This document shows, in pieces, positions 1 through 25,546 of a stretch of DNA of 25,546 nt; positions within the stretch are counted from its first letter, which is position 1; each line of letters starts with the position of its first letter. The notes beneath the pieces were generated by a model. It was not told the DNA's origin and searched no databases. It worked only from the letters and a program-made list of their open reading frames with translations. Position numbers and translations under genes: made by a program. Origin of the DNA: a virus; the IMG/VR virus record IMGVR_UViG_3300032820_000100, positions 1 through 25,546 of that record. One strand, given 5' to 3'.

Positions 1-165
1 CTTTAAGACAATCGGATCCTGGGTAATGTCTCGTGTGACATGGGACCAGTCAAAATTTCCAATTCCTACGTCGTTTATCATATTAGCATACCTCTCGCAT
101 TCCTTCTTAGGCAGGTAGTTTTTAAAAGTATAAACAACATCTTCACCTTGTTGGAGTTTTTTCAT
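1..165 (-). CDS. Possible 2OG-Fe(II) oxygenase, N-terminal part (cut by window edge)
   Basis: Only the first 55 residues are visible; the frame is open to base 1. It starts MKKLQQGEDVVYTFKNYLPK and continues KECERYANMINDVG. A hydrophobic beta strand followed by 'NYLPKKECERYANMI' resembles the opening of prolyl-hydroxylase-like 2OG-Fe(II) oxygenases, where a 'fLs..EC..l' segment precedes the first helix. The catalytic HxD...H...R region would lie outside the window, so the family call is a guess from the N-terminus and from the other oxygenases nearby. The ATG at 165 overlaps the stop of the upstream nuclease gene as ATGA, which makes this the last visible gene of the leftward operon. The start is well supported; the function is not. 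Confidence 0.5.
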   Translation of the reverse strand, partial: MKKLQQGEDVVYTFKNYLPKKECERYANMINDVGIGNFDWSHVTRDITQDPIVLK

Positions 166-536
166 AAGGTCACCGTCGTGTCCTCTCGTACCCAGGGCGT
201 ACCCAACGTTTCAATGTCCACGCGTTCTCCAGTCGTACTCCCTCCGTTAATGAAACATTCCTTGGTATCCAGATTCAGGATATGGATACCATAGCGCTTG
301 TTCTTAGGTCGATGTCGACTGATAGGAGAGCCATCAGTCCGCTTACTCATATACTTAACATCCAATAGAGTAAGCTTTAAAGTTTCCGGATTAAAAGTAA
401 TGAAGTCCACACCTCCTCCGTTGACCGTTTTATAAACATACAGTCCCTTATCAATAAGATAATGCTGAGCCAACGCTTCCGCTGCATGGCCCTTATGATG
501 CTTATGATACATCACAAGATCCGGCTTATAGGTCAT
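162..536 (-). CDS. PD-(D/E)XK endonuclease / Holliday junction resolvase-like protein
   Basis: The 124-residue protein has the layout of small PD-(D/E)XK nucleases. A helix near residues 16-30 carries E20 (GHAAEALAQHYLIDKG), a Gly-rich turn leads to D44 (GGGVDF), and a strand ends in D59-V60-K61 (LLDVKY). E20, D44, D59 and K61 would form the metal site. The size and the order of motifs fit phage resolvase-like nucleases that cleave branched DNA, but a host-DNA or modification-directed nuclease is equally possible. The start is the ATG at 536, six bases after the lysine-rich peptide gene, with GGAAA upstream. The end overlaps the next gene as ATGA. It shares an operon with the halogenase-like gene, so its job may not be replication. 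Confidence 0.72.
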   Translation of the reverse strand: MTYKPDLVMYHKHHKGHAAEALAQHYLIDKGLYVYKTVNGGGVDFITFNPETLKLTLLDVKYMSKRTDGSPISRHRPKNKRYGIHILNLDTKECFINGGSTTGERVDIETLGTPWVREDTTVTL

Positions 537-541
537 AGTCT

Positions 542-679
542 CTATTTCCTTTTCTTTTTATTTTTCTTCTTCTTCTTTTTCTTTTTATCTTTTTTCTTCT
601 TTTTCTTTGGCATGAGCTCCTCCTTTCTACGATTAAATTCTTCTTCACTAATCAGATTAAATTCGTCTTCACTCATCAT
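542..679 (-). CDS. Lysine-rich small protein with acidic repeat
   Basis: This is a 45-residue ORF. Its first half is two tandem copies of an acidic octapeptide (MSEDEFNL, ISEEEFNR). Its second half, from M23 on, is almost pure lysine (MPKKKKKKDKKKKKKKKN then KKKRK). The ATG at 679 overlaps the stop of the halogenase-like gene as ATGA, the coupling used by most genes here. There is also a strong internal start: AAGGAGG at 619-625 lies five bases before the ATG at 613, which would give only the 23-residue polylysine part. Both forms may be made. I do not recognise a family. Binding to nucleic acid or to an acidic partner is plausible from charge alone. Being a modification substrate is a hypothesis treated in the findings. 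Confidence 0.6.
   Translation of the reverse strand: MMSEDEFNLISEEEFNRRKEELMPKKKKKKDKKKKKKKKNKKKRK
631..678. repeat. Tandem 24-base direct repeat
   Basis: Two adjacent 24-base units (631-654 and 655-678) both begin GATTAAATTC and differ at only two positions (641 versus 665, and 650 versus 674). Within the lysine-rich peptide gene they encode an in-frame duplicated octapeptide with the pattern (M/I)SE(D/E)EFN(L/R). The second unit ends at the stop codon of the upstream halogenase-like gene. Confidence 0.9.
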
Positions 680-1815
680 GAAAAATAGTTATATCCAAAG
701 TCTTTGTCAAGTTGCTGTAAATGAGACGCCTCGTAAAACCAAGGGGGTACATAACCTGGAACTCCCTTAGCATTATAATATTTAAAGTCTCGTACGACGC
801 GTTCCATTTCAACACTCTTTTTTAACTGAAGCAAAGCTCCTTGTTGAGCAAGTTTCCAGAATTTAGAAAAAATTGTCGAACCTCCATGATAGTAGTAATA
901 AATCATATCCTTGGTGTTTTGGATGCCTCGAGTAAAGTCTCGATTGGTTCGTTGAATAGAAGAACCCTTGGTTAAGACCGAAAGAACAAGACGATTGATT
1001 TGGTTGTAAACAAAAAGAGAGTTAGAGGACAGAGGCTCAAAGAAGAAAGCACGATTGCCATTCTTAAAGACGCGTCCATCACAGATCTCGTTAGCTTGGT
1101 AAGGGGTAAAAGAATATTCAATTGGATCTAGGTCTTTGATTGGTACATTAATTTCTTTAGAAAAATTAGCCTGTGCTTCTTTCTTAGAAGAGATAGCATC
1201 AGAGTACATATATCCATACGACTGACGTTCTTGTAAAGGAATCGTAAACATCCAGCCATCAGGAGTAGCGACGTGGCCGGTATAGTTCCATGTTCCGGGC
1301 TTCTTGATGTTATGAATCAATGCATGATTGACCAACATACCAGGAGGATTCGTATAGCCTGAATAGTCGGTCGGGAATCCCCGACAGTCTATAATAAAAT
1401 CATAGTCCAGGTCATCTAAACTTTTAACTGTTTGTTCTTTAACTTTAAACTTGGAAGACCACTTCTTAACAAGAAGAGGTAGGATATAATTTTTCATACG
1501 ATGAGTATCAATATGAATAGCGATAGCTCCATCCCAGAGGGGATTAATAAACGAATGTTTTCTCCATTTTTTAAAAACTGTTCCAATCTTTATGGTTCCT
1601 TTGATAGTGTCTAAATCTTTATAGAGATTAAAATCAATAGCGCGTTGCATCTCTGTCATAAAAGAAGGCTGAGTGCTTTCTCCTATGCCTACACTCTTGA
1701 TGTTAGGATCGTGAATAGAAGTAATTTGCCAATCATTAGGTAGCCACGAACAAAAATAGCATAGACTTTGTAGTCCGGCGCTTCCTACTCCTATGATAGC
1801 TAGTGTTTTTTTCAT
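676..1815 (-). CDS. Flavin-dependent (tryptophan halogenase-like) halogenase
   Basis: This 379-residue flavoprotein belongs to the tryptophan-halogenase family. FAD binding is shown by the N-terminal G9-V-G11-S-A-G14, by GIGESTQP (43-50, family form VGEaTiP) and by D143-C-R-G146. The segment GTIKIGTVFKKW (73-84) aligns without gaps to the block holding the catalytic lysine of PrnA/RebH, giving K76. GWMFTIP (187-193) matches the family WxWxIP motif except that F190 replaces the second Trp. EPLSSNSL (260-267) matches the EPLESTG block, but the catalytic Glu is replaced by S263. It is shorter than bacterial tryptophan halogenases (about 500 residues). It may chlorinate, brominate or iodinate a small molecule or peptide using FADH2, or the Glu loss may have redirected the chemistry. 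No flavin reductase is visible. It is coupled by ATGA to genes on both sides. Confidence 0.85.
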   Translation of the reverse strand: MKKTLAIIGVGSAGLQSLCYFCSWLPNDWQITSIHDPNIKSVGIGESTQPSFMTEMQRAIDFNLYKDLDTIKGTIKIGTVFKKWRKHSFINPLWDGAIAIHIDTHRMKNYILPLLVKKWSSKFKVKEQTVKSLDDLDYDFIIDCRGFPTDYSGYTNPPGMLVNHALIHNIKKPGTWNYTGHVATPDGWMFTIPLQERQSYGYMYSDAISSKKEAQANFSKEINVPIKDLDPIEYSFTPYQANEICDGRVFKNGNRAFFFEPLSSNSLFVYNQINRLVLSVLTKGSSIQRTNRDFTRGIQNTKDMIYYYYHGGSTIFSKFWKLAQQGALLQLKKSVEMERVVRDFKYYNAKGVPGYVPPWFYEASHLQQLDKDFGYNYFS

Positions 1816-2117
1816 ACCTTATAAAAAGTATAACGAACGGTAAGCTCTTCTCCTTCTTTAATATCTTGCGCTGCAACAAGATTCCATTTTTTATAATCAA
1901 AGGAATCGTTTGTCATGAGGAGTTCCACCTTAACACAATTCGCTTCATTCGCATGATTAATGAACCCTCCGAGTGGAGTTCTAAAGATTGTATCTTTGAT
2001 CTCCATATGACTCATACCCATGTTGGTTCCAATCGCAATATTTTCGAGAGCAAAGAGTCCCAGTGCGTGAATTTTTGATGTTTTAATCGTCAGATAGTTG
2101 GGTAAAGGTTTATACAT
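1812..2117 (-). CDS. Minimal SET-domain protein (putative lysine methyltransferase)
   Basis: The 101-residue protein is essentially a bare SET domain. The opening strand and loop read KIHALGLFALENIAIG (15-30), matching the 'GlGlFA...I..G' start of SET domains. GFINHANEANC (51-61) is the SAM-binding NH motif, with N54 and H55. DIKEGEELTVRYTFY (85-99) is the C-terminal 'I..GEELt..Y' block, with Y96 as the likely catalytic tyrosine. There are no pre-SET or post-SET cysteine clusters. SET enzymes transfer methyl groups from SAM to protein lysines; the substrate here is unknown. The gene starts one base into the stop of the upstream gene (TAATG) and ends overlapping the halogenase-like ATG as ATGA, so it should be made together with that protein. 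Confidence 0.82.
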   Translation of the reverse strand: MYKPLPNYLTIKTSKIHALGLFALENIAIGTNMGMSHMEIKDTIFRTPLGGFINHANEANCVKVELLMTNDSFDYKKWNLVAAQDIKEGEELTVRYTFYKV

Positions 2118-2317
2118 TAGTTATGTGGACATCTATCCCGTTTAGTTAATTCTCTTGGTCTTTTATAATCTTTCCATTTACAATTAAAAATGTGCAAGCC
2201 GTCCTCCGTCAGGATTCGGAGCTGCCAACCCCAAGGTTTGGCTTCTTCCCAATGCTTAATGTACGTTGGATACTCGGTTAAACTATCTCCTCTTCCTGCT
2301 GATTCTTTAAGTTTCAT
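2117..2317 (-). CDS. Hypothetical protein, Trp-rich
   Basis: The 66-residue protein is soluble and charged, with five tryptophans mostly in YIKHWEEAKPWGWQLRI and CKWKDYKRP. No family is recognised. It carries two cysteines and has a basic C-terminus. It overlaps the end of the upstream methyltransferase gene by 11 bases and is joined to the SET gene by TAATG, so it is probably a real gene of the same transcript. No signal peptide or membrane segment is seen. Confidence 0.65.
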   Translation of the reverse strand: MKLKESAGRGDSLTEYPTYIKHWEEAKPWGWQLRILTEDGLHIFNCKWKDYKRPRELTKRDRCPHN

Positions 2318-2927
2318 ATTCTTTCCTTAGTACTTTTTTTTGATCTCCTTTTTTAATTTCTTTAAACCCATGCTCCATACATGCACATTCAATTAATTCC
2401 ATATTATATAATTTATAATCATCAAAACAAAACGTTGTGCCCACATGCGATCGGTCGCAGAAGAATAGAGCTTCCCTCAGGACGTCTACCGTTCTATGCG
2501 GCCCGTCGAAATGAACCACTGTATATTTATCTAAAAGTTTAGGTTTATCGTCGTAGATGGTAAGACCACTACGATACTTAGACATGAATTCACAATCCGT
2601 CATTTCCATCAGGTGGAAGTTGGGATAGTCGATCAGGTCTTTTTTTAAACGAAGTTTCATTAAATTAGTATAGTCTGTTTTTGGGTGTTCAACGACAGCA
2701 TTATTCTCATCGAAGTGCACATAGGTAAGATCTCCATAAGGATCGATTCCAATGTGATGATGAGTTCCGTGATTCTTGTTCTGTATTTCATCCATCATAA
2801 TCTTTGAACCCATTCCCTCACGCACACCGATCTCGCACGTAAGATAATAATCAATGCTTTGAAGTTTATAGGCACTCTTGACGGCTGCGGCCAGGAGTTC
2901 GTACTCACCACTATCCCCTTTGATCAC
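2307..2927 (-). CDS. Class I SAM-dependent methyltransferase
   Basis: The 206-residue protein has a Rossmann methyltransferase layout. CEIGVREGMGS (31-41) is motif I for SAM binding, and IGIDPYGDL (59-67) is the second strand with D62 as the ribose-binding acid. VVHFDGPHRTVDV (137-149) and FCFDDY (167-171) match the DG.H and DDy signatures of the Methyltransf_24 / macrocin-O-methyltransferase group, which methylate hydroxyls and often need a metal. The start is a GTG at 2927 preceded by AAGGAAAT. It overlaps the upstream coiled-coil gene by 17 bases. It begins the run of tailoring enzymes that continues into the SET and halogenase-like genes. The substrate cannot be told from the sequence. 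Confidence 0.78.
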   Translation of the reverse strand: MIKGDSGEYELLAAAVKSAYKLQSIDYYLTCEIGVREGMGSKIMMDEIQNKNHGTHHHIGIDPYGDLTYVHFDENNAVVEHPKTDYTNLMKLRLKKDLIDYPNFHLMEMTDCEFMSKYRSGLTIYDDKPKLLDKYTVVHFDGPHRTVDVLREALFFCDRSHVGTTFCFDDYKLYNMELIECACMEHGFKEIKKGDQKKVLRKEYET

Positions 2928-3090
2928 GTATTTCCTTCTCTAAAGCTATAATTCTATGATTAAGTCCACCGATCGTCGTATGCATCCAACCACAGTCATG
3001 AGGCTCAATTTTTTTTTCAAACCAAGCAATAGTTTCTTTTAAAACTTTAATGCTTGTTTCCAAAGAGTCCAAGTGTTTTATCTTTTGCAT
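2911..3090 (-). CDS. Small coiled-coil protein
   Basis: This is a 59-residue, mostly helical protein. The heptad-like segments are HLDSLETSIKVLKETIAWFE and, after a CGWMHTTIGG turn, LNHRIIALEKEI. The turn EPHDCGWMHTTIGGLNHR is familiar to me from uncultured marine phage proteins, but no function is known. I take the ATG at 3090 rather than the TTG six bases upstream. It overlaps the end of the lipoprotein gene by 44 bases, which is long for this genome, but both reading frames look like genuine proteins. It may be an accessory or multimerising factor. Confidence 0.65.
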   Translation of the reverse strand: MQKIKHLDSLETSIKVLKETIAWFEKKIEPHDCGWMHTTIGGLNHRIIALEKEIRDQRG

Positions 3091-3298
3091 AGTCAACTAT
3101 ATATTTCTTTCCTTTTTCATAAGCGTGTTGTTTAATTCCTTTCTTGGTTGCAAGTACTACTCCCATATCTACGCCATTATATAATTTAACGTAAGAATTT
3201 TGGCTAATGGCCACAGAACTTCCGCTCATAAGCAGTGCAAATTCACTGCAGCCTGTGGTGGTGATCAGTAATAAGCTTATTGATAAAATCTTTTTCAT
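3047..3298 (-). CDS. Small lipoprotein
   Basis: The 83-residue protein has a textbook lipoprotein signal: MKK, a hydrophobic stretch ILSISLLLITTTG, and the lipidated C17. The mature part is small and basic, including YVKLYNGVDMGVVLATKKG and a lysine-rich helix. It would be anchored in the outer or inner membrane of a Gram-negative host. The ATG at 3298 has GGAG nine bases upstream, inside the end of the zinc-finger gene. The function is unknown; a host-surface or superinfection role is possible but unsupported. Confidence 0.8.
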   Translation of the reverse strand: MKKILSISLLLITTTGCSEFALLMSGSSVAISQNSYVKLYNGVDMGVVLATKKGIKQHAYEKGKKYIVDYAKDKTLGLFGNKH

Positions 3299-3416
3299 AT
3301 TTTATTTCTCCTTCGGAATTACACATCCAACATTGCTTTGGTTCAGTTATACCTTTGCTGTCGGTAATGTTGATATACCCATTTCCGTTGCAATTATCAC
3401 ATATGGCTTTATACAT
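3276..3416 (-). CDS. DnaJ-type zinc-finger small protein
   Basis: The 46-residue ORF begins MYKAICDNCNGNGYINI and ends with a second knuckle, CWMCNSEGE. The CxxCxGxG...CxxCxxxG pattern is that of half a DnaJ cysteine-rich domain, binding one zinc through C6, C9, C29 and C32. Such tiny proteins are frequent in marine phages, by recollection. It has no J domain, so it is not a chaperone partner of DnaK in the usual sense; a protein-binding or adaptor role is likely. It overlaps the AT-hook gene upstream by 8 bases and the lipoprotein gene downstream by 23. Confidence 0.78.
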
Positions 3417-3885
3417 TATTATATATCCTAGGTCGACCGCCTTTTTTACCCATAAAAGAGTAGTAAGAGTTGCCTGTAAGTTTCTTTTTTCTTGGTCTTC
3501 CCCGCTTTCTTTTCTTTAGTCCTTGACGATAATGAGAAGTAATTGGAACATCTACATTCCAACCATTGTTTCTTAAAATTATTTTTCTTACCTGTTGTTG
3601 AACATAGAGAGGATTACGTCCCGCTAGTTCACAAATAAGATTAAAATGAGACCCACCTTTTAAAAAGAAATGTCGTGCTTGATCACGATCAACAGTGTAA
3701 TGATTTTTATGCGTTACATTGGATGGTAAATCCATATTTAAGCGCGGAGGCCCTTTGCATGCATCTAAGGCCGCTCGAGTTAAAACTGCAACCCAAAGAT
3801 CTTTTTCTGGGAGAGTTACTCTCTCGTCATTGATTTCTGCAGCGTGCCCTACCCAGCTTGCAAAACTATTTATGGATCTTCCCAT
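3409..3885 (-). CDS. AT-hook DNA-binding phage protein
   Basis: The 158-residue protein has a helical N-terminal two-thirds containing LPEKDLWVAVLTRAALDA (25-42) and ARHFFLKGGSHFNLICELAG (70-89). It has a very basic tail with two GRPR cores, KRGRPRKKK (127-135) and KGGRPRIY (148-155). GRP cores flanked by basic residues are AT-hooks, which bind the minor groove of AT-rich DNA. That fits an AT-rich phage and host. The helical part resembles a recurrent marine-phage family I cannot name. It probably acts in DNA condensation or transcription control. The ATG at 3885 lies within the end of the 56-residue gene upstream, a 20-base overlap. Confidence 0.75.
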   Translation of the reverse strand: MGRSINSFASWVGHAAEINDERVTLPEKDLWVAVLTRAALDACKGPPRLNMDLPSNVTHKNHYTVDRDQARHFFLKGGSHFNLICELAGRNPLYVQQQVRKIILRNNGWNVDVPITSHYRQGLKKRKRGRPRKKKLTGNSYYSFMGKKGGRPRIYNNV

Positions 3886-4036
3886 TTAGCTTTTTGTCTT
3901 TCTCATTTGCTAATGCTTCTACGGTTTTACTTATAGATAATTTTGCATCAGGCAATAAAGTTTTTGATAGCCTGACTAGTATGTTATAAGTATAATGTGT
4001 TAAAGATACGTTTCTATATTTACTAATGTCTGTCAT
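3866..4036 (-). CDS. Small conserved phage protein, possibly ribbon-helix-helix-like
   Basis: The 56-residue protein reads MTDISKYRNVSLTHYTYNI followed by LVRLSKTLLPDAKLSISKT and a basic helix. A short beta-like 'RNVSLT' followed by two helices, with 'LSISKTVEALANEK' closing, resembles Arc/MetJ-type ribbon-helix-helix regulators, but this is shape only. It is the first gene behind a good promoter. A GGGA ribosome-binding site lies seven bases upstream of the ATG at 4036. Position and size would suit an autoregulator, which is inference. Confidence 0.7.
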   Translation of the reverse strand: MTDISKYRNVSLTHYTYNILVRLSKTLLPDAKLSISKTVEALANEKDKKLNGKIHK

Positions 4037-4057
4037 TTATTTTCCCTTTTAATTGAG

Positions 4058-4086
4058 AATATAGGATTTTACGCAAAAGATGTCAA
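4058..4086 (-). promoter_or_regulatory. Sigma70-like promoter for the leftward operon
   Basis: Reading on the minus strand, TTGACA (4086-4081) is a perfect -35 box, then 17 bases, then TATATT (4063-4058), a 5/6 match to the -10 box. The predicted start is near 4051, leaving about 15 bases of leader containing GGGA before the ATG at 4036. It lies in the only gap between the leftward genes and the plus-strand gene at 4088. Confidence 0.7.
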
Positions 4087-4087
4087 G

Positions 4088-4303
4088 ATGAAATATGTTT
4101 TAATAGTATGGGTGTGCTCTTTTATCCAGGGAAACGCATGTATGGCCCCGGTCGAATATCCTACCCTATATAATAGTTGGTATGAGTGCTCTCGTGATGC
4201 ACATGTGGAATCTGTAAAGCTTTTATCTAAGATGGGCTATAAAAATGTTAATGACTACAAAGTAGGAACCAAGTATCACTGTAAAGCGGTTCCGACTTAT
4301 TGA
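4088..4303 (+). CDS. Small secreted Cys-containing protein
   Basis: The 71-residue protein is the only small gene on the plus strand. The N-terminus MKYVLIVWVCSFIQGNA is a signal peptide, probably cut after GNA. The mature part has three cysteines (C18, C34, C65), with the segment YNSWYECSRDAHVESVKLLS. It resembles a recurrent marine-phage family with the same Cys spacing, from memory. It is probably exported to the periplasm; the function is unknown. Its start lies beside the leftward promoter, and I see no convincing promoter of its own. It faces the related-looking minus-strand gene at 4379-4594 across a hairpin. Confidence 0.78.
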   Translation: MKYVLIVWVCSFIQGNACMAPVEYPTLYNSWYECSRDAHVESVKLLSKMGYKNVNDYKVGTKYHCKAVPTY

Positions 4304-4346
4304 CAATGTGGCAGAATTGTGGTACAGGAAAATTTCCCTCTCTAAT

Positions 4347-4379
4347 ACCTATTCTCCGACTTCATCGTTGAGAATAGGT
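4347..4379. terminator. Hairpin between convergent genes, probable bidirectional terminator
   Basis: ACCTATTCTC (4347-4356) is the exact complement of GAGAATAGGT (4370-4379). An inner CGA (4357-4359) pairs with TCG (4365-4367). The hairpin lies between the ends of two converging genes and reaches the last stop codon of the leftward one. There is no clear T-run on either side, so it may slow or protect transcripts rather than act as a classical intrinsic terminator. Confidence 0.55.
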
Positions 4380-4594
4380 TATTGACAATACCAACCGGCA
4401 ACTTCTACATTAGAATTATTTAAGATCCATCCTTGATCTTCACCTTTTTCCTCAGGTCCGTGGTACGTGGCTAGTTTCTCAAGAACCTTATAACCCTGAG
4501 TAAAACAGTCGGGTTTAGCCTTATAATAAACTTTATGATCCACTGTGGGAAAAGTAAGTAAGGCTCCTGTGGCTAGAATAATTATTATTTTCAT
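4379..4594 (-). CDS. Small secreted protein
   Basis: The 71-residue protein has a signal-like N-terminus (MKIIIILATGALLTFPTV) and two cysteines in the mature part (C30 in KPDCFTQGY, C70 in GWYCQ) that could form a disulfide in the periplasm. It is the same length as the plus-strand secreted protein opposite it and has a similar plan, so the two may be distant relatives. Its ATG overlaps the stop of the upstream oxygenase gene by 4 bases. The function is unknown. Confidence 0.7.
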   Translation of the reverse strand: MKIIIILATGALLTFPTVDHKVYYKAKPDCFTQGYKVLEKLATYHGPEEKGEDQGWILNNSNVEVAGWYCQ

Positions 4595-5142
4595 TTTTTA
4601 TCCTCTATTTTAAAGTTAAAAGAAACAGAAATACGTACATCATCACTTAAGTTACGTGTAACATGATGATCCATGGTTGAAGGAAATAGAAAAAATTCAC
4701 CTGCTCTAGGCATTATAGGATATTTGTTAGTAACATGACTATTATGAGGGTAAAGAAAAACAAGATGACCTGATTTTTCTGGAACTTGGACATAATATAC
4801 TCCTGAAACATAAATTCTTCCTTCATAATCCTCTTTCTCAATATGATTATGAGTAACTGTACTCATATTTTTTTTATGAATGTGAGCCCAGAAATTTAAT
4901 AGTTTTAAATTTTTCTTATTTAGATAACCGAACTGAGTAATAATATGAATTATAACTTTTTCAAACTCCGGGTTTATTGGAAATATGGTATCTTCATGCC
5001 TGCTTACAATATAAGTAGTATCTTTAGGATCTTTTATATAAGGTTGGGGATCTTTTAATATTATTTCTTTAAACTTTTCATTGTCGATTCCAGGCACAAA
5101 CCCTCTACTAAATGCTATAGTATGTATTACATTATTATACAC
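4591..5142 (-). CDS. 2OG-Fe(II) oxygenase (PF13759-like)
   Basis: The 183-residue protein matches the compact 2OG-FeII_Oxy_5 group. THNHIEKED (97-105) holds the first iron ligands around H98/H100. SGVYYVQVPEKSGHLVFLYP (113-132) is the conserved double-stranded core. PRAGEFFLFPSTMDHHVTRN (145-164) carries the distal His (H159 or H160), and R170 in DDVRISVSF should hold 2-oxoglutarate. The usual HxD acid is not obvious: HNH stands in its place, as in several members of this group. It would hydroxylate an unknown protein or metabolite, releasing succinate and CO2. The start is GTG, directly after the TAA of the upstream gene, with AAGGA before it. Confidence 0.82.
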   Translation of the reverse strand: MYNNVIHTIAFSRGFVPGIDNEKFKEIILKDPQPYIKDPKDTTYIVSRHEDTIFPINPEFEKVIIHIITQFGYLNKKNLKLLNFWAHIHKKNMSTVTHNHIEKEDYEGRIYVSGVYYVQVPEKSGHLVFLYPHNSHVTNKYPIMPRAGEFFLFPSTMDHHVTRNLSDDVRISVSFNFKIEDKK

Positions 5143-5274
5143 TTATCCTTGACCCCTTGATTTCTTTCTCCGAGGGACTCTCTTTCCGTAGTGCTTCGCA
5201 TGACGCCCCGGTCGTTTGCGAGGTGTAACTTTTATATGTTTATAGCCGTAAAGTCTAGGCTTTGTCCGCGCCAT
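5143..5274 (-). CDS. Small Arg/Lys-rich protein
   Basis: The 43-residue, strongly basic protein starts MARTKPRLYGYKHIKVTPRK and continues RPGRHAKHYGKRVPRRKK. PRKRPGRHAK recalls an AT-hook-like or ribosomal-protein-like tail. From memory, very similar peptides recur in uncultured marine phages. It probably binds nucleic acid. It overlaps the zinc-ribbon gene upstream by 20 bases and is followed immediately by the oxygenase GTG (TAAGTG), so the three genes are cotranscribed. Confidence 0.75.
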   Translation of the reverse strand: MARTKPRLYGYKHIKVTPRKRPGRHAKHYGKRVPRRKKSRGQG

Positions 5275-5503
5275 TTACCTGAGCAAGGTTAATAGAATGA
5301 CCTCCCTTTGTACTAAAAGGGATATAACTAATGACTCCATTCACTTTTTGTGTAGTGTCTCCTCCACAATTCATACATCTGAAACGATTAGTAAAAAGAG
5401 ATACTAATACCACTTCTTTCTCACAGTGAGGACATACGCCATTAACAACTTCCGTGCTAATCTCTATTCCCTGGCCCCATACTCCTTTTCCAAATCGGTG
5501 CAT
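5255..5503 (-). CDS. Zinc-ribbon small protein
   Basis: The 82-residue protein contains a treble-clef-like zinc ribbon with CPHC (24-27) and CMNC (43-46). A short strand, EVVLVSLFTNRFR, lies between the two knuckles, as in transcription-factor zinc ribbons. The C-terminal half (VNGVISYIPF) is beta-rich. A nucleic-acid or RNA-polymerase binding role is plausible from the fold, but no target is known. The ATG at 5503 has a good AGAAGGAAA ribosome-binding site. Confidence 0.8.
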   Translation of the reverse strand: MHRFGKGVWGQGIEISTEVVNGVCPHCEKEVVLVSLFTNRFRCMNCGGDTTQKVNGVISYIPFSTKGGHSINLAQVNGADKA

Positions 5504-5594
5504 ATTTTGATTTCCTTCTATATTTAGTTTTATCTTTAAATCGTTGAGGTGTAAAGTATTTTAAGAGGCGAGCTATAGGGTTCTTTTTCTTCAT
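5457..5594 (-). CDS. Small basic protein
   Basis: The 45-residue basic ORF starts MKKKNPIARLLKYFTPQRFK and has a further basic stretch, KYRRKSKY. Its ATG at 5594 overlaps the stop of the upstream oxygenase as ATGA, which is the main evidence that it is translated. It runs 47 bases into the zinc-ribbon gene in another frame, which is unusual. If the overlap is not real, the ribosome-binding site of the zinc-ribbon gene simply lies in its tail. Confidence 0.6.
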   Translation of the reverse strand: MKKKNPIARLLKYFTPQRFKDKTKYRRKSKYAPIWKRSMGPGNRD

Positions 5595-6274
5595 TGGCGC
5601 GCTCTATGTGATTCAGAAAGAGGATAACGTAACATGGTTCCATTAGTAAAAGCAATCGATGTAAGAAACGTCGAAACAGTTAAACGATCGGAGGGAGTTT
5701 CCTGAACATAGTGAGCTCCATGAAATTGTGAACTATCATAAATAAAAATACGATTAGGGAAAGCTTCAACCGTTACAGTTTTGTGATAACAATCATTATT
5801 TTCTTTTAAAGCTTTTAAATAATCACTCTTTTTTACTGAAGCTGGATCTTTAAGATAATTTTCTTTTACTTTGAGTGAGTCTCCCGTTATAGGATAAACA
5901 TGAGCCCCTTTTCCTACCTTAGTTCCTTTAGGCCTGTATAAAGATGTTCCTGTTCCTGGTCCTCCTTTTAAATAAACAACAGAAGAAAGCTCAGAAGTAT
6001 CTCGGTGGACCCATCCTTCCCCTAAATGATGAGGAGGAATGCGTTGAAAATATTGTTCACCACTCCATCGTAAATTTCTCCAATCATTAGGATATAAAAG
6101 AGCTACTATACTTGCGGTAGAGGAATAAAAAAAAGATGAGTCAGCAATAAAAGTATTTTCACTTCTTTCACCAGGAGTATTATAATCTGGCTTATAAGTT
6201 AGAGTTTTTGCATATTCAAGAATTGTTGGTAGATCTCTAAAAAAATTATCTTTACAAATTGTTGGCCACAACAT
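5591..6274 (-). CDS. 2OG-Fe(II) oxygenase, DUF6445-like
   Basis: The 227-residue protein has a full iron-binding triad. H90-R-D92 is in GEGWVHRDTSELSSVVYL, H185 is in DSSQFHGAHYV, and R197 in SDRLTVSTFL should bind 2-oxoglutarate. The 'GGPGTGTSLYR' segment between the HxD and the distal His matches DUF6445-like oxygenases, which typically have 'G.GT.fyr'. The substrate is unknown. Its sequence differs clearly from the other oxygenases here, so it is not a recent duplicate. The ATG at 6274 has only a weak ribosome-binding site. The end is coupled by ATGA to the basic peptide. Confidence 0.8.
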   Translation of the reverse strand: MLWPTICKDNFFRDLPTILEYAKTLTYKPDYNTPGERSENTFIADSSFFYSSTASIVALLYPNDWRNLRWSGEQYFQRIPPHHLGEGWVHRDTSELSSVVYLKGGPGTGTSLYRPKGTKVGKGAHVYPITGDSLKVKENYLKDPASVKKSDYLKALKENNDCYHKTVTVEAFPNRIFIYDSSQFHGAHYVQETPSDRLTVSTFLTSIAFTNGTMLRYPLSESHRARQ

Positions 6275-6312
6275 ATTTCATTTCATCTTTCTTTTTATAT
6301 CTATTGTATAGA

Positions 6313-6426
6313 TTAACCATAAACTCCACAACAACTAAATTTATCCATAAAAAAATAATGGTAGATACTAAATCCTATAACGATTCCTATAGCAATTCCA
6401 ATTAAAATTCCTATAATCCATTTCAT
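6313..6426 (-). CDS. Single-pass membrane peptide
   Basis: The 37-residue peptide begins MKWIIGILIGIAIGIVIGFS and ends near KFSCCGVYG. Four glycines spaced four apart (GxxxG) in one hydrophobic helix are a classic pattern for helix packing, so it may oligomerise in the membrane. Its start overlaps the stop of the gene upstream as ATGA. The function is unknown; a holin-like accessory is one possibility. Confidence 0.7.
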   Translation of the reverse strand: MKWIIGILIGIAIGIVIGFSIYHYFFMDKFSCCGVYG

Positions 6427-6632
6427 TCAAGTATTTTAAGAATTTTCTTTCCCCCCATGTATATTTCAGTTTTAACTTTAAGTTTTTTACAACTAAAAAT
6501 TACGCTCTCGGGATTTACTTCCCGCTGAGCTATGCGACGGGATTTAAGGCAGTCAGCCATCGACGCTTTATAAGTATGCTCGATAATATTTCCATTTAAT
6601 ACAAGTAGCAAAGCTATAACAGTTTCGATCAT
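6423..6632 (-). CDS. Small conserved phage protein with N-terminal hydrophobic segment
   Basis: The 69-residue protein opens MIETVIALLLVLNGNIIEH, a short hydrophobic segment that could act as a signal or anchor. A mature part follows with C28 and C48, which may pair. The layout, with hydrophobic start, 'DCLKSRRIAQ' helix and 'SCKKLK' strand, recurs in marine phages from memory. It starts in an ATGA overlap with the gene upstream and ends in one with the membrane peptide. No function is known. Confidence 0.75.
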   Translation of the reverse strand: MIETVIALLLVLNGNIIEHTYKASMADCLKSRRIAQREVNPESVIFSCKKLKVKTEIYMGGKKILKILE

Positions 6633-7033
6633 CGGGTTCCATTACTAAAGGATCTTTGTTTATCCTTTAATTTTTCTACATCACTTTGTAGTTTTTCAAC
6701 AGCTTTATTTAAAGCGGTTATATTTACTTCGTTATGTAACATACCATCTACTCTTGTTTGAACCTTATCGGTCTGCTTATAAAGTTCCTCGATCAACATA
6801 AATTGTTCCGAATCGGCCGGAAGACTTCCTAATAGCCCCCGAGGCCACTTAATTCTGAACTCAGTATTAAGTTCAGAATCCTTCCCCATCATTTTTAATT
6901 GAGTAGAATGTTGATTTAGTTTCTCCTGGATACCGAAAAAAGCCCAGGTCCCGATCGCAACGAGGGCGATCAGAGAGGCTACCGTTTTCATTGGCATTTG
7001 CACCCTGGCTTCGTCGGAAATTTTTAGTGTCAT
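6629..7033 (-). CDS. Membrane-anchored coiled-coil phage protein
   Basis: The 134-residue protein has one membrane helix (TVASLIALVAIGTWAFFGI, 18-36) after a short cytoplasmic start. A middle segment follows with FRIKWPRGLLGSLPADSEQF (59-78), then a coiled coil (EKLQSDVEKLKDKQ). The topology is like an i-spanin or a holin-associated protein, but there is no partner with an outer-membrane lipobox overlapping it in the spanin style. From memory it belongs to a widespread uncharacterised marine-phage family. It is coupled by ATGA to genes on both sides. Confidence 0.75.
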   Translation of the reverse strand: MTLKISDEARVQMPMKTVASLIALVAIGTWAFFGIQEKLNQHSTQLKMMGKDSELNTEFRIKWPRGLLGSLPADSEQFMLIEELYKQTDKVQTRVDGMLHNEVNITALNKAVEKLQSDVEKLKDKQRSFSNGTR

Positions 7034-7152
7034 TTTTTCCTACCAAAGTAATGATCAGAAGATTCATAGTTCCACCTTTTACCATGATGACCTCTGAGGT
7101 CAGCATACCACATTCTTAATCTAACTATCCATTTTCTTACTGGTCTTGGCAT
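7030..7152 (-). CDS. Small basic aromatic protein
   Basis: The 40-residue protein starts MPRPVRKWIVRLRMWYADLR and continues GHHGKRWNYESSDHYFGRKK. It is rich in Arg, Trp and Tyr. From memory, this sequence pattern is strongly conserved among uncultured marine phages, which argues that it is a real gene. It could be an amphipathic membrane-surface or nucleic-acid-binding peptide. The TGA overlaps the next ATG as ATGA. Confidence 0.75.
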   Translation of the reverse strand: MPRPVRKWIVRLRMWYADLRGHHGKRWNYESSDHYFGRKK

Positions 7153-7162
7153 TATTAGAATA

Positions 7163-7324
7163 CTAACTACAGTTGTTTTTATCTAAATCGATTGGTTTGT
7201 CGCTACCATAAAACCAAACCCATGAGGAAATCTTAGTTCCCTCCTGAGTATAGGTACATTTTTTGCCTACTGAGCAGGCGCTCACGGCAAATAATAGGGC
7301 TAACACCAAAAATAATTTATTCAT
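7163..7324 (-). CDS. Small lipoprotein
   Basis: The 53-residue protein has a lipoprotein signal: MNK, a hydrophobic LFLVLALLFAVSA, and lipidated C17. The mature part has two more cysteines (C23 and C52) with SSWVWFYGSD between them. A good AGGAG lies upstream of the ATG at 7324, inside the end of the gene before. It may be an outer-membrane anchored factor; the role is unknown. Confidence 0.75.
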   Translation of the reverse strand: MNKLFLVLALLFAVSACSVGKKCTYTQEGTKISSWVWFYGSDKPIDLDKNNCS

Positions 7325-7490
7325 ATTGCTCCTCTTTTATTGGTTTCTTCACAGATACTGTTTTCACCATGAAGCTTTGTTCATAAGTCAGTGCTTCTGC
7401 GTGTTCTTGATCTTCTAGCTGACAGCACTCTCCGCTGTCTTCTTTTTCTTTTGAGTGCGTGCCACAGCATTTTTTTGGATCTATTGACAC
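7317..7490 (-). CDS. Small protein with CC motifs
   Basis: The 57-residue protein starts at a GTG at 7490, chosen because AAGGAG sits eight bases upstream. It begins MSIDPKKCCGTHSKEKEDSG and has a second pair in ECCQLEDQEH. The CCGTH and ECC pairs plus nearby His could bind one metal ion. The rest is charged and probably disordered. It overlaps the Cys-rich gene upstream by 10 bases and the lipoprotein gene downstream by 8. Confidence 0.65.
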   Translation of the reverse strand: MSIDPKKCCGTHSKEKEDSGECCQLEDQEHAEALTYEQSFMVKTVSVKKPIKEEQYE

Positions 7491-7630
7491 GTCTCACACT
7501 CCTTTGTGTCATCTACCACCACCTCTGGTTTATCACACATGCAGCCTGAGCAAGAACAAACTCCATACATATCAGAATGTTCTTGTAAAGAACAGTGGCA
7601 ATTACAGTTACAATTTTTACACTTTGTCAT
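7481..7630 (-). CDS. Cys-rich (metallothionein-like) small protein
   Basis: The 49-residue protein has 11 cysteines: MTKCKNCNCNCHCSLQEHSD, then VCSCSGCMCDK, and a final CETC. The alternating CxC and CxxC spacing and the high Cys share resemble metallothioneins. It should bind zinc, cadmium, copper or iron in clusters. It might store metal, buffer redox state, or be a zinc module for a partner. No family is confidently recognised. The ATG at 7630 follows a weak AAAG. Confidence 0.72.
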   Translation of the reverse strand: MTKCKNCNCNCHCSLQEHSDMYGVCSCSGCMCDKPEVVVDDTKECETCQ

Positions 7631-7656
7631 CTTTGTTCAAATAGTCCCAAAACTTT

Positions 7657-8331
7657 TTAAGTTTTATTTTTATCCAATTTCTCATCCTTAATCTCCTCAA
7701 TATCATAGAAGAATCTATCCGAATCTTCTGTTTTCCATTTACGACTATCTTCTACATTCCATTCAGTGGTTTGTACTTTCCAGTCGAATGGGATTTCATC
7801 CCTCACGGTAAATGAAGGGATACTCCAGATTAGTCTGTTGTTTGGCTGAGCCGCATAATTGCCATTTTCCAATGCCAATACATGAGCGCACTTATGTTCG
7901 TGCGGAATTTCCGAATGATCGGTGTCAACTATATTACTCTCTGGATGAGCCCAGTCAACCGTAAAAAGGTACGCACCTGAGTACCATTTTTTATCTTTGC
8001 CTATGAATTTACCGGACTGACCGTCCAAGACATCAAAAGAAGTAACGCTAGGATAGTAACTAAAGCAATTCCATAGCTCCAGCTCATCAAGTCGCATCCT
8101 AGGAACCTCTTGGACATTAAAGCCTCTTTGTATGAATGCAGAGATCGGCAAACGGTAGAATACAGCCCCATTTTCCATAATTGCATGGAAGAGTATCGGA
8201 CGCCCTGTAATCGATGCAAACCCAAAGAGTAAGCAGTCTTCCACTTCTCCATGATGCTCTTTAAGATCATAGAGATACTCTCTCCTGATCTGCGCGTAGG
8301 TTGCAGGAATGTTTGCATTTAGATAGGCCAT
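7657..8331 (-). CDS. Conserved marine-phage protein of unknown function
   Basis: This is a 224-residue protein. The N-terminus MAYLNANIPATYAQIRREYL and the middle segments VFYRLPISAFIQRGFN, WNCFSYYPSVTSFD, FTVDWAHPESN and AAQPNNRLIWSIPSF are typical of a protein found, from memory, in many uncultured marine phages. It looks like a compact beta-rich fold, with no membrane helix and no catalytic motif I can name. HSEIPHEHKCAHVL contains several His that could bind metal. It lies between the small-gene cluster and the replication genes. The ATG at 8331 has AGGAG about ten bases upstream. Confidence 0.8.
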   Translation of the reverse strand: MAYLNANIPATYAQIRREYLYDLKEHHGEVEDCLLFGFASITGRPILFHAIMENGAVFYRLPISAFIQRGFNVQEVPRMRLDELELWNCFSYYPSVTSFDVLDGQSGKFIGKDKKWYSGAYLFTVDWAHPESNIVDTDHSEIPHEHKCAHVLALENGNYAAQPNNRLIWSIPSFTVRDEIPFDWKVQTTEWNVEDSRKWKTEDSDRFFYDIEEIKDEKLDKNKT

Positions 8332-8345
8332 TTATCATAAAACTC

Positions 8346-8447
8346 CTAGTTTACTAAAAAATAAATAGCAACAATTACTACCACAACAGCGGCAGATATC
8401 TTTGGATTAGCTTTTGCTAATGTCCAAAGTTGTTTCACTTTTTCCAT
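8346..8447 (-). CDS. Single-pass membrane peptide
   Basis: The 33-residue peptide has a short amphipathic start (MEKVKQLWTLAKANPKIS) followed by one hydrophobic helix (AAVVVVIVAIYFLV). A perfect AGGAGG lies seven bases before the ATG at 8447. It follows the DNA polymerase gene within a few bases. The function is unknown; a membrane tether is one possibility. Confidence 0.75.
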   Translation of the reverse strand: MEKVKQLWTLAKANPKISAAVVVVIVAIYFLVN

Positions 8448-8455
8448 AGTTCCTC

Positions 8456-10459
8456 CTATTTTATATTACCCCAATTTAAACCAGCTGCATAGTCTACTTT
8501 ATTAGGTACTGCAAGTCTAACCGCATTTTCCATAATATTTTTTACTTTTACAGCTTCTTCTTTATTCTTGATCGATATACATAATTCGTCATGAATTTGT
8601 ATATGTGGGATAATACCCTCTTTAAATAATAATACCATAGCTTTTTTAGTCATGTCTGCTGCACTTCCCTGAATAAGTCTGTTTAATGCTTTATAAGTAA
8701 AAGCAGGTTGATATCTTCCTTCGAATTCTAACAACTGAGGATCACCATCTTCTATGCTTTTAGCTCGCTCACTATGATAGTCTTTTTCTGCTTCTTCTCT
8801 TGTGAGAATAGGAACGGGTTTTTCTATCCATTCTTCTCCTTCTTTCCTGGTAATGGTGAACACTCTTTTTTTATTATTCCATTTTTTATCTCTAGGTTCC
8901 CATTTATCGAATCTACAGAATCTATCTTCAAGAGTATAAATCAATTGTGTTTTAACTCCAAAATCCTGTAATCCTTGAGATAAATTTCGCACGAAAGGTA
9001 CTTTGGAATGATAATTATCAAATAAATCTTTAGCTTCTTCTTGATCAAGGTTTAATTGAGCCGCCAGTTTAGTTTTGCCCATTCCATAGAATAATCCTAA
9101 ATTAATTGTTTTAGCAGTAGTTCTCGTAATACTGGCCATTTCAGCTACGATCTTATGAAAATCAGTAGCAGGATCTTTAATATAAGCGTCTCCTAAAATA
9201 TCAGCTCCTATTAAGTTATTTTTTAAAGCATAATGGACAACAAGACGGGGTTCTTGTTGTGAATAGTCAAAAGATCCCCACTGATGGTCTTCTTCTGGTA
9301 AGAATAATTCTCTCATCTTTTTTCCAATGAGTCCTTTGGCTGGGATTTGTTGGAGATTAGGATTGGACATAGAAAATCTTCCTGTTACAGTACCTCCAAA
9401 TTCTGATCTAATTGGATTAATCTCTGCATGAATACGTCCTTTGTATACATACTTAAGTAACCCTTCGATAAAAGCATTTTGAGCTTTGTCACATTCTCGA
9501 GCTTTGGCAATGAACCTTAAAAATCTATTGTTGTGAGTCTTAAGATAATCTTTAGGAAGTTGAGGCATTTTAGATTTAGGAGTTTCTTCGTAATCTTTTA
9601 TTTTTAATTTATCTAAGAGCTTTTTAATAGAAGCAGCTGCCCAGATCTCTATTTTAATTCCTGTTCGTTTTTTAATTATTTTAATTATATTAGTGGCTCG
9701 TTTTTTGAGTTTAATTCCTATCTGTTTTGCTTTCTCCACATCGATTCTTACTCCCTTGAATCTCATTTCTACGAGACAAGGAAAGAGACTGGTCTCAAGA
9801 TTAAAAATCTTTAATAAAGATTTAACTTCACCTTTGTCAGTGGTATATAAAGGAGCTTTTATTTTTTCCTCAAACAAATTCCAGAGTTTTAAAGTAAGAT
9901 TAACATCTTGTTCCGCATAGTCTTTTACTAACTCATAAGGTAATTTGTGCATATTAGACATAGGATCCGTAATGAAGTAGGGGGAAGCTGAGGATTTTTC
10001 TTTTAAATCATATTTGTATTTTTTTTCGTGTAAGTATTCTTTTGCTAGAGAGTCTAAAGAGTAACGTAGTTTATTCTCATCAATAAGAGATGCAGCCACC
10101 ATAGTATCTAGTAAAACTCCCTGAGGCATTAACCCACTTTCAGCACGAATCCAACATACATCATACATTGCATTGTGAAATACTTTTTTAATGTTGGAGT
10201 TTTGAAACAGTTTTTTATTCAACACTCTCCAGGTTAATTTAGGATCAATATTTTGAGATTTATGTTTATGACGGATAGGAAAATATAAAGTTTGTTTACG
10301 AGTAGCAACTGCTATACCTACTACATAACTATTTTTACCATCACTAATAATGGCGCCGGACCCTTTTGTTTTTAAATCTGGATCCCATGTTTCTAAATCT
10401 ACAGCAGCTACTTCGATACCTTTTAAATCTAAATCTGATAATTCTGGACGATTACACAT
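8456..10459 (-). CDS. polA: DNA polymerase I family (PolA) with 3'-5' exonuclease
   Basis: The 667-residue protein replicates the phage genome. The N-terminal proofreading exonuclease has DLE (D21, E23), HNAMYD (N96...D100) and YAEQD (Y181...D185). The polymerase domain has TGRFSMSNPNLQQIP, motif A DYSQQEPR (D398, E403, R405), motif B with R446, K450 and Y458, and motif C HDE (623-625). At the position of E. coli Phe762 it has Leu (L454). Between TLEDRF and the LIQGSAAD helix there are roughly 50 more residues than in E. coli Pol I. There is no 5'-3' nuclease domain. I start at the ATG at 10459, eight bases into the end of the DUF3310 gene with AAAGGG upstream, rather than the in-frame TTG at 10477. 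It is the last large gene of the replication operon. Confidence 0.95.
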   Translation of the reverse strand: MCNRPELSDLDLKGIEVAAVDLETWDPDLKTKGSGAIISDGKNSYVVGIAVATRKQTLYFPIRHKHKSQNIDPKLTWRVLNKKLFQNSNIKKVFHNAMYDVCWIRAESGLMPQGVLLDTMVAASLIDENKLRYSLDSLAKEYLHEKKYKYDLKEKSSASPYFITDPMSNMHKLPYELVKDYAEQDVNLTLKLWNLFEEKIKAPLYTTDKGEVKSLLKIFNLETSLFPCLVEMRFKGVRIDVEKAKQIGIKLKKRATNIIKIIKKRTGIKIEIWAAASIKKLLDKLKIKDYEETPKSKMPQLPKDYLKTHNNRFLRFIAKARECDKAQNAFIEGLLKYVYKGRIHAEINPIRSEFGGTVTGRFSMSNPNLQQIPAKGLIGKKMRELFLPEEDHQWGSFDYSQQEPRLVVHYALKNNLIGADILGDAYIKDPATDFHKIVAEMASITRTTAKTINLGLFYGMGKTKLAAQLNLDQEEAKDLFDNYHSKVPFVRNLSQGLQDFGVKTQLIYTLEDRFCRFDKWEPRDKKWNNKKRVFTITRKEGEEWIEKPVPILTREEAEKDYHSERAKSIEDGDPQLLEFEGRYQPAFTYKALNRLIQGSAADMTKKAMVLLFKEGIIPHIQIHDELCISIKNKEEAVKVKNIMENAVRLAVPNKVDYAAGLNWGNIK

Positions 10460-10697
10460 TAGGATAATCCCTTTCAATAATCATATCAATATAATGTTTA
10501 GCTTTTAATAAGTCTTCTTTTTTACCTTTATAAGGGTGGCGGCACATATATTTAATAACATTCCCCTCGGCAAAAAGAAGTCTATTTTCATGTACAAACT
10601 TGCTGGGTTGAATCTTCATTTTTTTATAATGAGAACCACCAACTTGTTTATCGTATTCGCTTATAATATTCTTTCCGTCGTTCTTCTTAATAGCCAT
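10452..10697 (-). CDS. DUF3310 protein
   Basis: The 81-residue protein has the DUF3310 signature. VGGSHYKKMKIQPSKFV (19-35) is followed by FAEGNVIKYMCRHPYKGK and a helix LLKAKHYIDMIIERDY. This domain also occurs in T7 gp1.7 (nucleotide kinase), so a role in nucleotide metabolism is possible, but the small stand-alone form has no proven activity. It overlaps the helicase gene upstream by 37 bases and the polymerase gene by 8. Confidence 0.88.
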   Translation of the reverse strand: MAIKKNDGKNIISEYDKQVGGSHYKKMKIQPSKFVHENRLLFAEGNVIKYMCRHPYKGKKEDLLKAKHYIDMIIERDYPNV

Positions 10698-12304
10698 AAA
10701 GTTTTTTTAGCTCGACTACATGCTACATAGCGCAATCTAATTCTAGTAAATCTATCCTCCCATCGTGTTAAACTTTCATCTAAAATAACATTATCAAATT
10801 CTGTTCCTTTGATAGAATGAATATTTTCATAAAAGATTCGTAAGTCTTTCTTTAAATCAACATTATCTTTAATTATTTGATTAATATATTCTGTTCTTTT
10901 AAAAGTTTCAAGCTGTGTCGCTCCTGCTTCTTTTAATTTAACATCTTCATACTGAGTATATTGTTTTGCTTCCGGCTTGATTAATCCATTTTGAATAAGT
11001 TCATCTACAACATAGTCGCGCTTAACATAACCTTTAAAATCAAATTCTCCCTTTCCATGTACAATTAATTTAGAACCTCCTTTTTTCCAGAAGTCTTTTA
11101 TTTTTGTTAAATGAAGAGGTTGACCTTTTACCCATAGTGGAAAATTACGATGACAGTTTATTTCCCAATCTTTAACAAAAACAATATCCGTTCCGTAACG
11201 TCCGTAGCGGAGGCCGTGTCTTTTAAAAAAATTAAGAATAATATCCCTAGAAAAATTTCCTCCTCGATAAGTAAATATAAAAGACTCTTCCGTATTTTTT
11301 AAACGATCTAGAAGTAATGAAAGTTGTGGACATCGATTTAAATTCTCTAGTCTATATATTTCTCCTTCCTCATTCGTGGGCTCCCACGTACGTTGATATC
11401 CATAATGTTTCCAAATGGGTTCAATAACTGCTTTACAATATTGATTAATACGTCGAGGACAACGATGACCTTGTTTTAATTCTTCATCAGGATTAATGGA
11501 TATCCTGCTAAAATAGTCGGGATCAGCGCCAGCAAATGCAAAAATGGCTTGATCAGGATCGCCTGCCCAATATACTTCCTGAGCTTTCTTTTCCATTTTG
11601 TCTAAAGCTTTTCTTTGAGGCACACTCGAGTCTTGTGCTTCATCTACAATAAGAACATCTAAATCCGGATCTTTAGGAGCTTCATAAAAATGTTCTACCA
11701 TATCTACAAAATCTTTTAGGTAGGAAGATTTTCCATTAAGTTTGATATCTTTTTTAAAATCTTGATAGTAGGCGTTTAATTCTTCAAGCTGAGATAAAGT
11801 ATATTTATAATCGGCTCTATCTTCATTAGTGAGACGAGGAGAATTCCAATATTCGGCAAGAGTCAATCCATTATCTTTAGCGAATCCTAGAAATTTAAAA
11901 AAGGGATGTTTCTTGTTTAAAGATTTAAGATCTTTGGGTCCTTTATAATAGCGTTGAAACATTACTTTTCGACGACAAAGCTCCATATAAGTTGCTTCAT
12001 CAAATACTTGAGCATTGAATAAATTATTTTTACAATAACTATGAATAGTGGAAACCGTTCGTTTAAAAAGATTTTTGTTTTTAATTTTTATTTTATGCCA
12101 GATTAAGACCTTATGTTTTTTCTCATAGGCCATAGCTTCTTTTTCATCTAAAATTCTAGCTCGAATCTCATCAGCAGCCACATTGGTATGAGAAATAACT
12201 TGAATTTTTTCAATATTATAGGTTTGTAGACAATGGTAATATTTTTCTACTAACCGTGTGGTTTTTCCTGTTCCTGGGGGACCAATAATAAATTTTCTCT
12301 TCAT
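10661..12304 (-). CDS. UvrD/Rep-like superfamily 1 helicase
   Basis: The 547-residue ATPase has the SF1A motifs in order. Walker A is GPPGTGKTT (8-16), and motif Ib is STIHSYC (85-91). Walker B is DEAQD (221-225), followed by GDPDQAIFAFAGAD (248-261) as motif III. Next come GHRCPRRIN (motif IV), SIKGTEFDNVIL (motif V) and YVACSRAKKTLW (motif VI). It should unwind DNA 3'-5' at the fork, and it is shorter than bacterial UvrD (about 720 residues). It is coupled by ATGA to the primase gene upstream, so the two are produced together as a primosome-like pair. Confidence 0.93.
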   Translation of the reverse strand: MKRKFIIGPPGTGKTTRLVEKYYHCLQTYNIEKIQVISHTNVAADEIRARILDEKEAMAYEKKHKVLIWHKIKIKNKNLFKRTVSTIHSYCKNNLFNAQVFDEATYMELCRRKVMFQRYYKGPKDLKSLNKKHPFFKFLGFAKDNGLTLAEYWNSPRLTNEDRADYKYTLSQLEELNAYYQDFKKDIKLNGKSSYLKDFVDMVEHFYEAPKDPDLDVLIVDEAQDSSVPQRKALDKMEKKAQEVYWAGDPDQAIFAFAGADPDYFSRISINPDEELKQGHRCPRRINQYCKAVIEPIWKHYGYQRTWEPTNEEGEIYRLENLNRCPQLSLLLDRLKNTEESFIFTYRGGNFSRDIILNFFKRHGLRYGRYGTDIVFVKDWEINCHRNFPLWVKGQPLHLTKIKDFWKKGGSKLIVHGKGEFDFKGYVKRDYVVDELIQNGLIKPEAKQYTQYEDVKLKEAGATQLETFKRTEYINQIIKDNVDLKKDLRIFYENIHSIKGTEFDNVILDESLTRWEDRFTRIRLRYVACSRAKKTLWLLRRTTERIL

Positions 12305-13929
12305 GGGTTTACTTTCTTATCTTCAATAACTTCTCCATCGATTGTTAATTGACTTTCTTTAATATTAAAATTTTTAATTTCCCAAGTTACACAAGAAATT
12401 TCTTTTTTTCCTTTACTAACTTTTCCCGTTTTCTTTTCAGCTTTAAGTACTCTTTTTATTTTGGTGCATAGAGCTGGCCGACTGATTTTTATTTTTCTAC
12501 TTTTAAGAAACTTACTAAACTGATTCAAGTTAAATTCTAAACTTTTATTTTTTATATTAAAATAATTTACACCCTCTAGTAAATTTTCTTTTTTGGTATA
12601 AGCGTTTATCAATTCTAAAAACTCTCCAAAATTTTCTTTGAACTCATAATCTTCGTTAGCTTCTTCGGGAGCTATTTCTTTTAATCTTCGGTCAAACTTT
12701 TCTTTCATAATTTCTCTATATTGTCCTGACTTCATGTCAGGGAGCCAAATACTGGCTTGCATTAATGCAGCATCATAAAAAGCTTCTTTGTTTCGTAGTG
12801 TTGGTCCGTCAACTTCTATTCTTTCTTTGTCTTTCTCTGGATCACTTGATTTTGCATCTATAAAAAATCGAGGAGGTTTACTAGTATACTCAGTTATATC
12901 TCCTATAACTTCTGTGGCTTGTACTATCCTTTCTCCTGGACCCACTCCATATTTTCGAGTGATGCAAAGTTTTGGATCACAGACTCGTTGGATAGGTTGT
13001 TGATGACAGGTATATTTGTAATCTGTTTCTAAGGATTTAATAGTTTTAGAAACTTCAGGATCGGATAGAGGAGGATCAAAATATCTTCGATTAGCCTCTC
13101 TTAGTAAATTTTCCCATGTGTGGGGTTGTCCCTTTTTATCTAAGAATTCTTTATGAGATTTCTTGTAGAATATTCCAAAATTTATTAATGCTGAATCTCT
13201 TTCTCCTTTTTTTATTTTCTCTTCTATCAAAGCTAATAAACAAGGAGGAGCTTCTTTATAAGGATTTTTTCCATTCCCCGTTGGAGGTTTAATTTTTAAG
13301 GACAAAGGAGTTTCTATTTTAAGAAAAGCTTTGAAACTTTTAACAACATATCTATCGTATAATTCAAAAAACTCTGATACAGTAGCTGCTTCAAAATTGT
13401 CTTTAAAAGCATAACGCGAACCTTCTTCAGCATTAAAATAGGGAAGATTTAAAAAATTACCTACATCCCCGCGTGAAGCTAAAATCTTAGTTTGCTTAGG
13501 ATAAATACAATCAAGTATATCTTTTATTCCTAATAACGCTGCACACTTATCTAAGGCGTACTGCATTTCTGAGGCAGGTACAAAAATTTCGGAGAATAAA
13601 AATAAATGGGCGCCGCCGCTTTTAGAACGACACATCACTAAAGGTAGATTCTTTTTTCTTATTTTTTTTAATAAAGCTTCATAATCGTAAGTATATTTAT
13701 CAATATCTATACATCCCCATTTACAAAGATTGGCTGGAGTGACAGGAAAAATTCCTAGACTAGGATCTATTCCATCGAGATGTTTTTGCCATAATTCGTC
13801 AGTGAGAGGTTTTTTAATAACAAAAGCTTTACCTTTTGTTTTTTGCGTAGGAAGATTATTTACCTCTCTTATAAAATTACCATAGGCATAGTCTAATCCT
13901 TCAAAGATTTGTTTAAACTTGTTCAGCAT
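12301..13929 (-). CDS. Archaeo-eukaryotic (AEP/PrimPol-like) primase
   Basis: The 542-residue protein has an AEP catalytic domain. CIDIDKY (73-79) gives the metal-binding D75 and D77, and CRSKSGGAHLFLF (100-112) is the nucleotide-binding motif with H108. ILASRGDVGNFLNLPYFN (149-166) is the third conserved block. A C-terminal region (about 225-330) starts with PPC (C230) and ends with C308, C317 and C322 before KYGVG. This resembles primase C-terminal (PriCT/PriL-like) domains and could bind a metal or an Fe-S cluster. It makes primers for PolA and is coupled to the helicase by ATGA. The ATG at 13929 has no clear ribosome-binding site. Confidence 0.85.
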   Translation of the reverse strand: MLNKFKQIFEGLDYAYGNFIREVNNLPTQKTKGKAFVIKKPLTDELWQKHLDGIDPSLGIFPVTPANLCKWGCIDIDKYTYDYEALLKKIRKKNLPLVMCRSKSGGAHLFLFSEIFVPASEMQYALDKCAALLGIKDILDCIYPKQTKILASRGDVGNFLNLPYFNAEEGSRYAFKDNFEAATVSEFFELYDRYVVKSFKAFLKIETPLSLKIKPPTGNGKNPYKEAPPCLLALIEEKIKKGERDSALINFGIFYKKSHKEFLDKKGQPHTWENLLREANRRYFDPPLSDPEVSKTIKSLETDYKYTCHQQPIQRVCDPKLCITRKYGVGPGERIVQATEVIGDITEYTSKPPRFFIDAKSSDPEKDKERIEVDGPTLRNKEAFYDAALMQASIWLPDMKSGQYREIMKEKFDRRLKEIAPEEANEDYEFKENFGEFLELINAYTKKENLLEGVNYFNIKNKSLEFNLNQFSKFLKSRKIKISRPALCTKIKRVLKAEKKTGKVSKGKKEISCVTWEIKNFNIKESQLTIDGEVIEDKKVNP

Positions 13930-13936
13930 AATATGC

Positions 13937-13966
13937 GGGGCGGTTTAAGTCTCCCGCTACCGCCCC
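13937..13966. promoter_or_regulatory. GC-rich hairpin upstream of the primase gene
   Basis: GGGGCGGT (13937-13944) pairs exactly with ACCGCCCC (13959-13966) over a 14-base loop, in the only real gap of the replication operon (13930-13986). It stands out in AT-rich surroundings. On the minus strand it lies just before the primase ATG. It could be an attenuator, an mRNA processing site, or a terminator with readthrough. Confidence 0.6.
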
Positions 13967-13986
13967 TATATTCCCCCGAAGGAAGA

Positions 13987-14763
13987 TTATAAACTTATTC
14001 CAGGTCTGCTTTCGGCAGCCTCAGGTTTTGCTTGAACTTTCCCTTTACTTATTCTTTCAGAAAAGTTTTTCGCCATTTCATAAATTGCTGTGTCTTTGAC
14101 AGGGCCAACTTTATTATAAGTCCATCCAAACCATGTTCCTTTATCGTTAGTCATTTGAACAGTTTTTAGATTATAAATGTGGCTATATGTGGGCGGAGTA
14201 AATAAACCTTTTTCACCTTGTAATTTAAGTCCCATCATGGTTGTAAGCCATTTTCTACTCACAGATAATGATGTAGATTTCATAGAAATTAAAGCAGTGG
14301 ATGGGTTATCACCTAGTAAAAATAAGAAGTGATTAGCCGTGGTTTCAATATAATTACCATTCGGCAATCTATCCTTATTAGATTTATCACGAGTTACTTT
14401 ACTCATGATATCACTGTCCGCCTTGTGGATAGCAACTGGGGCTCCAGAGCTTGTTCCACGATCTTGCCATTCTACATATTGTTTAAGATAGTGACATGGT
14501 AAGACATTGATACCTTTAGCACCGTCATAAAGTTCTTTCGTGACGCTGTTAAAAATCATACCAGGTTCTGCTCCTTCAACATATTTTCCATCTCTCTTAT
14601 TAACTTCAGGAGATAGAGGCATCAAAACTTTTAAGAATGGCAACGCGAGATCTTCTTGCGTTATGTTTTGAGTACCTTTGTCTGCATCAGCTTCAAATAC
14701 ATTAATAGCTAACGCACCTTCTTTTCTTTTGGTTACTTCTTTTGTGTTTCCTTCTTTACTCAT
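13987..14763 (-). CDS. Replication-module protein, possibly ssDNA-binding
   Basis: This is a 258-residue protein. After a charged, probably flexible N-terminus it contains ALPFLKVLMPLSPEVNKRDG, AEPGMIFNSVTKELYDG and GINVLPCHYLKQYVEW. NHFLFLLGDNPSTALISM follows, then SRKWLTTMMGLKLQ. The order suggests a beta-barrel fold. Similar proteins in phage replication modules are sometimes annotated as ssDNA-binding proteins. That role is my inference from position and layout; no OB-fold signature is certain, and the C-terminus (SRPGISL) lacks the acidic tail of SSB. It overlaps the gene upstream by ATGA. RBS GAGGAAAC. Confidence 0.65.
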   Translation of the reverse strand: MSKEGNTKEVTKRKEGALAINVFEADADKGTQNITQEDLALPFLKVLMPLSPEVNKRDGKYVEGAEPGMIFNSVTKELYDGAKGINVLPCHYLKQYVEWQDRGTSSGAPVAIHKADSDIMSKVTRDKSNKDRLPNGNYIETTANHFLFLLGDNPSTALISMKSTSLSVSRKWLTTMMGLKLQGEKGLFTPPTYSHIYNLKTVQMTNDKGTWFGWTYNKVGPVKDTAIYEMAKNFSERISKGKVQAKPEAAESRPGISL

Positions 14764-15314
14764 TGTTTCCTCGTTAATTTGGTTCGGTTTCCTACGAACA
14801 CGTTAAAAGTATCCATGGGTATATCTTTACCTTTCTCAATATGCTCACGGACTAGTGCTTTGAGAGTCATGGGCTCAACCTTCATCTTTTGTGTTGGTTG
14901 ATACCCCTGACTCTGTGCAAGGTTAGCATATTCTGCCGCCTTGTTATCTTCATTCTGTCCAAAGGAAACGGTAATTTCATTTTTAATGATATCACCTAGG
15001 CCATTAGAACGAAGCCAATTATACGCCGCTTCTCTATTCTTTAAAGAGATGTTGGCTGCATAATATGGTTTAACCTCAACTGCAGATCCATCTGCAAGTT
15101 TGAGAGATGACAATCCCATTTCACTTAAAAGTGTAGGAATCACTTCACCTGAAATTCTTTGAGCTTCACGTTGTTTATTTTTTAAAGCTTCTTCTTCCGC
15201 TTTAAGTTGGTCTTCTAAATTTCTTAACTTTTTAACTTGATCAGCTAATGAAGTTAGATTCGATGTGCGGTCTAAAATTTCTTCTTGATCCTTTTCAAAA
15301 TTAATTTCATTCAT
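14760..15314 (-). CDS. Replication-module accessory protein (DUF7173-like)
   Basis: The 184-residue protein has a long N-terminal coiled coil (residues about 20-52, with KKLRNLEDQLKAEEEALKNK). A compact domain follows with VIPTLLSEMGLSSLKLADGS, a short beta part (VEVKPYYAANIS), AAYNWLRSNGLGDIIKNEIT, and a C-terminal MTLKALVREHIEKGK helix. Proteins with this order accompany the putative ssDNA-binding protein in many phages, and I believe they form the DUF7173 family. No function is established. It overlaps the gene upstream by 8 bases. Confidence 0.7.
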   Translation of the reverse strand: MNEINFEKDQEEILDRTSNLTSLADQVKKLRNLEDQLKAEEEALKNKQREAQRISGEVIPTLLSEMGLSSLKLADGSAVEVKPYYAANISLKNREAAYNWLRSNGLGDIIKNEITVSFGQNEDNKAAEYANLAQSQGYQPTQKMKVEPMTLKALVREHIEKGKDIPMDTFNVFVGNRTKLTRKQ

Positions 15315-15702
15315 CTATATTACCTTTCTCGTGTAAATTTATATCAATAGAATAGTATTTTCTTTCTTGCTTATCCCATTTAAGTAACTTGTACTTGCCA
15401 TTGGTTATATCAGAAACTAGAGAACATGCAACTCCAATAATTGCAGGATCTCCTGTTAATAATAAATAATCTCGAGTCGAGTAGTTTTTTAAAAGTGTTC
15501 TAAGTTTATAAATTAAAGGGCCTGGAGAAAAAATAATTTGTGATAGTTCAGGCAACAAGAACACAAAGTCGCCATATTCTCTTGCACCTAAAATATTTAT
15601 TTTAGGTCTTCCCTCACTGGTTCCTGGAATTTCTTGAATAACGTAGACTTTAGGTTTAGTTTTTCCGGTCAATTCTCCGTAATCTAAATTTTTTTCTTTC
15701 AT
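15307..15702 (-). CDS. Conserved marine-phage protein, first gene of replication operon
   Basis: The 131-residue protein contains VYVIQEIPGTSEGRPKINIL, FLLPELSQIIFSPGPLIYK and YLLLTGDPAIIGVACSLVSD. This pattern is familiar from uncultured marine phages but has no known function. The C-terminus is YSIDINLHEKG. I take the ATG at 15702, not the TTG at 15708, because the predicted transcription start lies at about 15703, which would make the mRNA leaderless. As the first gene it is made earliest and may regulate or recruit. Confidence 0.78.
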   Translation of the reverse strand: MKEKNLDYGELTGKTKPKVYVIQEIPGTSEGRPKINILGAREYGDFVFLLPELSQIIFSPGPLIYKLRTLLKNYSTRDYLLLTGDPAIIGVACSLVSDITNGKYKLLKWDKQERKYYSIDINLHEKGNIDE

Positions 15703-15731
15703 TGACAAAGATATAAGAGATCATATATATT
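15702..15731 (+). promoter_or_regulatory. Sigma70-like promoter for the SNF2-type helicase gene
   Basis: TTGACA (15702-15707) is a perfect -35 box. After 18 bases comes TATATT (15726-15731), a 5/6 match to the -10 box. The predicted start near 15738 leaves about 8 bases before the ATG at 15746, with only GAAAG as ribosome-binding site. It interleaves with the leftward promoter in the same 40 bases. Confidence 0.65.
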
Positions 15732-15738
15732 AAGTCAA
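15710..15738 (-). promoter_or_regulatory. Sigma70-like promoter for the replication operon
   Basis: On the minus strand TTGACT (15738-15733), 17 bases, then TATATC (15715-15710). The predicted start is at about 15703, one base before the ATG at 15702, so the transcript would be leaderless. Its -35 box and that of the opposing promoter form an inverted repeat. Confidence 0.6.
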
Positions 15739-15745
15739 TAGAAAG

Positions 15746-17176
15746 ATGAAATATAAGTTTAGAACAGTACCCTATGGGCATCAGCTCAAGGCATTAGAAA
15801 TGTCCTGGACTAAGGAAACCTATGCCTACTTCATGGAAATGGGAACAGGAAAAACTAAAGTGCTATTAGATAATATGGCTCTGTTATATGATCAAGGAAA
15901 AATCGATGGAGCTTTAATCATTGCTCCTAAAGGTGTAGTTAATACTTGGTACCAACAAGAAATTCCCATCCATTTACCGGATCATATTGAACATAGAGCT
16001 GTTTTATGGCAAGCAAATATTACTCAAAAACAACAAGATAAATTAGACTTATTATTTGAAATAGGGCACGAGCTCCATATCTTTATTATGAATGTAGAAG
16101 CCTTGAGCACTACTAAAGGTGTTAAATTTGCTTATAAGTTTATTTCTTCTCATAAAACTTTGATGGTAGTGGATGAAAGCACCACTATTAAGAATCCTAA
16201 AGCAAAACGTACTGCTAATATTATTAAATTATCTAAGTTTACTAAATATCGACGAATATTGACTGGATCTCCGGTAACCAAAAATCCTCTTGATCTTTAT
16301 AGTCAATGTGAATTTTTGAGTCCTTCTCATCTGGATAATGGATCTTTTTATTCTTTTAGAAATAGGTATGCAGAAATGAAAACAATGAATTTTGGTGGAC
16401 GTCAAGTTCAAATTGTAGCCTTTTACAAAAACCTAGAAGAGCTAGCTGAAAAATTAAAAGCTTTTTCTTATCGTGTTTTAAAGAAAGACTGCCTCGATCT
16501 ACCTGATAAAATTTATATGAAAAGGGTAATAAGTTTAACGGAGGAACAACAAAAAGTCTATAATCAAATGAAGAAAACAGCACTGGCAGAGCTTAATGGA
16601 AAGAAGATCACTACTGCATTAGCTTTAACTCAACTTATGCGTCTTCATCAAATTACATGTGGCCATTTTAAATCGGATGATGGTGAAACACAGGATTTAA
16701 AACAAAATCGTTTAGATGAATTAATGGATGTTTTAGAAGAGATAGAAGGAAAAGCAATTATTTGGGCACATTATCAACATGATATTAAAAAAATCGTAGA
16801 GGAATTAAAAAAGGTCCATGGTCCGAGTTCCGTGGTTGATTATTATGGGTTAACGCCTCATGATGAAAGACAGAAGAATAAAGACGCTTTTCAGAATGAT
16901 TCTAAAGTAAGATATTTAGTAGGAACGCCTCAAACAGGAGGATACGGAATTACCCTTACTGCCGCTAATACTGTGATTTATTATTCTAATGGATATGACC
17001 TGGAGAAGCGATTACAGTCCGAAGACCGTGCACACCGAATCGGTCAACATAAGCCTGTAACCTATGTAGACATCATCGCGGATAAAACGGTAGATCAGAA
17101 AATTGTCAAAGCTTTACGCAATAAAATTAATATTGCTTCTCAGATATTAGGAGAAGAACTTAGGTCATGGATTTAG
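15746..17176 (+). CDS. SNF2-type (SF2) DNA translocase/helicase
   Basis: The 476-residue ATPase is the only large gene on the plus strand. Walker A is EMGTGKTK (31-38). Walker B is VVDEST (141-146), with Ser-Thr in place of the usual Ala-His. LTGSPVTKNPLDLYSQCEFL (172-191) is the SNF2-type motif III block. The C-terminal lobe has KAIIWAHY, then GTPQTGGYGITLTAANTVIY and SEDRAHRIGQHKPV, the SNF2 motif VI. It translocates on double-stranded DNA, perhaps remodelling or restarting replication forks; no nuclease or other domain is fused. It diverges from the replication operon across a tiny promoter region and converges on the O-methyltransferase gene. Confidence 0.93.
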   Translation: MKYKFRTVPYGHQLKALEMSWTKETYAYFMEMGTGKTKVLLDNMALLYDQGKIDGALIIAPKGVVNTWYQQEIPIHLPDHIEHRAVLWQANITQKQQDKLDLLFEIGHELHIFIMNVEALSTTKGVKFAYKFISSHKTLMVVDESTTIKNPKAKRTANIIKLSKFTKYRRILTGSPVTKNPLDLYSQCEFLSPSHLDNGSFYSFRNRYAEMKTMNFGGRQVQIVAFYKNLEELAEKLKAFSYRVLKKDCLDLPDKIYMKRVISLTEEQQKVYNQMKKTALAELNGKKITTALALTQLMRLHQITCGHFKSDDGETQDLKQNRLDELMDVLEEIEGKAIIWAHYQHDIKKIVEELKKVHGPSSVVDYYGLTPHDERQKNKDAFQNDSKVRYLVGTPQTGGYGITLTAANTVIYYSNGYDLEKRLQSEDRAHRIGQHKPVTYVDIIADKTVDQKIVKALRNKINIASQILGEELRSWI

Positions 17177-17219
17177 TAGGATATACGCGTGGGGCGCGCT
17201 AGAATTTCAATTTAAGATA

Positions 17220-18212
17220 TTAAGCCAAAGGTTTTTTCGCCGTCGTCAATGAATAATAACCGAAAGTTGGAATCGTTTGGAAATCGATAAATCCAGCCTG
17301 TTCTAATAGTAATTGCAGTTCTTTCGCTGTGTATTGTTTTCCTTGTTCATATAATAACATGGAAATAGAAAAGCAGGCGATGGGTAAAGGACCAGTCTTA
17401 GATGCATTCAATAACATTTCATGAAGACAAATAGTTCCGCCTGGTTTAAGAGTTGTGAAAGCTTGTCGCGTTAAATGTTGAAGGGATTTTAAATCCCAAT
17501 CATGAAAAACATTTCCAAATAATACACCATCATAATTAACAGGCCAAGGATCTTTAAACATATCCGTAGCTTGTACTGCTATACGATCTGTTAATTTATT
17601 TCTTTTAATATTTTGTTGGGTACGTTGACCTACTCTTTCTAATTCCATAATGGTAGAACGTAGTTGAGGACAATGTTTAGCTAGAGCAATACATAATGAT
17701 CCGGATCCACCTGCAACATCCAAGAGAGTATGCATAGATTTAAAAATAGTTTGATTACTGAGAGCCACAGCTGCGGGTGCAGTTATGATATCCATATGAT
17801 GAATAAAATGATTGAGTTGTTCATCACTAAAACCATGAAGGTAATATCTTTCAGAGCTATCAAAATTTTCAGAAGATTTTGTTAGAGCAGGACGTAATTC
17901 TTTTACTATGGAGTAATGTGATTCTATAAGTTGACCATAATAAAATGGACCTGAAGGAAGTAAATAAGTACGCGCAACTTCTGTTAAAGTGTAATGATTC
18001 TCTGAGTATTTCTTCAAGAAACCCAGCGCACTTGCTACTATCATCATTGCTTCGGTCGCTCGCAAAGTTAAATGTAATTCATCAGCCACCGTTTCAATAG
18101 TCTTAGGGGAGAGTGCTAAACATTCAAACAGTTTTACTTCTTGTGCAATTCCTATAGTTGGAAAAGCATATGAATTTAATCGTAGCTCATATATTTTGCG
18201 ATCGTCAATCAC
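17220..18212 (-). CDS. SAM-dependent O-methyltransferase (COMT/hydroxyneurosporene type)
   Basis: The 330-residue enzyme has the two-domain plan of small-molecule O-methyltransferases. The N-terminal winged-helix dimerisation domain (about 10-86) includes VKLFECLALSPKTIETVADE and FLKKYSENHYTLTE. The catalytic domain has LLDVAGGSGSL (163-173) for SAM, E190 as ribose ligand, D217-M-F, and FHDWD (236-240) with H237 as the catalytic base of this family. LKPGGTICLHEMLL (255-268) completes the fold. Family members methylate hydroxyls of aromatic or isoprenoid compounds. Its full bacterial length suggests it was acquired from a bacterial donor. The GTG start is 2 bases after the upstream stop, so it is coupled to the oxygenase gene. 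Confidence 0.88.
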   Translation of the reverse strand: MIDDRKIYELRLNSYAFPTIGIAQEVKLFECLALSPKTIETVADELHLTLRATEAMMIVASALGFLKKYSENHYTLTEVARTYLLPSGPFYYGQLIESHYSIVKELRPALTKSSENFDSSERYYLHGFSDEQLNHFIHHMDIITAPAAVALSNQTIFKSMHTLLDVAGGSGSLCIALAKHCPQLRSTIMELERVGQRTQQNIKRNKLTDRIAVQATDMFKDPWPVNYDGVLFGNVFHDWDLKSLQHLTRQAFTTLKPGGTICLHEMLLNASKTGPLPIACFSISMLLYEQGKQYTAKELQLLLEQAGFIDFQTIPTFGYYSLTTAKKPLA

Positions 18213-18214
18213 TT

Positions 18215-18880
18215 TTATTTTATTTCTTTATGCCAAAAATATTGTGGATGACCTGTTGCACGTGCAGCGGCTTGATTATAAATTTGTTCATTCATTTCTT
18301 GAGAAAGATCAGCATCAACAGATTGAATAAAGCAATTAGTAGAGTAACGGACTCCTGTTTTAATAGGACTCACTTCATGAACCCAAAAAAAATCCGCAGG
18401 CCAGATCATTCCTTCTCCTTTTTTTAATGTAACGGTGTGTTGACTATTCCAAAACCCAAATACTCCGCCGGTATAGTTATCATTTAAGTTAAAAGTACAG
18501 CTGGCATAAGTATAATCAGAAAAGTCAGAATGAGGGTGAATCTTTGCTCCTACCTCATACTTTAAGAGCCTGTACATATGAGAAAAGTTTAAACATTTAG
18601 AGAGCAGAGGGAGATGGAAAGCTTTAAATTGTTTTAAATAAAGTAACCATTTTTCAACCATGGCTTTAGTTTTTTTATGCACGAGTTCATGTTCCTTACT
18701 CTTAGCAGGAAGACTCAAGCATTTAAAAGTTGATTGCGTATCAATCCCTGTGTTTGCTTCTGCACAATTTTCTAAAATGGATTCTTTCTCATGTTCCTTA
18801 TGGTAGTTCATTAATAATTCACATTCTTGATCGGACATTATATTAGGAACTTTCAATATTAAATCCTGAATATTAAACAT
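18215..18880 (-). CDS. Prolyl-4-hydroxylase-like 2OG-Fe(II) oxygenase
   Basis: The 221-residue protein begins with VPNIMSDQECELLMNYHKEH, the usual N-terminal helix of this family. YEVGAKIHPHSDFS (108-121) gives iron ligands H117 and D119 (HSD). FNLNDNYTGGVFGFW follows, then KKGEGMIWPADFFWVHEVSP (153-172) with H168. GVRYSTNCF carries R178 for 2-oxoglutarate. It hydroxylates a protein side chain or a small molecule. Next to an O-methyltransferase, it could make the hydroxyl that is then methylated; that link is inference. It has its own promoter, with almost no leader before the ATG. Confidence 0.85.
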   Translation of the reverse strand: MFNIQDLILKVPNIMSDQECELLMNYHKEHEKESILENCAEANTGIDTQSTFKCLSLPAKSKEHELVHKKTKAMVEKWLLYLKQFKAFHLPLLSKCLNFSHMYRLLKYEVGAKIHPHSDFSDYTYASCTFNLNDNYTGGVFGFWNSQHTVTLKKGEGMIWPADFFWVHEVSPIKTGVRYSTNCFIQSVDADLSQEMNEQIYNQAAARATGHPQYFWHKEIK

Positions 18881-18886
18881 AACTAT

Positions 18887-18914
18887 TTTATAATGCTTTT
18901 TAAAAAAAATTCAA
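18887..18914 (-). promoter_or_regulatory. Putative promoter for the oxygenase/O-methyltransferase pair
   Basis: On the minus strand TTGAAT (18914-18909), a 16-base A/T-rich spacer with a T-run and an A-run, and TATAAA (18892-18887, 5/6). The ATG at 18880 lies six bases beyond, so the transcript would start at or next to the initiation codon. It fits a separately expressed two-gene cassette inserted after the lysis genes. Confidence 0.5.
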
Positions 18915-19406
18915 TTACTTAGCGTAGCGATCTGTAGATAAACCTAAGATAGGCTTATAAGAAGTCTTGCCGTCTGTCTTTATAGCCATTAAATATTCCT
19001 TTCTATTACTATTTATTTCTTTCTTATAACTTACATGCACCCATCCCGAGTTGGGTTCTCCGGGTTTCCAGTACTCAAGAATAAGTTGGTCCCACATAAG
19101 GTTTTCTTTGATCCAATCACTGACTTCATTATTAGGTGTACCAAAGATTTCGAAGTCGGCTGCTTCTCCAGCACAGTGCTGACTCGTCGAGGAGCTGCCG
19201 ATCTTACGCGACAAAATTTCGTTCCGATAGCCCGAGGAAATGGTAACAGTATGATTAAAATGGTCCCTAACGGGCTGTAAGACCCTCTCACAGAGCAATC
19301 TGAGGTTCTCCACTTCATCCTCACTGGGATTATTAGCAAGCCCCATTCTGATCGCTGTTTGGGACTTGGTCATTTCAGCCAAGCTAAAATTTTTAGATAA
19401 CTGCAT
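18915..19406 (-). CDS. M15-type peptidase endolysin
   Basis: The 163-residue protein has the zinc D-Ala-D-Ala carboxypeptidase (M15A) signature. TISSGYRNEILSRKIG (55-70) leads to SQHCAGEAADFEIFG (75-89), giving H77 and D84, and GWVHVSYK (121-128) gives H124. Together these bind zinc. It cuts the peptide part of peptidoglycan to lyse the cell. No signal peptide is seen, so it needs a holin. It follows the holin-like gene with a gap of three bases. The C-terminal tail (LMAIKTDGKTSYKPILGLST) is an extension beyond the catalytic core. Confidence 0.92.
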   Translation of the reverse strand: MQLSKNFSLAEMTKSQTAIRMGLANNPSEDEVENLRLLCERVLQPVRDHFNHTVTISSGYRNEILSRKIGSSSTSQHCAGEAADFEIFGTPNNEVSDWIKENLMWDQLILEYWKPGEPNSGWVHVSYKKEINSNRKEYLMAIKTDGKTSYKPILGLSTDRYAK

Positions 19407-19409
19407 AGA

Positions 19410-19622
19410 TTATGTTAGATAATGTTGAAACAATTGTAATGCTATGGTCCCCACCATAGCTAAAAGAACCCAATAGATTTTGTCTATCTTGCCACCCAAG
19501 TCATGAATTCGTTTACTCATATGTTTCAAATGGTTGTTCTTGATAGCAGACACATCTTTCTTAATACCTGTGATGTGTCCTTGTAAACTAATAATATTTT
19601 CTCTTATAGTTTTGGGCGTCAT
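19410..19622 (-). CDS. XhlA-like holin / lysis membrane protein
   Basis: The 70-residue protein has an N-terminal amphipathic coiled coil (GHITGIKKDVSAIKNNHLKH) and one C-terminal membrane helix (IYWVLLAMVGTIALQLFQHY). This is the plan of XhlA-type lysis proteins. Lying directly before the endolysin, it most likely opens or weakens the inner membrane at lysis. It overlaps the virion protein gene upstream as ATGA. Confidence 0.8.
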   Translation of the reverse strand: MTPKTIRENIISLQGHITGIKKDVSAIKNNHLKHMSKRIHDLGGKIDKIYWVLLAMVGTIALQLFQHYLT

Positions 19623-22600
19623 GTTACTCTATTCCGATTCCTTTGCATATAATATTGTTGATCAGCTGGTGATAATAAAGCTGTCTGGGACCGTGTCAAC
19701 CCTGTAATAGGGTTTAATGTCAAGCTCGGACGGTTATATACTTGCGGACTTAAAGCAGGGGTTCCTATAGGTGTTTGCTGTGTATCTTCTGCAGGCGCCG
19801 GCGCCATATTAAATAACTGAGTAAGATCAGGCCATTCAGGCATGCTTAATCTAAACGTTTGCATTACTCCTTTTAAAGATTCCAAGGCCCCTACCGCTTG
19901 CCAATAGGGATTCCCAACTCCAAGTTTTCTGGCGTTGTCTTCGAAAACCTTTTCTATATTCTTGGAAATAGTAAATGGAATGAATAAGTCTGTGTACGCT
20001 AAAGCATCTGAATCTTTTTTAGAGACACGTCCAAGCACACCTTCTAATTTATGAGCAGGCACTCCGAGAATTTCCCCTGCTTCAATATCCAGAGACATCT
20101 TTTTCATAGATTCCCACTTTGCTTTGTTGGAAATAATATATCGATCAATGATATCCTTAGGACTAATAGGATCTCCTCTTAAAAGTTTAGCGTTGAATTC
20201 TCTACGTGCATTACGAATATCTCGTTGATAACCGCTCATCATAAAGTCTAGACTTCGTTCAGGATCAATGGGCACAGGTCGATAGCCTGTGAATCCTAAA
20301 GCTTCATCAGTCAGCTCGTAAGTTTGGCCTGTTCCTTTGTAAGGTCCTATGGTTCGAGTTGGTTTTCCTGTTGCGGCAAAACCTAAACGAATCATTTGTT
20401 GCAAAGAGAAAGGAGCTTGAGCTCTTATTATATGATTGATTCCCTCTGATACTCTTTCTCCGTAAGGAGTTTGATCAGTCCATAAAACTTTACCATCTTT
20501 AGTTTTACCTCCCCCTCTTAGAAGGTCTAGTAAAGCTTCTGTCCAAATAGATTCGGCAACGAAGGGTTCACCCAGTTCCGCGGTCGATGTTGCAAGACCT
20601 TTCATGAATCCTTCCATGAGTGTCTTCTCATCTTTCTCACCTGCAGCGACTTGATTTAATATCGTCTGTACAGGACGAGTCAAGGTGTCATAGGCAAAGC
20701 CATGACTGAAGTCGATGTATTTTAATTTCCCATCTTCTGTTTTCATAGGTAGGATGGTTGAGTTCTTGGACCAGGAGGGTAAGAATCTTTTTATCGCTGC
20801 GAGTTCATCTTCGGTAACATCATAAATCGTTTTAAACATTTCGACCATTGCCGGAGGAACAACAGCCATGGTCGCTGCAAATCCTGCAAGTCTCTTCATA
20901 CCAATGGCTCTCAACACAGGATCATTAATTTCTTTGATGGCTTGTTGAACAATGCCAGTGCCTGTTCTTAAAATTTCTGCAGGAAACGAAACGAAATTAC
21001 CTATAGGCATTCTTCGTAAACTTTTAATAAATGCAGGAACGTATTCATAGTTAGGGACCGTGTTCCGTGTAATGCTGGCCGCCATTTCCTCAATCGCATC
21101 GTTGGTTGGCATTTTTTTGATGATGCCTTTATCAAAAGCTTTCTTGTAAGCATTTTTGTAACGGTACCGTTCCATGATCCAGTTGCTTCCCTTCCAGAAA
21201 TCATCTTCCGCTACATACATATCCTGACTCCAACGTGAAAATTTTTTAAACCAATTTGGTTGCAGCATCATTCTAGCTGTCTTGTCTGGCTTCAGTGGGA
21301 CTCCTTCCATCATATCTCTAAACAAACCTGACATGTCTCCCATCCTAACGTTCGAATTTGTAACTCTATATTTTAATAATTTTCTATAGAACGCCTGGGC
21401 CTCAGGGGTATTTGCCTTAAAGTTTTGAGGTTGTAAAGCACCCATGGCATCTCGCCATGCAGCTGCTAGGACCTTAGGATTCTCGAACCAGATCCCATTA
21501 GCGGTTTGAAATGTAGCGGCACTGAAAAAGTTTCGAGCGTGGGTAATTGGAGATAGAATTGTCTTGGCAAATTGTGAGGTCGCTTTAGGATATAAAAATA
21601 CACTATCATAAAGAAAACTAATGACTTTATCATTGATCAATCTTTTCTCTGTGACCTGGAGGGCATTAATTAAATCTTTGTCTCCCCACGCGCCATCACC
21701 AAAAGCATTTATGATAGGGTTTTGTGAAGCGGTTTCTCCCCATGGACCTTTCCCAGGCATATATTTCTCAACAGGAATACCTGCTAATGCTCTTTCAGCT
21801 TCCAATTTAGTTCCATAAAAATAACCTCTTCCTCCGTCCTTTATTCGTTGAGCGGAATCCTTCACGAGGTTCTGTAAAAATTCTGATTTACGGGCGACCA
21901 TGGAAAGTCTTTCCGTGCCGTGAAGCATCTTCTGTCTGACATCTCTTACTTCTCCAAAGAGTTCTCTAAAAGCTTTACTTCCTTTTCCAATCACCGTTCT
22001 CCCAGGAATTCCTGTTTCGGTTTCCTTGGCAGCGTATTTTCCTGCCCTCACGGATTGTTCTAATCTTTTCTGAAAGATTCCTTTTTTAATTAGATCGTCT
22101 CCAACAGATTGTTTAACAAAATTAGCATCGATATCCCAATAAGGAGTTCGTAGAGCTCTAGTGCCTGCGGTTTCACTAGCCAATTTTAAAAGACTTGTAT
22201 CCTGTTTAACATTTTTAAGAATATTGCTCACCATAGTAGATGCTTCTTCATAACTAACAGGGTTAGGAGCGACTGTTCCGGTTTCTTTAGCTCGGTTAAT
22301 CGCTCTTCGATTCTGTCGCATAAAAATGTTAACGACTTTTTCAAACATTTGTTCGGTAGGTTTAAAATTAAGAAAAGGAATGGCTGATTTATTTTCAAAG
22401 ATCTCATAGGTTCTTCCCATCCATTGTTTGAATTGGCTACTCATAATATTTCTAAAAATAGGTTTAGCTTCTTTTGAAAGGTTACCGTGAACCAAGGTTG
22501 CCATGTTCTCCCATTTTTTTCTCATCATTCCAATGTTGGTGAAGATGTTTTCAATGTGCTCAGGCTTTGCACCTTTGTTGAGCATCTTAGCGTGAACCTC

Positions 22601-23632
22601 TTTAACCAAGTTCATATCCAGTTTACCCATGGTTGCTCTTCCTGCTGCATCCAGGCCCGGTGTTCCAGAAAACATAACGTCTTCTAGATCTCCTAGGAGT
22701 TTGTTTTTCTCTACCTTGGTACTCTTAGAAAACGTTCGTTTAAGAAGAGGAAACATACGGTCGACATCTCGATTAACTGCTCTTGATAATTCAACCGCTC
22801 TATTTAAATCCGCAGCCCTCTTTCCTTTTTGTTCCCCTGCGCTCAAAAAGAATTCCTCAGGTAAATCTGATCGTGGTCTAAAGCCTGATGCCATTTTATT
22901 TAAAGCTCGATCCCATACGCTATTACTATATTTAAGAAACTTCCCTCGTGAAGCGACTTTTTTAATAAGACTGCCCACACCACCAATCACTCCGGTAAGT
23001 AAAGCTCCTTCTGTACCAAATTTAATTCTGTTTAAAACTTCTCGAGTGGCTTCGTCTCTTCCTCCGGCTCTGGACTCATTGTCCAAGTCGGTTGGTCCTC
23101 CTAAAAGATCTCCAATGCTACCAAACTCTTCAACGTTTCCAACGAAAACGCCTTCGGCTACACCACCGGTGACTGCGCCAGCTCCAAACTTGGCTAGATT
23201 CCCTGTTTTTGTATTTAGCTTAATGGCTTTCTGTGCCTGATCAGCTAACGTTTTATTGCTGAGAGTAAAATATTTTCCAGCCTTAGTAGCATTGATAGCA
23301 CCTTGAGCTAGCTTGGTTCCGTATCTAAAGGCTATACCTCCGGGCACTCCAATGTTCACAAGTGCTGAGGTTATTTTTCCAATAGTTGTGGACTCTGCTT
23401 TCTCGTCAATGTCTCCTAGTTTATTGTAGATGTTTTTATCGAACCACTCTTCAACTTCAGTGGCGGTGTCCGTATCGTTGGTGAGATCATAAAGGCTAGC
23501 GAATAAGGATGCTGCGCCTTCTGGAATTCTGATGAGTCCTGTGGCTATACCAGCGCCAACTGACCCTATGATGCTTGGATCGTTATGTTCTTCGGGTGGG
23601 GTAAGGACGACTGACTTATAGGTCTGGGCCAT
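19619..23632 (-). CDS. Large internal virion / ejection protein
   Basis: At 1337 residues this is the largest protein in the window. The N-terminal 250 residues have several glycine-rich hydrophobic segments (SVGAGIATGLIRIPEG, FGAGAVTGGVAEGVFVG, EGALLTGVIGGVGSLI). These are followed by long basic helical regions and a further hydrophobic stretch near residue 920 (RLAGFAATMAVVPPAMVEMF). The C-terminus is Pro/Gln-rich. Size, order before the lysis genes and amphipathic membrane-active segments fit the large internal virion proteins of short-tailed phages (T7 gp16-like in position), which cross the host envelope during DNA entry. I see no lytic transglycosylase motif. The role is inferred from layout. 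Confidence 0.7.
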   Translation of the reverse strand: MAQTYKSVVLTPPEEHNDPSIIGSVGAGIATGLIRIPEGAASLFASLYDLTNDTDTATEVEEWFDKNIYNKLGDIDEKAESTTIGKITSALVNIGVPGGIAFRYGTKLAQGAINATKAGKYFTLSNKTLADQAQKAIKLNTKTGNLAKFGAGAVTGGVAEGVFVGNVEEFGSIGDLLGGPTDLDNESRAGGRDEATREVLNRIKFGTEGALLTGVIGGVGSLIKKVASRGKFLKYSNSVWDRALNKMASGFRPRSDLPEEFFLSAGEQKGKRAADLNRAVELSRAVNRDVDRMFPLLKRTFSKSTKVEKNKLLGDLEDVMFSGTPGLDAAGRATMGKLDMNLVKEVHAKMLNKGAKPEHIENIFTNIGMMRKKWENMATLVHGNLSKEAKPIFRNIMSSQFKQWMGRTYEIFENKSAIPFLNFKPTEQMFEKVVNIFMRQNRRAINRAKETGTVAPNPVSYEEASTMVSNILKNVKQDTSLLKLASETAGTRALRTPYWDIDANFVKQSVGDDLIKKGIFQKRLEQSVRAGKYAAKETETGIPGRTVIGKGSKAFRELFGEVRDVRQKMLHGTERLSMVARKSEFLQNLVKDSAQRIKDGGRGYFYGTKLEAERALAGIPVEKYMPGKGPWGETASQNPIINAFGDGAWGDKDLINALQVTEKRLINDKVISFLYDSVFLYPKATSQFAKTILSPITHARNFFSAATFQTANGIWFENPKVLAAAWRDAMGALQPQNFKANTPEAQAFYRKLLKYRVTNSNVRMGDMSGLFRDMMEGVPLKPDKTARMMLQPNWFKKFSRWSQDMYVAEDDFWKGSNWIMERYRYKNAYKKAFDKGIIKKMPTNDAIEEMAASITRNTVPNYEYVPAFIKSLRRMPIGNFVSFPAEILRTGTGIVQQAIKEINDPVLRAIGMKRLAGFAATMAVVPPAMVEMFKTIYDVTEDELAAIKRFLPSWSKNSTILPMKTEDGKLKYIDFSHGFAYDTLTRPVQTILNQVAAGEKDEKTLMEGFMKGLATSTAELGEPFVAESIWTEALLDLLRGGGKTKDGKVLWTDQTPYGERVSEGINHIIRAQAPFSLQQMIRLGFAATGKPTRTIGPYKGTGQTYELTDEALGFTGYRPVPIDPERSLDFMMSGYQRDIRNARREFNAKLLRGDPISPKDIIDRYIISNKAKWESMKKMSLDIEAGEILGVPAHKLEGVLGRVSKKDSDALAYTDLFIPFTISKNIEKVFEDNARKLGVGNPYWQAVGALESLKGVMQTFRLSMPEWPDLTQLFNMAPAPAEDTQQTPIGTPALSPQVYNRPSLTLNPITGLTRSQTALLSPADQQYYMQRNRNRVT

Positions 23633-23635
23633 TTA

Positions 23636-24874
23636 TTACTCCCCAAAGAATTCTGTATCTTGCCAAATATCTATTACCGCTACGTCTCCCTTAGTATTTC
23701 TCCATAGTCTACCTTTACTATCCATAAATATGACACCATCATTTTCAGGAGTAGAAAGTTGTTTTACTTCTTTTGGGTTAGCAGCCATCTGAATTTGTTT
23801 ACCAATAAAACTACTTAAAAGGTCAGCTTTAGCAGTGGGATTATTTAATTTTCCTGCGTTGCTCAAAGCGACGTATACGTCTTTATTTGAGGCACCCTCA
23901 GCTTTTAATGCGGCAGCGTCTTTTTTTAATTGTAATTCTTCTTTTCGTATATCGATAATAGGTTTATAGTATCCCTCCAATTGTTTTTCAAATTGTTTTT
24001 CTTTTCGTTCTCCTTTTATATCTTCTATCGTTCCTAAAATTTTAGCTTTGGTTTTGATATCCTCAGCGTCACCTTTATACTTAGCTCCAATCTTTCCCAC
24101 TTTGCTTAAGCCTTCAGAGATCGCTGCTGATCTTTCTTTGGCAGTGCCTGCAGTACTCCATTTTGCTGCCGCCGCAGCTGCTTCCGTTAATCCATATCCT
24201 CTAGCTAATTTTTGTTTTGCTTTTTGTTGCTCATCTAAAAAGGCCCATCTATCAGGTGTATCTAAAGTGTCCGTATCATCTTTAACTATCTTTTCGTTCC
24301 ACATCTCGTCGCCCATTGGACTTTTAGTTATTACTTCTTCTTCTTCTTCAACTACAGGAACGTCAGGAGCAATGTCAGGATCAGTCTTTTCTCCCCAATC
24401 TTCTTCTTTAAATTTTCGTTCAAAATATCTAGGATCACTTCCTTGATATACATCTTGTGCCTCATAGTCGTCACCTATTGCAGAAATTTTTTTTCCATAC
24501 TGAATCGGCAATCCTTCTTTGTCATAAATCTTTTCTGGTTGTGATTCCCAATCTCCCTCCACATCAATATAAGGTGCAGCATACTGACCCATCTTTGTTA
24601 AATTCCCTTGGGCAGCTTGAGTAGCTAACCATTCCTTATGTCGATTGTAAGGAGATGTTGGCCGTGTTCTATCCGGATATTGAAATTGTAATGAAGGGTC
24701 TCTACTCCAGCCAAAATCTTTCCAGGGAGTTCCATAGGCTAACTTAACTCTCCCTCCATAATTAAATCTTTGTCGTTGTTCATTACTCACGAGATTAGAA
24801 GTTATACCTCTGCCGTAAGCGGAGGTTCCACCTCGATTAAACATAGATCTATTAAGTACGTGTGGTTTTTTCAT
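23636..24874 (-). CDS. Probable virion structural protein
   Basis: The 412-residue protein opens MKKPHVLNRSMFNRGGTSAY followed by GRGITSN. The MFNRGG start recurs in marine-phage virion proteins from memory. The middle is acidic (VVEEEEEVI near 174-182). After it come an alanine-rich helix (TEAAAAAAKW) and a long charged coiled coil with KERKEKQFEKQLEGYYKP-like segments. The C-terminal domain is short and beta-rich (GVIFMDSKGRLWRN). It probably belongs to the internal core or tail. It starts as TAATG on the upstream gene and ends three bases before the large protein. Confidence 0.65.
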   Translation of the reverse strand: MKKPHVLNRSMFNRGGTSAYGRGITSNLVSNEQRQRFNYGGRVKLAYGTPWKDFGWSRDPSLQFQYPDRTRPTSPYNRHKEWLATQAAQGNLTKMGQYAAPYIDVEGDWESQPEKIYDKEGLPIQYGKKISAIGDDYEAQDVYQGSDPRYFERKFKEEDWGEKTDPDIAPDVPVVEEEEEVITKSPMGDEMWNEKIVKDDTDTLDTPDRWAFLDEQQKAKQKLARGYGLTEAAAAAAKWSTAGTAKERSAAISEGLSKVGKIGAKYKGDAEDIKTKAKILGTIEDIKGERKEKQFEKQLEGYYKPIIDIRKEELQLKKDAAALKAEGASNKDVYVALSNAGKLNNPTAKADLLSSFIGKQIQMAANPKEVKQLSTPENDGVIFMDSKGRLWRNTKGDVAVIDIWQDTEFFGE

Positions 24875-25546
24875 TATCCCATTAAATTCTGCATGCCAGC
24901 ATAGCCTAGGCCTCCAGCAATTCCCATGCCCATCATTTGTTGCATCGGACTTGCGCTAGGAGTTGTTTGCATTCTTGTACCACCTGGATAGCCACCCATG
25001 ATTCCTGTTAACTGTTCACCCATGAATCCATATCGTTGATATGGTTCATAAGCCGCCAGTTTAGCTGATTGAGCTTCTGTATCAGCGATGGCTTGTCTAT
25101 AACTTAAATCTTGTTGATTACCTTGCTGTAACATACCAATATTTTGTTGTGCCAACCCGGGTTGAAGCTGAGCTAATCCTTGTTGGTATTGTCCTAAACC
25201 TAGTTGGTTCATATAATCTTGTTGGCGGGCGCCTTGCGCTTGTTGAAATGATTGACCTTGTTGTTGAGCCACCATCTGTCCTACCATTCGATTATATTCC
25301 GTATCAGCTATTGATTGGGCTACACCTGATCTTGCTCCACCAAAAGCTCCTGCGCCTACGGTCTGTGCATTTCGTCCAATGTCTTGCTGAGCTTTAACAT
25401 CAGCCATCTGATCTTGCATCGCTTGAATAACATTGGAAGTATAAGGACTCATGTATTCAGAAATCGAACCTGCTCCGGTACCGGCTCCTGGTCCCGTTAA
25501 TGCTCCTGCTGCTGTGCCATAAGTTCCAGCCTTATCCATAAAAGGT
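24874..25546 (-). CDS. Gln/Gly-rich virion protein, C-terminal part (cut by window edge)
   Basis: The frame is open to the right edge, so the real start lies outside the window; the ATG at 25539 is probably internal. The visible 224 residues include YMSPYTSNVIQAMQDQMADV, the motif AGAFGGARSGVAQSIADTEY, and a long glutamine-rich helical region (QQQGQSFQQAQGARQQDY). The C-terminus is Gly/Met-rich. The 'GAFGG.R..va..e..r' pattern is common in virion-associated proteins of short-tailed marine phages. The next gene starts one base into its stop codon. Confidence 0.7.
   Translation of the reverse strand, partial: PFMDKAGTYGTAAGALTGPGAGTGAGSISEYMSPYTSNVIQAMQDQMADVKAQQDIGRNAQTVGAGAFGGARSGVAQSIADTEYNRMVGQMVAQQQGQSFQQAQGARQQDYMNQLGLGQYQQGLAQLQPGLAQQNIGMLQQGNQQDLSYRQAIADTEAQSAKLAAYEPYQRYGFMGEQLTGIMGGYPGGTRMQTTPSASPMQQMMGMGIAGGLGYAGMQNLMG

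Follow-up and report, generated by a model that had tools for sequence, protein, structure and literature searches.

Whether a tight run of modification genes in a virus forms one dedicated system or is an assembly of genes acquired separately is the question raised by the 5' end of IMG/VR record IMGVR_UViG_3300032820_000100. The window analysed here comprises positions 1 to 25,546 of that record (25,546 nucleotides). A sequence-only reading had proposed a coupled modification system at this end, combining a methyltransferase, a SET protein, a halogenase-like flavoprotein, a lysine-rich peptide, a nuclease and perhaps a 2OG oxygenase. The explanation we prefer, with a probability of about 0.6, is a mosaic of recruited protein-modifying enzymes in the accessory region of an HTVC027P-type pelagiphage, with virion proteins as the likeliest targets of the halogenase-like enzyme's relatives.

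Gene run and phage identity

Eight short minus-strand genes are packed at the 5' end of the window (1-3096), and most of them overlap by 1-17 bases. From 3096 down to 165 the junctions are, in order, overlaps of 17 and 11 bases, of 1 base (TAATG) and twice of 4 bases (ATGA), a 5-base gap and another ATGA. These coordinates bear out the ATGA, TAATG and short-overlap junctions read earlier. All frames in the run are open and tightly packed, and from this layout co-transcription and translational coupling of the eight genes are plausible.

The outermost gene (2911..3096) is a small ORF of 61 aa with a TTG start. It is followed by a putative SAM methyltransferase of the PF13578 type (2307..2927, 206 aa, GTG start; PF13578 E 7.6e-6), a small ORF of 66 aa called o66 (2117..2317), the minimal SET-domain protein (1812..2117, 101 aa), the compact halogenase-like flavoenzyme (676..1815, 379 aa) and the lysine-rich ORF (542..679, 45 aa). 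The earlier assignments of the SET protein and the flavoprotein, like that of the methyltransferase, agree with the family matches (PF00856, E 6.4e-8; Trp_halogenase PF04820, E 9.6e-32). For the proposed PD-(D/E)XK nuclease (162..536, 124 aa), the YraN and UPF0102 family matches are weak (E 0.005 and 0.14, both below the cut-offs; phrog_5018 E 6e-4), and it is kept as a possible YraN/UPF0102-like nuclease with a 35 % identical relative in locus L013. At the contig end, the 54-residue 5' part of a gene that starts at 165 and is cut (1..165) resembles a 2OG oxygenase N-terminus marginally; the best local matches, at E 0.01-0.05, are to 2OG ORFs, and phrog_17902 matches at E 0.004. Two genes of the 2OG-oxygenase type lie further upstream on the minus strand, a 2OG-Fe(II) oxygenase 1.5 kb upstream of the run (4591..5142; PF13759 E 2e-12) and a 2OG-oxygenase-like DUF6445 protein (5591..6274; PF20043 E 7.8e-10). 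PADLOC gave no match, which is a weak test of a defence or anti-defence role.

Synteny identifies the contig as part of the genome of an HTVC027P-type pelagiphage. The primase, helicase, DNA polymerase A, PurM-like and other proteins are syntenic with those of HTVC027P, 023Pt_psg01 and HTVC023P, and the replication genes, the PurM-like gene and small accessory ORFs keep the same order. The run is placed in the accessory region of this group, between DNA polymerase and terminase, and would be its distal part. HTVC027P gp24 is a methyltransferase, 38 % identical to that of the window, in the same order and the corresponding genome region; no SET or halogenase match was found in the 30 kb compared of each of the three phages. 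From related phages only, we infer SAR11, a group of abundant marine bacteria, as the host.

Conservation of the gene set

Four sets of IMG/VR loci were compared, namely 80 SET, 80 methyltransferase, 80 compact-halogenase and 80 VirX1-like loci. SET and methyltransferase occur together in none of the 160 loci collected for either gene, and the compact halogenase occurs in none of the 80 SET loci. Its closest relatives (51-54 % identical) belong to other phages, where they lie between 2OG oxygenases and tail genes. The SET gene often adjoins the DNA polymerase in its own loci, and the methyltransferase has at least 80 loci in IMG/VR. Relatives of o66 precede either enzyme in other phages: SET in L024, L028 and L030 (75-77 %) and the methyltransferase in L098 and L161 (38-40 %). 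L028 has the order o61-o66-SET without the methyltransferase, its o61 being 67 % identical to the 61-aa ORF of the window, while L098 and L161 have o66-methyltransferase without SET.

Since none of the other loci compared joins SET with the methyltransferase or with the compact halogenase, we interpret the set as a mosaic; judged by gene content, the run as a whole is a one-off. One conserved operon is ruled out by this lack of co-occurrence. The coupled system of the sequence-only reading was not borne out as a conserved set, and the synteny search in viral metagenomes found its genes for the most part scattered independently. The same scatter would suit random accessory cargo that has no common role and may be partly inactive. 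We regard this as very unlikely, because the active-site residues of the SET protein and the flavoenzyme are kept across highly diverged copies, and the frames are open and closely packed. What we favour is that small enzymes were recruited one by one and are probably co-transcribed, without a single dedicated pathway, and that they would act on proteins.

The lysine-rich peptide

A chance low-complexity frame is ruled out for the 45-aa ORF, because genes of this kind recur in related phages behind a Shine-Dalgarno sequence and with a shared acidic N-terminal part. Peptides of the same design are found at 15 of the 80 SET loci (about 9 lineages) and at one compact-halogenase locus of 80, with none among the 80 methyltransferase or the 80 VirX1-like loci. 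When whole contigs are considered, the gene is present in 6/23 SET-bearing contigs versus 0/27 others; lysine-rich matches in the SET-less contigs G037 and G038 are a different, acidic protein. On these counts the peptide gene is conserved and, so far, almost restricted to SET-bearing or related phages. Were translation to begin at the internal start at 613, downstream of AAAGGAGG, the product would be a 23-residue peptide, MPKKKKKKDKKKKKKKKNKKKRK.

The enrichment at SET loci and SET-bearing contigs agrees with a functional unit in which SET methylates the lysine-rich peptide, a minimal writer-substrate pair similar to a histone tail, and the halogenase and methyltransferase modify the same product. 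The overlapping genes also agree with it, and in L063, a related pelagiphage, SET overlaps a full-length VirX1-like halogenase by ATGA, an adjacency that makes a SET-halogenase link possible. Nevertheless, we consider such a unit quite unlikely. The lysine-rich gene is 2.3-4.1 kb from SET in L028 and L047, behind another small ORF (in L047 before the terminase small subunit), most SET loci have no such gene in reach, and the methyltransferase and compact halogenase never join the SET or lysine-rich gene elsewhere. Both of the latter genes may simply mark one phage lineage.

The compact flavoenzyme

Motifs were counted in an alignment of 46 compact-clade sequences, from which the equivalence to PrnA Lys79 was also taken. 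The GxGxxG FAD-binding motif (G9, G11, G14) and the catalytic Lys (K76, PrnA Lys79) are present in all 46. The WxWxIP motif has become WxFxIP, with W188, F190 and P193 in 46/46 and hence Phe for the second Trp throughout. At the PrnA Glu346 position the window enzyme has Ser263; Glu is found in 33 of the 46 members and is lost in the subclade of the window. Glu346 plays an important part in how tryptophan halogenases activate their substrate, and halogenation by the window copy may therefore be weak or lost.

The AF2 model of the 379-residue enzyme (pLDDT 95.5) has the fold of the Trp halogenases, with 365 residues aligned at an rmsd of 3.1 and Z up to 38.4. These residues span about 470 of the target halogenase, so that about 100 are missing internally, and the shortened substrate-binding part suggests that a peptide or protein would fit better than free tryptophan. 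The enzyme would bind FAD, FADH2 would react with O2, and the invariant Lys76 would deliver an oxidised halogen, or perhaps no more than oxygen, to an aromatic side chain exposed on a bulky substrate.

In the oxygen case the enzyme would be a monooxygenase and not a halogenase, hydroxylating a protein Trp or Tyr residue as QhpG does for the tryptophylquinone cofactor. QhpG, whose fold resembles that of halogenases, adds two hydroxyl groups to a peptidyl Trp (PMC7876137); it is the only NCBIfam match of the compact enzyme (E 0.001), and Ser at the Glu346 position, WxFxIP and the usual 2OG-oxygenase neighbours point in the same direction. That match, however, scores 18 bits against a curated cut-off of 240, and a profile search gave Trp halogenases at E ~1e-36 with QhpG absent from the list. 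Membership of the QhpG family is ruled out on these grounds. With the halogenase Lys kept in every clade member as well, we rate the monooxygenase reading as possible but doubtful.

The compact clade is almost exclusively viral. A scan of genome contigs for a bacterial context found the gene in five MAG contigs, of which two are nearly identical to viral loci; its patterns were narrow and may have missed others. In the tree, the window enzyme groups with L173/L175 (support 100/99), and other pelagiphage copies (L225, L234, L247) are in the other main clade, which suggests at least two acquisitions by pelagiphages. The compact clade does not include the VirX1-like enzymes.

VirX1 of cyanophage Syn10 (PDB 6QGM) is likewise phage-encoded, with the Trp-halogenase fold (Z 30.2), the FAD motif and the catalytic Lys, and both kinds occur in 2OG-oxygenase arrays. 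It has 531 residues compared with 379, and differs by WxWxIP and by the Glu that the window copy has lost. The short 'PrnA' genes of T4-like cyanophages (T4-GC 212; S-SSM5, S-MS29, S-ShM2), listed since 2010 (PMC3037559), are of the same compact type and 31-34 % identical. They are annotated merely as tryptophan halogenase, keep the Glu unlike the window copy, and adjoin gp33 in S-SSM5 and S-MS29. A precedent for a peptide substrate is MibH, the lanthipeptide tryptophan 5-halogenase (PDB 5UAO), which has the same fold (Z 32.1) but is bacterial, full-length and part of a peptide-antibiotic pathway.

Oxygenase arrays and tail genes around phage halogenases

Genes for 2OG-Fe(II) oxygenases number 2.7 per 10 kb at compact and 5.0 at VirX1-like loci, compared with 0.23 at SET and 0.38 at methyltransferase loci, the control loci being from other phage groups and the 2OG search having taken some of its seeds from halogenase neighbours; checks by Pfam and by motif gave a concordant picture. 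Among 50 dereplicated compact genes, 27 directly adjoin a 2OG gene and 15 have none within 2.5 kb, partly for too little flank. In the neighbouring 2OG proteins the histidine positions typical of 2OG enzymes are conserved, and most of these proteins match PF13640/PF13759. Glycine-rich ORFs, which belong to PF21722 where tested, were found in 69/160 halogenase loci (26/80 and 43/80) versus 0/160 control loci, and the L173 array sits among tail-fibre genes.

This association suggests that proteins of the virus are chemically modified, and an earlier guess of virion- or host-protein modification fits the tail-gene context. The relatives of the compact enzyme would act together with the 2OG oxygenases, and their likeliest natural targets would be proteins of the virion, for example the glycine-rich tail proteins whose genes adjoin theirs. 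Tail-fibre regions generally attract insertions, so a neighbouring gene is not necessarily that of a substrate. The window fragment holds no glycine-rich tail gene, and its compact gene is outside the tail/2OG-array setting and belongs to the accessory genes that follow the replication genes.

Phage halogenases have been classed as auxiliary metabolic genes, and VirX1 accepts many small aromatics in vitro (PMC10452541, PMC8407142), as would be expected if the enzymes altered small host metabolites (indoles, phenolics, signalling molecules) and changed SAR11 physiology. This is unlikely in our view, since the compact enzyme lacks some 100 residues of the larger enzymes and the neighbourhoods are tail-fibre and 2OG arrays, not metabolic genes. 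Moreover, SET enzymes act on protein.

A more specific form of the protein-directed mosaic is offered as a tentative and rather doubtful proposal from gene context: in marine phages, virus-specific compact and VirX1-like flavoenzymes with 2OG-Fe(II) oxygenase arrays may halogenate or hydroxylate side chains of the phages' own glycine-rich tail proteins, maturing receptor-binding structures, while pelagiphages recruited single members, here beside a minimal lysine methyltransferase. In the literature found on phage halogenases, neither this association nor a natural substrate of the 'tryptophan halogenases', counted among auxiliary phage genes since 2010, is given; the association provides a concrete candidate, the virion's own tail proteins. 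We know of no description of tail-protein maturation by halogenation or hydroxylation. If the proposal is true, phage tail proteins are chemically matured in this way and the compact enzymes are small catalysts for protein-level chemistry.

The minimal SET protein

The 101-residue protein has a complete minimal SET fold, and its PF00856 match is above the gathering score. The AF2 model (pLDDT 89.9) also takes the SET fold, with Z 12.4 over 93 residues to the MLL1 SET domain and Z 11.7 to vSET of chlorella virus PBCV-1 (PDB 1N3J, 3KMA). The motifs RTPLGGF.NH....N and E...Y are invariant; N54, H55, N60, E91 and Y96 are retained throughout 18 to 22 SET sequences, and both the SAM-side (NH....N) and the catalytic-Tyr (E...Y) motifs are present. 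We predict from sequence and model that it is a protein-lysine methyltransferase, which would transfer a methyl group from SAM to a lysine within a flexible stretch of a phage or host protein. A literature search for phage SET proteins found nothing relevant; in our data the mini-SET is common in marine phages. Like vSET it is a very small viral SET domain, with 101 residues against 119, but vSET methylates histone H3 Lys27, whereas the phage protein has an inferred bacterial host and a sequence nearer MLL-type SET. Being widespread and smaller than vSET, the mini-SET may be a convenient starting point for studying how protein lysines are methylated in infected bacteria.

The gene block and its relatives

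The window is a 25,546-base viral contig whose left end, up to position 3096, carries eight short minus-strand genes. They include the small ORFs o61 (2911..3096) and o66 (2117..2317), a PF13578 methyltransferase (2307..2927; Pfam E 7.6e-6), a SET-domain protein (1812..2117; E 6.4e-8), a flavoenzyme of the Trp_halogenase family PF04820 (676..1815; E 9.6e-32) and a putative nuclease whose family is weakly recognized, while the last gene is truncated by the contig end. From 2927 downward the junctions are a 17-base overlap, an 11-base overlap, TAATG, ATGA, ATGA, a 5-base gap and ATGA. The sequence-only reading had taken 162-3090 for one coupled modification operon; the genes and their overlapping or near-abutting arrangement are real, and the block as a conserved gene set was not borne out.

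Viral loci bearing homologues were compared for the SET protein (80 of at least 591), the methyltransferase (80) and the compact halogenase, that is, the window flavoenzyme and its relatives (80). None of these loci carried SET together with the methyltransferase or with the compact halogenase. The SET gene most commonly has a small ORF on one side and DNA polymerase on the other, or follows the small ORF o83. Locus L028 carries o61-o66-SET without the methyltransferase, and L098 and L161 carry o66-methyltransferase without SET, so the window, a one-off mosaic in its arrangement, interleaves pieces known separately. A single SET-halogenase pair came up across the loci examined: in a related pelagiphage, L063 (L253 is the same contig), an ATGA overlap joins the SET gene to a full-length gene like that of VirX1, the 531-residue halogenase of cyanophage Syn10; this VirX1-type gene was gained by L063. 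What deserves attention is the association of compact halogenases with 2OG-Fe(II) oxygenase and tail genes, and also the mini-SET protein with a polylysine peptide.

The window DNA polymerase is 49 % identical to that of Pelagibacter phage HTVC027P and 47 % to that of 023Pt_psg01, and the window and its relatives share the order primase, helicase, polymerase, PurM-like protein and several small ORFs. The block occupies the polymerase-terminase interval, which is variable among these phages; the methyltransferase counterpart, HTVC027P gp24, lies in the same region. Because the relatives are pelagiphages, the host is probably SAR11.

The compact flavoenzyme

The window flavoenzyme has 379 residues, compared with about 500-550 for most PDB-listed tryptophan halogenases. 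Its AlphaFold2 model is confident (pLDDT 95.5) and aligns over 365 residues with tryptophan halogenases (Z 38.4 to AbeH, 32.1 to MibH, 30.2 to VirX1); as these stretch over about 470 residues of the target, about 100 are absent internally. In an alignment of 46 compact relatives, all 46 have GxGxxG, the catalytic lysine K76 (PrnA Lys79 according to our own alignment) and Phe for the second Trp of WxWxIP. The PrnA Glu346 position is Glu in 33 and Ser263 in the window enzyme. Judged strictly by its motifs, the window protein counts as a compact variant within PF04820, not as a canonical tryptophan halogenase.

In a tree that also included three VirX1-like rows, the compact clade splits into two main branches. 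The window enzyme clusters with those of L173 and L175 (support 100/99), and other HTVC027P-like contigs (L225, L234, L247) carry enzymes of the other branch; such enzymes were thus gained at least twice by pelagiphages. Within the limits of narrow scan patterns, the family appears almost virus-only, since only five marine MAG contigs with it, two near-identical to viral loci, turned up when 84,980 prokaryotic genomes were scanned. Short cyanophage 'prnA' genes in a 2010 listing are members (PMC3037559).

Association with oxygenase and tail genes

The density of 2OG oxygenase genes per 10 kb is 2.7 at compact halogenases, compared with 0.23 at SET and 0.38 at methyltransferase loci; the independent VirX1-like set gives 5.0. 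Such a gene lies within 2.5 kb of 35 of 50 dereplicated compact genes and is directly adjacent in 27, often with short overlaps. Up to 38 of 49 neighbour proteins have Pfam matches to 2OG or DUF6445 families, and both iron-site histidines are kept. The window has 2OG genes at 4591-5142 and 5591-6274 on the strand of the block and at 18215-18880 (minus).

Glycine-rich ORFs were found near the arrays in 69 of 160 halogenase loci (26/80 compact, 43/80 VirX1-like) and in 0 of 160 SET or methyltransferase control loci; all four examined were PF21722. In L173, the nearest relative, an oxygenase-halogenase-oxygenase series lies between tail-fibre, glycine-rich and virion structural genes. A paper on HTVC023P-type phages describes numerous 2OG genes lying together, frequently accompanied by ferrochelatase, and does not mention halogenases (PMC9599517).

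Loci L173, L175, L179, L231, L241 and L254-L332 have halogenases in arrays with up to eight 2OG genes, often adjoined by glycine-rich tail genes, which are PF21722 where checked. Three to four halogenase-like genes inside about 11 kb occur in L193, L194, L197, L282, L309 and L329, and L193-L198 also have a carbamoyltransferase gene, some with a heptosyltransferase-like gene.

SET protein and lysine-rich peptide

The 101-residue SET protein retains NH....N and E...Y, and its predicted fold is a SET domain (pLDDT 89.9; Z 12.4 to MLL1, 11.7 to vSET). In many pelagiphage-like contigs (L020, L021, L031, L033-L037, L049-L057) a mini-SET gene lies between the small ORF o81 and DNA polymerase A, which suggests expression together with replication genes.

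The lysine-rich ORFs recur with one design, in which an acidic part like 'SEEEFN..KEEL' is followed by a Shine-Dalgarno sequence and M(A/P)KKKK; some phages have the lysine part alone. They were counted in 15/80 SET, 0/80 methyltransferase, 1/80 compact-halogenase and 0/80 VirX1-like loci, and in whole contigs in 6 of 23 with SET compared with 0 of 27 others. Common lineage may account for this link, as in L047 the lysine-rich gene sits next to the terminase small subunit and a 96-residue protein rather than SET. Such peptides turned up at 17 loci in an unbiased pattern scan, and ten or more of these loci share proteins with SET-type phages. The window member (542-679, minus) belongs to a polylysine family that is conserved in pelagiphage-like contigs and has an internal ATG as well as a Shine-Dalgarno sequence; the peptide could bind nucleic acid.

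Proposed mechanism

To the gene identities, folds, catalytic-residue conservation and genomic associations established here, a tentative scheme can be fitted. Tryptophan halogenases use FADH2 and O2 to form hypohalous acid, which is delivered to the substrate via the lysine, and the glutamate serves substrate activation (PMC8407142). The compact enzyme would modify an aromatic side chain exposed on a peptide or protein, and the 2OG enzymes may hydroxylate the same target, for which tail proteins would be likely candidates in array-bearing phages. The SET protein might methylate a flexible segment bearing lysine. MibH, a peptide halogenase, is a precedent for the halogenation chemistry. For oxygenation, the precedent is QhpG, a protein-tryptophan monooxygenase (PMC7876137).

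Other genes in the window

At 17220-18880 (minus), downstream of a virion structural protein of 1337 residues, an O-methyltransferase with dimerisation domain (PF00891/PF08100) directly follows the 2OG oxygenase, possibly as a second modification pair. A very basic 43-residue protein, MARTKPRLYGYKHIKVTPRKRPGRHAKHYGKRVPRRKKSRGQG, is encoded at 5143-5274 (minus) and kept in about 11 related loci. The small ORF at 4088-4303 (plus) opposes the surrounding minus-strand run, and its relatives in about 30 loci are mostly likewise opposed to their neighbours. Lastly, an SNF2-type helicase gene at 15746-17176 (plus) is flanked by minus-strand modules.

Follow-up and report, generated by a model that had tools for sequence, protein, structure and literature searches.

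What becomes of a phage halogenase when the glutamate beside its catalytic lysine is missing? In flavin-dependent halogenases (FDHs), FADH2 and O2 give a flavin hydroperoxide, the halide is converted to HOX, and HOX travels through a 10 Å tunnel to the essential lysine. The role of the glutamate next to this lysine is still debated, and we know of no phage halogenase for which the natural substrate has been established. The question is posed by a 25.5-kb virus record, analysed here over its whole 25,546 nucleotides (the window), in which one gene encodes a halogenase-like protein with serine at the glutamate position. Our results show that this protein is a genuine variant within an enzyme family already known, that the variant is well conserved, and that its clade deserves more interest than the protein alone. 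New here are the compact clade without the glutamate (Glu-less, below), four oxygenase fusions, and phage arrays in which two to five halogenases are interspersed with 2OG oxygenases.

A compact member of the halogenase family

The gene encodes 379 amino acids and lies on the minus strand (Table 1); the initial annotation had given no strand. Its product has a sole match in Pfam, Trp_halogenase (PF04820, E=9.6e-32, 110.8 bits with a cut-off of 21 bits), and among PHROGs it matches phrog_2928, "tryptophan halogenase" (E=1.6e-69). A phmmer search against solved chains returns Thal, RebH, PyrH, VirX1 and PrnA. With the A3 profile, Thal is found at E=8e-34 and, outside the Trp-type group, only CmlS, at 6e-5. 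By sequence, the protein is far nearer to the Trp-type FDHs than to the phenol types. Hence, "phenol-type" in what follows refers to the logic of the residues and not to descent.

Table 1. Features of the halogenase gene, its upstream neighbour and the fusions in related contigs.
Feature	Position	Strand	Evidence
Compact FDH-like protein, Glu-less type	676..1815	-	Pfam, PHROGs, AlphaFold2 model, Foldseek, structural alignment
GxGxxG FAD-binding motif, G9-V-G11-S-A-G14	1774..1791	-	Sequence; G9, G11 and G14 in 66/66 Glu-less relatives
Catalytic Lys76, codon AAG	1588..1590	-	Aligned with Thal K79; 66/66 Glu-less relatives
WxFxIP, W188-M-F190-T-I192-P193, variant of WxWxIP	1237..1254	-	Sequence
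FFEPLSSNS block, F258-S266, equivalent of FxEPLESTG	1018..1044	-	Profile alignment
Glu260, codon GAG	1036..1038	-	66/66 Glu-less relatives; register equivalent of Thal Glu355, RadH D325 and CHEESY1 D307 (PMC7948982, PMC5637929, PMC12645471)
Ser263, codon TCC	1027..1029	-	Position of PrnA Glu346 / Thal Glu358, by profile alignment
Small SET-domain protein, 101 aa, directly upstream of the halogenase	1812..2117	-	PF00856, E=6.4e-8
Halogenase-2OG-like fusions in relatives	L034:6001-7923, L193:6706-8658, L198:4752-6719, L213:8374-10338		Single ORFs

The AlphaFold2 model of the protein, made from the A3 alignment, has a pLDDT of 93.2 and a pTM of 0.91. Its best Foldseek matches are all FDHs (PyrH with E about 1e-26), and VIA-align gives Z scores of 31–38 to Trp halogenases, with 357–366 of the 379 residues aligned, 30.2 to VirX1, and about 27 to CndH and CmlS. 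The PF04820 match, the phrog_2928 match and the fold are all far above chance and bear out the initial annotation, which had described a halogenase-like flavoprotein. Pfam score, FDH fold, GxGxxG motif and catalytic lysine place the protein in the PF04820 fold family; its FAD binding and halide-dependent halogenation are predicted.

The gene had also been called short and phage-borne, and short it is compared with the Trp FDHs (PrnA, RebH, Thal, PyrH, SttH and AbeH), which have about 500–540 amino acids. The whole-protein fold, the FAD motif, the lysine and the FxEP block are common to both; the window protein differs in having Ser for Glu346/358 and WxFxIP, and apparently in lacking most of the Trp2-contact segment. 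Judged from the model, it is a complete FDH with insertions removed. An alignment with long phage FDHs places the largest deletion in the region that follows the Lys motif and precedes the AxH motif. This region harbours the HxF (Trp2) substrate contact of Trp halogenases (PMC8269204), and relative to the long phage FDHs most of it is absent. By inspection, we see no group A Trp4 motif either.

Such a truncation of the substrate side suggests that free tryptophan is not the substrate. It speaks against an indole-type substrate as in the Trp halogenases, which would require water, Glu260 or a group of the substrate to replace the missing glutamate. We consider this distinctly unlikely, although sequence and fold are closest to the Trp FDHs, several phage homologues have Gln at the site, and the Glu-to-Gln change in PrnA keeps about 1% of the rate, so that the glutamate is not absolute (PMC8407142).

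The catalytic positions

Residues were mapped by aligning the A3 profile of 23 clade members to Thal, with a constant offset between chain index and published number. Lys76, which sits in GTIKIGTVFKKW, aligns with Thal Lys79, Ser263 with Thal Glu358, and Glu260 with Thal Glu355 (Thal names from PMC7948982). The EPLESTG block thus reads E260-P261-L262-S263-S264-N265-S266, and the catalytic glutamate of PrnA, RebH and Thal (Glu346/358) is a serine. The FAD motif, Lys76, WxFxIP and EPLSSNSL had all been read correctly from the sequence, and the alignment to Thal upholds both the retained lysine and the replaced glutamate.

Could another acid stand in for the glutamate? Glu260 is not a special replacement, because the Glu-bearing enzymes also have this acid and it is equally conserved there. 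When we scanned the short relatives for positions that are acidic in the Glu-less proteins but not in those with Glu, we found only D303 (Asp or Glu in 55/66; mostly Asn in the Glu set). D303 is not a convincing replacement: it aligns with an Asp in Thal, which keeps its glutamate, and the position is absent from the listed first-shell residues of PrnA (PMC9764358). Beyond Glu260, this comparison of Glu-less and Glu-bearing short relatives yielded no convincing replacement acid.

Ser263 is read from a single metagenomic contig, but TCC is at least two substitutions away from either Glu codon (GAA/GAG), so a single base error is no explanation. The initial annotation had proposed looking for Ser263 in close relatives, and it is conserved: the two nearest, 54% and 51% identical, also have Ser. 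Codon and relatives rule out a sequencing or assembly error, whose probability we put close to zero.

Relatives and selection

Many homologues were found in IMG/VR, which we searched with the window protein and with alignments, and six in GTDB genomes. Across 126 distinct short proteins, position 263 is occupied by Glu in 55, Ser in 37, Phe in 21, Gln in three, Val in three and Ile in two, with one each of Ala, Asp, Thr, Tyr and His. The 66 proteins with Ser (37), Phe (21), Val (3), Ile (2), Ala, Thr or Tyr (one each), and hence with neither acid nor amide at this site, are our Glu-less set. All 66 keep Lys76, Glu260, Pro261, Phe190 and the FAD glycines. The single His is found in L156:4001-5266, and Gln occurs in the phage homologues of S-SSM7, Syn1, S-PM2 and CP21.

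In a tree of 92 sequences, the window protein falls into a clade of 29 members (21 Ser, seven Phe, one Ala; SH-aLRT 99), whose sister is a clade of 42 members with Glu or Asp (SH-aLRT 97). A second tree, of 107 dereplicated sequences, was given long FDHs as outgroup; in it, the Glu-less clade has 54 rows (27 Ser, 19 Phe, three Val, two Ile and one each of Thr, Ala and Tyr; SH-aLRT 98) and no acid. Both are quick trees without bootstrap, and the long-FDH outgroup is not a clean side of a branch. The loss of the glutamate is neither an error nor private to the window protein, but clade-wide: most of the 66 Glu-less proteins fall into a single clade, with SH-aLRT support of 98–99. Four Ser proteins (L086, L153, L155 and L157) sit elsewhere on a long branch; given this separate branch, the glutamate may have been lost twice.

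The members from bacterial MAGs (Melainabacteria, Cyanobacteriota and Myxococcota), which have Val or Ile at the site, nest within the 54-row clade. These compact Glu-less homologues are found at L158-L162. Their surroundings are ordinary chromosomal ones, and we found no neighbour shared among them.

For close pairs of Ser proteins and close pairs of Phe proteins, dN/dS (Nei-Gojobori) lies between 0.05 and 0.26, with a median of about 0.075, the pairs not being independent of each other. Such low values indicate purifying selection, and hence the Glu-less genes are maintained as working proteins. It is therefore very unlikely that the window protein is a paralogue that is degraded or has no catalysis of its own, such as a subunit of the full-length halogenases that have Glu, for the following reasons. 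First, a catalytic residue has been lost, but dN/dS is low, and the lysine, Glu260 and the FAD motif are invariant. Second, short non-Glu copies do share loci with long halogenases in 19/85 cases, sometimes as direct neighbours (L195, L223 and L226), yet this is no commoner than for short Glu-bearing copies (14/58); a special pairing of Glu-less and long halogenases can be rejected. Third, the window, itself a fragment, has no second halogenase.

A different flavin chemistry would mean that the protein has kept the FDH fold but given up halogenation, acting as a monooxygenase, hydroxylase or oxidase. The WxWxIP motif has been suggested to prevent monooxygenation (PMC8407142), and it reads WxFxIP in every Glu-less relative. 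In addition, the glutamate site tolerates Ser, Phe, Val, Ile, Ala, Thr and Tyr, and some Glu-less proteins are fused to an oxygenase-like domain (see below). However, there are active FDHs, Bmp5 among them, in which WxWxIP is missing or varied (PMC8407142), and hence we do not count WxFxIP as excluding the protein from the fold family. Phe190 in place of the second Trp was rightly noticed at the outset, but this protein does not stand alone in it: Phe190 is common to nearly all short relatives (66/66 Glu-less and 54/56 Glu- or Asp-bearing), including the Glu-bearing sister clade. Lys76 is invariant as well, and this lysine is required for halogenation in PrnA, RebH, Rdc2, RadH and PltM (PMC8407142, PMC5637929). 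The loss of halogenation thus seems unlikely to us, though it is an alternative to be taken seriously.

A large and divergent set of Glu-less proteins under selection, next to a sister clade of similar size that keeps the glutamate, amounts to a natural experiment on the role of this residue. The scaffold, some 100–150 residues shorter than the model enzymes, is also a possible small biocatalyst.

Comparison with known halogenases

Phenol halogenases are already known to lack this glutamate (PMC8407142). Like the window protein, the phenol-type FDHs RadH, Rdc2, PltM and CHEESY1 keep the lysine, lack the glutamate and have an acid just before the proline. RadH is inactive with K74A or D325A and less active with F328A; D325 is the proposed base for the phenol OH, and F328 occupies the register position of the glutamate (PMC5637929). 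In CHEESY1, where F310 precedes the motif Ser, D307 is proposed to co-stabilize HOX together with K79 (PMC12645471). D325 and D307 correspond to Glu260, and F328 and F310 to Ser263, by motif register taken from the published numbering and not from an alignment of our own. The Phe members of the Glu-less clade resemble RadH and CHEESY1 in having Phe at the site.

The likeness has its limits. Sequence similarity to the phenol-type FDHs is low, their size is different, and the window protein has Ser where they have Phe or Leu. The published motif, FX[DE]PX[EFL], does not include Ser among its allowed residues (PMC8407142); F258, E260 and P261 of the window protein fit, the last position does not. 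The 21 Phe members of the 66 Glu-less proteins fit the whole motif.

The initial annotation had supposed that the missing glutamate could mean an altered substrate, halide use or chemistry. An altered substrate is plausible. New chemistry is not indicated by the loss of the glutamate alone; since Glu-less FDHs such as RadH are already known, an altered substrate appears likelier than new chemistry.

Among phage enzymes, VirX1, the halogenase of cyanophage Syn10, is likewise a phage-borne FDH of the same fold, but it has 531 amino acids and only about 21% identity in the structural alignment, and a review assigns a role to its active-site glutamate (PMC8407142). The "tryptophan halogenases" of phages S-SSM5, S-MS29, S-SSM7 and S-ShM2 belong to the same PHROG, are just as compact (359–388 amino acids) and have Phe at the second Trp; they differ in having Glu at the site (S-SSM5, S-MS29 and S-ShM2) or Gln (S-SSM7).

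Proposed mechanism

With slightly more than even confidence, we lean towards a working compact FDH that operates in a Glu-independent, phenol-type mode. FADH2 from a host reductase would give the flavin hydroperoxide, which would oxidize the halide to HOX. HOX would then pass down the tunnel to Lys76, which would position or carry it to an electron-rich aromatic ring. Position 263 would not have to supply a base. The best candidate for the acid would be Glu260, as D325 is in RadH, so that Lys76 and Glu260 could form the working pair and the ring be halogenated without the glutamate. The substrate accommodated by the truncated side would not be free tryptophan but perhaps a larger molecule that bears a phenolic ring and that partner 2OG-Fe(II) oxygenases would also modify. 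Sequence, fold and precedent are what lead us to expect FAD binding, halogenation, this class of substrate and this role of Glu260.

Oxygenases, arrays and fusions in related contigs

In many related contigs, two to five halogenase genes form an array with several 2OG-Fe(II) oxygenase-like genes, sometimes with a carbamoyltransferase and often by tail genes; one 345-kb contig has five PF04820 genes. Examples of array contigs are L226, L204, L055, L073, L186 and L195, with the carbamoyltransferase at L055:4211-5995, and genes for tail fibres or tail sheaths often adjoin the arrays. For phages with multiple halogenases, we found only general mentions in the literature. A 2OG gene is the direct same-strand neighbour of 25/85 short Glu-less, 22/58 short Glu and 26/51 long Glu halogenases, and 2OG genes make up 8.7% of non-adjacent genes. 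2OG genes are therefore only modestly enriched beside halogenases, and the Glu-less type does not stand out in this.

The strongest link between a halogenase and a 2OG oxygenase-like domain is provided by four Ser-type fusions of 641–656 amino acids with a C-terminal domain of about 200 (Table 1; L034 and L197 are the same contig and were counted once). The C-terminal domain has an invariant HxD...H..R motif. Its model (pLDDT 84) matches the P4H of Pseudomonas putida in Foldseek (E=5.7e-11) and reaches Z scores of up to 18 to prolyl hydroxylases and other 2OG oxygenases; a sequence search against the PDB gives only a marginal match, to a Tet-like dioxygenase (E=0.12). PHROGs labels the domain "ferrochelatase" (phrog_2954), which is contradicted by the HxD...H motif and the fold.

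The fusion suggests that the two domains share a substrate but does not identify it: the structural matches include a P4H bound to a protein, EF-Tu, as well as SnoN, which acts on a small molecule. One could go further and suppose that the compact Glu-less halogenase and the 2OG-Fe(II) oxygenase are two halves of a phage modification system with a common substrate, which might be tyrosine or some other side chain in a protein of the phage or its host. Halogenation and hydroxylation would then be viral post-translational modifications, with arrays of up to five halogenases. We regard this as a speculation that is quite unlikely to be correct as it stands. Nevertheless, fusions and arrays offer a handle, through genome context, on the partners of phage halogenases.

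Genomic surroundings

The window is a fragment, and the best matches of its DNA polymerase are phages of about 58–60 kb. The replication block runs primase, UvrD-like helicase, DUF3310, PolA and a gene in the place of PurM, following the gene order of Pelagibacter phage HTVC027P and phage 023Pt_psg01. The initial annotation had drawn a parallel to cyanophages, which is not supported for this genome, since the replication genes are nearest to those of HTVC027P-type phages. We found no halogenase in the 58–60 kb phage records with the best polymerase matches at the threshold of the search used. Hence, in what appears to be a pelagiphage-like virus, the halogenase gene seems to be accessory and variable.

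The gene in the PurM-like slot after PolA (7657-8331, minus strand) is labelled "ferredoxin" (phrog_3704). This label looks wrong: HTVC027P and 023Pt_psg01 have a PurM-like gene in this slot, and the product of the window gene has no obvious Cys cluster.

Directly upstream of the halogenase, the SET-domain gene overlaps the halogenase start by ATGA, which suggests translational coupling. Its product is a possible protein-lysine methyltransferase in a phage, judging from the domain match. As a conserved partner of the halogenase it has to be rejected, as the SET gene is found at no relative's locus. Next upstream of it lies a gene for a Methyltransf_24 protein.

By Pfam, the window also has two 2OG-Fe(II) oxygenase genes, at 4591-5142 and 18215-18880. 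The latter adjoins a gene on the minus strand (17220-18212) for a secondary-metabolism type of O-methyltransferase with a dimerization domain (PF00891 and PF08100), which is unusual for a phage.
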